A stretch of DNA of 51,497 bases from an uncultured Ignavibacteria bacterium (GCA_937873695.1 CALMYL010000003.1:1-51497); one strand, 5' to 3'. Positions 1 to 51,497 are shown, counted from the stretch's first letter. The notes: generated by a model from the sequence alone, not told the origin. Numbers and translations are program-made.

Positions 1-49
1 AAAACACAAATTTAATAAACAATTGTGAGGCTTGCACTTTTTAACATAC

Positions 50-57
50 TATCTTTG
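50..57 (+). promoter_or_regulatory. TATCTTTG box, Bacteroidota-type -7 promoter element
   Basis: TATCTTTG matches the Bacteroidota sigma consensus TAnnTTTG. A TTG lies at 32-34, but the spacing of 15 is shorter than the usual 19-20. An ATG begins only two bases after the box. The first recognisable gene starts 154 bases downstream, so this may drive it with a long leader. The match is seen in the sequence; promoter activity is inference. Confidence 0.4.
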
Positions 58-59
58 TA

Positions 60-134
60 ATGGGAGACTTATTAAAATCTAATTTGTCATATTTCGATTA
101 TTTACATTTTAGGTGGGTACTACCAAATTTCTAA
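60..134 (+). CDS. possible 24-residue leader ORF
   Basis: An ATG immediately after the TATCTTTG box opens a 24-codon frame (MGDLLKSNLSYFDYLHFRWV and four further residues) ending in TAA at 132-134. No ribosome-binding site can exist upstream if transcription starts at the box, so it would be leaderless. It has several aromatic residues, no known domain, and could be chance. It is listed because the same box-ATG arrangement recurs at 5883 and 39762. Confidence 0.2.
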   Translation: MGDLLKSNLSYFDYLHFRWVLPNF

Positions 135-210
135 ATTTCTTATCATTATATTATTTACGATATTTATAACTTAATCTGCATCAGATTTTGCTTATAACAC
201 ATACAAACCG

Positions 211-1560
211 ATGAAATTTGAAGAGATAGAGCTCTCCGGATTTGGAAAGTACCCTAAGGCTAAATGCAAAGTAACGCGTCCGCCCGGGATATTTGATATA
301 AACGAACTGCTCAAAAATAATACCGTTATACCCCGCGGCCTTGGCCGCAGCTACGGCGATGCTTCGCTGAATGATAAAGGTGTAGTTTCTGAATCACTGC
401 TGATGAACCGCTTCATTTCTTTTGATGAAGAAACAGGCATTTTAAAATGCGAAGCAGGCGTAACTTATAAAGACCTGCTTGATACTTTTGTTATACGCGG
501 ATGGTTTCCCGCGGTTACACCCGGCACAAAATATGTGACAATGGGCGGAGCCATTGCAAGCGATGTTCATGGGAAAAATCATCATAAAATTGGCTCCATT
601 TCAAGTTTTGTCAGAAGCTTCAGGATCCTCACTGCGTCCGGAGAGATTATTGAGTGTTCAAGAGAAAACAACAACGGACTTTTCTGGGCTACCGTGGGCG
701 GAATGGGGCTTACCGGTTTCATTCTTGACTGCGAAATTCAGCTGAAAAAGATCACTTCGCCTTATATTTTCAACAAAGCAATAAAACTGGGTAACCTGGA
801 CGCCTTATTTGATAAGATAGAAGAATACAGCGATAATTATCATTATTCAGTTGCATGGATAGATGTTGTTGCAAAGGGCAGCAGCTACGGAAGAGGTATT
901 TTACTGCTCGGCAATAATGCTGAGATCAATGAACTTCCTGAAAAGCTGAAAAAAAGATCGCTGCAGAAATATATTGAAAAAAAGATCTCTGTACCTTTTG
1001 AGATACCTTTTAACACATTAAATAAGCTTACTGTTAGCTTATTTAATGCCGGCATTTATCTGACGGCAAGGAACACTGAAGATTTTCAGCATTACGATAA
1101 GTACTTTTACCCGCTTGATTTTGTTCTGGACTGGAATCACATTTACAGCAAAAGCGGACTAATACAGTACCAGCTGAATGTTCCGCTTGAAAAAGGAAAA
1201 GAAGCGATCGATAAAGTGCTTAAAAAAGTTGTATCCTATGGCGGCGGGTCTTTCCTGGCAGTCATAAAAAAAATGGGGAACCAGGAAGGTATATTATCGT
1301 TTCCTTTTGAAGGTTATACCTTATCGATGGATTTCCCTGTCAGAAAAGGTACTATTGAAATGTGCCGTGAACTGGACAAAATAGTAATCCAGTACGGCGG
1401 AAGGACCTATTTAACTAAAGACTCTATACTTGATGAAAAAACTTTTAAACAAATGTACAGCGGTTTATGGGAAAAATGGATGGAAATTAAAATTAAATAT
1501 GATCCGGATAATAAATTCTCATCAAACCTTGGAAGGAGAATAGGCCTATGTCTCTCCTGA
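211..1560 (+). CDS. DprE1-like FAD-dependent oxidoreductase
   Basis: A 449-residue FAD-binding (VAO/PCMH-type) oxidoreductase. The FAD loop PRGLGRSYGD is at residues 41-50 and GKNHH at 121-125; both are hallmarks of decaprenylphosphoryl-ribose 2-oxidase (DprE1). The actinobacterial enzyme oxidises the 2'-OH of polyprenylphosphoryl ribose on the way to arabinose donors. Near residue 385 the motif TLSMDFP aligns by eye with the DprE1 segment carrying the benzothiazinone-target Cys387, here serine. There is no clear Shine-Dalgarno. The 3' end overlaps the next gene, a DprE2-like reductase, by 13 bases, which strongly supports a two-step epimerase pair. The actual lipid-sugar substrate in this organism is unknown. 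Confidence 0.82.
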   Translation: MKFEEIELSGFGKYPKAKCKVTRPPGIFDINELLKNNTVIPRGLGRSYGDASLNDKGVVSESLLMNRFISFDEETGILKCEAGVTYKDLLDTFVIRGWFPAVTPGTKYVTMGGAIASDVHGKNHHKIGSISSFVRSFRILTASGEIIECSRENNNGLFWATVGGMGLTGFILDCEIQLKKITSPYIFNKAIKLGNLDALFDKIEEYSDNYHYSVAWIDVVAKGSSYGRGILLLGNNAEINELPEKLKKRSLQKYIEKKISVPFEIPFNTLNKLTVSLFNAGIYLTARNTEDFQHYDKYFYPLDFVLDWNHIYSKSGLIQYQLNVPLEKGKEAIDKVLKKVVSYGGGSFLAVIKKMGNQEGILSFPFEGYTLSMDFPVRKGTIEMCRELDKIVIQYGGRTYLTKDSILDEKTFKQMYSGLWEKWMEIKIKYDPDNKFSSNLGRRIGLCLS

Positions 1561-2285
1561 TACTTGGAGCAAACTCACTTATAGCGCAGGCAGCGGCATC
1601 ACACTTTGCTGAAGCCGGGCACGAGATAATTTTCGGCGGCAGGAAGCAGGATGAACCTGAAAAATACGCCAACGATTTCAGCATACGCTACAAAACCAAG
1701 TGCCGCGCTGAATATATTGACGCACTGGATTACCCCTCGCATAAAAAGTTCATTGAAGATGTGCTTGCAAAAACACCGGAGCTTGAATATGCATTAATAG
1801 TATTCGGTTACTTAGGCACCCAGGAAAAAGCGCAGTCTGATTTCGCAGAAGCGCACAGGATAATTGATACTAATTTTACCGGGGTAGTTTCTGTATGTGA
1901 GCTGCTTGCCGCGGAATTTGAATCGGTTAAAAAAGGCAATATTGCCGTAATATCATCTGTTGCCGGTGATAGAGGCAGGCAGAGCAATTACATGTACGGC
2001 TCCGCCAAAGGCGGTTTGACCGTGTATCTTTCGGGACTAAGAAACCGCCTGTTCAAAAGCGGCGTGAATGTGCTCACAATCAAACCCGGCTTTGTTAACA
2101 CTCCAATGACTTACGGAATGCCGCTGCCAAAACCGCTTGTGGCATCACCCGAAAAAGTCGGCAAAGATATCTATAAGGCGATGATAAAGCGGAAAAGTGT
2201 GATATATACACCGTTTTTCTGGCGGTGGATAATGTTAATTATCACTTCAATTCCTGAATTCATGTTCAAAAAGTTAAAATTATAA
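1548..2285 (+). CDS. DprE2-like short-chain dehydrogenase/reductase
   Basis: A 245-residue Rossmann-fold SDR with no signal peptide. The nucleotide-binding region starts at the N-terminus (LILGANSLIAQAAA), the catalytic serine lies in the VISSVAG stretch, and the YxxxK pair is YGSAK near residues 150-154. The best family match from memory is the DprE2 type, which reduces the 2-keto sugar made by DprE1 to the arabinose epimer. Its ATG is preceded by GGAAGGAG and sits inside the end of the DprE1-like gene, so the two are translationally coupled. The last 25 residues look amphipathic or membrane-associated. Confidence 0.82.
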   Translation: MSLLILGANSLIAQAAASHFAEAGHEIIFGGRKQDEPEKYANDFSIRYKTKCRAEYIDALDYPSHKKFIEDVLAKTPELEYALIVFGYLGTQEKAQSDFAEAHRIIDTNFTGVVSVCELLAAEFESVKKGNIAVISSVAGDRGRQSNYMYGSAKGGLTVYLSGLRNRLFKSGVNVLTIKPGFVNTPMTYGMPLPKPLVASPEKVGKDIYKAMIKRKSVIYTPFFWRWIMLIITSIPEFMFKKLKL

Positions 2286-2296
2286 TTTTTTTGATA

Positions 2297-2320
2297 GTAG
2301 CACAGACATTCCTGTCTGTG
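2297..2320. repeat. GTAG-preceded hairpin, REP-like
   Basis: CACAGACA-TTCC-TGTCTGTG is a perfect 8-bp stem with a 4-base loop at 2301-2320, directly preceded by GTAG. GTAG or GGAG before a hairpin is the signature of REP sequences mobilised by RAYT transposases. There is no T-run, so it is a poor intrinsic terminator. Confidence 0.5.
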
Positions 2321-2353
2321 TATAATCACCGGTATCAGGTTATTAACTGACAC

Positions 2354-2368
2354 GTGAACGAAGTTCAC
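2354..2368. repeat. GAA-triloop mini-hairpin
   Basis: GTGAAC-GAA-GTTCAC is a perfect 6-bp stem closing on a C(GAA)G triloop. It lies 42 bases before the deoxyhypusine-synthase-like start. The same architecture recurs at 10461, 21378 and elsewhere. Confidence 0.45.
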
Positions 2369-2410
2369 AAACATTTTTATTAAATCATAATCTTCAAAGG
2401 GGAAAAACAA

Positions 2411-3385
2411 ATGACACGCGGTCCAATTTCACAATTTATGGAAAAGCATTACCTTCACTTTAACTCCGCGGCAATGATGGATGCTGCCAAAGCATACGAA
2501 ACACATCTTGCCGAAGGCGGAAAGATGATGATAACACTTGCCGGGGCTATGAGCACAGGCGAGCTTGGAATATCGCTTGCTGAAATGATACGCAATGACA
2601 AAGTGCAGATCATATCCTGTACCGGCGCGAATCTTGAAGAAGACCTGATGAACCTTGTGGCACACTCAAATTACAAACGAGTGCCAAATTACCGGGATTT
2701 GACTCCTAAGGAAGAATGGGACCTGCTTGAAAAAGGACTTAACCGTGTAACTGATACATGTATCCCCGAAGAAGAAGCTTTCCGCCGGCTGCAGAAGCAT
2801 ATATATGAATTGTGGAAAGATGCTGAATCAAAAGGAGAGCGTTACTTTCCGCATGAGTATATGTATAAAATGATATTAAGCGGTGTGCTTGAGCAATATT
2901 ACGAAATTGACCCGAAAAACTCCTGGATGATTGCTGCGGCTGAAAAGAATCTGCCTATAATAGTACCGGGTTGGGAAGATTCCACAATGGGTAATATTTT
3001 TGCTTCATACTGTATAAAAGGAGAGTTAAAGCCTTCCACAATGAAATCAGGCATTGAATATATGGTAACATTAAGCGAGTGGTACAGGAAAAATTCAGGC
3101 GGCAAGGGTGTCGGTTTCTTTCAGATAGGCGGCGGTATTGCCGGTGATTTCCCAATCTGCGTTGTGCCTATGATGTACCAGGATCTTGAGTGGCACGATG
3201 TGCCGTTCTGGAGCTATTTCTGCCAGATATCCGATTCAACAACAAGCTACGGTTCATATTCAGGCGCTGTTCCAAATGAAAAAATTACATGGGGCAAGCT
3301 GGATATTAATACTCCCAAATTCATTGTTGAAAGTGACGCGACAATTGTAGCACCGCTTATGTTCGCCTGGCTTTTAGGATGGTAG
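2411..3385 (+). CDS. deoxyhypusine synthase-like protein
   Basis: 324 residues matching the deoxyhypusine synthase superfamily (NAD-dependent aminobutyl transfer from spermidine). The family's catalytic-lysine motif is retained as TWGKLD with Lys296, and glycine-rich NAD-contact segments are visible (ISCTGANLEEDL near residue 60; GGGIAGDFP near 240). Bacteria have no eIF5A, so the protein substrate of the eukaryotic enzyme is absent. Characterised bacterial relatives transfer the aminobutyl group to small amines, for example making homospermidine. It starts after AAAGGGG and appears monocistronic. Family assignment is firm; the polyamine product is inference. Confidence 0.88.
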   Translation: MTRGPISQFMEKHYLHFNSAAMMDAAKAYETHLAEGGKMMITLAGAMSTGELGISLAEMIRNDKVQIISCTGANLEEDLMNLVAHSNYKRVPNYRDLTPKEEWDLLEKGLNRVTDTCIPEEEAFRRLQKHIYELWKDAESKGERYFPHEYMYKMILSGVLEQYYEIDPKNSWMIAAAEKNLPIIVPGWEDSTMGNIFASYCIKGELKPSTMKSGIEYMVTLSEWYRKNSGGKGVGFFQIGGGIAGDFPICVVPMMYQDLEWHDVPFWSYFCQISDSTTSYGSYSGAVPNEKITWGKLDINTPKFIVESDATIVAPLMFAWLLGW

Positions 3386-3388
3386 GAA

Positions 3389-3736
3389 TTATTTTTTACA
3401 ATTAGCTGATAAATAGCCGAGAATTAAACTGTATTCATCTTTGTTTAGCTCGGCTTTTTCTTTCATCTCAACCAGGTTCTCTTTCCATTGTTTCAGTTTG
3501 TAATCCTTCGGTTCATACAGCATATGGCACTTCTGGCATTTCTTTTCGTAAAGTAATTTACCTTCGGCAAGTTTTATTTTTTTTAGTTCAAGCGAGTCGT
3601 TGGTAACTGTTAGTGAATCACTTGTTTTAAGTGGATCAGCATAAAAGTAATTTGCAGTATCACTTTTTATGTCATACTGCAAATATAAAAATCCGCACAG
3701 CAATGATGCAGTTAATATTTTATAAAATATCTTCAC
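3389..3736 (-). CDS. small monohaem c-type cytochrome
   Basis: A 115-residue protein with an N-terminal signal or anchor helix (about residues 5-20) and one haem attachment site CQKCH at residues 67-71. Candidate axial methionines are Met72 and Met91. It is shorter than class I cytochromes and ends in a Lys-rich helix, so it is probably a small periplasmic electron carrier or a haem sensor piece. Its stop lies four bases from that of the convergent deoxyhypusine-synthase-like gene, and its start is 10 bases after the outer-membrane protein gene at 3747, suggesting one transcript. Confidence 0.75.
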   Translation of the reverse strand: MKIFYKILTASLLCGFLYLQYDIKSDTANYFYADPLKTSDSLTVTNDSLELKKIKLAEGKLLYEKKCQKCHMLYEPKDYKLKQWKENLVEMKEKAELNKDEYSLILGYLSANCKK

Positions 3737-3746
3737 TTATATAAAA

Positions 3747-4529
3747 TCACAATCTAAAGGAAAATAATACTCTTGTTTCAAGTTTTTCGCGTTCACCAAG
3801 CACAAGATTTGTTTCACCCGTTTTGCCTTTAAGCGCAGTCAGCTGCGGAAGAACAGTTAATGTAAGCCACCAGTTTGGCTGCGAAAATGATACTACGGGT
3901 CCGGCAAATAAAGCTGAGTGCTCCATTTCACCTTCAACAAACTGGTTATGATTGCGAACTTCGATACCCGCTGCAAATGAGTTTGAAATATCATAACTCC
4001 ATCCCAGACCGCCTTCAAGCACCATCTCTGTTTCCGGCGCATGTGAACCAAGCTCCCACTCATTTTCAAATACAAGGTTTAACGCAAAAGTACTTTTCTT
4101 TACTTTCTTATCAAAGATCAGTTTCGCTTCCAGTTCAGCTTCATCTGTATTTAGTCCAACTTCACCGTATAAAGCGAACCCAATTGCGTTTTTACCCGGA
4201 CTTAATACCTGGTACTTCCACTCACTTGAAATTCCTTTGAATTCAAACTTACTTGTCATACCTGTGCCATTATCCTGGCTGGTATTCCTGAAGTTAACAT
4301 AAAACGCTGTTTGCAGCCTGTTGGTAATTCCCCATTCAAATTCCATGCGGTGTTCAGTTCTGGCGTAATAAGGGATATCTTTCCCAATTCTTGCGGTTGT
4401 CCATATTTCAAGCTCACGGTTTCCTTTGCCCAGCACTCCGCTTTGATATATATAACCGAACTTTCGTTCGTTTGAATGAATATTTACTGAAAGTACAAAC
4501 AGAAAAATAATAAGTAGTGTTTTTTTCAT
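3747..4529 (-). CDS. outer-membrane beta-barrel protein
   Basis: 260 residues with a signal peptide (MKKTLLIIFLFVLSVNIHS). The rest consists of alternating amphipathic strands rich in Glu/Lys and aromatic residues, ending in an aromatic-flanked C-terminus (TRVLFSFRL) typical of outer-membrane barrels. It resembles transporter-like barrels found beside cytochromes in Bacteroidota, but I do not recognise a substrate. It precedes the small cytochrome c gene by 10 bases, so the pair may act together in the envelope. Confidence 0.65.
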   Translation of the reverse strand: MKKTLLIIFLFVLSVNIHSNERKFGYIYQSGVLGKGNRELEIWTTARIGKDIPYYARTEHRMEFEWGITNRLQTAFYVNFRNTSQDNGTGMTSKFEFKGISSEWKYQVLSPGKNAIGFALYGEVGLNTDEAELEAKLIFDKKVKKSTFALNLVFENEWELGSHAPETEMVLEGGLGWSYDISNSFAAGIEVRNHNQFVEGEMEHSALFAGPVVSFSQPNWWLTLTVLPQLTALKGKTGETNLVLGEREKLETRVLFSFRL

Positions 4530-4549
4530 ACTGAAATTAAATTTTAGGA

Positions 4550-4610
4550 CAGGCTGATATAAACCACTATGCCTTTGGGTTCTTTTCTACTTGACTGAAA
4601 AATCAGCCTG
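4550..4610. repeat. 9-bp inverted repeat in the 4530-4803 gap
   Basis: CAGGCTGAT (4550-4558) and ATCAGCCTG (4602-4610) form a perfect inverted repeat 43 bases apart, just upstream of the minus-strand barrel gene. It could be a large hairpin in the leader or a degenerate repeat element. Confidence 0.35.
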
Positions 4611-4624
4611 CCCGGTTAATATTA

Positions 4625-4722
4625 GACTGATTTAGTCCAATATTGGCTATTAATCATTTGTCTTACAATTCAGATATTTAAGACTTGAATATGTGAAATT
4701 ATTATATACGACTTATTTAGTC
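4625..4722. promoter_or_regulatory. two GACT-N5-AGTC palindromes
   Basis: GACTGATTTAGTC at 4625-4637 and GACTTATTTAGTC at 4710-4722 differ by one base and share the dyad GACT/AGTC. They sit 85 bases apart, start to start, in the very AT-rich gap between the divergent barrel gene (minus) and the DUF218 gene (plus). This arrangement suits paired operator sites; the regulator is unknown. Confidence 0.35.
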
Positions 4723-4803
4723 TTATATATAAAGAAATACACGAAACTTTTAACCTAATTAAGTATATTTATATATTCATTTGCTAAAATTAAGAAATTT
4801 TGA

Positions 4804-5880
4804 TTGAGTAACACTAAAACAGCATCCGGTAACAGGCTGATAATTTTCTGGCTTATATGTTACGAAATATTCATTCTGTTATTCATGGAAGCATATAAAT
4901 ACTGGCTGAACTCTTCGTACACTACCATGCTTTCAAAAAGTTTCCTATCAAGTTTTATATCGGGGTTCAGTATACTTTATACAGGTAATCTGTTCTGGTT
5001 CACAATTTGCCTTATTTCAATAATAGCCATAACCAACATTGCATTACAGTCAGGCAGGGTAAACAGAAGCGCGCTAAGGACGCTTGTGATATTTTCGGTA
5101 ATTTCGCTTCTGCTGCTGGCATTTGCTTTTTTCCAGGGCAGGATACCGCGCGAAACATTCTATGAAAATCTTGTTACACTTTCACAAAAGGGCATACAAA
5201 CAATAACTCTTTCGATATTTGCCATCATTCATTTATTTATAGCCGTATCGGCCTGTGTTATTTCTTTCACTGTACTAATGAAGTTCTATATTTTCAGGAG
5301 TATCTGGATCACATTAATGATAATGGCAGCCGCCTACGGAATAGTATTCCTGTTTGCGTATAACTATACTGATGATTACCAGACGCTGAAAAATACTAAA
5401 AAGACAGTTGATGCGGGTACTGTTCTTGGTGCAGCAGTCTGGGGCGGAAACCGCCCATCACCTGTATTGCGCGAAAGAATAAACAAGGGTTATGAGCTGT
5501 TTGAAGCGGGTATAATCAAAAATATCATCCTTACAGGCGGCGGAGCGCCCGGTGAAATGACGGAGGCCGAAGTATCAAAAAAAGAGCTGCTTAAAAAGGG
5601 AGTGCCTGAACGGAATATATTCATAGAAAACAAATCGAACTCTACCTTAGAGCAGATCCAATACCTAAACAATAATCTTTATAAAAAGAATAATTGGAAG
5701 GATATTGTTATCATAAGCGATAATTTCCATCTGCTTCGCACAAAACAGATATGTAAATTTTTCGGGATAAACGCTTATACAGTCGCGTCAGAAACACCGC
5801 TTTCAACTGAATCATCGTTCAATTTCTGCATTAAGGAAAGTTTTGCAGTAATTTTGTTCTGGTTATTTGGTATAGGATAA
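4804..5880 (+). CDS. membrane protein with DUF218 (YdcF/SanA-type) domain
   Basis: 358 residues. Five hydrophobic helices occupy about residues 10-190. The C-terminal 160 residues are a DUF218 domain: VLGAAVWGG, RINKGYELF, ILTGGGAPGE, and a late SDNFHLLR segment that contains the conserved histidine. Relatives (ElyC, SanA, YdcF) are envelope proteins tied to lipid-carrier and peptidoglycan homeostasis. The start is a TTG at 4804 without a clear ribosome site; the first ATG, at codon 28, would remove the first helix, so TTG is preferred. It ends 13 bases before nusB. Confidence 0.75.
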   Translation: MSNTKTASGNRLIIFWLICYEIFILLFMEAYKYWLNSSYTTMLSKSFLSSFISGFSILYTGNLFWFTICLISIIAITNIALQSGRVNRSALRTLVIFSVISLLLLAFAFFQGRIPRETFYENLVTLSQKGIQTITLSIFAIIHLFIAVSACVISFTVLMKFYIFRSIWITLMIMAAAYGIVFLFAYNYTDDYQTLKNTKKTVDAGTVLGAAVWGGNRPSPVLRERINKGYELFEAGIIKNIILTGGGAPGEMTEAEVSKKELLKKGVPERNIFIENKSNSTLEQIQYLNNNLYKKNNWKDIVIISDNFHLLRTKQICKFFGINAYTVASETPLSTESSFNFCIKESFAVILFWLFGIG

Positions 5881-5882
5881 AT

Positions 5883-5890
5883 TATCTTTG
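5883..5890 (+). promoter_or_regulatory. TATCTTTG box immediately before nusB
   Basis: TATCTTTG matches TAnnTTTG and stands three bases before the ATG at 5894, overlapping the space after the DUF218 stop. If used, the transcript would be leaderless or nearly so. No -33 TTG lies at the expected spacing. Confidence 0.3.
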
Positions 5891-5893
5891 CAG

Positions 5894-6361
5894 ATGGCAT
5901 TAACCAGAAGGCATTTACGGGAAAAATCACTGCAGGTACTCTACGCTTTTAAACTTACCGGCGATCCTATCGAACAGGTAAAACAGCTGCAACTGGGGGA
6001 ACTGGAGAAAAAGGATGACAGAAAATTCTGCGAAGACCTCATAAATCATACTATTAATAACGACGAAAAGTACGAAACAATTATCACCGAAACGGTTGAT
6101 AACTGGGATATGGAGCGCATCGCGCTTATTGATTCAATAATAATTAAGATGTGCCTCACAGAATTTTTCCATTTCGAGGATATCCCGCCCAAAGTATCAA
6201 TTAATGAATCAATTGATATCGCCAAGGATTTCAGCACCCGCAATTCGGGAAAATTTGTGAATGGAGTACTGGATGCGATCCTGGAAAAACTCCAGAAAGA
6301 AAAACTCATTACAAAAAAAGGTAAAGGTCTAATAACCGGTAAAAGACACCCTGTCAGCTAA
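5894..6361 (+). CDS. nusB: transcription antitermination factor NusB
   Basis: 155 residues, all-helical NusB fold. The N-terminal RRHLREKSLQVLYAF is the RNA-binding arginine-rich helix, and KVSINESIDIAKDFSTRNSG followed by KFVNGVLDAIL is the signature C-terminal block. NusB with NusE (S10) binds boxA in rRNA leaders to suppress termination. ATG at 5894 is chosen over the in-frame TTG two codons upstream because homologues start near this point. The C-terminal tail is Lys/Gly-rich. A 32-base gap separates it from the MFS gene. Confidence 0.92.
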   Translation: MALTRRHLREKSLQVLYAFKLTGDPIEQVKQLQLGELEKKDDRKFCEDLINHTINNDEKYETIITETVDNWDMERIALIDSIIIKMCLTEFFHFEDIPPKVSINESIDIAKDFSTRNSGKFVNGVLDAILEKLQKEKLITKKGKGLITGKRHPVS

Positions 6362-6393
6362 AAAGAGTAATCAGAAACTTAATCTTTTAATTA

Positions 6394-7638
6394 ATGGCAG
6401 AACCTTCATCCAGAAACAAATGGTTTACCAAAGATGTTTTCAACTGGTCCCTTTTCGATTTTGCCAACTCAACTTTCGCAACAATAATAGTTGCATTTGT
6501 TTACGCGATCTACTTTAAAAAAGTAGTTGCAGGCAATCAGCCTGTTGGCGATCTTTACTGGTCTGCAGCTATAAATATCTCTATGATACTTGTTGCCGTT
6601 TTAAGCCCGGTGCTCGGCGCGGCAAGCGATCACTACAGCAGTAAGAAAAAATACCTGTTCTTTTTCACATTCCTTTGCATCATTTCAACTGCATTTCTTT
6701 ATTTCATTACAGAAGGTATGATACTTTGGGGAATGATACTCTTTATACTGGCAAATATCGGCTTCCAGGCGGGACTTGGCTTTTACGATGCGTTCATAAA
6801 AGAAATATCAGAATATAAGAACTACAACAAAGTATCTTCCCTTGGATACGCAGTTGGATATCTTGGTTCTCTTGCTTCGCTGGCGGCAGTTATAGTGCTT
6901 CAGGATACTCCCAGGCTGACCTTTATAGCATGCGCAGTTATGTTCCTTCTGTTTTCTCTGCCGATATTCCTTTTTGTGAAGGAAAAGAAAAAAGAAATCA
7001 CCGGCGAACATCCGAATTTCATTAAGATCGGGTTCAAACGAACGCTTGATACACTTAAGCATATTCAGAATTACAAAAACATAAGGATTTTCCTGTTTTC
7101 ATACTTCCTCTATATTGATGGTGTGAACACTATCATTTTCTTTTCGGCAAATTTTGCGCAAACAACACTTAACTTTTCAATTGCTGACCTGATCCTTTTC
7201 TTCATAATTGTACAGGTAACAGCATTATTGGGTTCATTTCTGTTTGGCTGGATTGCAGACAAAACAAGCACCAAAAGAACATTGATATTCATTATTATCA
7301 GCTGGGCGGTTTTAACACTATCGGTATACTTCGCAAACGATAAAACCACTTTCCTTATTATCGGCGCTTTCGCGGGAACATTCCTCGGTTCATCACAGGC
7401 GTTATCGCGCAGCTTTTTCGGCAGGCTTATTCCGGACGAAAAAAAGACGGAGCTGTATGGTTTTTACAGCCTGTTTGAAAAAACTTCAACGATCCTGGGT
7501 CCTTTAACATTCGGGTTGGTTTCGTGGATAACGGGTAACCAAAGATACGCAGTGTTATCGATAATTATTTTCTTCGCTGCGGGACTGCTTTTATTCCGTA
7601 AAGTAAAAGAAAACCCCGCTGAGCTGAGCGGGGTTTAA
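6394..7638 (+). CDS. MFS transporter, UMF1/Atg22-like family
   Basis: A 414-residue integral membrane protein with about 12 helices. The N-terminal signature WSLFDFANSTFATIIVAF and the later SLGYAVGYLGS and SSQALSRSFFGRLIP motifs are those of the UMF1 (Atg22-like) group of the major facilitator superfamily. Fungal relatives export amino acids from vacuoles; bacterial substrates are mostly unknown. It follows nusB by 32 bases. The final codons are part of a terminator hairpin. Confidence 0.85.
   Translation: MAEPSSRNKWFTKDVFNWSLFDFANSTFATIIVAFVYAIYFKKVVAGNQPVGDLYWSAAINISMILVAVLSPVLGAASDHYSSKKKYLFFFTFLCIISTAFLYFITEGMILWGMILFILANIGFQAGLGFYDAFIKEISEYKNYNKVSSLGYAVGYLGSLASLAAVIVLQDTPRLTFIACAVMFLLFSLPIFLFVKEKKKEITGEHPNFIKIGFKRTLDTLKHIQNYKNIRIFLFSYFLYIDGVNTIIFFSANFAQTTLNFSIADLILFFIIVQVTALLGSFLFGWIADKTSTKRTLIFIIISWAVLTLSVYFANDKTTFLIIGAFAGTFLGSSQALSRSFFGRLIPDEKKTELYGFYSLFEKTSTILGPLTFGLVSWITGNQRYAVLSIIIFFAAGLLLFRKVKENPAELSGV
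7611..7636. terminator. hairpin overlapping the MFS gene's 3' end
   Basis: AAACCCCGCT-GAGCTG-AGCGGGGTTT is a perfect 10-bp stem. The right arm encodes the last residues and touches the TAA stop at 7636-7638. It lies between convergent genes and can serve either strand. Confidence 0.7.
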
Positions 7639-7660
7639 GAAAATTTTGCTGAGAATTGAA

Positions 7661-8479
7661 CTATTTCTTGCCAATAAAGAAAGTAGCCCCAACATACAAC
7701 TGAAGATACATCATGTTCCTGTCTTTCGATAAGTTTGGACTGAGTGCTATATCTTCTTTATCGTTTATGTACATTTTATTTACTTCTGTTGAGGATTTTG
7801 AATCCTTTAAAAGCAGGTTTGGAAGCTTGTATTTTACACCTATTGCAATACCAAAGTTCTTTGTAAGTCTTCCGTTAACGCCGGCGCCTAATCCAATACC
7901 CAGTCTGGGTGCATTCTTGTATGTGTATGATACTTCCTGTCCTGTGCTGCTGGGAGTCTGCTTGTATGTACCAAACAGCATATTAAGGCCAAAATCAAAA
8001 TTCACATACGGTGTCCATTTCGTTTTGGAATAGAACGCGTATTCAAACCCCGCCGCTGCGGAAAAGTTATGCAGATACATTTTTGATTTGCCTGAAACAG
8101 AAGTATTCACAGAACTATCCTGAGGCCATTGATTCAAAATATTGGCAGGAATATATGCTGCTGTATTATCGGTATTAAGGAACAGATCATATCCCAAGGT
8201 AAAATAAGGACGAAGTCTTCCCTTTTTATCTGTAGTCAGCTTAAAGTATATTTGGCTTCCGAATCCGGTTTTTACACCGTAATTCTTGAACTTAAACTGC
8301 TCACCCATTTCACCGCTCATATTCGGAAGCGGCTGTGAGTATGAAAAATTCCATTCTATTGTGAATGCGGCAGGTTTCTTCCAGTAACTTGTAGTTTTAG
8401 TTTTAACCTGTGATTGCAATGAACCAACAAGAAATACTGAAACCAGCATCAACAAAATTGTAAATTTTGTTATTCTCAT
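7661..8479 (-). CDS. outer-membrane beta-barrel protein
   Basis: 272 residues. Signal peptide at about 1-23 (MRITKFTILLMLVSVFLVGS, ending near SQ). The body shows repeated amphipathic strands (PYFTLGYDLFLN, YVNFDFGLNMLFG, LGIGLGAGVNG, AIGVKYKLP) and ends in YVGATFFIGKK, as in OmpA-like or PorT-like eight-stranded barrels. The ATG is preceded by AAGGAG. No substrate can be named. It is a single gene converging on the MFS gene. Confidence 0.65.
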   Translation of the reverse strand: MRITKFTILLMLVSVFLVGSLQSQVKTKTTSYWKKPAAFTIEWNFSYSQPLPNMSGEMGEQFKFKNYGVKTGFGSQIYFKLTTDKKGRLRPYFTLGYDLFLNTDNTAAYIPANILNQWPQDSSVNTSVSGKSKMYLHNFSAAAGFEYAFYSKTKWTPYVNFDFGLNMLFGTYKQTPSSTGQEVSYTYKNAPRLGIGLGAGVNGRLTKNFGIAIGVKYKLPNLLLKDSKSSTEVNKMYINDKEDIALSPNLSKDRNMMYLQLYVGATFFIGKK

Positions 8480-8571
8480 TTTTTTCTCCTTTATTTATGA
8501 ATTGTACCCAATTGAATATGCTAAATTAACAGAATTTTCAATTAAAAACAAACGGTAACCACTTAAAATAA

Positions 8572-8595
8572 AAAACCCCGTTTACACGGGGTTTT
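8572..8595 (-). terminator. intrinsic terminator of the beta-helix gene
   Basis: AAAACCCCG-TTTACA-CGGGGTTTT, a 9-bp stem with a run of A on the left, which becomes a U-run on the minus strand. It lies 50 bases past the stop at 8645. Confidence 0.8.
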
Positions 8596-8644
8596 GGGGA
8601 AATACGTTTGGATATTTTGAAAATTGCTGCTAATTCTATTATAT

Positions 8645-10300
8645 TTATTTAACTAAAACAAGCTTTTTGGTATCTACAAACGTTGCGTTATTTCCGCTAA
8701 CGGTTAACCTGTAAAGATAAACACCGCTTGGCAAACTTGATGCGTTATAGTTAACCGCATACTGCCCTGCTTTAAGCTCTTCACTTACAAGTGTTGCTAC
8801 TTCTCTGCCAAGTACATCAAATACCACAAGCTTTGCGAATCCGTTTGCTGCAACATCAAACTTGATATTTGTTGTTGGGTTGAACGGATTTGGATAATTC
8901 TGCTGCAAACTGTATGATTTAGGCACTAAATTACTTATCGGCTCTATACCAATTGAAATAAGTTTATAATTTACTGTATCAGGTCTGAAATTCGTCCAGT
9001 CGTTTGCCCATGTGCTGTTCTGGTCAAATGCGCCGCGGTATGTTGTTGGTGTGAAGAAAGGATCGTTCATACCCGGTAATGTGAAATTAGCGCCGTTTAA
9101 AGCAGGTGAACCTGCTGCCGGAAAGAAATTTGCAGGTGAGTAGTTGCCTGTAGATACACCTGAATACGGGCTGTTTAACAGTGCGCCTGTAATTGCAGCA
9201 AATATTGTATTGTTTGAATTTGTATAACCTGATGCATCAAAACCGCATCCGGCATTTGTTGAACCTGCAAGTGTATATAAACCCGCAAATACATTCGCTT
9301 TAACTCTTGAAGTATCGTTCTGTACTGCACAAGTTACACCAGAGCCATCATAATATGCGCCTGTCGGCCAGCCCATTGCAACAGAGTTAACTATACTGAT
9401 CAGTGAATTCCTTCTCAAATGACCCATTCTTGTATAGTTTGGATTCACAACAGATGTATCGTACTGCTTGGGACCAATTGATGTAACGTTTGAAAATAAC
9501 GGCTGAGTTCTGGGTGTATTATTGTTCGGTCCGTTGTTGTTATCTGATTCAAAGCATGTTGAACCGCTGATATCTGCTATGCTTGGTTTCCTGATGCCGA
9601 GTAAGAACTGAAGTTTACCCCTATAACCAAAATCTGTATCAAACTCATCATCAACCGGATTATATGAAATTAAATATTTGCAGTTAACTGTACCACCGAA
9701 CCATTCAAAAGAATCATCGCCATTATAAGCAACCATAACATATTCTATGGTTGTCCCTGAGCCAACTCCGCCCATTGTTAAACCGTTAATTTCATTGTTT
9801 GGTGAGAGTGCAATTCCTGAATATTCAATTCTGACATACCTGAATGTGCCTGAATTATCAGCGTCATTTGTTCCGCCATAAAATACTGATGGTGATATAC
9901 CTTCAATTGCTGCGGTATCAGCGCCGGATGCAGTATTGATCCTTGCTTTACCAAGTATGATAACGCCTCCCCAGTCACCTGCTGCTTTTGTGCCTACCGG
10001 CTGAGCGCTAGTGAAAACTATTGGCGCCAATGCATTTCCGTTCGCGTTAATTGTTCCGCCTCTTTCGATAACAAGTGTTCCCTTAGAGTTCTTATCGCCA
10101 AATATCTGTGTACCTGCGGGAATGTTGAGTGTAGCACCTGATTTTACAAATACTGTACCAAGCATCAGGTATCTTTTTGTGTTCTGAAGTGTAACATTAG
10201 TAGTAATGCTGCCTGACAAAGTATCTGTCCAAGTATTAGAAAACACTGATGAACCTAACACTATTACTGATACAACAGCTAATAGAAATTGTTTAAGCAT
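8645..10300 (-). CDS. secreted beta-helix-like protein with T9SS sorting domain
   Basis: 551 residues. Signal peptide at about 1-21. Residues 30-450 resemble a right-handed beta-helix (GTQIFGDKNSKGTLVIERGG, WGGVIILGKA, FRYVRIEYSGIA) seen in Bacteroidota proteins encoded beside TonB receptors. The C-terminal 85 residues are a type A Por sorting domain (NYPNPFNPTTNIKFDV...GVYLYRL...KLVLVK). It is therefore exported by the Sec and type IX systems and probably surface-attached. It lies 199 bases downstream of a TonB-dependent receptor in the same direction, with a terminator between. The ligand is unknown. Confidence 0.8.
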   Translation of the reverse strand: MLKQFLLAVVSVIVLGSSVFSNTWTDTLSGSITTNVTLQNTKRYLMLGTVFVKSGATLNIPAGTQIFGDKNSKGTLVIERGGTINANGNALAPIVFTSAQPVGTKAAGDWGGVIILGKARINTASGADTAAIEGISPSVFYGGTNDADNSGTFRYVRIEYSGIALSPNNEINGLTMGGVGSGTTIEYVMVAYNGDDSFEWFGGTVNCKYLISYNPVDDEFDTDFGYRGKLQFLLGIRKPSIADISGSTCFESDNNNGPNNNTPRTQPLFSNVTSIGPKQYDTSVVNPNYTRMGHLRRNSLISIVNSVAMGWPTGAYYDGSGVTCAVQNDTSRVKANVFAGLYTLAGSTNAGCGFDASGYTNSNNTIFAAITGALLNSPYSGVSTGNYSPANFFPAAGSPALNGANFTLPGMNDPFFTPTTYRGAFDQNSTWANDWTNFRPDTVNYKLISIGIEPISNLVPKSYSLQQNYPNPFNPTTNIKFDVAANGFAKLVVFDVLGREVATLVSEELKAGQYAVNYNASSLPSGVYLYRLTVSGNNATFVDTKKLVLVK

Positions 10301-10435
10301 TTTAAATCCTTTCTCTGGAATTTGCTTTAATTTTCTGATTTGTAGTTTTAGTATTGAACAAATTTAAGATATGAGTGTTAGACAGCCAATAAGGAATTGT
10401 TAATGTAGTGTGAATAAATCTTAACCGGAAATAAA

Positions 10436-10460
10436 AAATCCCGCTGATTTAGCGGGATTT
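10436..10460 (-). terminator. intrinsic terminator after the TonB receptor
   Basis: AAATCCCGCT-GATTT-AGCGGGATTT, a perfect 10-bp stem with A-rich sequence at 10431-10438 that gives a U-run on the minus strand. It lies 40 bases beyond the receptor stop and separates it from the beta-helix gene. A GAAC-GAA-GTTC mini-hairpin abuts it at 10461-10471. Confidence 0.8.
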
Positions 10461-10499
10461 GAACGAAGTTCTTAATCTCTTCCTAACAATCAATTCACT

Positions 10500-13283
10500 T
10501 TAATACCTGAACGATAGGCTGAGCGAATAACCTGTACCTGCATTTATCTTTTTGAACATTTCTTCTTTACCGCCAACAGTTTGTGTGAAGAGATAGTCCT
10601 GCGCAAGTATATCTTTAACTGTAAATTTGACTTCAAAATTTTTGAAGAGTCTCTGCATCACAGAAAGATCAACCACATCCCTGCCGTTCTCTTCAATATC
10701 TGAAAGTCCTTCAAGGCCCACTTCGGATATCCTTTTACCGAAACGGTTATATGATAGATTTACGCTGGTGCCAAGATCTGAATTATCGTAGTACAGCCCC
10801 ATATTAATTGTATAGGGTGACTGTCCCTGGAGCCTTCTTTCAAGGTTAGTTACTGTCGAACCGATGCCGGAAAGATCTACTTTGGAATTTATTACAGAAA
10901 TATTAGTATTAAGTGAAAAGTATTTCAGATGTTTTGAAATGAAACCAAGATTTTTGCGTGCTTCAAGCTCTATGCCGTAATTGTTCGCTCCGCCCTTGGC
11001 ATTCTGGTATGATTTAACCCTGTTATCTGCGCCTGAATTCGGTACAAACACTTCCTCAATGGGTGAATCGAATTTTTTATAAAAAAGACTTACTGAAATG
11101 ATCTCACCCGCATACGGGAAATACTCGAACCTCAGATCATAATTCCTTATCAGGTTACGCTCCAGATCAGGATTACCGATGGTGAATATCTGCTCGGCGA
11201 AGTCATAAAAACTGAACGGCGCTATTTCCCTGAATTCAGGCCTTGAAATTGACTGGTAATACCCCGCACGCAGATTAATTTTAGGACTGAGCGCGTATGT
11301 TAAATTAACAGAAGGCAAAATATCGTTCTTATTGACATTACGCTGTATCGGCTCGCCTATCTGGTCAAATGAGCTGAGCTTGCTTAAATTTGATTCCAGT
11401 CTTGCGCCGATAACAGTCCTTAATTTGCCCAACGGTACATCAACCATCATATATCCCGCAGCAAGGTCTTCGGTCGCAACATATGAATCTGATTTCCTAG
11501 TCAGTTCATAGTATAATATTTTGTTTGTATCAATATTTTCAGGCATAAAAAGTGAATCAGGTGAAAGGTATATTAAAGCGAAATTGTTCGCGTCAACAAG
11601 TTTAGGAGCAAATAGCCTTGCGCTGAAATCCCTTGAGCTTCTGTTATAAAATACACCTGCTTTGGTCTTCACTTCGATCTTTTTAGCGGGTTTGAAGCTG
11701 AATTCAAAATTGGATTCAACCGAGCGGTTGATATCTTTTAACCATGAAAAGAACCTTCCCCCTCCGAGTGAATTGGGCTCGCCGGTGCTAAGCGATGCAT
11801 AATACCTGCCTTCAGTGCCTATCTCTTTCTGGTAACGCAGTGTTTTGTAATCAGGTTCATCCCTGTCTGCTTCGGAGTATGACGCGCGCCAAGTTATCCT
11901 TAATTTACCAAGCGAACTTATGAAATGCTCACCGGAAAGCTGTGATGAAAGCATATCGCGCTCCACAAATTTGGTTGAATAAAGTTTTCTATCCTGTGTT
12001 TGGGGATTATTGAAGCCTTCCTGGTAGTCTGTTTCATCTTCAGAGTTGAATACATAAGTATTCTTAAAACTGAACTTGTTATTATCACCTGCCCTGAAGC
12101 TAACATTAAGCAAACCGCCCCATAAAACGGCGTATTCTGACTGGCTGCCTGTGTATTTTGATTCCTGTAAATCATCGGTAGAAAAACTCTGTCTTTCAAT
12201 ACTTTTGGAGCTGAACGTATTACTGTATGTGTATGCGCCAAAGAACCCGAGACTGTTTGATTTTCCAATTGTGATATTATTACCCAATGAAAGCTGGAAA
12301 CCGCCGTTAACCGGTGCTGTCGAGCTTTCCTGCGCCCAGTTGTTTGTTAATGCACGACTGAATGTTTTAACTTCCTGTACATTGTAATTAGAGGAAAGCA
12401 CTGTTTGCCCCGGAAATATTGAAGGCAGCTGCCTTGAACCGTTATCTCTTCCGGAGTTAAAGAAAAGCAGCTTCTTTTCACCGGCATTGTAAGAAAGAAA
12501 ATTTTCACCTGTTGTTATCGTATTGTACGATGTTGATGATGTGAAGTTTAGCGAAAACTGTTCGGGAAAGTCTTTAGTTGTAACCTGTACAAGCCCGCCC
12601 GAGAAATTACCGATAAGATCAGGAGTGTAGGATTTTGAGATAACAATATTTTCAAGCAGGCTGCTTGGGAAAAGATCGAATGAAAAAGCCTTCTTCTCAG
12701 GGTCGGTGCTGGGCAGTATTACTCCGTTCAGCGTTGTTGAACTGTATCTTTCGTTGGTACCGCGCACAAATACAAATTTATTATCTACAATAGATACTCC
12801 CACTATCCTTTTCAGCACTTCAGAGCTTGTTGCATCAGCAGTACGCTTTATCTGCTGGCTGGAAATGCCATCCTGTATGTTTTCCGCCTTCTGCTGCTTA
12901 AGCAGCATTGATGCTTCGTTGTTCTGTATTCTTGTTGCTTCAATTGTAACGGTATCGGTCAATGTACCTTCCGGCTGCAGCACAAAATCCAGGGTAACCA
13001 CCTCACCTGATTTAATGTTAACTTTAACCATCTGCGAAACATACCCCACATAAGACGCCCTTACATTCACTTCGCCTGATGCAATATTATCAAACGTAAA
13101 ATTTCCGTCAAGATCTGAGGCTGTGCCTTTGTTTAAATTTTCTAACTTAAGTACCGCATCAGGCAGCACGCTGCCGCTGGTGCCATCCAGTACTTTCCCT
13201 GTAATTTTACTGTTCTGTGCAAATACATTTACACTTATCAAACATATCAACAGCGCTGAAGCAAGTAAATACTTTATATTCAT
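10500..13283 (-). CDS. TonB-dependent outer-membrane receptor
   Basis: 927 residues. Signal peptide at about 1-22 (ends VFAQ), a carboxypeptidase-D regulatory-like Ig domain at about 25-110 (ITGKVLDGTSGSVLPDA...DLDGNFTF), a plug domain at about 130-235 (LKRIVGVSIV, VFVRGTNERYSSTTLNG, GGLVQVTTKDFP), then a 22-strand barrel ending in the aromatic terminus SLSLSFRY. Such receptors import siderophores, oligosaccharides or peptides using TonB-ExbBD energy. No SusD partner is present; instead a sorting-domain beta-helix protein lies downstream. The substrate is not readable from sequence. Confidence 0.9.
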   Translation of the reverse strand: MNIKYLLASALLICLISVNVFAQNSKITGKVLDGTSGSVLPDAVLKLENLNKGTASDLDGNFTFDNIASGEVNVRASYVGYVSQMVKVNIKSGEVVTLDFVLQPEGTLTDTVTIEATRIQNNEASMLLKQQKAENIQDGISSQQIKRTADATSSEVLKRIVGVSIVDNKFVFVRGTNERYSSTTLNGVILPSTDPEKKAFSFDLFPSSLLENIVISKSYTPDLIGNFSGGLVQVTTKDFPEQFSLNFTSSTSYNTITTGENFLSYNAGEKKLLFFNSGRDNGSRQLPSIFPGQTVLSSNYNVQEVKTFSRALTNNWAQESSTAPVNGGFQLSLGNNITIGKSNSLGFFGAYTYSNTFSSKSIERQSFSTDDLQESKYTGSQSEYAVLWGGLLNVSFRAGDNNKFSFKNTYVFNSEDETDYQEGFNNPQTQDRKLYSTKFVERDMLSSQLSGEHFISSLGKLRITWRASYSEADRDEPDYKTLRYQKEIGTEGRYYASLSTGEPNSLGGGRFFSWLKDINRSVESNFEFSFKPAKKIEVKTKAGVFYNRSSRDFSARLFAPKLVDANNFALIYLSPDSLFMPENIDTNKILYYELTRKSDSYVATEDLAAGYMMVDVPLGKLRTVIGARLESNLSKLSSFDQIGEPIQRNVNKNDILPSVNLTYALSPKINLRAGYYQSISRPEFREIAPFSFYDFAEQIFTIGNPDLERNLIRNYDLRFEYFPYAGEIISVSLFYKKFDSPIEEVFVPNSGADNRVKSYQNAKGGANNYGIELEARKNLGFISKHLKYFSLNTNISVINSKVDLSGIGSTVTNLERRLQGQSPYTINMGLYYDNSDLGTSVNLSYNRFGKRISEVGLEGLSDIEENGRDVVDLSVMQRLFKNFEVKFTVKDILAQDYLFTQTVGGKEEMFKKINAGTGYSLSLSFRY

Positions 13284-13496
13284 TTTTGTATACTAAAATT
13301 CTGATTGGTTTAATTGTAATTATACAAAAATTGCTAAATTGGATTAATGTTGTATAAAGGATTTGTTTGGTTTAAATTAAGAAAAAACACTTATAATGAA
13401 CAAAAATTCGCTTTGCTTAATATATATCTAACAGAATTAGAGATGTCCTAATAATACCATAGTCTTATTCTTAACAATTCAGTTTGCCGTTAAAAA

Positions 13497-13518
13497 AGGC
13501 GGGTTAAACAACCCGCCT
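13497..13518 (-). terminator. intrinsic terminator of the thioredoxin-like gene
   Basis: AGGCGGGTT-AAAC-AACCCGCCT, a 9-bp perfect stem with TAAAAA on the left giving a U-run on the minus strand. It lies about 40 bases past the stop at 13557. The rest of 13284-13556 is AT-rich and is presumably the TonB receptor promoter region, with no clear TAnnTTTG box. Confidence 0.8.
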
Positions 13519-13556
13519 GATGTTCTTAATTACTTTTATATTAAAATATTGTTATA

Positions 13557-14096
13557 CTATATTACAGTGCTCAGATCAATATCTTTATACTTGCCATCTC
13601 TGAAAAAGATCAATAGCTTTTTGAACTCATCTGTTTTTACATAGCCGGGAATACTTTTCATGGGATAATTATCATACTTAAAAGTAATTACTTTGCCGTC
13701 AGGCTCCAGAAATATAGTTGTCGGGAAACTGAAAACTTCAAAGTAATAAGAAAGCTCTTCTTCGGTATACTTCTTTCCGTTATATGTTAACTTGTCTTTG
13801 CCCTCGGCATTAAGTTTGTATACCACAAAATTATCTTCAAGTAATTTCTTTACCTCAGAATTACTGTAAGCTTCAGCATCCATTTTTTTGCACCATCCGC
13901 ACCAGTCAGTGTAAACATCAATTACTACCCGCTTATTTTCTGAAGCCGCCTTGTTCAAGGCATCTTCAAATGCATTCTGGCTGAAGGCCAGGTTTCCGGC
14001 CAGTAAAACAAAGAGTACCGCAAATAACCTTGTTGTGAACAATTTAGATTTCCTTCTAATTTTAGCAACAATAATTAAACGAAGATAAGCCTGCAA
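13557..14096 (-). CDS. periplasmic thioredoxin-like protein (CGWC)
   Basis: Up to 179 residues. A signal sequence (LFAVLFVLLAGNLAFSQ) precedes a thioredoxin fold with active site DWCGWCKK (Cys66, Cys69) and the cis-proline segment FSFPTTIFL. The closest type is the Thioredoxin_7/DUF255-like group of envelope thiol reductases. The start is uncertain: a TTG at 14096 follows AAGGA and gives a long basic N-terminus, while a TTG at 14042 follows AGAAGGA and gives a clean signal peptide. It starts eight bases after the GT9 gene, so the two share a transcript. It may reduce disulfides of the many Cys-containing secreted proteins, which is inference. Confidence 0.8.
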   Translation of the reverse strand: MQAYLRLIIVAKIRRKSKLFTTRLFAVLFVLLAGNLAFSQNAFEDALNKAASENKRVVIDVYTDWCGWCKKMDAEAYSNSEVKKLLEDNFVVYKLNAEGKDKLTYNGKKYTEEELSYYFEVFSFPTTIFLEPDGKVITFKYDNYPMKSIPGYVKTDEFKKLLIFFRDGKYKDIDLSTVI

Positions 14097-14104
14097 TAAG
14101 TTCC

Positions 14105-15136
14105 TTATCTCTTATATAACCGCATAAATTCCAGCAATTTAGAATAAACGATTTCCGGATTTAATCCGTTCATGCACTTATGCTCATTCGGGCACTCACT
14201 TAACTGAGTTAAGTTGCAGCCCAGACAGCTAATTGAATCATTTTTTATCACCAGGGAATTTTTGCTTAATGGACCCTGCAAATCTGAGTTTGTCGGACCG
14301 AATATCGCCGCAGTATTTACACCGCTTACCCACGCAATGTGCATCGGCCCTGTATCATTGGTTACGAACAAATCACACTTCTTTATAAGTGCAGCCATAT
14401 ATTTCAGGTTTGTTTCCGGTATCAGAAGTGCGCTGCTGCCAATAGCCTTCTGAATTCTTTGGGCAAGTTCTTTTTCTTTATCGTAGCCCCAGAATAACAA
14501 TATACGGGAATCCTTGCTGAACAACCTGCCAAGCTCAACCCATTTTTCTTCATTCCATACTTTGGTTGGCCATGTGCCGCTTGGGTTAAACCCTATGACC
14601 CGTTTGCCCGTCAGATCATTTTTGGTGAAAAATTCCCCGGCAAATTCCGTGTGAACACCATTAAGATAGAATTTTGGCTTATTTGAAATTACTTCAAGTC
14701 CCAATGCCCTTACCGCATCCAGATTGAACTCTATGTTATGTACTTCGCTGCTTCTGGGTTTTACTTTAATATTATATGCAAGCGCTCTCCATTTGAACCT
14801 GAACCCAACCCTGTAGCGCGCATCGCTGTTAAATACAATTATTGCAGTCCTGGGATTTCCGAAAAGGTCCAGGATCAGATCATACTTCTGGTTATGAATA
14901 TTCCTTATAAGGCAGTATGAACTATCACCCTTGCCGATATCATAGGTAAGCACCCTGTCAAGGTATGGATTCCCTTCAAGCGCTTCGCGGCAGAAACTTT
15001 GTGTTAAAAAATTTATCTCAGCATCGGGGAAGTGATGGCGCATATTTTCAATAACAGGGGTTGAAAGCAATACATCGCCTATTGCCTGCGGCTTAATTAT
15101 CAATATTTTATTTACCCTGCTCTTATCGAACTGCAT
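14105..15136 (-). CDS. glycosyltransferase family 9 (heptosyltransferase-like)
   Basis: 343 residues with the GT-B fold of GT9. The N-terminal motif is IIKPQAIGDVLLSTPVI (residues 14-29), the acceptor domain follows, and the donor-binding motif TNDTGPMHIAWVSG is at 259-272. A Cys cluster (304, 307, 315, 321) near the C-terminus is common in the family. These enzymes add heptose or related sugars to the lipopolysaccharide core on the cytoplasmic face. It lies between nth and the thioredoxin-like gene, all on the minus strand. Confidence 0.9.
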   Translation of the reverse strand: MQFDKSRVNKILIIKPQAIGDVLLSTPVIENMRHHFPDAEINFLTQSFCREALEGNPYLDRVLTYDIGKGDSSYCLIRNIHNQKYDLILDLFGNPRTAIIVFNSDARYRVGFRFKWRALAYNIKVKPRSSEVHNIEFNLDAVRALGLEVISNKPKFYLNGVHTEFAGEFFTKNDLTGKRVIGFNPSGTWPTKVWNEEKWVELGRLFSKDSRILLFWGYDKEKELAQRIQKAIGSSALLIPETNLKYMAALIKKCDLFVTNDTGPMHIAWVSGVNTAAIFGPTNSDLQGPLSKNSLVIKNDSISCLGCNLTQLSECPNEHKCMNGLNPEIVYSKLLEFMRLYKR

Positions 15137-15205
15137 TTTTTCTCAATGCCTGACTAAATAGTTAATACAAATTATGAATTTACCAAAAATACAAAGTGCT
15201 TCTCT

Positions 15206-15250
15206 CCCCTCTCCTTTTCCCAAAGGGACTCCTTTGGAGCAGGAGAGGGG
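15206..15250. repeat. two-stem palindromic repeat between nth and GT9
   Basis: CCCCTCTCCT (15206-15215) pairs with AGGAGAGGGG (15241-15250), enclosing an inner hairpin CCAAAGG/CCTTTGG (15220-15226 / 15231-15237). A G-rich tail follows at 15251-15263. It has no U-run on either strand. The CCCCTCT core reappears in the in-frame insertion at 24291-24306. Confidence 0.6.
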
Positions 15251-15268
15251 CTGGGGGGTGAGGTACCT

Positions 15269-15997
15269 TTACACGTGCTCCAAAATTATAAAATTATTAT
15301 CAACCGGAACTGCTTTATTTTTCATCAACTCCTGTTTTTCGGCAAAAAACTCTTTTTCCCTGAAACTGCACAAATCATATAACCTGCAGCTTCCGCACAA
15401 AGGATTCTGCGAGCGGCAAATTTTCCTGCCAAACCTGATAAGCAGCGTATGCAGTAAAAACTTTTTACCTTCGGGAATTTTATCCTTAACCTGCTCAAAA
15501 GTCTTAACCGGAGTTACAGCGTTTACAATTCCCAGCCTGTTGATTACACGGTGCACGTGCGTATCAACCGGGAAAACATCTCTGCCCAGGCTGAATGCAA
15601 GAACACATGAAATTGTTTTTAAACCAACGCCATCATACTGCAGAAGGTCTTCATATATCTTCTCATCACTCAATTTACCAAGGTACTTCAGGCTTAACTT
15701 CCCGTGTTTCAGTTTCAGCCCTTTAAGCAGTTTTTTAATTGAGGCTGATTTCTGGTTAGTAAGTCCGCATACCCTGATCGCATTTTTTATTTTACTCGGC
15801 GGCGCTTCCAATACATCTTCCCAGTTTCCAATATCATTCTTAAGGTTCATATAAGCCCTGTAGCTGGTTTTATCGGTGGTATTTTGTGAAAGCATTGTGG
15901 CAATCAGTATATCCAGGGGGTCTGCTTTAGCAGGTTTTGGGTTAAGCCCGGGGAATTCTTCCTGTAAAAGCTCTATTATGTCATTAATTTTATTCAA
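15269..15997 (-). CDS. nth: endonuclease III (DNA glycosylase/AP lyase)
   Basis: 242 residues with the full endonuclease III layout: helix-hairpin-helix LLQYDGVGLKTISCVLAF containing catalytic Lys127, the VDTHVHR block with Asp145, and a [4Fe-4S] cluster motif Cys194-X6-Cys201-X2-Cys204-X5-Cys210. It removes oxidised pyrimidines and nicks abasic sites in base excision repair. The start is TTG at 15997, giving the N-terminus MNKINDIIEL; no in-frame ATG fits. About 30 extra residues follow the cluster compared with E. coli Nth. A palindromic repeat separates it from the GT9 gene. Confidence 0.93.
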   Translation of the reverse strand: MNKINDIIELLQEEFPGLNPKPAKADPLDILIATMLSQNTTDKTSYRAYMNLKNDIGNWEDVLEAPPSKIKNAIRVCGLTNQKSASIKKLLKGLKLKHGKLSLKYLGKLSDEKIYEDLLQYDGVGLKTISCVLAFSLGRDVFPVDTHVHRVINRLGIVNAVTPVKTFEQVKDKIPEGKKFLLHTLLIRFGRKICRSQNPLCGSCRLYDLCSFREKEFFAEKQELMKNKAVPVDNNFIILEHV

Positions 15998-16066
15998 TCA
16001 GCAGGTATGTGTTACAGAAATGGAAATGAAAAGAATTTGAATTTAAATTGACAACCCCCGAATCAA

Positions 16067-16086
16067 AAAACCGTTAAAACGGTTTT
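16067..16086. terminator. probable terminator of the HhH-barrel gene
   Basis: AAAACCGT-TAAA-ACGGTTTT, an 8-bp stem flanked by A and T runs, so usable on both strands. It lies about 100 bases beyond the minus-strand stop at 16188, with another palindrome between. Confidence 0.6.
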
Positions 16087-16107
16087 GTAACATCTTCCAA
16101 CATTAAC

Positions 16108-16127
16108 CCCACGACTTAAGTCGTGGG
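16108..16127. repeat. perfect 20-base palindrome
   Basis: CCCACGACTTAAGTCGTGGG is fully self-complementary. Its CCACGA core is shared with the hairpin at 41561-41580 and the arms of the inverted repeat at 40369/40453, suggesting one repeat family. Confidence 0.6.
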
Positions 16128-16187
16128 CTGAAGAGAATCTTTATTAGAAACTTGAAAATTTAATAAGAACATTCTGAGTAAGATATT

Positions 16188-18314
16188 TTAGAATTTGATA
16201 TCAAGCTGAAGCGAGAAACGGTTTTTGAGGTCACCCATAATTTCATCGTTACCTGAGCCGGTTGACTTAGCTCCATCAATTATTGTTTCAGCGTACTTTG
16301 CGGATAGCTCGAGGAATTTATATGGCCGGTACTTAAGCATCAAATACCACCTTCTGCCTTTACCGTAAAGTCCCTGGTTTGATACAACGCCATTTAGCTC
16401 ATTTTCATATTCATAAATGCGCGAATCAAAAGAGTCTGTCTGGAAAATTATGAATCTGCCGTCAAGCACAATATCCTTGAACGGAACAACCCTGAAATCA
16501 GAAAAGTACATCAGTCCTTTTTCGGCGGTGTGGTAACCCTGGTAATCAACAAAAACATATTCAAACCGGCTTCTTACTCTGAATGTCTTAAATATATCAT
16601 AATCAAACTGCAGGCGGTAGTTGGTCTGGCCGCGTTCATATATCCTGTCTTCTTCAATTCCGTAATTATTTATTACGGATGTAACATCTTCTTTAACTTC
16701 GTTCTTATATTTGGTGAATAATGTCAGGCTGCGCGATACATTCCACTGAGTGTACGTCATAAAATCCCTGCCTGAAGTAGGTACGGGATTGTAGAATGTA
16801 GCATAAGGGAATTTATATTGGTCATAATAGGCGTTAATTACAGCCAGTTTTCCTATCTTAAACCTGATACCGGAATAGATCCCGAACTCATTCTGCGATG
16901 TACCGCTTTGCTCGCCAAAACCGTATGAGTGCAGGCTGATAAAATTCTTCGGGTAATTCCTGACCATAAACACAACATCAGCCAGCTTATAAAAAAGGAA
17001 CTTAACTCCGGTCACTCCGCCTACAATATCCGTGTAGCTTCTTGTCCACTCGCCAAATACATTTACGTTCTTTATAACTATATCATAATCAACACCCAGC
17101 GCATTTGATTTAGAGCCGTAAAAATCATACAGCCCTTTATACTCAAACGGCTTGCTGTATTCTGAATTGTAATATGTTAAGCCAAGTTTGGTTGTTCCAA
17201 AAAATTTTGATTCATAAAATAACCTGCCGCCGTATAGCCTTTCCTTGCCGGAATTCTTCCGGTTTATTTCGGACTGTGTTCTGTGGTAGCCGTCTTCATA
17301 TTCGCTTGAAAGCTGATTAAGCGTTGTATCAATAGAAGCATCAATGCTGTTATTTGAATAAAACCCGAACAGGCTGAAATCTCCAATGGATGAGGGCAGT
17401 TTTAATTTACCTGCTACCCCGCGGAAGTACTGTACTTCATTCACCGAATTATATGAATCGATATCATCGCCTTTTTTCTTCATACCGGAAACTGCATCGC
17501 TGCCCTTTGAAAATGAATATGAGCCCCAAAGCGTTATACCCTGCCCGAATTCCAGAGTATAGTCGCCCACCAGCAAATGATTAAGTATGATATTTGATTT
17601 CATTTCTGCAAAGCCGCCAACATGGTCAGCCCAATTAAGCTCACCCGGATCTTTTTCTGCAAGCAGGCTTCCTGTGAATATATAACCGCCTTTTGAGTAA
17701 CGCGCGATAAACCTGTTGTAGAATTTTGGCCTTGGACCGAGATATTTCCCTGGCTCCAGGTATCCTCTGCTTGGCTGAAGGTCATTGGAAAAACGCGTGC
17801 GCATTTCAAAATGAATGTTGCTCAGCAAACCCTTTTTGCTGTCCTTTATCTTCTGTATAATACCGAATTCATCCTTAACAAAATCGACTGTTGAGCTTTT
17901 TACTATTACGTATTTCTTGATCTTTCCGTACAGGTCATCATCAATTCCTTCAACATATCTTAATTCCGCTACGGTATAAAATTTTTTATTTTTATTGCGG
18001 TACTCTAGTATCTTTGTGGCTATTATTGCGTCAATGTAGGGAATCTTCTGCAGGTCATTACTGCCGGCTGAATTAATATCTACCGGGTTTGCTTCAAGCT
18101 GAAGCAGTGTTTCAAGCAGTTCGGAATCTTCCGCGTCCTCGGTCTGGTTTTCAAGCAGCATTTCGATATTTTCATCAGCTCCCCTGTTGATAGTATCCCC
18201 GGTAATTTTTACGCTGTCAAGTGTTTGCCTCAAAGAGTCAGATTGGGCGTAAATTGCCGTATTAGCCGCAAAAATGGCAATTATAAAAAGCAGGTATTTG
18301 CAGATTTTGGTCAA
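16188..18314 (-). CDS. outer-membrane barrel protein with N-terminal helix-hairpin-helix domain
   Basis: 708 residues. Signal peptide at about 1-24 (ends IYAQ), an acidic linker, then a ComEA-like HhH pair at about 78-132 (VDINSAGSNDLQKIPYIDAI, FYTVAELRYVEGIDDDL), then a long beta-barrel region from about 165 ending ...SLQLDIKF. HhH domains bind DNA backbones non-specifically, so an outer-membrane HhH protein could have a role in DNA uptake or adhesion; that is inference. The start is a TTG at 18314, with no alternative in-frame ATG near. It is transcribed alone, downstream of the composite repeats. Confidence 0.75.
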   Translation of the reverse strand: MTKICKYLLFIIAIFAANTAIYAQSDSLRQTLDSVKITGDTINRGADENIEMLLENQTEDAEDSELLETLLQLEANPVDINSAGSNDLQKIPYIDAIIATKILEYRNKNKKFYTVAELRYVEGIDDDLYGKIKKYVIVKSSTVDFVKDEFGIIQKIKDSKKGLLSNIHFEMRTRFSNDLQPSRGYLEPGKYLGPRPKFYNRFIARYSKGGYIFTGSLLAEKDPGELNWADHVGGFAEMKSNIILNHLLVGDYTLEFGQGITLWGSYSFSKGSDAVSGMKKKGDDIDSYNSVNEVQYFRGVAGKLKLPSSIGDFSLFGFYSNNSIDASIDTTLNQLSSEYEDGYHRTQSEINRKNSGKERLYGGRLFYESKFFGTTKLGLTYYNSEYSKPFEYKGLYDFYGSKSNALGVDYDIVIKNVNVFGEWTRSYTDIVGGVTGVKFLFYKLADVVFMVRNYPKNFISLHSYGFGEQSGTSQNEFGIYSGIRFKIGKLAVINAYYDQYKFPYATFYNPVPTSGRDFMTYTQWNVSRSLTLFTKYKNEVKEDVTSVINNYGIEEDRIYERGQTNYRLQFDYDIFKTFRVRSRFEYVFVDYQGYHTAEKGLMYFSDFRVVPFKDIVLDGRFIIFQTDSFDSRIYEYENELNGVVSNQGLYGKGRRWYLMLKYRPYKFLELSAKYAETIIDGAKSTGSGNDEIMGDLKNRFSLQLDIKF

Positions 18315-18410
18315 ATTTCAGTTCAATTATCTATAAATATAGAAATAAATTATCAAAGGTTTTAAGAATATATTAGCCCACATAACCTATTGGCAACTAT
18401 AGAACACGGA

Positions 18411-18553
18411 TTATTCTCCGTCCCAAGTTTCTACTTGGGACGGAATATGAATCCGAAGCTTATGCTTCGCCGAAACTTATGCTTCTGATTATCTTCAGGC
18501 AGAAGCCTGATGCGGAAATAAACGTTCCCAAGCAGAAGCTTGGGAACGAGAAG
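18411..18553. repeat. 143-bp composite four-hairpin repeat, copy A
   Basis: It contains four perfect hairpins in order: 11-bp stem at 18418-18443 (loop TTCT), 6-bp at 18454-18469 (TTAT), 6-bp at 18495-18510 (AGAA), and 11-bp at 18523-18548 (AGAA). The two outer stems share the word CCCAAG. Copy B at 18625 matches over all 143 bases except two. It occupies part of the 463-base gene-free stretch 18315-18777. Confidence 0.9.
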
Positions 18554-18555
18554 AA

Positions 18556-18582
18556 AAAAAGGGGCTTACCCTGCCCCTTTTT
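18556..18582. terminator. bidirectional terminator between repeat copies
   Basis: AAAAAGGGGC-TTACCCT-GCCCCTTTTT, a 10-bp stem with A and T tracts built in. It would end minus-strand transcription from the Omp28-like gene at 18778, after repeat copy B. Confidence 0.75.
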
Positions 18583-18599
18583 CTAAAAATATGCTTAAT

Positions 18600-18626
18600 A
18601 ACGCCGTTATTTAATCAGAATCGTTT
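18600..18626 (-). pseudogene. remnant of a T9SS sorting-domain 3' end
   Basis: Read on the minus strand this stretch gives ...T-I-L-I-K-stop followed by the same CGGCGTT as the real end of the gene at 18778 (M-I-L-I-K-stop). About 21 of 23 bases match. It flanks copy B of the composite repeat on the far side, so copy B sits between two versions of the same gene tail. This indicates either a lost duplicate gene or a duplicated target. Confidence 0.5.
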
Positions 18627-18767
18627 ATTCTCCGTCCCAAGTTTCCACGTGGGACGGAATATGAATCCGAAGCTTATGCTTCGCCGAAACTTATGCTTCT
18701 GATTATCTTCAGGCAGAAGCCTGATGCGGAAATAAACGTTCCCAAGCAGAAGCTTGGGAACGAGAAG
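18625..18767. repeat. 143-bp composite four-hairpin repeat, copy B
   Basis: The second copy, in direct orientation 214 bases from copy A. Its two differences fall in the first hairpin (TTCCACGTGGG versus TTCTACTTGGG) and weaken that stem. Its right end is 10 bases from the stop of the Omp28-like gene at 18778. Confidence 0.9.
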
Positions 18768-18777
18768 CTGAACGCCG

Positions 18778-19878
18778 TTATTTTATGAGAATCATTTTCT
18801 TAGTTTCCCTGAAATCACCGGCTGTCAAAGTATAGAAATAGATTCCGCTTGCCAACTGTGTACCGTCAACATCTACATTATAACTGCCTGCTGTCATAAA
18901 TCCATCAGTATAGGTATCAACCAACTGCCCTGATGAATTAAACACCCTCAATGTTACAAATCCATCTTTTGGTATTGCAAACTGTATATTGGTAGTGGGA
19001 TTGAACGGATTTGGATAGTTCTGTGAAAGTGAATATCTCTCAGGAACTTGATTATTATTAGCTTCAATTCCAACAAGGCTTGTTACACCCTGTTTTGTTC
19101 CCTGCTCAACTGCTGCGAAGAAAAGATCCGTTGAATCTTTGTAAACTATAATATTAACATTACAGTTTGCCGGTACCCAGGATGTATCAAGTATAGTTGA
19201 AATGCTTTTGGTAATTACCTGGTTCTGGTTCCAGGTTCCGGTATTCAGGTTTTCACCCGTTGCGCCGTTGATAACAATTCTGGCTATATCCATATGCACA
19301 TAATCATTATGGTAACCTACGGGTGTGCCGCATGATGCGTAAAAATTCTGAGGATAAACCACATTATCTTCAGTAAGCACATACACAATTTTGTACTGCC
19401 CCGTTAATGTTTCAGCGGCGGTTGATTGGACTGTTGCCGTGTACTCCCGTGTGGCCGTATTGTAATTGGTTGCCGTAACAATAACGTTTATGCGGCTGTT
19501 TGGGGTACTGTTGTAGCGGTTCTGAGCGTACGATACCCACATATTTGATGTGATATACGGATAAGGCGCGCCGTTATTGCCCGGGTGATTTGTCCTGTCA
19601 AATACTCCGGTTGGATATGCCGAAAAACCGAGCATTGATCTTATTGCGTTTCCGGTAAAGTTCTGCCACGGGTCAGAGCTTGCGCCGTGATATGCGATAA
19701 CAACGGTATTGGGGTACAGTGTCAGTATCTGCTCTGCTGCCTGGTGCCCGCAGGGGCAGTAACCGCACCACGTGCCCGTACAGAATTCAAGTACCATTCT
19801 TTTAGGTTCTGAATTAATCTGCTGCGAAATAAATACAAATGCAAGAGCCGCAAATAGTAAAAACAATCTTTTAAACAT
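18778..19878 (-). CDS. Omp28-like thioredoxin-fold protein with T9SS sorting domain
   Basis: 366 residues from the chosen start. Signal peptide (MFKRLFLLFAALAFVFIS), then an Omp28-type thioredoxin-like domain opening LEFCTGTWCGYCPCGH with a CxxC pair, a beta-rich middle, and a C-terminal sorting domain (NYPNPFNPTTNIQFAI...KKMILIK). ATG at 19878 is preferred over the in-frame ATG at 19890 because GGAGGT lies six bases upstream of it. Omp28 of Porphyromonas is a surface protein; the redox activity here is inferred from CGYC. It is the first of three tandem paralogues. Confidence 0.85.
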   Translation of the reverse strand: MFKRLFLLFAALAFVFISQQINSEPKRMVLEFCTGTWCGYCPCGHQAAEQILTLYPNTVVIAYHGASSDPWQNFTGNAIRSMLGFSAYPTGVFDRTNHPGNNGAPYPYITSNMWVSYAQNRYNSTPNSRINVIVTATNYNTATREYTATVQSTAAETLTGQYKIVYVLTEDNVVYPQNFYASCGTPVGYHNDYVHMDIARIVINGATGENLNTGTWNQNQVITKSISTILDTSWVPANCNVNIIVYKDSTDLFFAAVEQGTKQGVTSLVGIEANNNQVPERYSLSQNYPNPFNPTTNIQFAIPKDGFVTLRVFNSSGQLVDTYTDGFMTAGSYNVDVDGTQLASGIYFYTLTAGDFRETKKMILIK

Positions 19879-19909
19879 AACTACCTCCATAAATAAAAGT
19901 TCAAAAAAA

Positions 19910-19930
19910 AGCGGGGCTTGCTGCCCCGCT
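19910..19930 (-). terminator. intrinsic terminator of the second Omp28-like gene
   Basis: AGCGGGGC-TTGCT-GCCCCGCT, an 8-bp stem with eight A on the left that give a U-run on the minus strand. It lies over 100 bases past the stop at 20047. A second small hairpin CCCGC-GTGAA-GCGGG follows at 19951-19965. Confidence 0.8.
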
Positions 19931-20035
19931 CTGTAAAAAAATCACAAATTCCCGCGTGAAGCGGGGTAAATAAAATTTCAATTATATTATTTTACCAGCC
20001 TTAGCTCAAAAACGAGCCGGGAAAACAAGGTAGTC

Positions 20036-20052
20036 AAATAACTGCGTTATTT
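20036..20052. repeat. triloop hairpin over a stop codon
   Basis: AAATAAC-TGC-GTTATTT, a 7-bp stem. The TAA stop of the Omp28-like gene (complement at 20047-20049) is in the right arm. A degenerate extra copy of the same gene-end unit lies just beyond, at roughly 19985-20026. Confidence 0.6.
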
Positions 20053-21108
20053 TACTAACATCATTTTCTTAGTTTCAACAAAGTCAGCGGTTTTTAAAGT
20101 GTAGAAGTAAATTCCGCTTGATAATGATGAACCATCAAAATCAACATTGTAAACGCCTGCTTTTAAGAAACCGTCAACATATGTTGCAACTTCCTGTCCC
20201 ATTGAATTATAGAACTTCAAACTTACATTTTGTTCCTTTGGAATTGAGAACCTGAAGTTTGTTGTCGGGTTAAACGGATTAGGATAGTTCTGGCTGAGGC
20301 TGTATGATTCAGCTATTTCAGTCTGGTTCTGTATACCTACTGGATTTACAACAGAAATTACTCTTGACTGCTGAATGGTCTGATCTGTAGAAATGCTGCC
20401 GCCTGTTTTGTAAACAAAAATGTTCATGTTTGCATTTGCTTCTGCAACATGATTAGGAATTACGTAGCTTAATGGTATCGTATATGATACACCATTAGCC
20501 CATGGATCAGCTGAATTAACAAGTGTGCCTGCTGAGCCGTTTACCAAACCTTTTACTACATGCTTGTGCACATAATTACCACCACCTATACAGCTTCCGT
20601 TTCCGGTCTGTGAATAGATCAGGTTATCTTCAGTGCAGATAAACATTACATTGTAAGTACCGGTAAGCTCTGATGTAGAAGTAATAACAACATCAGCAGA
20701 AATTGTCCTTGTACCGGAATTGTACGTTTTGTTGTTTACAGCAATTGTAACACCGGGCGTAACAGTATTGGTTTGCACAACAACCTGGTTTGTCCAGCCG
20801 CTTCTTGAAATTATACCTGTTCTTCTACCAATTACACCTGTTGGATAACTATTAAAACCAAAAGCTTGTATCATCGGCAAACTGTATTCTTTCCATGGAT
20901 CTGAACTGGCGCCATGATAAGCAAGAACCATCGTGTTTGGATATGACTGCAAAAACGCGTCTATGATAGTATGTCCGCACGGGCAGTATTGGCACCATGT
21001 ACCGGTGCAATATTCCAATACGGTATTAAAACCGGACTGTGCAGAAACGTTTGGTCTAAAACCAACAAGAGCGATAATTGCAAGTACAATTAGTAAATGC
21101 TTTTTCAT
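20047..21108 (-). CDS. Omp28-like thioredoxin-fold protein with T9SS sorting domain
   Basis: 353 residues: signal peptide at about 1-23, LEYCTGTWCQYCPCGH (CQYC), a beta-rich domain with paired Cys (GNGSCIGG), and a sorting domain from about 270 (NYPNPFNPTTNFRFSIPKEQ). The last 70 residues are almost identical to those of the next paralogue at 21515, and the 5' ends (GAGAGGA ribosome site, MKKHLLIV) also match, so this is a recent tandem duplication. Exported by Sec and type IX systems. Function is probably surface thiol chemistry or adhesion, not proven. Confidence 0.85.
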   Translation of the reverse strand: MKKHLLIVLAIIALVGFRPNVSAQSGFNTVLEYCTGTWCQYCPCGHTIIDAFLQSYPNTMVLAYHGASSDPWKEYSLPMIQAFGFNSYPTGVIGRRTGIISRSGWTNQVVVQTNTVTPGVTIAVNNKTYNSGTRTISADVVITSTSELTGTYNVMFICTEDNLIYSQTGNGSCIGGGNYVHKHVVKGLVNGSAGTLVNSADPWANGVSYTIPLSYVIPNHVAEANANMNIFVYKTGGSISTDQTIQQSRVISVVNPVGIQNQTEIAESYSLSQNYPNPFNPTTNFRFSIPKEQNVSLKFYNSMGQEVATYVDGFLKAGVYNVDFDGSSLSSGIYFYTLKTADFVETKKMMLVK

Positions 21109-21270
21109 TTTAATATCCTCTCTGTTAAATATTAAATTAATGAAATTTAGTTAGCTTGTAACTTAAAAAATAGTTTATAATGATTTAATTTACAATACTA
21201 ATTTATATTTAGCAGGATTCTAATTTTCTCTAAAAAGGGGAAAAATGGCTAAAAAAGCAGCTTTTCATAA

Positions 21271-21300
21271 AAAAGGCAGCTCTTAAAAAGGCTGCCTTTT
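21271..21300. terminator. terminator downstream of the third Omp28-like gene
   Basis: AAAAGGCAGC-TCTTAAAAAG-GCTGCCTTTT, a 10-bp stem usable on both strands. It closes the 406-base gap 21109-21514. That gap also holds a smaller hairpin around 21254-21266, the inverted repeat CTGCCAG/CTGGCAG (21349-21355 / 21367-21373), and the 42-bp tandem units. Confidence 0.75.
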
Positions 21301-21377
21301 CACTATATGTAGTAGAGTGTCTCAAAAATCTACATACCTCAAGATCTTCTGCCAGCTTGACGCAATCTGGCAGGAAA

Positions 21378-21396
21378 AAAGTAACTTCGTTACTTT
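21378..21396. repeat. TTC/GAA-triloop mini-hairpin
   Basis: AAAGTAAC-TTC-GTTACTTT, an 8-bp perfect stem. It forms the degenerate first member of the tandem series that continues to the stop of the gene at 21515. Confidence 0.55.
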
Positions 21397-21408
21397 ATCA
21401 ATCTTAAA

Positions 21409-21534
21409 ACAAGGTAGTCAAATAACTGCGTTATTTTACTAACCTTAAAAACAAAGCGCTCAAATAACTTTGTTATTTGACCAGCCTTAGAAACAAGGTA
21501 GTCAAATAACTGCGTTATTTTACTAACATCATTT
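21409..21534. repeat. three 42-bp tandem units running into a gene end
   Basis: Units are 21409-21450, 21451-21492 and 21493-21534; the last includes the stop and final codons of the Omp28-like gene. Each carries a triloop hairpin (21420-21436, 21460-21480, 21504-21520) and, on the minus strand, re-creates a terminal (L)VK-stop. Unit 2 (21451-21492) has compensatory changes that keep its 9-bp stem. A fourth degenerate unit precedes them. Confidence 0.85.
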
Positions 21535-22570
21535 TTTTGGTTTCAACATAATCAGCGGTTTTTAAAGTGTAGAAATAAATACCGCTTGTAAACGATGAAC
21601 CGTCAAACTCAACACTGTAAACACCGGCTTTTAAAAAACCGTCAACATACGTAGCAACTTCCTGACCCATTGAATTATAGAACTTCAAACTTACATTCTG
21701 CTCTTTTGGTATTGAAAAACTGAAGTTTGTTGTTGGGTTAAACGGGTTAGGATAATTTTGTCCAAGACTGTATGAAGAGGCTATTTCATTTTCATTTGAT
21801 ACTCCGGTTGGGTCAATGATATTAGTCTTCATACTCTGCTGTATCTGCTGATCTGTATGTGAAACGCCGCCGGTTTTAAACACTACTATATTAAGTTTGC
21901 TGTTTGCTTCAATTATACCTGCGGGAAGTACATAGTTCAACGGAATTGTAACCTGCTGTCCCTGTGTCATATCAGTTCCAACCAGCTGACCGTTTGCACC
22001 GGTTATCAGACCTCTTGATACATTATAATGAACATAGTTAGGTCCGCCCGGGCATGAACCGTTTCCTGTCTGAGCATAAACCAGGTTGTTTTCTGTTACT
22101 ACCATATGGATATTATAGGTGCCTGTCAATCCGGTAAGTGCAGTAACAACTATACTTCCTGTCAAAGTTCTTGAGCCAGAATTATAGTTCTTGTTATTAA
22201 GCTGAATGCTTACGCCTGGATCAACTGTATTAGATTGTACAACAACCCTGTTATTCCATCCGGTGTTGGAAATGATTCCGGAAGTTCTACCCACAACTCC
22301 CGTAGGATATGCGCTTGCACCAAAATACTGTATCATAGGCAAACCTGTGGTAGTCCATGGATCGTTGTTGGGGCCATGATAAGCCAAAACAACTGTATTG
22401 GGAAAATTAGTTAAAATATTCTCAATAATAGCGTGGCTGCATGGACACCATTGGCACCATGTGCCGGTAAAATACTCAACAGCGGTATTGTACCCGGTCT
22501 GCGCAGAAACATCAGGTTTAAAACCTGCTAAGGCAACGAGGGCAATTACAATAAGTAAATGCTTTTTCAT
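21515..22570 (-). CDS. Omp28-like thioredoxin-fold protein with T9SS sorting domain
   Basis: 351 residues, close paralogue of the gene at 20047. Signal peptide at about 1-23, VEYFTGTWCQWCPCSH with CQWC, and a sorting domain (NYPNPFNPTTNFSFSIPKEQ...KKMMLVK). The upstream residue is Phe where the two sister proteins have Cys, so one of the extra cysteines is lost while the CxxC pair is kept. The ribosome site AGAGGA precedes ATG. The 3' end runs into the 42-bp tandem units. Confidence 0.85.
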   Translation of the reverse strand: MKKHLLIVIALVALAGFKPDVSAQTGYNTAVEYFTGTWCQWCPCSHAIIENILTNFPNTVVLAYHGPNNDPWTTTGLPMIQYFGASAYPTGVVGRTSGIISNTGWNNRVVVQSNTVDPGVSIQLNNKNYNSGSRTLTGSIVVTALTGLTGTYNIHMVVTENNLVYAQTGNGSCPGGPNYVHYNVSRGLITGANGQLVGTDMTQGQQVTIPLNYVLPAGIIEANSKLNIVVFKTGGVSHTDQQIQQSMKTNIIDPTGVSNENEIASSYSLGQNYPNPFNPTTNFSFSIPKEQNVSLKFYNSMGQEVATYVDGFLKAGVYSVEFDGSSFTSGIYFYTLKTADYVETKKMMLVK

Positions 22571-22724
22571 TTTAATATCCTCTCTTAAAAATATTAAATT
22601 ATTTGATTTTGGTTAACTTGTGAGCGAAAATCTAATTTATTTAGTTTTAACTTTCAAGTCTAATAAAAGCTTAATTATTAACTAAAATAACCAAATATAG
22701 TTAATTTTTTAAAGAAAAGGGCTA

Positions 22725-23990
22725 TTATTTAAGAAGTACCATTTTGCGGGTCACGGAAAAACCACCGCCTGTGAGTCTATAATAGTAAACACCGCTGGGG
22801 TAATTACTGCCGTCAAACTCAGTTTCATATATCCCGGGGGCAATTAAAGTGTTAACAAGCACGGCAACTTCTTTGCCTGTAACATCAAACACTGTTAAAT
22901 TTACTTTTGCGTTTTCACTTCCTGACTGATTCGGCAGTCTGTCTTTTGGCTTCACATCAAATCTTATTCTAGTTACAGGATTAAACGGATTCGGATAATT
23001 TTGATCTAAAGAAAATTTCTGCGGAATGACTTCGCTAACACTCTCTATACCGATCGGAAAACCGGGACCGCCGCCATTGGTGGTTTTTAAAATTGTGCCG
23101 TATCCGCCAACTACCCAACCCGTAGTGTTGTTCAGCATTTGAATTGAATACAATGTCTGGTCAGTTCCGGTCACAGTCGAATCCCAGTATAAACCGCTGC
23201 TCGTTGTACGGTACATCATTCCATTGCCGCCTGAACAAAATCCAGTAACAGCATTAATAAATTTCAATGAATGAAAAGTAAATCCGCGAGAGAGGTAATT
23301 ATTATCAGACCAGTTAACGCCGCTGTTTGTAGTAACCATAAACATACCGCAGCATCCTGTGGCATAACCTGTAGTACTGTTAATAAAATCTATTGTAAAT
23401 AAAGGATTAACCTCTCCAAGCGTGAAAGAGATCCAGTTCGCACCCCCATTGGTAGTTCTTATGATGTAGCTATCGGTACCTGTCACATAATAATTATTTT
23501 CATCAATAATTTTTGAGGAAAAAAAATCCACTACCCATATAATATTTGAAACTGAAAACCAGTCAGCTCCGCCGTTAGTTGTCTTTATGAGAGTTTTGCC
23601 GTTTCCTGTGGCAATACCTGTAAGTGAATTATAAAAATTTACAGAGGTCAAAAAATTTACTGTTCCCGAATTTTGCGCTATCCAGTTTAACCCGCTGTTC
23701 GTGGTCTTTAAGACCCTTCCGCTATCTCCTGCAAGATAACCCGTGTTCATATCGGTAAAGATCAGAGACTGGTGGTCACCCGGCAAAATTGTTTTTATCC
23801 AGTTGGCCCCTGAATTTGTTGTCTTTAAAATTGTATTATAACCGCAAGCATAGCCGGTATTTACATCGGTGAAGTAAACCGATTTTAAAGCATAATTTGT
23901 CCCAGATTGCTGCTGATACCATTGCGAAAAAATAACGGTATTAAATACAGCCAATACTAAAATTATAATATACTTTTTATTAATTTTCAA
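22725..23990 (-). CDS. YCF48/BNR-type beta-propeller with T9SS sorting domain
   Basis: 421 residues. Signal peptide at about 1-22. Seven or so repeats of about 40 residues carry the BNR/YCF48 pattern (LKTTNSGANW, LKTTNSGLNW, IKTTNGGADW, IRTTNGGANW, LKTTNGGG), a beta-propeller like the photosystem-assembly factor and sortilin folds. The sorting domain begins near 335 (NYPNPFNPVTRIRFDV). About 12 extra residues (DRLPNQSGSEN region, DNA 22911-22943) interrupt the sorting domain at the loop where the neighbouring gene also has an insertion. Secreted; ligand unknown. Confidence 0.82.
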   Translation of the reverse strand: MKINKKYIIILVLAVFNTVIFSQWYQQQSGTNYALKSVYFTDVNTGYACGYNTILKTTNSGANWIKTILPGDHQSLIFTDMNTGYLAGDSGRVLKTTNSGLNWIAQNSGTVNFLTSVNFYNSLTGIATGNGKTLIKTTNGGADWFSVSNIIWVVDFFSSKIIDENNYYVTGTDSYIIRTTNGGANWISFTLGEVNPLFTIDFINSTTGYATGCCGMFMVTTNSGVNWSDNNYLSRGFTFHSLKFINAVTGFCSGGNGMMYRTTSSGLYWDSTVTGTDQTLYSIQMLNNTTGWVVGGYGTILKTTNGGGPGFPIGIESVSEVIPQKFSLDQNYPNPFNPVTRIRFDVKPKDRLPNQSGSENAKVNLTVFDVTGKEVAVLVNTLIAPGIYETEFDGSNYPSGVYYYRLTGGGFSVTRKMVLLK

Positions 23991-24066
23991 CGCTGCTCTG
24001 ATTGATTATTTAATGAGATTAATATAAGAATAATTTATAAACATTAAAACAGAAAGTGATGCATGT

Positions 24067-25770
24067 TCACTTTAACAACATAATTTTTATTGATTTACTG
24101 AAACCATCTGTTTCAAGTTTGCAGAAGTAAACTCCGCTGGGGTAATTGCTTCCGTCAAATTCAGCTTTATATGTTCCCGGGGTAAGCTCACTGCTTACAA
24201 GAACGGCAATCTCTTTCCCTGTTACATCAAATATTGATAATAACACACCCTCACGCCGAGGCGTGACAAGCCGTCCGGCTAAGCCGGACACCCCTCTCAA
24301 GAGGGGAATTTGAAAAACTATTTTAGTTGTTGGATTAAACGGGTTCGGGTAATTCTGATACAGCATAAATTCCCGGGGAATTTCACTCGAGACAGGTTCA
24401 ATGCCAATTGGCTCGCTGTATTTAATTGTTGCAAAATCGTAATCAGTTGTGCTGTCAAAGCTGATACCCGTAACGTACACGCTGCCAAGGTTATCGGCAA
24501 TTGCGGTGTAAACAAAATCTTCTGAATATTCAATAACGCTGTATTCTTCAAGCCACTCCAGCGCTCCCACGGGTGAGTATTTAAGCAGTGCGTACTGCTG
24601 ATGGAAATCATGTTTATCGGTTGTGCCGCCAACAAAAACATTCCCGCGCCTATCTACCGTAATTGAAGCACCGTAATCCAGACCCCTTCCGGAACCGTTA
24701 TATCTTTTTTCCCACAGCAAAAAAGCGGTGGGGTCAATTTTCATTGTGTAAATATCTTCGCTGCCAAGTGTATCGTAATTCCTGGAGCTGCCTGTAACGT
24801 AAACATTATTCGCGCTGTCACAGGTAATATCATAAGGAATATCCTGGTCACCGCCTGTTCCATCATAAAAATACTGCATTATCAAAGCAGAACTTGTATC
24901 AAACCTGTAAATTCCGTAATCCAGGCTGCCCGGCGAGTTATACACGGCGGCGGTTACGGCAAGTTTGTTATCATAAGTGTAGATCATTTTAACGGGCATA
25001 TCATTGCCAAAGGCTGTTCCGCTGAAAGTGTGCTGCCACCTGAGAGCCAGCGAACTGCTGTACTTGAGCATTAAAATATCGTTAACGCCGCCCACAGCAT
25101 TTGATGAAGCGAGAATATAAACAAATCCTGAATTATCAGTACAAATCGAAAAAGGTGTTTCACTGCTTTGTGCTGTTTTGTTAAAGTATACAGCGCCCAG
25201 CAGGTCACCCGCTGCGGAATATTTTATCAGCGCAATAGAGTTTGTCCCGTTAGTTCTTCTCACAGAGCCGCATGTATATATATTGCCTGAATTATCACTT
25301 GTGATCCTGAGTCCCAAACCCTGGTTGTTTGCAGGCGGCAGAAATACCCTGTGCCACAAAATATTGCCTTCGGAATTTACTTTAACGGTCACTATTTTTA
25401 CAACCTGGTTAGTATCACTTGTAAACCCGGTAATGTATGAATTGCCGTCGCCATCCAAAAAGGCGTCTTTGCATTCATCAAGCTGAGAGCTGTACCCGTT
25501 AAAAAAAACTTCCCATATAACTGCCCCTGCGGGCGAATATTTAATTGCGGCAATATCACTAAAAGAACCGGTGCGGTTTGCATTACCGTAAACATAAGCA
25601 TTTGAATTATTATCAAGCTTCATTGTGGTAACAATATCAAAACGCCCGGCAGAACCATTGAACCTGCTGATCCATTCAATTGAAGGCTGTGTATAGATAA
25701 ACTGACTGCAAAGAGTAACTGATATCAGTAACATCAAAAACAGACTGAAATTAGCGTTTTTTCTTATCAT
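24067..25770 (-). CDS. SBBP-type beta-propeller protein with T9SS sorting domain
   Basis: 567 residues. Signal peptide at about 1-27 (ends IYTQ). Then repeated blocks of about 50 residues alternating I.KYSPAG.., W...F.G and N.YVTG.. (IAAIKYSPAGAVIWE, NSYITGFTSD, NVYVTGSSRN, SVYVTGISFD), the SBBP seven-bladed propeller pattern. The sorting domain starts near 475 (NYPNPFNPTTKIVFQI). It is interrupted by about 16 residues (LLRGVSGLAGRLVTPRRE) encoded by a triple palindrome. Secreted or surface-bound; role unknown. Confidence 0.82.
   Translation of the reverse strand: MIRKNANFSLFLMLLISVTLCSQFIYTQPSIEWISRFNGSAGRFDIVTTMKLDNNSNAYVYGNANRTGSFSDIAAIKYSPAGAVIWEVFFNGYSSQLDECKDAFLDGDGNSYITGFTSDTNQVVKIVTVKVNSEGNILWHRVFLPPANNQGLGLRITSDNSGNIYTCGSVRRTNGTNSIALIKYSAAGDLLGAVYFNKTAQSSETPFSICTDNSGFVYILASSNAVGGVNDILMLKYSSSLALRWQHTFSGTAFGNDMPVKMIYTYDNKLAVTAAVYNSPGSLDYGIYRFDTSSALIMQYFYDGTGGDQDIPYDITCDSANNVYVTGSSRNYDTLGSEDIYTMKIDPTAFLLWEKRYNGSGRGLDYGASITVDRRGNVFVGGTTDKHDFHQQYALLKYSPVGALEWLEEYSVIEYSEDFVYTAIADNLGSVYVTGISFDSTTDYDFATIKYSEPIGIEPVSSEIPREFMLYQNYPNPFNPTTKIVFQIPLLRGVSGLAGRLVTPRREGVLLSIFDVTGKEIAVLVSSELTPGTYKAEFDGSNYPSGVYFCKLETDGFSKSIKIMLLK
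24251..24306. repeat. triple palindrome inserted in frame in a sorting domain
   Basis: Three adjacent perfect hairpins: TCACGCC-GA-GGCGTGA (24251-24266), GTCCGGCT-A-AGCCGGAC (24273-24289) and CCCCTC-TCAA-GAGGGG (24291-24306). They encode an Arg/Gly/Leu-rich peptide absent from the other sorting domains in this window. The reading frame is kept. Confidence 0.85.
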
Positions 25771-25915
25771 AAGTTTAATTTAGCTATTTATGGCACATAA
25801 TTAAATGAAAATAGGTGGATGTACAGCATACGGTGAACTACAAAAAATAGTCTGTTTTTACTATGTTAAATGTTGTTTTAGATATGTATTTTGTTTTAAT
25901 TTAGAGGAGGACTAA

Positions 25916-28315
25916 ATGAAAAAGAACTACGGTAACCTTATAGCTCTTATTATTATAGTGATAATATCCGCTATAGAGATCAAAGTAAATTCCCAGACGA
26001 TATTTAACAGCACACATAATAAAGGAGTTTTCAGCGGGCAATATGGCTGTTACAATGAAGGCATTGAGTCTAAGCTTGCTGAATTCAGATCCGGAAGAAC
26101 TATCAATCCAAATTCAGAATTTACGGGTTCGCTTGTTCATAAAACTCCCGAAGAGGGTCAGTTTTTGAGGATACTGATACTTTATGTCAGGTTCCCCGAT
26201 GATGATTTGGTTGGCGATAACATGAACGGCTATGCCGTTTGGGATGACCCAACTATGGACGGCCCCAGGAATCCGCATACCAAGGATGGAAAATTCATAG
26301 ATACCGAAGAAGGAAGCAGTTCGGTAGATTTTACCAGACGATACAGGCAGTATACAATTTCAGATTATTTCGCGGAAATGTCTTTGGGAACATTTGATGT
26401 TATTGGCGATGAATACTTCGTAACCCTTCAGCATCCATCCACATTCTACAAAGAAAGCGGAATGAATTTCGCCCAGATAAATGAAGAGGCGATAAAACGG
26501 GCTGACGAGCTTTACGATATAGATTTTTCACGCTACAATAACTGGACATTTACGCCCGACGGCTGGACATGGCTGCCGGGTGGCGGCGATAGCCGGGCTG
26601 ATATGATAATTATGGAATACCGCAGGGCACCCGGTTACCCCGAAGATGACTGGTTTATGGGAATTGGTTTTCCAATTTCGGGAATTGCCGATCTTGGCAT
26701 ATCTTCAGGATTTCAGCTTGATGCAACCACAATAGCCGGAGGCAGCGGAGTTACCTGCCTTAGTGTTATGCAGAATTATTCCAAAATGACTCAGATAATG
26801 CTGCATGAAATGACACACAGGTACACCGGCAATCATTACGATATCGGTTTGATGACAGGAGTCGAACACTCCTGTTTTAATTATTCGCCGTTTGAGCGTT
26901 CTCAGTTTGAATATGTTACACCCGTTGAAATTCCGTTTCCATATGCGGAACAATCAGCCGAATTTACTTTGCGTGATTATGTTTTCACGGGAGACCTGCT
27001 TTCCATTGCAATTAATTCTACCGGTGAAAAATATTATATCGCAAATCACCAGAAAAAATCTGTGTACGACGGCATATCAAGAGGCGGTAATATTTGCTGG
27101 AATATTAACAGGGTTCAGCAGGACCCCTACTGCGATGAAGGCAAGGGATTATTCATTTACCAGCATATGGCGCCGGCTGTTTGCAATAATTTCAAAGATA
27201 TCTCTTTGGTGCAGGCAGATGGCAAATTTGACTGGTACATAGAAAGGATGGTACCGTATTTTCTGCCTGAATACAGCTTTGAAATACCGCTTTATGAAAG
27301 GATAGCCGGTAATCCCAGGGGATTTTCTGAATTCCACCAGCCGCTTGACCTGTTTTTACCCAATATGCAGGAAGTGAATGACAACCCGTGCAGCGATAAA
27401 GTTGAAGACTATTTTGTGACATATGACTGGCTGGGCGACGGAGAAGACGCGTTTAATATGGGGTATGATGAGATCTTCAGCCCGTACAGCAATCCGCAGA
27501 CCATCACTTGCTCAGGCGAAGCAACCGGCTTAACAGTTAAGCTGCTTTCACAGGATTCAATTACAGGTGATATTACTATTAAAGTATATTATAATGATGC
27601 GCTGGCATTGAGCGAGCTTCCGCCGGCAAAACCAAAGAACCTGAAAGTCGCAAAAGATATCTTCGAGCCGCTCAGCGGCAGGTTCCACCCCGCTTTAAGC
27701 TGGGATAAAAATTCAGAGCCTGATTTCCGCGGAACCGGAAATGAGAACGCTCACTACAATATTTACAGAAGCATTATAACAACATGCCAGCCTGATACCG
27801 GTGTGGTTTTTGATATCATTGCCACTGTACCGCGTGATTCGGGTTCATATACAGATACCGAAATATCTTTGTATCCCGAAGGAACCGGTTCAGTAGTTTG
27901 CACCGGACTTTTCAGAAGCGTGATGTATAAGATAGAAGCTGTTGATATGACCGGTCTTGCTTCAGTTCACTCCAACAGGTCAGTTATCAACGGTTATTCT
28001 GAACCGTGTGATGATTCTGCGCTTACCGGAATTACACATAACCAGCTTCCCGTTAAATATTCCATTTTTAATTATCCAAATCCGTTTAACCCAACCACCA
28101 AAATAAAATTCTCACTTCCATCCGCACAGTATGTGAATCTGAAAATATATAATATTACGGGACAGGAGATCTATTCTGCTGTTAACAATGAATTTAAACC
28201 GGCAGGATATTACAGTGTTGATTTTGACGGCTCAAATCTGCCATCGGGCGTTTATTTTTATGTTATCAGGACAGAGAATTATTTTGAATCAAAGAAAATG
28301 GTTCTTTTAAAATAG
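25916..28315 (+). CDS. secreted M6-like metalloprotease with T9SS sorting domain
   Basis: 799 residues. Signal peptide at about 1-27. The catalytic domain (about 80-420) has the zinc site HEMTHRYTGNH (His297, Glu298, His301, His307) and a Met-turn-like GLMTG at 311-315, resembling the M6 immune-inhibitor-A family; the Gly is one place later than in the HExxHxxGxxH consensus. A fibronectin-like region spans about 560-690, followed by the sorting domain (NYPNPFNPTTKIKFSL...KKMVLLK). GAGGAGG lies eight bases upstream of ATG. It is the only plus-strand gene in this secretion island. Confidence 0.83.
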   Translation: MKKNYGNLIALIIIVIISAIEIKVNSQTIFNSTHNKGVFSGQYGCYNEGIESKLAEFRSGRTINPNSEFTGSLVHKTPEEGQFLRILILYVRFPDDDLVGDNMNGYAVWDDPTMDGPRNPHTKDGKFIDTEEGSSSVDFTRRYRQYTISDYFAEMSLGTFDVIGDEYFVTLQHPSTFYKESGMNFAQINEEAIKRADELYDIDFSRYNNWTFTPDGWTWLPGGGDSRADMIIMEYRRAPGYPEDDWFMGIGFPISGIADLGISSGFQLDATTIAGGSGVTCLSVMQNYSKMTQIMLHEMTHRYTGNHYDIGLMTGVEHSCFNYSPFERSQFEYVTPVEIPFPYAEQSAEFTLRDYVFTGDLLSIAINSTGEKYYIANHQKKSVYDGISRGGNICWNINRVQQDPYCDEGKGLFIYQHMAPAVCNNFKDISLVQADGKFDWYIERMVPYFLPEYSFEIPLYERIAGNPRGFSEFHQPLDLFLPNMQEVNDNPCSDKVEDYFVTYDWLGDGEDAFNMGYDEIFSPYSNPQTITCSGEATGLTVKLLSQDSITGDITIKVYYNDALALSELPPAKPKNLKVAKDIFEPLSGRFHPALSWDKNSEPDFRGTGNENAHYNIYRSIITTCQPDTGVVFDIIATVPRDSGSYTDTEISLYPEGTGSVVCTGLFRSVMYKIEAVDMTGLASVHSNRSVINGYSEPCDDSALTGITHNQLPVKYSIFNYPNPFNPTTKIKFSLPSAQYVNLKIYNITGQEIYSAVNNEFKPAGYYSVDFDGSNLPSGVYFYVIRTENYFESKKMVLLK

Positions 28316-28340
28316 CAGCAGGACAAAAAAAGATAAATAA

Positions 28341-28369
28341 AAAAGGCGTTCATTTTATGAACGCCTTTT
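28341..28369. terminator. terminator between convergent secretion genes
   Basis: AAAAGGCGTTCAT-TTT-ATGAACGCCTTTT, a 13-bp perfect stem with T-run on the right and A-run on the left. It serves the protease gene and probably the converging Omp28-like gene at 28405. Confidence 0.88.
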
Positions 28370-28404
28370 TTTTAATGCTATAGCTGTTTGTAAACCAGTT
28401 TCCG

Positions 28405-30252
28405 CTATTTTACCAAAACCATACGCTTTACACTTGAAAAATCTCCCGCGTCAATTCTGTAGAAGTAAACACCGGAAGCGAAGTCAGATGCATTCCAGTC
28501 AACTTCGTAGAATCCTGCGGTAAGCTCACCATTATAAACGCGGGCAACTTCGTTGCCAATAATATCGTAAACCCTGATATTCACGTTTGACTGCTGAGGC
28601 AGATCGAACTTGATCTTTGTAACCGGGTTAAACGGATTCGGGAAGTTCTGGTGAAGTTCATAAACCACAGGCACGCCTGTATTCAGGTTATGAATACCGA
28701 TCGGGGCAATAGTGTCATAAACAGCTGTTTCAACAATAACATTGTTCATACTTGTAATTGTCGGGTTCAGCTGTGTTCCTGAATATGAACCGTTCCCGTT
28801 GCCGTTCCATCTCTGGAAGTAATATTCCTTACCGTTGTGAGTAAGCTGAGATGGAGTTGCCGTAAATGAAACTGTTGATGCTGAATCATAGAACAGGTTG
28901 CCGCCCGTTACTGTAACCGGAAGTCCGCCCGGTGTAACCGAAGATATAAGCTTAAACTGTGTTTTATAGCTGGCGGTGTATGCAGATATCAGAGAAGAAA
29001 CATTGATAGTCTGGTTTGTATCGCCTCCGTTGCTCCAGCTTGTAAATACATACCTTGTTGAGCCTGAAACCTGCGGTGAAATAGCCGTCAATGTGTGCGA
29101 TGAATTCACATCCCAGTTAAAGAAAGCAGAACTTGTATAAGTAGTGCCGTCAACTTTGAACTGAAGAAGCGGTCTGTTTGTGTTGACTGTAACAAAATTC
29201 TTGCCAACAAGATAAGTTACAGATGTTTTGTGAACCTTGCCGTTTGAATTTGTGCCTGTAATGATTATCCTGTAATCATTAACGGGCACTGAAGCGGATG
29301 AATTTACCTGCACTGAAAAATTAGCCGGGAAAGAACTGATCACGTTGCCGCCGGGGAATGATACAGTAACTCCCGCATTCGGCGGATCAACTTCTGCAGT
29401 TAAAGTAACCGCTGAGTTATACCCTGCACTTGTAACCGGGATCTGCAGGTCATATGATGCCGACTGGCTCTGCCCCTGCACCACTGATCTGAACGGGCTG
29501 TTGGGTATTAGCGTAAAATTGGCGGTTTTTTTGGCGGCATTCAGTATCTCCTGTCCGCGCTGCACAAATACTATCGGCATTACTTCAGGCTGATTCCATA
29601 TCGGATCTTTATAAAAAGTCTTTTCTATTATAGTGGTCTGCCCGGGATACAAAGCAGCCGCATGCCCCGTTCCGCCGTTATTCATTCTTCTCATAACATC
29701 ATAAAAATCGGTCTCGCCGTTTGTGCCGGGAGGTGATGAAAAATGATTGTGTCTTTCCTGGATCGAAAAATGCACAAGTACATTCGGATTTGGCAGGTAT
29801 ACTTCGCAGTATATCCTGGCTCTTACCCTGATACTGTCTCCAAAAGTGCTGTCAGTCAAGATCACAGTAATGGGGCTTAAAAGATTTGTCCTTGTATTAA
29901 AATTATCTGTTAACCCTGTATTTGTGTATGGTGAAAGCAGGCTGATTATACCATCCATTCTTGCCTGGGGAATTGAGTTAACACTGTAGAAAGATCTTCT
30001 GGCTGTATTATCAGCAGGATTGTAGAGGTAATAACCGTCATTGCCCGGGGCAGGCCAGTTCATGTGATAGGCAATACCAACAATCTTATCTGCATCAAGT
30101 CCGTTAATGAAAGCCTCCATTGTCGGATTGTTCGATGCACACGGACCGCAGGTCCAGCTTGTAAAACGTTCTATAAATACCATTCTGTCGCCGGCATAAA
30201 ATGAATTTGCCAGCAGTAACATGAATGTCAAAAAAGTAAATAACTTTTTCAT
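28405..30252 (-). CDS. large Omp28-like thioredoxin-fold protein with T9SS sorting domain
   Basis: 615 residues. Signal peptide at about 1-20. An Omp28/thioredoxin-like domain opens ERFTSWTCGPCASNNP, with the canonical thioredoxin CGPC. An Ig-like region spans about 265-350, and an InlB-B/bacterial-repeat-like stretch about 355-510 (FTSWSNGGDTNQTI, YYFQRWNGNGNGSYSG). The sorting domain starts near 532 (NFPNPFNPVTKIKFDL...KRMVLVK). Compared with the three tandem paralogues it has extra domains and a different middle, so it is an older relative. A GGCAAC-TTC-GTTGCC palindrome lies inside at 28543-28557. Confidence 0.83.
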   Translation of the reverse strand: MKKLFTFLTFMLLLANSFYAGDRMVFIERFTSWTCGPCASNNPTMEAFINGLDADKIVGIAYHMNWPAPGNDGYYLYNPADNTARRSFYSVNSIPQARMDGIISLLSPYTNTGLTDNFNTRTNLLSPITVILTDSTFGDSIRVRARIYCEVYLPNPNVLVHFSIQERHNHFSSPPGTNGETDFYDVMRRMNNGGTGHAAALYPGQTTIIEKTFYKDPIWNQPEVMPIVFVQRGQEILNAAKKTANFTLIPNSPFRSVVQGQSQSASYDLQIPVTSAGYNSAVTLTAEVDPPNAGVTVSFPGGNVISSFPANFSVQVNSSASVPVNDYRIIITGTNSNGKVHKTSVTYLVGKNFVTVNTNRPLLQFKVDGTTYTSSAFFNWDVNSSHTLTAISPQVSGSTRYVFTSWSNGGDTNQTINVSSLISAYTASYKTQFKLISSVTPGGLPVTVTGGNLFYDSASTVSFTATPSQLTHNGKEYYFQRWNGNGNGSYSGTQLNPTITSMNNVIVETAVYDTIAPIGIHNLNTGVPVVYELHQNFPNPFNPVTKIKFDLPQQSNVNIRVYDIIGNEVARVYNGELTAGFYEVDWNASDFASGVYFYRIDAGDFSSVKRMVLVK

Positions 30253-30445
30253 TTTCTTAAATTAAATTGTTTATGATTTTTGGATATATTTACTTAAAAT
30301 AAACATACATTTGTAATATTTCAAGTTACCGGAAACAATAGAAAATAACCAAAATTGTTACTATTGATTAAAAGGGTTGATTTTGCATAAATATCCTTAT
30401 AAAATTGTGGAATTTATTAAAATAAAGGTCAAATATATACCAAAA

Positions 30446-30826
30446 ATGAAGAAAAAACTCAGCTTAAAGAAGGTAAAAACAACGCACAGCAAAAAAGATG
30501 ATAAAGTAATGGTCACCCGGTTTTCCGTTTCACCTTCAAAGCCCCAAAAAGGCGATAGGGTTACAGTGAAGATGTCGATCAAAAATGTATCAGATAAATC
30601 GCTGAAACATATACCGTGGCAGATAGTTAAAAACAAAAAGATATTATGCCACGGAGTAAGGAACGAAGTTCCTTCAGGAGACAGTTTTTCAGTATCGGTT
30701 ACATGGACAGCCGCAAAAGGCGAACATTTCTTCTACGGTGACGCTGACCCGAAGAATATTTTAAAAGAACCAAAGATCAAACAATTCAATAACCTTCCCC
30801 AGGGTGCTGACCTGAAGGTAAAATAA
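30446..30826 (+). CDS. small CARDB-like Ig-fold protein
   Basis: 126 residues from ATG 30446; a TTG at 30377 after AAAGGG would add 23. The body (VTRFSVSPSKPQKGDRVTVK, IKNVSDKSLKHIPW, VSVTWTAAKGEH, YGDADPKN) is a CARDB-type beta-sandwich, usually an extracellular adhesion module. No signal peptide is visible with either start and the N-terminus is Lys-rich, which is odd for that fold. An AAGGAAC-GAA-GTTCCTT palindrome lies inside at 30658-30674. It ends 77 bases before the ion-channel gene. Confidence 0.6.
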   Translation: MKKKLSLKKVKTTHSKKDDKVMVTRFSVSPSKPQKGDRVTVKMSIKNVSDKSLKHIPWQIVKNKKILCHGVRNEVPSGDSFSVSVTWTAAKGEHFFYGDADPKNILKEPKIKQFNNLPQGADLKVK

Positions 30827-30903
30827 TCGGCAGAGCCGGAATATATTCCAAAGTTTATTAATCCGATAATTTTAATTACTGTTCAATACAGAGTATAACA
30901 TAT

Positions 30904-32808
30904 ATGAGTTCTAAAAATATTTCTTTCCGCCAGAAGCTGCGTTATAAATTTGATAACCTTATGGCTAAGGGTCCCATTGCGCTGATTGGATGGCTTGGTA
31001 TTCTATCTTTGGTGCTGGTAGTTGTGGCGGCTTTAATTCTGACGGTAACAGGTTTTACCCAGGATGACGGCGAAACAATGAATTTTGTTGAAGCCTCATG
31101 GAAAAGTTTAATGCGCACCCTGGACCCCGGCACAATGGGCGGCGATACCGGCTGGGGCTTCAGGATAATTATGCTTGGCGTTACGCTTGGCGGTATCTTT
31201 ATAGTATCCACACTTATCGGTGTGCTTGCTTCCGGTATTTCAAACAAGCTTGATGAGCTTCGCAAGGGTCACTCGTTTGTAGTTGAAAAAGGACATACAT
31301 TGATACTTGGCTGGTCAGAAAAAATATTCCCGATCATTTCTGAGCTGCTTATTGCGAATGAAAATCAGAAAAACCCCGTTATAGTAATTCTGGGACATCC
31401 TGATAAGGTTGCAATGGAAGATGAGATTAAATCCCGCATGCCCGATACAAAGAACACAAGAGTAATTTGCAGAAGCGGCAGCACAATTGACCTGAACGAT
31501 CTTGAAATTGTAAATCCGCATGATTCACGCTCGATCATAATTTTAACTCAGGATGGTAATGACCCGGATATCAGCGTCATAAAAACAATACTTGCCTTAA
31601 CCAATAATCCAAACAGGCGCAGTGAGCCGTATCATATTGTGGCGGAGATCAGCGACAATAAAAACAAAGAAGTAGCCGAGATGATCGCTTCAGGGGAAGT
31701 AACTCTTGTACACACCGAAGATCTTATTTCAAGAGTGATCGCGCAGTCATGCAGGCAGTCAGGCTTAAGCGTTGTATATACAGAGCTTCTTGATTTTGAC
31801 GGCGATGAAATTTATTTCGAAGAAGAACCGGGGTTAGTTGGCAAAACATTCAAAGATGCCGTTATGAGCTATGAAGATTCAACAATAATAGGCATACGCA
31901 AAAAAGACGGCAGGATAACTATTAATCCCCCGATGGATACCAAATTTGAAAGCGGCGATAAAGTTGTGGCAATTTCAAAAGATGATGATACAATTAAGCT
32001 AAGTGGAAGTACATCTGCTGAAATTAACACCGCCGCAATTTCATCCGGAATGCCGCAAAAGGCTGAAGTTGAACATACTTTAATACTCGGTTGGAATTCC
32101 AAAGCGTGCAGTATTGCGCGTGAACTGGATAATTACCTGCCGGCAGGTTCAACTCTTACGGTAGTAGCGGAAGGTGACGGCATAAACGTGCAGGTTAAAG
32201 AGCTCAGCTCAAAGATCAAAAATCAGAAAATTGACCTCAAAGAAGGTAATATCTGTGACAGGACTTTGCTTGATTCTTTAAGACTTGAGCAGTTCAACCA
32301 TATAATTCTGTTATGCTATTCAGATATAATGCCTGAACAGGAAGCTGATTCAAAAACACTCATTACACTGCTCCATTTACGCAACATAGAAGAAAAAACC
32401 GGGCATGATTTTACTATTGTGAGCGAAATGATGGATATCCGCAATAAAGAGCTTGCCGAAGTTACTGAGGCAGATGATTTTATCATCAGCAATAAGCTTA
32501 TCAGTTTAATGCTCTCCCAGCTTTCAGAAAATAAAGACCTGAAGGCCGTATTTGATGACCTGTTTGACGCGGACGGCTCTGAAATTTACGTTAAACCTGC
32601 CACCGATTATGTGAACGCAGGAACTCCGGTGAATTTTTACACATTGTGTGAATCCGCCGCACGCAAAGGAGAAATTGCAATTGGCTACAGGATAAATGAA
32701 TTCTCCCATAACGTAGATAAAGCGTACGGTGTTTCGGTCAATCCAAAAAAATCCGATATGGTAACATTCACAGATAAAGATAAGCTGATAGTAATTGCCG
32801 AGGATTAA
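30904..32808 (+). CDS. CASTOR/POLLUX-type ion channel with RCK domains
   Basis: 634 residues. Two transmembrane helices at about 24-52 and 88-112 flank a pore segment containing LDPGTMGGDTGWG. Two TrkA-N/RCK-like halves follow, each opening with HTLILGWS/HTLILGWN (about 130 and 393). This is the layout of the plant CASTOR/POLLUX (DMI1) channels and their bacterial relatives, which pass cations across membranes under RCK control. The pore lacks the K-channel GYG filter. It may be co-transcribed with the preceding CARDB-like gene. Confidence 0.85.
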   Translation: MSSKNISFRQKLRYKFDNLMAKGPIALIGWLGILSLVLVVVAALILTVTGFTQDDGETMNFVEASWKSLMRTLDPGTMGGDTGWGFRIIMLGVTLGGIFIVSTLIGVLASGISNKLDELRKGHSFVVEKGHTLILGWSEKIFPIISELLIANENQKNPVIVILGHPDKVAMEDEIKSRMPDTKNTRVICRSGSTIDLNDLEIVNPHDSRSIIILTQDGNDPDISVIKTILALTNNPNRRSEPYHIVAEISDNKNKEVAEMIASGEVTLVHTEDLISRVIAQSCRQSGLSVVYTELLDFDGDEIYFEEEPGLVGKTFKDAVMSYEDSTIIGIRKKDGRITINPPMDTKFESGDKVVAISKDDDTIKLSGSTSAEINTAAISSGMPQKAEVEHTLILGWNSKACSIARELDNYLPAGSTLTVVAEGDGINVQVKELSSKIKNQKIDLKEGNICDRTLLDSLRLEQFNHIILLCYSDIMPEQEADSKTLITLLHLRNIEEKTGHDFTIVSEMMDIRNKELAEVTEADDFIISNKLISLMLSQLSENKDLKAVFDDLFDADGSEIYVKPATDYVNAGTPVNFYTLCESAARKGEIAIGYRINEFSHNVDKAYGVSVNPKKSDMVTFTDKDKLIVIAED

Positions 32809-32893
32809 GCAGCAATATTACACGTAAATTCAATTAATTTAATTATGAAATATTGCCATGATATGAAAATCGTGGTATAAATTTTTTTATTAT

Positions 32894-34414
32894 ATGATCA
32901 AATCACGCGCACTTGCAGAAAATACCAAAGACTTCGCGGAAAAATTCCCCGCGCTGCTTTACAAACCTCTTGGCAAAACAGGTTTTACGGTTTCAGCCTG
33001 CGGCTTTGGCGCATACAGAATAGATTTCAGGGTAAAAGAACATTACGAAGCGCTTGAATACGCAATCTCCGGCGGCATAAACCTGATCGATACATCGGCA
33101 AATTATTCCGATGGCGGCAGCGAAGTACTAATAGGCAATGTACTTGAGCAAATGATAAACGACGGCAAACTGCTGCGCGAGGAAATCGTAATAGTTTCAA
33201 AGGGCGGGTATATTCAGGGTAAAAATCTTGCCGCTGCCAAAAAAATGAAGGAAGACGGCGTTGGTTACAGGGATGTTACTGAATACGCCGAAAATATCTG
33301 GCATTGTATTCACCCCGATTTCCTTAGGGACCAGATAACACTTTCGCTTGAACGCCTGAAGCTTGAGACAATTGATGTTTATCTTCTTCATAACCCTGAA
33401 TATTTTCTGGACTCTCCATTGGCAAAAGATCTTGAGCTTGATGTGCTGAGGCATGAATATTACAGCCGTATCAAAAAAGCGTTTGCTTACCTTGAAGAGG
33501 AAGTAAAAGCAGGCAGAATAAGCTATTACGGCATTTCATCAAATTCATTCGTTAAATCTTCGGATGATCCTGTATTTACTTCACTGAAAAGCTGCGTTGA
33601 TGCATCAAACGAAATTTCTGAAGATAACAATTTTTATGCCATTGAACTTCCGCTTAACCTGTATGAAAAAGGGGCAATCACACATAAGAACCAGGTTGGT
33701 GATACTTTTAATGTTCTTGAGTATGCATATGAATCAGAGCTTGGGGTACTGGTAAACCGCCCGTTAAACGCGCTGGGCGCAGAAGGGCTGACAAGGCTGG
33801 CTGATTTCCCTGTAAACGATGAGCTTGCCAAACTTGATGAAACGCAGATAATCGCAGAAATTAACCTGCTTGACCTGATGGAGGAAGAATTTATTAAGGA
33901 ACACCTTGAAACCCTCGAGCTTTCTGATAAAAACAGGGAAGCCGTTATAAATTTTATGAAAGCAGGTCAGCTGTTGAAAGAGAACTGGAAAGGTTTTGGC
34001 ACCATTGAAAGTTTTAACGACCTGAAGAAGCAATACCTGATACCGAGAGTTAATTTCGCGTTAACAACTTTAATTTCTTCGAAAGGACTTACAGATGAAA
34101 TGAAGGAAAAACTGGATAAGATAGCGAAGCAGACAAATAAGCTAATGAGCATAATGGATAGTCTTTACGGATTGCTTGCAAATGTGAACAATAAAAAGCT
34201 GCACGCAAAACTGAATACAGTTGTTGATGCAGCCGATGCAAACAGCTTCAGTGAACTGTCGCTATCGCAGAAAGCAATTTTGTTTGTAAATTCTTTGAAG
34301 GAAGTAAGCTGTACACTGGTTGGCATGCGCCAGCAGAAATATGTTGATGATGTTACCGGCGCGCTGAAAGCAGGGGCGCTGATTGATGCGCATGATAAAT
34401 TTATGGAGATTTAA
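32894..34414 (+). CDS. aldo/keto reductase with inserted helical domain
   Basis: 506 residues, far longer than the usual 300-340. AKR catalytic residues are present: Asp66 and Tyr71 (DTSANYSDG), Lys103 (VSKGG) and His166 (YLLHNPE). The barrel runs to about 300, then a charged helical segment (about 305-455) intervenes before the last barrel strand and cofactor end (SCTLVGMRQQKYVDDVTGAL, 472-491). NADPH-dependent carbonyl reduction is expected; substrate unknown. It starts 85 bases after the channel gene with no clear ribosome site. Confidence 0.82.
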   Translation: MIKSRALAENTKDFAEKFPALLYKPLGKTGFTVSACGFGAYRIDFRVKEHYEALEYAISGGINLIDTSANYSDGGSEVLIGNVLEQMINDGKLLREEIVIVSKGGYIQGKNLAAAKKMKEDGVGYRDVTEYAENIWHCIHPDFLRDQITLSLERLKLETIDVYLLHNPEYFLDSPLAKDLELDVLRHEYYSRIKKAFAYLEEEVKAGRISYYGISSNSFVKSSDDPVFTSLKSCVDASNEISEDNNFYAIELPLNLYEKGAITHKNQVGDTFNVLEYAYESELGVLVNRPLNALGAEGLTRLADFPVNDELAKLDETQIIAEINLLDLMEEEFIKEHLETLELSDKNREAVINFMKAGQLLKENWKGFGTIESFNDLKKQYLIPRVNFALTTLISSKGLTDEMKEKLDKIAKQTNKLMSIMDSLYGLLANVNNKKLHAKLNTVVDAADANSFSELSLSQKAILFVNSLKEVSCTLVGMRQQKYVDDVTGALKAGALIDAHDKFMEI

Positions 34415-34440
34415 TTTTTTGCAGGGTTTCTTCTTTGCGT

Positions 34441-34459
34441 GCATTGACTGTGTTAATGC
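34441..34459. repeat. TGT-triloop hairpin, GCATTGAC family copy 1
   Basis: GCATTGAC-TGT-GTTAATGC, an 8-bp stem with one G-T wobble. It is related to the copies at 34529, 41651 and 41695. A further hairpin GCGGCG-TCAGTT-CGCCGC follows at 34477-34494. Confidence 0.6.
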
Positions 34460-34523
34460 TGTATAACGCTTTTTTGCGGCGTCAGTTCGCCGCGGCGACC
34501 CGACATCACCATTATGCTTTTTT

Positions 34524-34547
34524 GGAGTGCATTGACTATGTCAATGC
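34524..34547. repeat. GGAG-preceded hairpin, GCATTGAC family copy 2
   Basis: GGAGT then GCATTGAC-TAT-GTCAATGC (stem perfect, 34529-34547). The GGAG tetranucleotide before the hairpin is the REP signature. It lies 88 bases from copy 1 in direct orientation. Confidence 0.65.
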
Positions 34548-34622
34548 TGTATTATTTTTTGAATTACCCCATTGTTGATCTATCCATGCTATTTCTTAGT
34601 TGACCAACAACAAAATAACTTA

Positions 34623-35150
34623 CTATTTAACCACTATCTGTTTTGGACTGTTTAGGATAATCTGCGCTTTTTCTCTGTACATAGATACTCTTCCTGTCAC
34701 TTCAACATCCTTATTCTTATACTTTATTATATCCGGGAAGTCGCTGAATTTACTCGCAAAGATCACCGCTGTAAACGGGTTCTTAGGGAATTTTTCAACA
34801 AAATTCAGGTAAGCAACCTTTTCTGACTGGTATACATCGGCTACAAATCCTTTTACCGTAACCGTTCTGCCGTTGTAATTTCCTGCCTCAAGCGGAGAAA
34901 TTACTGCTTCAGGTTTACCAATATCAAAGTTACGGTTTTTAGTGTTTTGCTGGTTGGTATTGAATTTAGTATCAGAAGTGTCTGCAGTAGTTTCCTGTTT
35001 CTCTTCCTTTTTGGGTTCATCGTTTTTCATTTCCAGGGGAGTATTCTGCCCCGTAGTTTCATCGGTAAACTCAGGTTTTTTTTCCTTGCCGCAGGAAACT
35101 AATAAAAGTGCAGTAATAAATATCGCAAGCGCACGTGTAAGATTCTTCAT
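34623..35150 (-). CDS. lipoprotein with OB-fold domain
   Basis: 175 residues. Lipobox ALLLVSCG puts the lipidated cysteine at residue 20. A Glu/Lys/Thr-rich disordered linker covers about 25-75. The C-terminal 95 residues (GRTVTVKGFVADVYQSEKVA, AVIFASKFSDF, DVEVTGRVSMYREKAQIIL) form an OB-fold like the tRNA_anti/NigD-like group found in periplasmic proteins. It is probably anchored in the outer membrane facing the periplasm. Ligand unknown. It is transcribed alone, convergent with the aldo/keto reductase gene. Confidence 0.75.
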   Translation of the reverse strand: MKNLTRALAIFITALLLVSCGKEKKPEFTDETTGQNTPLEMKNDEPKKEEKQETTADTSDTKFNTNQQNTKNRNFDIGKPEAVISPLEAGNYNGRTVTVKGFVADVYQSEKVAYLNFVEKFPKNPFTAVIFASKFSDFPDIIKYKNKDVEVTGRVSMYREKAQIILNSPKQIVVK

Positions 35151-35194
35151 ATAATGTTTAATTTATTTATAACAGTTCTGCTTATTAAAATAAA

Positions 35195-35230
35195 AAACCC
35201 ATAATCATTCTATTATATGATTATGGGTTT
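35195..35230 (-). terminator. intrinsic terminator of ppdK
   Basis: A 14-bp perfect stem AAACCCATAATCAT / ATGATTATGGGTTT with an 8-base loop. Its left side is A-rich, giving a U-run on the minus strand, 45 bases past the ppdK stop. Confidence 0.85.
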
Positions 35231-35274
35231 GTAAAAATAGAGAATTTATTCTATGAATTCAATTTAAAATTAAA

Positions 35275-38124
35275 TTACCATCTTTTCTTTCCTTTAGCAG
35301 TCTTCTTAACCACAGCTTTTTTGACCGCTTTCTTCTTCACCGGCTTAGCAGCCTTTTTAACAGCCGGTTTCTTTAAGCCGGCTTTTTTTGCAGGCTCAAT
35401 TAAGTTATCATACATCACATGCGCCTGCGCTGCCGAGAGCCTTGCTATTGGCAGTCTGAAAGGTGAGCAGCTTACGTAATCTAATCCTGCTTTATGACAG
35501 AAATGAATTGTCTTCGGATCCCCGCCGTGCTCGCCGCAAATGCCGACTTTCAGTCTTGGTTTAACGCTTCTGCCTTTTTGAACTGCAATATTTACAAGTT
35601 CTGCAACTGCGCTATCAATTGAAATGAATGGATCACCCGGGATAAGTTCCTTATCAACATAATGCGGCAGGAAGGTACCTGAGTCATCACGCGATAGACC
35701 CATTGTAAGCTGGGTCAGGTCATTGGTACCGAACGAGAAAAACTCGGCAACCTGCGCAATTTCATCGGCCGTCAATGCAGCCCTGGGTACTTCAATCATC
35801 GTTCCTACGTGATATTCAAACTTAACGCCGTACTGCTCCATTACTTCGTTTGCAATTTTCCGGACAACCCTTGTCTGGTTATCAAGCTCTCTTGCGTAAC
35901 CAACAAGCGGTATCATAACTTCAGGCTTAACGTTAACCCCTTCTTTTTTCACTTCAGCCGCGGCGGTAAAAATTGCGCGCGCCTGCATAGCGGTAATTTC
36001 TGGATACATGATTCCAAGCCTGCATCCGCGGTGTCCCATCATGGGATTGAATTCATGCAGACTTTCAACCTTTGCTTTTATTTCATCGTACGTTTTAGCC
36101 AGTTTTAAAGCAAGTTCCTTCTGCTCGCTTTCTTCATGCGGCAAAAATTCATGGAGCGGCGGGTCAAGAGTCCTTATTGTAACAGGTCTGTCACCCATCT
36201 CCTTAAATATCCCGTAGAAATCATCTTTCTGGAACGGGAATAGTTTTGCCAAAGCAACTTCGCGTTCTTCAAGTGTATCGCTTAATATCATCTCTCTTAC
36301 GGCATCAATTCTATCGCCGCCAAAGAACATATGCTCAGTTCTGCAAAGTCCAATACCCTGCGCGCCAAAAGCCAAGGCATTCCTGCATTGATCCGGCTGG
36401 TCTGCATTGGTCCTTATCTTAAGTGTCCTGTATTTATCAGCCCAATGCATAACTTTTTCGTAGATCTGGTATGTCTCACTGAATTCAGGCTTCAATGATT
36501 TTTCAAGAAGCACCTGCAGTATCTCGGATTCTTTCGTCTGCAGTTTTCCTTCAATTACTTCGCCGGTCGTACCGTCAATTGAGATCCAGTCACCTTCTTT
36601 TAAAGAAATTGTACGGTTCTCATCTTCAACTTTAAGTTCTCTAATATCGTAATCAATTTCCAGTTGACCGCATCCTGCAACGCATACTTTACCCATCTGC
36701 CTTGCTACAAGAGCAGCATGTGAGGTCATTCCGCCGCGTGCGGTTAAAATACCCTCCGATGCGTTCATTCCCTTAATATCTTCAGGTGATGTTTCAATTC
36801 TTACAAGAATTACTTTTTCTCTTCTTGCAGCCGCTTCTTCAGCATCGGCAGCGTTAAAATAAATTCTGCCGGTTGCCGCGCCGGGTCCTGCGTTAAGTCC
36901 TTTGGCTATCAGCCTGCCTTGCTTTATCGCGTTCTCTTTTTCAGTGTTGTCGAATATCGGTCTTAATAATTGATTCAGCTGGTCAGGCTCTATCCTCATA
37001 ATTGCTTCTCTGTCAGTAATGAGCCTTTCCTTCACCATATCAACGGCTATCTTCACAGCTGCACTTCCGGTTCTTTTGCCGACTCTGCACTGTAAAATGT
37101 ACAGCTTGCCATCCTGTATGGTGAACTCAATATCCATCATATCTTTGTAATGCTTTTCCAGTGATTTTCTCACCTTTTCAAGCTGGCTGTACATTTCCGC
37201 ATTCTGAACATTTAATGTTGATATTGCAAGCGGTGTTCTTATACCCGCTACAACATCTTCTCCCTGCGCATTCATTAGATACTCACCGTAAAATACGTTC
37301 TCGCCTGAAGCAGGGTCACGGGTAAACGCAACACCTGTACCGGATGAGTCGCCCATGTTACCAAATACCATCGATTGAACATTAACAGCTGTTCCCCATG
37401 ATTCAGGTATTCCGTTAAGTTTACGGTAAACAATCGCGCGTTCGTTCATCCATGAGTTGAACACCGCGTCAACTGCGCCGTTTATCTGTTCCATCGGGTC
37501 TTCGGGGAAGTCCCTGCCGAGCCTGTTCTTTATTTCCATTTTGAAAAGGAAAACCAGGTCCTTAAGATCCTCTGCGGTAAGATCTGTATCAAGCTTTACG
37601 CCGCGCGCTCTTTTTTTCGTTTCAATAATTAATTCAAACGGGTCGCGGTCATCTTTATTATGCGGCCTAAGCTCCATTACAACATCGCCGTACATTTGCA
37701 CAAAGCGGCGGTATGAATCATATGCGAAACGTTCATTGCCTGTCATTTCTATCAGACCGTGAACGGTCTCATCGTTCAAACCGAGATTCAAGATCGTATC
37801 CATCATTCCGGGCATTGATGCGCGCGCGCCGGAGCGGACTGATACAAGCAGCGGGTCTTTTTTATCGCCAAACTTCTTGCCTATCTCTTTTTCCATCCTG
37901 GCAAGTGCTGCCCTGACCTGTGCTTTTAATTCCCTTGGATATTTTCTGTTGTTCTTGTAGTAATGGGTGCAAACTTCTGTAGTGATTGTGAAACCGGGCG
38001 GAACGGGCAGCTTCAGATTTACCATCTCTGCCAGGTTAGCTCCCTTGCCGCCGAGCAAGGGCTTCATCGCAGCATCGCCATCTGCCTTTTTACCGCCAAA
38101 ATAATAAACTAGTTTTTTAGGCAT
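35275..38124 (-). CDS. ppdK: pyruvate, phosphate dikinase
   Basis: 949 residues. The N-terminal ATP-grasp domain starts at [13 protein letters not shown], the swivelling phospho-His domain has [12 protein letters not shown] with His469, and the C-terminal PEP/pyruvate barrel includes FGTNDLTQ and the catalytic-Cys segment [11 protein letters not shown]. It interconverts ATP + pyruvate + Pi with AMP + PEP + PPi, in glycolysis or gluconeogenesis. Unusually, the last 34 residues are a Lys/Ala/Val/Pro tail resembling histone H1 ([20 protein letters not shown]). The membrane pyrophosphatase at the right edge could consume the PPi. A PTS IIA gene lies just upstream on the same strand. Confidence 0.96.
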
Positions 38125-38255
38125 GTTATCTTTTGTTTGTTTTAGATTAAACCAAATTTTGTTTTCTGGATGAAAGCGGCGGAAAACCTAAAAACCAAAT
38201 GATACGTCTCCCTTTGCGGGAAGTAAATCAAATATATAATCCTTATGCTGCGGAA

Positions 38256-38726
38256 TTATATATCGAAATAATTCTTCTCTTCTTCTTTGAATATTGCGAG
38301 AACTTCCTCCGGGTTGGCTGCATCCAGGAGTCTCTCTCTGAATTCATCTTTATTCATAAGCCGTGAAATGCGGCTTAAGAGTTTTATGTGTGTATTCAAT
38401 AAATTTTCCTTACCGATAAGCAGAAAAATAAATCTTACCGGTTCACCGTCAATGGAATCGAAATCTATAGGCTCTTTTGTAATTGCGAAAGCCGCAACAA
38501 CATCGCTTATAGAATCAGTCTTGCCGTGAGGAATGGCAAAACCTTTGCCTACGCCTGTTGAAACAAGCTTTTCTCTTTCATAAATTGTGCCGGAAACTTT
38601 TGCTACGTCAAGGATTTTACCGGATTTTGCAGCAAGATCAATAACTTTTTTTATCGCATCTTCCTTATCCGCCGTATCAAGATTCACCGCAATTACATCA
38701 GTGCTTAGTATATCAGAAATTTTCAT
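38256..38726 (-). CDS. PTS IIA domain protein (fructose/PtsN type)
   Basis: 156 residues, a stand-alone EIIA of the fructose/nitrogen-PTS class. The phosphorylated histidine is His67 in GVGKGFAIPHGKT, with the upstream ISGTIYEREKL-type helix. No EIIB or EIIC is nearby, so a regulatory role like PtsN is more likely than sugar uptake. It precedes ppdK by 131 bases on the same strand; both touch the PEP pool. A TAACTTTG box (complement at 38767-38774) lies 41 bases upstream of ATG without a matching -33 element. Confidence 0.88.
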   Translation of the reverse strand: MKISDILSTDVIAVNLDTADKEDAIKKVIDLAAKSGKILDVAKVSGTIYEREKLVSTGVGKGFAIPHGKTDSISDVVAAFAITKEPIDFDSIDGEPVRFIFLLIGKENLLNTHIKLLSRISRLMNKDEFRERLLDAANPEEVLAIFKEEEKNYFDI

Positions 38727-38858
38727 GAACTCTTACTATATAAATATGATATTTACAACTGCATTACAAAGTTAGTAATTTTCAATTTAATAAAAAATCG
38801 TGAATTTACGCCAAATTGCCGTTTTTAGCGAATTTTTTATGATTTTGGTCATAAATTG

Positions 38859-38872
38859 GCCGCTTTAGCGGC
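38859..38872. repeat. small GC hairpin with T-run
   Basis: GCCGC-TTTA-GCGGC followed by ATTTTT on the plus strand. No plus-strand gene ends here, so it is either a weak terminator for read-through or a repeat. It sits in the 188-base gap between the PTS gene and the HEAT-repeat gene. Confidence 0.4.
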
Positions 38873-38914
38873 ATTTTTCAATAAATGACATTTATCTGTG
38901 TTTACCTACGAAGA

Positions 38915-39757
38915 TCATAATTCGAGTTTTTTATTCCTTTTACGCAAATGATTCAAAGATGATCTTACTGCCCTTTGTACAACCGGAGAATCATCATTTG
39001 CCAGTATCCTTAAATACTTAATTGCTTCATTGGGGTAATTGTTTCCAAAGCTGTTATTAAAAGCCATGGCAACATTCCACCTGACATGCGGATCTTTTAT
39101 CTTTATCATTCTATACAGGAAGGCAAGGACAACATCAGGCATATTGTTGCCGTAATATGACCCAAGTATAAATGGTCCGAGATTTTTTTTCACATACTGC
39201 GAGCTGTCATACATCAGCGGCTCAAATAAACCAAAAGCTTTGCTGATCTTTTCAGGATCATTCTTATCACGCAGCGAAGCTGCTGCAAGCACAACACCGC
39301 GCCTGATATTTTCCGAGCTATCTTTCACCCACTTCTTTAATGTGGAATAAAATTCAGGATTTGCCGCAAGAGTACCGCCTAACGCTCCAGCCGCATACTC
39401 GCGTACTTCCCAATTACTGTCATCGGTGATTTTATGCAGCCATTTTGTAACAGCAGCTTTATTGTATTTATATCCGCGCCATAAAATATGAATGCCGACT
39501 TCCTTTGCGTTATCGGAATTTAATTTGAGAATGTTTAAACCTGATTTATAAAATTCGCGTTCGGGATTTTTATGATTCGCGTTAGTAATATACCTGACAA
39601 TTTCAGAGATAACATACCGCTTATCTTTCATCTTGGCAGTACCTGAGTGCTTGGTGGAAATTTTATCAAGCTCAGCAATAATTTTTTTGTAATTCTGCTT
39701 ACTTAATGCTGTTTCAATTACTGCTTTTTGCTTTTTGGTTAGAAGTGTATCTTTCAT
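38915..39757 (-). CDS. HEAT-repeat protein, AlkD-like DNA alkylation repair family
   Basis: 280 residues from ATG 39757; five more codons upstream are possible. All-helical with HEAT-like repeats of about 38 residues (DDSNWEVREYAAGALGG, DSSENIRRGVVLAAASL, KDPHVRWNVAMAFNNS, DDSPVVQRAVRSSLNHL). The W-E-V-R-E-Y-A block is the alkylpurine glycosylase AlkC/AlkD signature. Such enzymes excise N3- and N7-alkylated purines. The C-terminus is Lys/Arg-rich. The ATG at 39757 follows a TATCTTTG box by four bases, suggesting a leaderless transcript. Confidence 0.75.
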   Translation of the reverse strand: MKDTLLTKKQKAVIETALSKQNYKKIIAELDKISTKHSGTAKMKDKRYVISEIVRYITNANHKNPEREFYKSGLNILKLNSDNAKEVGIHILWRGYKYNKAAVTKWLHKITDDSNWEVREYAAGALGGTLAANPEFYSTLKKWVKDSSENIRRGVVLAAASLRDKNDPEKISKAFGLFEPLMYDSSQYVKKNLGPFILGSYYGNNMPDVVLAFLYRMIKIKDPHVRWNVAMAFNNSFGNNYPNEAIKYLRILANDDSPVVQRAVRSSLNHLRKRNKKLEL

Positions 39758-39761
39758 GTTA

Positions 39762-39769
39762 CAAAGATA
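39762..39769 (-). promoter_or_regulatory. TATCTTTG box before the AlkD-like gene
   Basis: On the minus strand TATCTTTG stands four bases before the ATG at 39757. It is the third window instance of this exact box placed 2-4 bases before an ATG. There is no clear -33 TTG. Confidence 0.35.
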
Positions 39770-39819
39770 CAAAAAATACTTTTGCCGTGGATATTTTCTT
39801 TAAAATGAAGATTAAAAAT

Positions 39820-40290
39820 TCAAAAATAATAATTGTAATTCCTTAATTTCTTATTGGAAGGGTATTTTTTGGGCGAAGCAGCATCAATTATTGAAGCAAT
39901 CCAGTTTACAGCATAAATACCTGCTGCTATTAATTTTTGTGTTGCATCACCGCCACCACCCACGTCAAAGGTTGGTGATTCGGAAAACCAAATGATACAA
40001 AGAATAGATATTCCCAGCCTTATTCCGCCATTAATAAACTCTTCCTTGTAAAACTGACCCAATGCCATGCCGGGAATGATAAAAGATAATGTACCGGCAA
40101 ATAGAAGGCTTTTATTTTCTGCAACTGAAATTTTAGACGTAAGGTCATAGTTGTTGTTTAGCTCCATTAAGTCCGGTTTTGTATCCTTTAAACGGAATTC
40201 TTTTTTATTTATTAATTGAGAATTGGAGGTACCTGCTATCAATAGCAGCAATAGAAATGCAACAGGAAATTTTAACAGCAATGGTTTCAT
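39820..40290 (-). CDS. small membrane protein of unknown function
   Basis: 156 residues. Signal peptide or first helix at about 8-25, then a hydrophobic hairpin (SLLFAGTLSFIIPGMALGQF, GGIRLGISILCIIWF) and a third segment (LIAAGIYAVNWIASIIDAAS). The PG..QFY...F..G pattern recalls TM2/DUF5683-type proteins of Bacteroidota, whose function is unknown. A Gly-rich GGGG loop sits near residue 112. A promoter-like TTG-N20-TATTTTTG lies 24 bases upstream. Confidence 0.6.
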   Translation of the reverse strand: MKPLLLKFPVAFLLLLLIAGTSNSQLINKKEFRLKDTKPDLMELNNNYDLTSKISVAENKSLLFAGTLSFIIPGMALGQFYKEEFINGGIRLGISILCIIWFSESPTFDVGGGGDATQKLIAAGIYAVNWIASIIDAASPKKYPSNKKLRNYNYYF

Positions 40291-40313
40291 ACTTTTAATA
40301 TAAGTTACTTGTA

Positions 40314-40344
40314 CAAAAATATATTATATTCTGTGTAATATCAA
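40314..40344 (-). promoter_or_regulatory. Bacteroidota-type promoter, TTG-N20-TATTTTTG
   Basis: Minus-strand -7 box TATTTTTG (complement at 40314-40321) with TTG (complement at 40342-40344) 20 bases upstream. The same spacing is found before the membrane operon at 46651. It drives the small membrane protein gene starting at 40290. Confidence 0.45.
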
Positions 40345-40368
40345 TTTAAAAAGAAATATTACCGAAGA

Positions 40369-40467
40369 TACTCGTGCCACGAACATATCTTTTATGAAGT
40401 ACATTTAGTAATGGAAAATATCGAGAAAGATTTATGAGAATATAGTCCCCAATTCGTGGCACGAGTA
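40369..40467. repeat. 99-bp element with 15-bp perfect inverted ends
   Basis: TACTCGTGCCACGAA (40369-40383) and TTCGTGGCACGAGTA (40453-40467) are exact inverted repeats around 69 bases. Each arm is itself palindromic around TCGTG/CACGA. The inside is AT-rich with no ORF of note. It fills much of the 302-base gene-free stretch 40291-40592. It could be a MITE-like element or a structured RNA. Confidence 0.6.
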
Positions 40468-40516
40468 ATGCAAAAAATGGTTCACCTGCCGATTATATAT
40501 ACCCCGCAATAAAAAG

Positions 40517-40540
40517 TGGTGTCAGTTCTCACCAACACCA
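40517..40540 (-). terminator. probable terminator of the TPR-like gene
   Basis: TGGTGT-N12-ACACCA with A-run on the left (U-run on the minus strand), about 50 bases beyond the stop at 40593. The loop is long, so strength is uncertain. Confidence 0.5.
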
Positions 40541-40592
40541 TTTTTAAAAGTTCATAATTTTTTTGCCTTTTGACTTTTGCTTTTTGCCTTAC

Positions 40593-41369
40593 TTACTTCT
40601 TCGCCTTATCATACTCCGTCATCACAAACCCTTTGATAAAACCTGATTCCGGCTTAACTTCAAGCGCCATATCGATCCATTTTTTGGCTTCATCAAGCTT
40701 ACCGTTCTGTATATAACACATTGCGACCATTCCCGCAGCCTGGTCATTACCCCAGTTGGGGTAAGTTTCATCTTTGGGTTTATAGGTTTTGGAGTATTCC
40801 CACGCTTTTTCAAACATCGGCTGCGCTTTATCAACGCCGCCGCCAAAACTTTCGGGGGTGTAGAAAGTCATATAGCCATCAACCAGGTAATACCTCGGAT
40901 TTTCAGGCTCAAGCTTCATGGCATTATCTTTGGCTTCCTGTGTTTTGGCAATGATATCATTCATCTTGTTCGGCTCATACTGCCAGCGGTTGCCCTGCGC
41001 AGCCATTTTCATAATGTACGCATCGGCAAACTGGTCGTTTACATCCGTGCATTTATCAAACAGGCTTATCGCGGATTCAGTGTACTTCTTCACATCATCA
41101 TTGTTCTTTTCTTCGGCGGCTGTGCGTGAAAGCATATAATCCAGAAATCCCAGGTAATAATTTACCATCCACTCATTTTTTTTAAGCTGCAGTATGCGCT
41201 CAAAATCACCACGGACCTTAAGCATGGCTGCTTTATCGTTCTTATCAGCCGCGTCACCCATTTTCTTCATGGCTTTAAGCATAGCGTCACTATAATCATC
41301 AGCGTAAGTGTTGCTGATTGAAATTAATCCTGCAATCAGGATAAAAAGTGTTAAAAAAGTTTTTTTCAT
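40593..41369 (-). CDS. periplasmic TPR-like protein
   Basis: 258 residues. Signal peptide at about 1-23 (ends TYAD). The rest is alpha-helical with TPR-like spacing: VNYYLGFLDYMLSR, DQFADAYIMKMAAQGNRW, ENPRYYLVDGYMTFY, QAAGMVAMCYIQNGKLDEAK. No catalytic motif is seen. Probably a periplasmic scaffold. It stands alone between a repeat-dense gap and a terminator, so context gives little help. Confidence 0.65.
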   Translation of the reverse strand: MKKTFLTLFILIAGLISISNTYADDYSDAMLKAMKKMGDAADKNDKAAMLKVRGDFERILQLKKNEWMVNYYLGFLDYMLSRTAAEEKNNDDVKKYTESAISLFDKCTDVNDQFADAYIMKMAAQGNRWQYEPNKMNDIIAKTQEAKDNAMKLEPENPRYYLVDGYMTFYTPESFGGGVDKAQPMFEKAWEYSKTYKPKDETYPNWGNDQAAGMVAMCYIQNGKLDEAKKWIDMALEVKPESGFIKGFVMTEYDKAKK

Positions 41370-41424
41370 GTTATTAAAATATTATTTAGTTTAAAAATAT
41401 TTACTCTATGTTAGTTTCTAATTG

Positions 41425-41458
41425 CGGCTTGCCGAAGGCACTCCTTCGGAGAAAGCCG
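41425..41458. repeat. nested hairpin in the 41370-41866 gap
   Basis: Outer arms CGGCTT (41425-41430) and AAGCCG (41453-41458) enclose CCGAAGG-CACT-CCTTCGG (41432-41449). It is the first of about eight palindromes in this 497-base gene-free stretch. Confidence 0.6.
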
Positions 41459-41560
41459 TATAATTTTCAGCTTCTTTACCACGGGTTAAAACCTCCCGCA
41501 GAGCTGGACAAGCTATGACTATTCATAAATTTTAATTATTGATTCTTACAATTTTAATTG

Positions 41561-41580
41561 CCACGAGCTTTAGCTCGTGG
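41561..41580. repeat. CCACGAGCT hairpin
   Basis: CCACGAGCT-TT-AGCTCGTGG, a 9-bp complementarity, related in core and length to the 20-base palindrome at 16108. A second small hairpin, GGGC-TTTA-GCCC, follows about 20 bases later. Confidence 0.6.
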
Positions 41581-41645
41581 ATAATCTATCAGAAATAAAT
41601 CGGGCTTTAGCCCCAGCTTAATTTTCGGCTAAAGCTGCATGATTT

Positions 41646-41718
41646 GGACTGCATCAACTGTGTTGATGCTTTCTTTTTGTTTATTTCTCCAATAGCACTG
41701 ACACAGTCAGTGCACTCC
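41646..41718. repeat. REPIN-like pair of inverted hairpins
   Basis: GGACT + GCATCAAC-TGT-GTTGATGC (41646-41669), a 25-base spacer, then GCACTGAC-ACA-GTCAGTGC + ACTCC (41695-41718). The second unit is the first in reverse orientation (its complement begins GGAGT). Two REP units facing each other with tetranucleotides outward is the REPIN layout. They belong to the same family as 34441 and 34524. Confidence 0.65.
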
Positions 41719-41756
41719 AAATAAGAACAAATACTACAAATAAGAACAAATATTAC
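41719..41756. repeat. two 19-bp tandem units
   Basis: AAATAAGAACAAATACTAC and AAATAAGAACAAATATTAC, differing at one base, immediately after the REPIN-like pair. Further on, the hairpin TCCCGC / GCGGGA (41830-41835 / 41847-41852) closes the gap before the TonB receptor stop. Confidence 0.7.
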
Positions 41757-41866
41757 AGAATTTACCTTTGCGACTCTGCGCCCTTTGCGGTTTTTTTTTG
41801 CCTTTTCACTTTCCAGCGCTTTGTGCTGGTCCCGCGCTTCTTCTTAGCGGGATGCCTTTTACTTAA

Positions 41867-44062
41867 CTAGAACTGTAATCCCAGCCCCATGTAAAACTGC
41901 CTTTTGTTGGTTGTAACAATCTCTTCGCGTTTGGTGTAATCGAAATTGTATGTATAGTCATAAAGATTTTTCTGATTCAGCAGATTGTTTATCTGGAAAA
42001 CCGCTATTGCGAACCTGCCGAAGAGTGAAAATATGTACTGAAAGTTCACGTCCATCCTCTGGTATGTTGGGAAGCGCCCGCTGTTGGTTTCAGCGTAAAC
42101 CGGCTGGTAAAGATTCAGGTTCGGATCATATATACCGCCTGTAACAGGCGTAAACGGTTTGCCGGTTGATACCCTGTATGTCAAACCCGTTGTAATAACA
42201 TCGCTGATATTGTAGCTGGCAACAAATGTTAGGTTATGGGTTATATCATAATTTGCCGATGTTTCATTCTGCGCCTCATACTGGCTGCGCTTTGAATCAG
42301 TGTATGCGTACGATATCCATGTGGAATATTTGTTTGTAATGCCTGATTTCAGGAATACATCAATTCCTTTTGCGTAACCCTTGCCATTTGATGTATAAAG
42401 AAAGTTGTTCTTATCGCGAAGCACAAGATCTTTATACTCTTTATAGTAACCTTCAACCCTGAAAAGGAATATTCCTTCCATTTTGTTCAATTCATACCCA
42501 AGTATATAGTGAGTTGCCTGTTCAGGCTTCAGGTTGTTGTTATCTGACTGGGCATAATACTCAAGCCTCGGGAACTGGTGATACAAACCAACCGCTCCGC
42601 GAAGCACCATATCTTTGGCGAATTTCCATCCCATGGAGAGCCTTGGGTCAACAACGGTTTTTTTGGAAAGCGTATGGTTATCCACCCTAACACCCGGTAT
42701 TACGAAAAATCTCTTTGCAGGTTTTATCTGAGCCTCAATGTAGCCGCCAATTCTGCCTGTGTGGTTAAGAGAATTAATATCAAAGTATGGCGCATTATTG
42801 CCAATTGCGTAGTTGTACTGCGGAACCCTGCCATCAAACCTGTCTTCGTTATACTCATATTCTCCGCCTGTATTTAAATCAACATTTTTTGCAAGCTGGT
42901 GAGTAACATCAAGTCTGTATTTTGCGTAACGCTGCTTGGTTACTGTATTAAGCACACCGTATAATACATCATCAATGTGATTACTGTATGAAAGCCCCAT
43001 GCTGAAATATGTTTTTGAGCCGATTCCTGCTGAATACTTAAGATTTCCGAAAACTGTTTCAGAGCCTGAATTGAAGAATCCATCGTATGAAGGACTTGTA
43101 TTCCTGACGCCGATCTTATCTTTGCTGTAGTCAAATATTCCTTTCAGGTTACTGCTTTTTGATGGCTTCCACGCGAGTGATCCGCCCACTCCCCTGGCAA
43201 GCGGTATGGGGTCATACCTGTCTGTTAAATATCCATTGAGTTTAAAATATGGCTCAAGTATTGTCTGACCAATATCAATTGTCGCGCCGAAATCTTTGGT
43301 TTTATTCAGGTAAACACCGCTCATGCCAACATTGGCAAGGCCAAGCCACAGGAAACCGCCTGTGCCCTGCGGCATTTCGTAGGTTTTAAGGTCAAGCACT
43401 GCCGAAAGCACATTACCGAACTTAGCAGAAAATCCCCCGCTTGAAAAATTTATACCTCGCAGACCCCATGGATTAATTGTGGTGTATGATGAAGTATTAA
43501 AATCATCATCAAAAATAAACGGATTATATAGTGATGCCTGGTCTAATATAGTAAGCACTTCGTTCGCGTCTCCGCCGCGGACTGTTATGCGGCTGCCTTC
43601 ATCTACCTGGTTAGAGCCGGGGAAGGTTGTTATGGCACGGAAAAGATCACCATCACTGCCGGGAATTCTGACAATTTCCAGCGGCGTAATTGTCACCTGT
43701 GAATTCTGCCCCGATGTGTATGAGCTTGCAGTGACAATTATTTCTTCGGTTTCAACCACAGCTTTTTTAAGCTGTATGTTCAGTTCCATAGGCTTGCCTG
43801 ATTCAATGTTCACGGTCTGGCGTTTTTCGTTGTAATCTAAGTAAGTAAATAATAGATTCTGAACGCCTGTTTTGGATGTTTCAAATTCATAGTAGCCCGT
43901 TGAATCAGTTGTAGCGCCATCAATGGTACCTTCAATAACCACATTTGCTCCGAAGAGCGGTGCGTTCTGCTCCCCGGTTATTTTTCCTGATATCTTCACA
44001 TCCTGAGCAAAAGTGATGAATGAGGCGGTTAATATTAAAAAAAGTATAAGTAAATATTTCAT
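41867..44062 (-). CDS. TonB-dependent outer-membrane receptor
   Basis: 731 residues. Signal peptide at about 1-19 (ends TFAQ), a carboxypeptidase-D regulatory-like domain at about 22-105 (ISGKITGEQNAPLFGANVVI, TTDSTGYYEF), a plug at about 125-225 (FRAITTFPGSNQVDEGSRIT, VRGGDANEVLTILD), and a barrel ending YMGLGLQF. Shorter than the receptor at 10500 and with a different barrel, so a different ligand is expected. No SusD-like or ABC partner lies nearby. The ATG is 26 bases after the 2TM gene's end on the same strand, so it may be read from the upstream membrane operon. Confidence 0.88.
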   Translation of the reverse strand: MKYLLILFLILTASFITFAQDVKISGKITGEQNAPLFGANVVIEGTIDGATTDSTGYYEFETSKTGVQNLLFTYLDYNEKRQTVNIESGKPMELNIQLKKAVVETEEIIVTASSYTSGQNSQVTITPLEIVRIPGSDGDLFRAITTFPGSNQVDEGSRITVRGGDANEVLTILDQASLYNPFIFDDDFNTSSYTTINPWGLRGINFSSGGFSAKFGNVLSAVLDLKTYEMPQGTGGFLWLGLANVGMSGVYLNKTKDFGATIDIGQTILEPYFKLNGYLTDRYDPIPLARGVGGSLAWKPSKSSNLKGIFDYSKDKIGVRNTSPSYDGFFNSGSETVFGNLKYSAGIGSKTYFSMGLSYSNHIDDVLYGVLNTVTKQRYAKYRLDVTHQLAKNVDLNTGGEYEYNEDRFDGRVPQYNYAIGNNAPYFDINSLNHTGRIGGYIEAQIKPAKRFFVIPGVRVDNHTLSKKTVVDPRLSMGWKFAKDMVLRGAVGLYHQFPRLEYYAQSDNNNLKPEQATHYILGYELNKMEGIFLFRVEGYYKEYKDLVLRDKNNFLYTSNGKGYAKGIDVFLKSGITNKYSTWISYAYTDSKRSQYEAQNETSANYDITHNLTFVASYNISDVITTGLTYRVSTGKPFTPVTGGIYDPNLNLYQPVYAETNSGRFPTYQRMDVNFQYIFSLFGRFAIAVFQINNLLNQKNLYDYTYNFDYTKREEIVTTNKRQFYMGLGLQF

Positions 44063-44088
44063 GGCTGCTCCGTTATGATTATATATAT

Positions 44089-44388
44089 TTAATTTTTATT
44101 TATCAGTTTATCATATTCTTTTTCCCTCAGCGACTCTACATTACCTGAATAAGCGGCGATGTAACTTATTGCCAGTCCCACACCCCATCCCAGTGTTACA
44201 AAAACGGGCCAGGGGAAATCAAAATCACTGTGCCTGTATGAATTGAATGCCCAGAATCCCCAAAGAAATGCGTTAATAATTAAATATGTTAATGCATGTT
44301 TCTTGAATTCCGCTCTTCTTTTTGCAAGCTTCCACAGTCTTTCATCTCTTTGCTGCGCGCCGGTATTGATATTATTTTGATTATCCAT
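44089..44388 (-). CDS. 2TM-domain protein
   Basis: 99 residues. A polar N-terminus with Arg/Lys-rich AKRRAEFKKHALTYLIINAF leads into two transmembrane helices (about 32-49 and 60-80), then a short acidic-basic tail. This is the 2TM domain (PF13239 type), often found alone or fused to histidine kinases of the LytS class. It lies between the winged-helix regulator (separated by the heptamer repeat) and the TonB receptor gene, all on the minus strand. Confidence 0.75.
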   Translation of the reverse strand: MDNQNNINTGAQQRDERLWKLAKRRAEFKKHALTYLIINAFLWGFWAFNSYRHSDFDFPWPVFVTLGWGVGLAISYIAAYSGNVESLREKEYDKLINKN

Positions 44389-44440
44389 AATTTTATGTTT
44401 TAAAATTTTTGATTTAATTAAATTGTTAATTGCTCATTGC

Positions 44441-44488
44441 TAATTGTTAATTGTTAATTGTTAATTGTTAATTGTTAATTGTTAATTG
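44441..44488. repeat. heptamer tandem repeat TAATTGT x 6.9
   Basis: Six perfect 7-bp units plus six bases of a seventh, with degenerate units further left. It begins two bases beyond the regulator's stop and ends 53 bases upstream of the 2TM protein start. A pure heptamer of this length is prone to slippage and could change spacing of any promoter for the 2TM gene. Confidence 0.9.
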
Positions 44489-44490
44489 GC

Positions 44491-44787
44491 CTACCGCTTT
44501 ATTATGCTCTCAAGTTTTTTAATATAATCTTCAAATGCTTTTCTCCCAACTTCAGTAATTTTATATCTTGTTACAGGTTTTCGGTCAACAAATTCTTTCT
44601 GAACCGAAATATAGTTATGTTCTTCAAGCTTTTTTAAGTGTACGCTAAGATTACCGTCAGTCGCATTTATCTTTTCGCGGATAAATGTAAACTCAGCTTC
44701 ATCAACGCTTATCAGCACAGCCATTATGGCGGTGCGTATGCGCGAGTGTATTACATCATCTATTTCCTGGTAATTAAAATCAGTCAT
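44491..44787 (-). CDS. winged-helix transcriptional regulator (HTH_34 type)
   Basis: 98 residues from ATG 44787; the frame is open for 27 more codons upstream, but these overlap the preceding gene and are not needed for the fold. Helix-turn-helix and wing: IHSRIRTAIMAVLISVDEA, FIREKINATDGNLSVHLKKL, YISVQKEFVDRKPVTRYKIT, then an amphipathic helix for dimerisation. This is the ArsR/MarR-like winged-helix family PF13601. The ATG overlaps the stop of the upstream membrane protein by eight bases. It probably autoregulates the operon. Confidence 0.85.
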   Translation of the reverse strand: MTDFNYQEIDDVIHSRIRTAIMAVLISVDEAEFTFIREKINATDGNLSVHLKKLEEHNYISVQKEFVDRKPVTRYKITEVGRKAFEDYIKKLESIIKR

Positions 44788-45421
44788 TACTGGAATTCTT
44801 AGCTGCTTTCCACCTGGAGTATAAAATGAAGCCCGGAATGATCTGAAATAATACCAGCATTGCGGCAAATATCAGCATTGAGTGAATCCCGGGCTGAAAA
44901 AACATGAACAATGAACCAGACCACCAGCCAAATGCAATATACTTGAGCCATTTTACCTGCTGAATGGTACCGCTGATAAAATATGCGGCACCCAACACAC
45001 TGCTTATCATTGGAAAAATAAAGACAGGTTCATACGCGCCTGAGAGTGTTCCTGCAAAACCGAACATAAACATACATACTCCGGAAATGCCCCATAATAC
45101 ACTCAGCAGTTTCCCTGAAAAGGTTTTTTCTTTTTCATCTTTTTCTATCCTTTTGGTAATTATCATTTCCAGCAGTGATGCTGATATCATTGTTATAAAC
45201 CAAAGCATTCCCTGAGAGTTCATTGAGACTCTGTTCAATACCATCAGGTAATTAGCCAGCAGCGTAAGCGTTACTATAACGCCCCAATATATATAATGCC
45301 AGCCTTTATCGGCTACTGCATTTCGGCTATCCTGAACGATCTTTTTAATTATCTGCAATTCACTTTCCGCTAACAGATTTCTTTCAGTCTGGAACAGAGT
45401 ATTACTTTTATCGGCCGTCAT
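44780..45421 (-). CDS. six-helix membrane protein, paralogue 3 of 3
   Basis: 213 residues. An N-terminal amphipathic segment ESELQIIKKIVQDSRNAVAD precedes about six transmembrane helices. Motifs shared with both neighbours are I-K/R-x-x-M/V-x-DSR, EK-x(2-4)-F-x-GK before helix 3, G-x-x-Y/F-x-x-G-x-I-x-Q near 155, and F-GWW-x-G near 170, ending PGFILYSRWK. I do not recognise a named family. It overlaps the next gene upstream by 14 bases and the regulator gene downstream by eight, so all are translationally coupled. Confidence 0.75.
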   Translation of the reverse strand: MTADKSNTLFQTERNLLAESELQIIKKIVQDSRNAVADKGWHYIYWGVIVTLTLLANYLMVLNRVSMNSQGMLWFITMISASLLEMIITKRIEKDEKEKTFSGKLLSVLWGISGVCMFMFGFAGTLSGAYEPVFIFPMISSVLGAAYFISGTIQQVKWLKYIAFGWWSGSLFMFFQPGIHSMLIFAAMLVLFQIIPGFILYSRWKAAKNSSND

Positions 45422-46004
45422 TTTTGATCCCTTCTATCTTTGGAAGCATTATCATGAATAACAGCATTACCGCCAGAAATAATAAACAATGCATACTGGG
45501 AAAAAAGAAGAAGAAGCCTGCCCCTGCCCACCAAACAAACGCAAACAGCTTTAAGCTTTTTAATTGCTGAATTACACCAACCAGGTAAAAGGCCATTCCC
45601 AACACAACTGAATCAACAGGTACAATATATACAGGGTTAAAAGCGCGCAAAAATCCGGAGGCCATTGCAAAAATTAAATTTGCACCGCCTGCGGCAATCC
45701 CAATAGATGTCAATATTTTCCCTGTAAAAGTTTTTACACGGATAGTCTTTTTTTCTTTTTTTGCAATTTTAACAGAACCTGCTGTGCCTGTCAAAACCGC
45801 TGCCAGCCACAACAATCCGGTGTATTCAATACCTGTATTGAAAATTATCATTAAGTAGTTTACAAGTACTGCCGGTGCCATTACCAAGGTCCAGAATGTA
45901 CCCAGCTTACTCGTATCATAAACAGCTTTCCTGCTGTCTTCCATAACTTTCCTTATCAGAGAAAGTTCAAGCTCTGCCTGTTGTTTGCTTAAATTAGGCT
46001 GCAT
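45408..46004 (-). CDS. six-helix membrane protein, paralogue 2 of 3
   Basis: 198 residues with the same plan: QQAELELSLIRKVMEDSRKA, then helices, a basic loop (KKEKKTIRVKTFTGK), YLVGVIQQLKSLK and FVWWAG in the fifth to sixth helix region. It has FVWWAG where the others have FGWW(A/S)G. The start codon lies inside the end of paralogue 1 (11-base overlap). Probably part of a hetero-oligomeric membrane complex; function unknown. Confidence 0.75.
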   Translation of the reverse strand: MQPNLSKQQAELELSLIRKVMEDSRKAVYDTSKLGTFWTLVMAPAVLVNYLMIIFNTGIEYTGLLWLAAVLTGTAGSVKIAKKEKKTIRVKTFTGKILTSIGIAAGGANLIFAMASGFLRAFNPVYIVPVDSVVLGMAFYLVGVIQQLKSLKLFAFVWWAGAGFFFFFPSMHCLLFLAVMLLFMIMLPKIEGIKNDGR

Positions 46005-46593
46005 TGTTCTCTTTCTTCCATTTGTTATACATTAAATAGCCGGGTAATACCTGCATAAAGATTATCATTAATGCGAAGAGCAGCAAAGTGTGGGGTGAGT
46101 ACCAGAAGAACATAACCAGCGCACCGGCCCACCATCCAAAACTAAGATAGCGGAAAGTTTTATCGTTATAAATAACACCGCTTACAAAAAAAGCCGCGGC
46201 AAGTACACATGCCATAAGCGGTGAAATTCCCATACCCTTCACAAGTCCGGTATACGAACCCACAAAACCTATGATCGTCATAGTAATTCCTGCGGATCCC
46301 CAAATAGCCCCTGCGACTTTTCCGGCGAATGAAACCGCTTTACGTTCTTTCTTTTCCCTGCGTAGCTGAAATATGGTTATCAACCAGCCAAGGCCAATCA
46401 ATGCGAACCAGGCAATACTTGTGATGTTCCATTCAATGTAACCCAGCACAGATAAATACGAAGATATCAATCCTATTGCTACCAAAGAGCCCCATAGAAT
46501 AAAACCGGTGCCGTCATCAACCATAATACGCCGGCTGTCTTCCATGATGCGTTTTATCTCGGAAAGTTCAAGTTCTGCCTGTTTTATATCCAT
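45994..46593 (-). CDS. six-helix membrane protein, paralogue 1 of 3
   Basis: 199 residues, first gene of the operon. The N-terminus MDIKQAELELSEIKRIMEDS is followed by R and a short acidic loop, then about six helices with the basic loop RREKKERKAVSFAGK, the stretch FFVSGVIYNDKTFRYLSFGW, and the end PGYLMYNKWKK. The conserved cytosolic DSR segment in all three paralogues suggests a shared interaction surface, possibly with the regulator. A clear promoter lies 58 bases upstream. Confidence 0.75.
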   Translation of the reverse strand: MDIKQAELELSEIKRIMEDSRRIMVDDGTGFILWGSLVAIGLISSYLSVLGYIEWNITSIAWFALIGLGWLITIFQLRREKKERKAVSFAGKVAGAIWGSAGITMTIIGFVGSYTGLVKGMGISPLMACVLAAAFFVSGVIYNDKTFRYLSFGWWAGALVMFFWYSPHTLLLFALMIIFMQVLPGYLMYNKWKKENNAA

Positions 46594-46650
46594 TCTTCAA
46601 AAATTGGTTTATTTTCACAAATTTTGCACTTTATTTTTTAAAGTACTTTA

Positions 46651-46681
46651 CAAATATAACTGGTGATAAATGATTTGTCAA
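46651..46681 (-). promoter_or_regulatory. Bacteroidota-type promoter of the membrane operon
   Basis: Minus strand: TTG (complement at 46679-46681) and 20 bases later TATATTTG (complement at 46651-46658), matching TTTG-N19-TAnnTTTG closely. It lies 58 bases before the first membrane protein ATG at 46593. Confidence 0.6.
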
Positions 46682-46716
46682 TAAATATTTTAGTAAGTTC
46701 GTGTTTTTTAATAAAA

Positions 46717-46740
46717 AAGGCACTTTGGGAAAAGTGCCTT
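46717..46740 (-). terminator. intrinsic terminator of the sorting-tail gene
   Basis: AAGGCACTTT-GGGA-AAGTGCCTT, a 10-bp stem with AAAAAA on the left giving a U-run on the minus strand, 24 bases past the stop at 46764. Confidence 0.85.
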
Positions 46741-46763
46741 AGAAAAACGGTAGTTGCATCTAT

Positions 46764-47537
46764 CTATTTAACCAACACCATTTTCATTGTTTTTGTGAAA
46801 TGTTTGCCCCCTCCTTCAGCCATGATCCGGTAGAAATACATACCGCTGGCAAGATTTGAACCGTCAAATTCAATTGAGTAGAAATCTGCGCTCTTAAATT
46901 CATCTATCAAAGTGAACACTTCCTTCCCTAAAATATCATAAACCTTCAGGCTTACCTTTCCTTCAAAAGGGATCTCATAATCTATTTTACATTTTGGATT
47001 TGAGGGATTCGGATAGTTTTGCGACAATACATAATCATTTGGTGCTTTTATTACAACTGTTTCACCAAGATCATAATATTCATAGTTGCCGTTATAATCA
47101 ATTTGTTTTAACCTGTAATTATATGAGCCGGCTTTTAACTTCTTTTCTTCATAGGAATAGAATTTCTGACCCTGCGTAGTTCCTCCGCCCGTGATAAATG
47201 CAATTTTGCCCCAACTGCTGCCTTCTTTTGATTCTTTCCTTTCAAGATCAAACCCTAAGTTATTAAGTTCCCATTCAGTTACCCAATTTAACTTTACGTT
47301 ATTTTTTTCAACCGATGAAGTAAAGGATGAGAGTGATACCGGCAGCGCTCCTGTACAGATCGTTCCTGTTCCGCTGTAGGTGCCGTTAATAAAAATATCA
47401 TTAGCGCATACATCCGCACCGGCGTCTATATCGATTAAAGTACCGTTTCCATAGTCTATTGTGCTGTATACCTGGCCAAAGATTCTTGCTGCTAACAGCA
47501 AAATTAAGGCTATCATGGTTTTATTCCGGATTCTCAT
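46764..47537 (-). CDS. small secreted protein with T9SS sorting domain
   Basis: 257 residues. Signal peptide (RIRNKTMIALILLLAARIFG). A Gly/Asp-rich beta region to about 60, a fibronectin-like module at about 62-165 (VSLSSFTSSVEKNNVKLNWV, NYRLKQIDYNGNYEYYD), then a sorting domain with variant motif NYPNPSNPKCKIDYEI. The second Pro-Asn-Pro is altered compared with NYPNPFNP elsewhere. The start lies inside the end of the S74 gene (17-base overlap), so the pair is co-translated. Confidence 0.8.
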   Translation of the reverse strand: MRIRNKTMIALILLLAARIFGQVYSTIDYGNGTLIDIDAGADVCANDIFINGTYSGTGTICTGALPVSLSSFTSSVEKNNVKLNWVTEWELNNLGFDLERKESKEGSSWGKIAFITGGGTTQGQKFYSYEEKKLKAGSYNYRLKQIDYNGNYEYYDLGETVVIKAPNDYVLSQNYPNPSNPKCKIDYEIPFEGKVSLKVYDILGKEVFTLIDEFKSADFYSIEFDGSNLASGMYFYRIMAEGGGKHFTKTMKMVLVK

Positions 47538-49173
47538 TGCTTATAACCTTCAGTAAGTTTTCCTTACTTTTAGACTGACAAGCTGATACTTCAAGGACAA
47601 CCAATCTACTGTTCAACTTCCCGATTTGAGTACTTAACATATCAATCATTTTTTTCAAATCATTTACCTCCAAAATCCCTGCGCTCAATTCTTCATTTTC
47701 CTTTTTTAGGGAATCACATTTTTGGCCAAGTTCCTGTATTGCTTTTACCATTATTGGCAGCAGGTTTCCCGGTGTTGCTTCCCATTTTTCTTGGTTATCT
47801 TTCAATACAAGGTTCAGCCATTCGGCATTTTCGGAGGTCTGGAGAGAATCCAGTTCCTGAGCTATGAATCCGGCGGTTGGCTCACTCCTCATTTTGCTGC
47901 CATCGGATGTGTTATTATCATACCACTCGCGTTTATCCCAGTTATAAATTCTCGGTCTAAGTTTTGAAATAAAACCAAGTCCCAAATTCAGGTCATGTAT
48001 ATTTTTTTTATCACGCCTGTCTGAGAGACTTGTGATTGTTGTTACATTGCATCGCAGAGATGTTACGGAATTATTTCCGAGTGTTATCTGGTTAGAAACA
48101 GTTGAAGAAGAAGGTTCAGTGTTATATCCTATCAATGTGTTGTTACTGCCTGAAACAATGTTTGAACCTGCCTGATAACCAATGACAGTATTTAACTGCC
48201 CTGTTGTATTGCCAGTAAATGAAAAGGCGCCCACAGAAGTATTTCCCGTGCCGCTGACATTTTCAATCATACTGTTGTGGCCAAGTGCTGTATTTGAACT
48301 GCCCGAAATATTCAGATTCATACTTCCAAAACCGAATGCGCAGTTGTTAATACCTATAGTACTATTTGTTAACGTCTGGCTTCCGAATCCACAGTTATAG
48401 TTACCGGTTGTATTTTCTTTTAATGACCAGTATCCGAATGATGAGTTAAAACTACCTGTAGTATTTTCATCCATAGAAGCAGTCCCAAATGAAGAATTGT
48501 AACTCCCCGTGGAATTATGTTTCAACGAATTAAAACCAAAAGTTGAATTATTACTACCTGTTGTATTCAAATAAAGGGCAAATGCCCCGAATCCGGAATT
48601 GTTGGAACCAATATTTGAGGTAAGCGTATTATATCCAAATGCTGAGTTGTTACCAGAGGTAGCATTGCTGTATAATGAACCTACGCCAAAAGCTGAATTA
48701 TAACTGCCTGTTGTATTAAAATACAAGGCACCTGAACCAAATGCCGAATTATCGGTACCCGATGCAGCCTTAAACAAAGAACGAAACCCCATAGCGGTAT
48801 TTCGGCTGCCAGTTGTTAACGAATTAAGAGAAAATTCTCCTATTCCGGTATTATAAGCTGCAGTTGTCATGGTGAAGTTACCGGAATAAATTCCCAGAAA
48901 AATGTTTCCGCCTATAGATCCCGCCCCGGTAAAATCATGAAGAAAACTCTGATTTCCCTTCTTAATTATTCCGCTTTCTGGCGATGTAGTTAAGGAAAGA
49001 TTTATGCTGCTATATATGCTTATCAGCCCATCAGTCTGCTTCAGGGTTAAGAAAGTTGTGCCCGCATCTTTTATTGTAAAAACTCCGGATGATCCAAGAG
49101 TATTGGTTATATGCTGCGTAAAAGCAGAATATGTAAAAAAAGAAAGTATAAAGAAAGTTTTGATTATTTTCAT
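47521..49173 (-). CDS. repeat protein with tail-fibre/S74 autoprocessing domain
   Basis: 550 residues. Signal peptide at about 1-19. Residues about 105-350 contain roughly 14 units of 17 residues, consensus NTTGSYNSAFGxxSLxx, likely a beta-roll or trimeric needle similar to adhesin heads. The S74 intramolecular chaperone starts near 383: SDRRDKKNI with the Ser384/Lys389 dyad used for self-cleavage in phage endosialidases, then GFIAQEL, and a coiled coil at 460-530. A trimeric surface fibre that releases its C-terminal chaperone is expected. The overlapping sorting-tail protein downstream may be its partner. Confidence 0.82.
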   Translation of the reverse strand: MKIIKTFFILSFFTYSAFTQHITNTLGSSGVFTIKDAGTTFLTLKQTDGLISIYSSINLSLTTSPESGIIKKGNQSFLHDFTGAGSIGGNIFLGIYSGNFTMTTAAYNTGIGEFSLNSLTTGSRNTAMGFRSLFKAASGTDNSAFGSGALYFNTTGSYNSAFGVGSLYSNATSGNNSAFGYNTLTSNIGSNNSGFGAFALYLNTTGSNNSTFGFNSLKHNSTGSYNSSFGTASMDENTTGSFNSSFGYWSLKENTTGNYNCGFGSQTLTNSTIGINNCAFGFGSMNLNISGSSNTALGHNSMIENVSGTGNTSVGAFSFTGNTTGQLNTVIGYQAGSNIVSGSNNTLIGYNTEPSSSTVSNQITLGNNSVTSLRCNVTTITSLSDRRDKKNIHDLNLGLGFISKLRPRIYNWDKREWYDNNTSDGSKMRSEPTAGFIAQELDSLQTSENAEWLNLVLKDNQEKWEATPGNLLPIMVKAIQELGQKCDSLKKENEELSAGILEVNDLKKMIDMLSTQIGKLNSRLVVLEVSACQSKSKENLLKVISNENPE

Positions 49174-49403
49174 TAAATTATTTTTAGGGCTAATTTAATC
49201 CTCTCTTTTCAGCACTTCAAGTAATAATATTCCATATTGTTACGGATAAAGATCTTTGATAATATGGAAAAAACATAAAAACCCGCATTACAGTCTGTAA
49301 AATCCGCCTTTTTCATGGAATGAAAACGCGACTTGTTTTGCTTACAATGATTTGTCATCATATTTATTCTTTAAAGACTACATAATATTTAGTAACTTAC
49401 AGT

Positions 49404-50891
49404 ATGGGTAAAAGTAATTTAGCATTAATTTTAAAAACATTCACAAAGATGGAATTAAAGGAATTCCACGATTTTGTGAACTCCCCCTTTTTCAATAAGA
49501 ATAAAAAGGCGGTAAAACTGTTTAACTACTTAAGCAAAGGGCAAACGGATTTTGAACCCCTCCCTGAAACAAAAAAGAAACTTTACAGGCGAATTTACGG
49601 GAACAAGAGATACAATGATTCTACATACAGAGTCCTTATTTACACCCTGACATCACTAGCCAAAGAATACATTACTATCAAGCAGTTTCGCGGAAATAAA
49701 TTACTTTGTAATTCAGAATTAAACGCTGCGTTATATACCAGAAAAATTTACAATTTGCTGGGAAAAAACCTTAACTATATAATGACTGAGCTGAATAGTA
49801 CTTACGAAAAAGATGATGGATATTACTTTTTTTTATATAATACTTTACATTTAAAGAATAACCTTCAATATACAAACAGGTATTTCAAGAATGCAAACCG
49901 GCCGCTTGATGAAAATTCGTTATCTGAATCAATGGATGCTTTGATGCAGTTTTTTCTTGTGATTTCACTCAGATATTACAGACAACTGCTGTTTTACAAA
50001 AAGGGTATAAAAATTAATCTGAGTTACAAATTCATAGAGAAAGTATTTGGGATATTAAAAGAACTGAATATTGCTTTCCCTGAAAACCTGCACTATAATC
50101 TGTATTTAAATGAAGCCTTGTTATTGAGTGAAAATAGGATTGAAAATTACAATAAGATAAAGGAGATCCTATTTGAAGATAAGTATGAGATCAAAAGAGC
50201 AAACAAATGTGACTCTGTAAGCATATTATTTTCCTTTATAGGTTCCAATATTTTCAATGGAAACTATAGTTTCTACAAGGATGCACAGGAAATATATCTG
50301 TTTGCGCTGGAGAATAATTTGCTTACCAGAGATGAGATTGACAGCAATATAGAGATCTTTACATATTTTTTTGCATTAAGGGCTGCGTTTTACAATAAGG
50401 ATTTCAGTTACGCAGAATATATTCACAAAACCACTGTGAATAAGCTCTTTCCGGGATACCGTGAATTTGCCGACAAGTTTGTAAGATCGTGGATTGAATT
50501 TGAAAAAGGCAATTTCAGTGATGCATACAAATTTCTTGGTAAAATAAAAAATCCGGAGCATGTTCATTTAAAACCCTACTTCAGGAATCATCTGCTAAAA
50601 TGTCTGTTTGAGCTCGGAATGTATGACGCTGCAGCATTCCGGATCGATTCCTACAGGCACATGCTTAGAAAATTAAGAAAATATTACTCTGAAAACTCGC
50701 TGATAAGGCATTCGAATTTCCTGAAATGCTGCTCTATGCTTCTGAAAATCATAGACAGAAAAAAGACCACATCATTGAATGAATTGCAGTATTTTCTTAA
50801 TGCGGAAATGAATATATGGGACAGGCCATGGCTTCTGGAAAAAGCTGCCCGGCTTGAAGAAGAGCTAAATAAAAAAGGCGCCCATAAATGA
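49404..50891 (+). CDS. large helical protein of unknown function
   Basis: 495 residues, no signal peptide or membrane helix. Rich in Lys, Asn, Tyr and Leu, and predicted all-helical with irregular TPR-like pairs (FADKFVRSWIEFEKGNFSDA, LLKCLFELGMYDAAAFRID). The N-terminal block LILKTFTKMELKEFHDFVNS followed by PFFNKNKKAVKLF looks like a conserved helical cap. I do not recognise a family; it may be a lineage-specific cytoplasmic scaffold. It is divergent from the S74 fibre gene across a 230-base gap. Its stop is inside a terminator hairpin. Confidence 0.65.
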   Translation: MGKSNLALILKTFTKMELKEFHDFVNSPFFNKNKKAVKLFNYLSKGQTDFEPLPETKKKLYRRIYGNKRYNDSTYRVLIYTLTSLAKEYITIKQFRGNKLLCNSELNAALYTRKIYNLLGKNLNYIMTELNSTYEKDDGYYFFLYNTLHLKNNLQYTNRYFKNANRPLDENSLSESMDALMQFFLVISLRYYRQLLFYKKGIKINLSYKFIEKVFGILKELNIAFPENLHYNLYLNEALLLSENRIENYNKIKEILFEDKYEIKRANKCDSVSILFSFIGSNIFNGNYSFYKDAQEIYLFALENNLLTRDEIDSNIEIFTYFFALRAAFYNKDFSYAEYIHKTTVNKLFPGYREFADKFVRSWIEFEKGNFSDAYKFLGKIKNPEHVHLKPYFRNHLLKCLFELGMYDAAAFRIDSYRHMLRKLRKYYSENSLIRHSNFLKCCSMLLKIIDRKKTTSLNELQYFLNAEMNIWDRPWLLEKAARLEEELNKKGAHK

Positions 50892-50897
50892 GCGCCT
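50876..50897 (-). terminator. terminator of hppA overlapping the end of the convergent gene
   Basis: AGGCGC-CCATAAATGA-GCGCCT with AAAAAA on the left (U-run on the minus strand), 27 bases past the hppA stop. The TGA of the plus-strand gene (50889-50891) falls in the loop. Confidence 0.65.
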
Positions 50898-50923
50898 GTG
50901 ATCAATTTTATTTTTTCTGATTC

Positions 50924-51497
50924 TTAAGCCCTGCCTGTTATCCTCATTTTGTAGAATGAACGCCATACAAAGTATATAGCCACAAGGAAAAATATTCCGC
51001 CAACATACGGCGCTGTCGCGCGGAATGACTCTGATATTGCCATTTCCATTGCAAGCAGCCCGAAGAGCGTTGTGAACTTAATGATCGGGTTCAGCGCAAC
51101 TGATGATGTATCCTTGAACGGATCGCCGACAGTATCGCCGACAACCGTTGCATCGTGAAGCGGGGTGTTCTTTTCTTTCAGGTCAACTTCAACCACTTTT
51201 TTGGCGTTATCCCATGCGCCGCCGGCATTAGCCATGAACATTGCCTGGAATAAACCGAATACCGCTATTGATATCAGGAAGCTGATGAAAAACGATACAG
51301 GTTCATTTGTCTTGCCCGGCGCTGAAAAGAACGCAAAAGCAAGAGCGAATGAAAATATCGCGATAAATATGTTGAACATACCTGTCTGCGCGTACTGTGT
51401 ACATATCTTAACAACTTCTTTTGATTTTTCTGTCGATGCGCTCATGCTTGCGTTTTCATCAAGATTGATATTCTTCTTGATATACTCAACTGCCCTG
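50924..51497 (-). CDS. hppA: membrane-bound pyrophosphatase, C-terminal part
   Basis: The C-terminal 190 residues of an ion-pumping membrane pyrophosphatase; the rest lies beyond the right edge. Conserved block GGAWDNAKKVVE, then HDATVVGDTVGDPFKDTSS, supplies the last pyrophosphate/Mg ligands, followed by two transmembrane helices. The enzyme couples PPi hydrolysis to H+ or Na+ export. Residues that distinguish K+ dependence and ion type are outside the window. The reading frame continues to the edge upstream of an internal Met at 51445, so that Met is not the start. PPi made by ppdK could feed it. Confidence 0.93.
   Translation of the reverse strand, partial: RAVEYIKKNINLDENASMSASTEKSKEVVKICTQYAQTGMFNIFIAIFSFALAFAFFSAPGKTNEPVSFFISFLISIAVFGLFQAMFMANAGGAWDNAKKVVEVDLKEKNTPLHDATVVGDTVGDPFKDTSSVALNPIIKFTTLFGLLAMEMAISESFRATAPYVGGIFFLVAIYFVWRSFYKMRITGRA

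Follow-up and report, generated by a model that had tools for sequence, protein, structure and literature searches.

The window, by which we mean the whole 51,497-nucleotide stretch of DNA analysed here, from an uncultured Ignavibacteria bacterium (GCA_937873695.1 CALMYL010000003.1:1-51497), carries an operon in which genes for three paralogous membrane proteins (M1, M2 and M3, collectively M) are followed by genes for a winged-helix regulator (R), a 2TM-domain protein, a TonB-dependent receptor and a TPR protein. Its features are as follows:

46717-46740, minus strand: terminator-like hairpin of the upstream gene, 5′ boundary of the unit
about 46651-46681, minus strand: promoter TTGACA-N17-TATATTTG (TATATT(TG)), 11/12 consensus matches
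46628-46649, minus strand: putative operator AAAGTACTTTAAAAAATAAAGT, inverted repeats, position and sequence kept in relatives
45994-46593, minus strand: M1, six-helix membrane protein (199 aa)
45408-46004, minus strand: M2, six-helix membrane protein (198 aa), a fast-diverging duplicate
44780-45421, minus strand: M3, six-helix membrane protein (213 aa), inherited vertically
44491-44787, minus strand: R, HTH_34 winged-helix regulator (98 aa), recognition helix ATDGNLSVHLKKLE
44089-44388, minus strand: 2TM-domain protein (99 aa), PF13239, E = 3.5e-12
41867-44062, minus strand: TonB-dependent receptor (731 aa) with a CarboxypepD_reg-like domain, HusB-like partner by position
40593-41369, minus strand: HusA-like TPR protein (258 aa), secreted as judged by eye
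40517-40540, minus strand: terminator-like hairpin past the TPR gene, 3′ boundary of the unit

The original prediction, made from this DNA alone, had described three paralogous six-helix membrane proteins in overlapping genes that end with a small HTH_34 regulator, a promoter at the head and a heptamer repeat before a 2TM gene, and each of these elements was recovered. M1, M2 and M3 align end to end at 33-37% pairwise identity and have motifs in common (E-x-EL-x-x-I with DSR, K-x-F-x-GK and F-(G/V)WW), and M2 and M3 are the only relatives of M1 within their own genome. The overlaps, predicted as 8-14 bases, are 11 bp for M1/M2, 14 bp for M2/M3 and 8 bp for M3/R, with the ATG of R at 44787; the longest open reading frame would start R at 44868, an over-extension, the conserved start being 44787. 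The promoter is the top sigma-70-type match across the 6.7 kb region and is also compatible with Bacteroidota-type -33/-7 elements, and the same arrangement, TTGAC...TAnnTTTG and then the operator, recurs in many relatives. R is separated from the 2TM gene by 9.7 copies of the heptamer AATTGTT (44421-44488), an array that contains repeated weak promoter-like matches and for which no counterpart was noticed on reading the relatives; we weighed it as a candidate regulatory element and set it aside.

Where the prediction fell short was in the extent of the unit: its five genes are right, but the TonB-dependent receptor, the TPR gene and the operator at 46628-46649 were overlooked. The true unit is larger, running M-R-2TM-receptor-TPR protein, and a single transcript is likely to span the receptor and TPR genes, which in the window lie 498 bases apart. 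Of the 5′ neighbours, the gene at 46764-47537 encodes a protein that carries a type IX secretion sorting domain, and that at 47521-49173 a protein with a Peptidase_S74 chaperone tail; downstream, at 38915-39772, lies a gene for a HEAT-repeat protein (DNA_alkylation-like match) that is kept in about 10 relative neighbourhoods.

The M-R pair and its paralogue

At the loci examined, M is immediately followed by R in every case but the weakest hit (L170), and every M locus fetched phylum-wide has R adjoining. The junctions between the two genes are short or overlapping at most loci, and R is about 66-97% identical to that of the window at relative loci with enough sequence. The conserved element, judged by comparison of these loci, is the M-R pair, whose members appear almost inseparable. 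Within 52 neighbourhoods (51 relatives and the window), a clustering step placed a TonB-dependent receptor in 40 and a putatively secreted TPR protein in 36, both lower bounds given a simple greedy ORF picker and loci that end at contig ends. Gene orders vary (M-R-x-receptor-TPR, M-R-TPR-receptor and receptor-TPR-M-R). The 2TM protein stands beside R in most congeners and is a regular neighbour mainly within the genus. In the sister family a pterin-4a-carbinolamine-dehydratase-like gene (c5) lies between R and the receptor; we weighed it as a component of the system and set it aside as lineage-specific. In four congeners (L066, L070, L072 and L082), genes for an ABC ATPase and an ABC-2 permease, absent from the window's copy, head the operator-led M-R operon.

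R matches HTH_34 (PF13601) over positions 1-80/80 with 112.3 bits against a cut-off of 27 (E = 1.2e-32), far better than its PadR match, which at 21.6 bits falls under the cut-off of 27. By sequence, the closest solved structure is PH1061 (1ub9) of Pyrococcus horikoshii (E = 1.4e-7), an archaeal protein that is not known to have a membrane partner. A search for natural fusions of M with R led to long R frames, and those fetched were PAS-like fusions of another family rather than M fusions. In these proteins (L178-L185) an HTH_34 helix of the same class is joined to a domain that looks PAS-like by eye; they are about 325 residues long and come from a family with small genomes of 2-3 Mb. As predicted from their sequences, they show an R-type helix-turn-helix receiving sensor input.

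M is harder to place. Searches with M gave nothing over cut-off in Pfam and NCBIfam and no sequence match in the PDB, and a search for M3 on plasmids found no match. DUF7010 (PF22765), which M3 matches with 17.1 bits against a cut-off of 27 and which 3 of 33 M members match at E values up to 0.01, may be a distant relative. The distribution of positive charges in the loops suggests that both termini of M are cytoplasmic.

A paralogous pair, M′-R′, is headed by the second operator site of the genome (below) and comprises a protein with the motif EIRxLMERSSxFxSLSG and then an HTH_34 gene, often followed by DUF4153. M′ was recovered by a broader M profile, and full-length alignment of M with M′ gave an hhalign E value of 1.7e-5 at a probability of only 78%. 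The window's own genome has such an M′-R′-DUF4153 arrangement (L145, 4701-7550). In a Bacteroides finegoldii record M′-R′ is followed by an annotated CreD; in a Persicobacter record the gene after M′-R′ is one that we take, from its sequence, to be CreD. A Parabacteroides distasonis record has the order DUF2141-outer-membrane protein-M-R with two GTTT..AAAC-type operators. As read from these neighbourhoods, the dyad is the constant part and the output (HusA-like, DUF4153 or CreD) the variable one. At two further loci (L149 and L151) an operator precedes a DUF4153-like gene or a small membrane protein gene while M′-R′ is encoded elsewhere in the genome, and these genes are probably regulated in trans.

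A predicted operator and the recognition helix of R

An inverted repeat straight behind the -7 box is common to the leaders of M genes. In the window this predicted operator starts about 2 bp past the box and overlaps the expected transcription start. Its specific form is unique within three mismatches, and a degenerate form, ACTTTR-N5-YAAAGYRCTTT, gave about 59 matches in 29 of 32 genomes, compared with 2 for a reversed control pattern. Only two sites in the window's own genome match the degenerate operator, one at each of the two HTH_34 genes that are all it has: the site described here and that at M′-R′ (G000:C13:94700).

The operator also occurs away from M. Separate HusA-like/receptor units have their own copy ahead of them (L089, L090, L092, L094, L096-L100, L110 and L113), as do receptors that are the first gene of their unit (L101, L102, L104, L105, L160, L164, L165 and L168) and the ABC ATPase/permease genes of L066, L070, L072 and L082; therefore M, R, the receptor, the TPR protein and the ABC genes would form one regulon. 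At 14 loci the script called no operator, and several of these carry one further upstream, before an ABC gene or another first gene.

Operator and regulator vary together. Where R has the sequence TDGNLS, the operator is of the CTTT..AAAG form at 42/42 loci; where it has TAGNLS or TKGNLS, the form is GTTT..AAAC at 17 of 18, the exception being L167. This covariation (42:0 vs 1:17) gives a Fisher P of 5e-14, a nominal value that overstates independence, as the loci are related. The switch in operator tracks the sub-type of R across several families. That R reads this operator is well supported by these comparisons, and since the operator lies directly behind the -7 box, R would act as a repressor. 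The original prediction of an undescribed operon under its own regulator gains support in turn, as M and R are linked phylum-wide and the predicted site for R lies in the operon's own leader. Within the open-access literature, no description was found of HTH_34, DUF4153, 2TM or M-type operons.

The HusA-like carrier and its receptor

HusA (PG_2227; PMC10913741, PMC6173696) is a secreted, TPR-like carrier of porphyrin and haem in Porphyromonas gingivalis, thought to partner the TonB receptor HusB (PMC6173696). The TPR protein of the window matches HusA (6bqs/6crl) over residues 40-222 (phmmer E = 3e-15), and a profile of the window's family does so over 40-223 with an E value of 2.3e-36, whereas with generic TPR proteins the matches are confined to short runs of repeats. 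Judged by eye, its N terminus, MKKTFLTLFILIAGLISISNTYADD, resembles a signal peptide. The receptor scores over the cut-off for the beta-barrel (PF00593, E = 1e-23) and just under it for the plug (PF07715, 22.4 bits against 23.9), and it had no sequence match among solved structures.

The two systems have in common a TPR-like protein, secreted in P. gingivalis and putatively so in the window, with a TonB-dependent receptor (PMC6173696), and their carriers share the core NPRxY..YTPxxFGGGxDKAxP..EK..PxWG. In the window, the carrier and receptor are predicted to stand under an M-R dyad. The groove that holds porphyrin or haem in HusA is hydrophobic and includes L123, V124, W130 and Y164 (PMC6173696). 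The equivalent of Tyr164 is Y170 in the window's protein; since this position is aromatic in just 25 of 35 family members, haem binding is possibly not general in the family. By homology to HusA, the ligand of the carrier is most likely porphyrin, haem or a similar hydrophobic compound.

Of the 392 genomes that sample the phylum, 127 (about a third) have HusA-like genes. These genes are present in 32 of the 43 genomes with M versus 95 of the 349 others, and are also found without M-R. The HusA authors regarded HusA as the sole porphyrin-binding TPR-like fold known, and proposed that it had been co-opted as Porphyromonas evolved (PMC6173696). Reports on the expression of the Hus system differ: one study describes it as neither iron- nor haem-dependent (PMC10913741), and another saw HusA only under iron limitation (PMC6173696).

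A proposed membrane-linked switch

We propose that M and R form a dyad of a membrane protein and a winged-helix autorepressor that controls a HusA/HusB-like uptake operon, a reading to which we give a probability of about 0.58. Its footing in the sequences is the linkage of M and R, the operator, the covariation of operator and helix and the presence of the operator at target genes. The steps that would turn these into a switch, namely repression rather than activation, contact between M and R, the signal and the ligand, we infer as follows. R, a small autorepressor and presumably a dimer, would bind ACTTTR-N5-YAAAGYACTTT behind the -7 box and keep the operon off. M would be a polytopic inner-membrane protein with its N and C termini inside, and its conserved N-terminal cytoplasmic helix (L-x-x-I-K/R-x-x-M-E-x-S) a likely docking surface for R. 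On meeting a signal in the membrane or periplasm, M would hold R off the DNA and the operon would come on. The output would be a pair resembling HusA and HusB, in which a TPR-fold carrier is secreted and works with a TonB-dependent receptor, and, in some congeners, an ABC-2 exporter as well.

How many copies of M does such a device need? The original prediction suggested that M1, M2 and M3 make up a hetero-trimeric or graded membrane sensor or transporter, and their tight translational coupling in the four genomes of the genus that have all three copies, the window's included, speaks for it. However, one copy is enough in most genomes: M is present, mostly as a single copy, in 33 of 59 relatives, and of the 43 genomes with M among 392 phylum-wide, 36 have one match. 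The copies also differ in origin. In the tree M3 groups with the M proteins that are single-copy in the genus, M2 branches within the genus on a long stem, and M1 falls within a separate, divergent lineage; in one relative (L006) M1 is the sole M and is paired with R. Since single copies prevail and the origins in the tree differ, the three copies are best read as a lineage-specific elaboration rather than as core, and we consider an obligate complex of M1, M2 and M3 highly improbable. The prediction had also named an outcome that would count against it, homologues found mostly as single genes without the regulator; they are indeed mostly single genes, but the regulator is present beside them.

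In the main rival to the M-R switch, M would be a permease or channel that carries the ligand brought in by the receptor and the HusA-like protein across the inner membrane, with R a cytoplasmic, ligand-sensing repressor and the three copies widening the substrate range. Genes for an outer-membrane receptor and a putatively secreted carrier in the same regulon would suit such a role, as would a predicted M3 model of six helices, the first made up of the N-terminal helix and TM1, with a weak resemblance to the SatP and UreI channels. Built from 6 sequences, the model is weak (pLDDT 70, pTM 0.61, moderate), and searches with this moderate model returned only helical bundles (Foldseek E = 0.03 for UreI; VIA-align Z of 8-10 for UreI and SatP and of 12.8 for TMEM45A), matches that are under the level trusted for such folds. 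The M alignment has no invariant charged residue within the membrane helices, and what M and M′ most clearly have in common is their N-terminal helix, which is cytoplasmic. M-type proteins, moreover, keep their R partner where the output genes are others, DUF4153 and CreD among them, and we think the permease reading unlikely. It is also conceivable, if improbable, that M protects against membrane stress or acts as an immunity-type protein, with R as its repressor, the HusA/HusB-like proteins and ABC exporter then serving a detoxification or envelope-integrity response. The paralogous dyads do adjoin DUF4153 and CreD, annotated as a cell envelope integrity protein, four congeners have an ABC-2 exporter within the operon, and SdpI is both an immunity protein and a receptor (PMC1626106). 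However, HusA and TonB receptors are uptake-type proteins, and no toxin genes were recognised nearby.

If the M-R switch is correct, M′-R′, with its near-identical operator beside DUF4153 or CreD, would point to a general membrane-linked switch of the Bacteroidota with interchangeable outputs. More tentatively, and at slightly under even odds, M/M′-HTH_34 would be an undescribed, phylum-wide class of such switches, a split one-component system in place of two-component or anti-sigma signalling. The class would comprise two or more sub-classes (HusA/HusB-like uptake and CreD/DUF4153 envelope functions) and have an operator code readable in the recognition helix. All of the evidence is comparative, from loci related by descent. 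What is annotated as a "hypothetical protein" outside any Pfam family and a "transcriptional regulator" becomes a near-inseparable pair with a mapped predicted operator and defined targets. M-R-type pairs are also present in records of gut Bacteroides and Parabacteroides, and with an operator, helix positions and a short target list in hand, the hypothesis is cheap to test.

Two known systems resemble the proposed dyad. In Bacillus subtilis, SdpI takes the signal and sequesters the autorepressor SdpR at the membrane (PMC1626106). M-R would have in common with SdpI-SdpR the two-gene pairing of a polytopic membrane protein with a small autorepressor, and sequestration by M is what we propose. 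The differences are that none of 33 M proteins matches the SdpI Pfam family, the membrane protein gene comes first here, R is an HTH_34 protein and its operator also stands ahead of outer-membrane uptake genes. The HAAS-PadR dyad, proposed as an alternative to two-component systems (PMC11237479), likewise pairs a standalone winged helix-turn-helix protein, in every case, with a membrane protein whose N-terminal part is helical and cytoplasmic, and has interchangeable neighbours. Unlike that dyad, M has no HAAS/DUF1700 among its Pfam matches and no conserved GxP motif in the N-terminal part of its alignment, and R belongs to HTH_34, with PadR under cut-off. Because membership by sequence fails in both cases, we regard M-R as a member of neither family, but one that would work like both.
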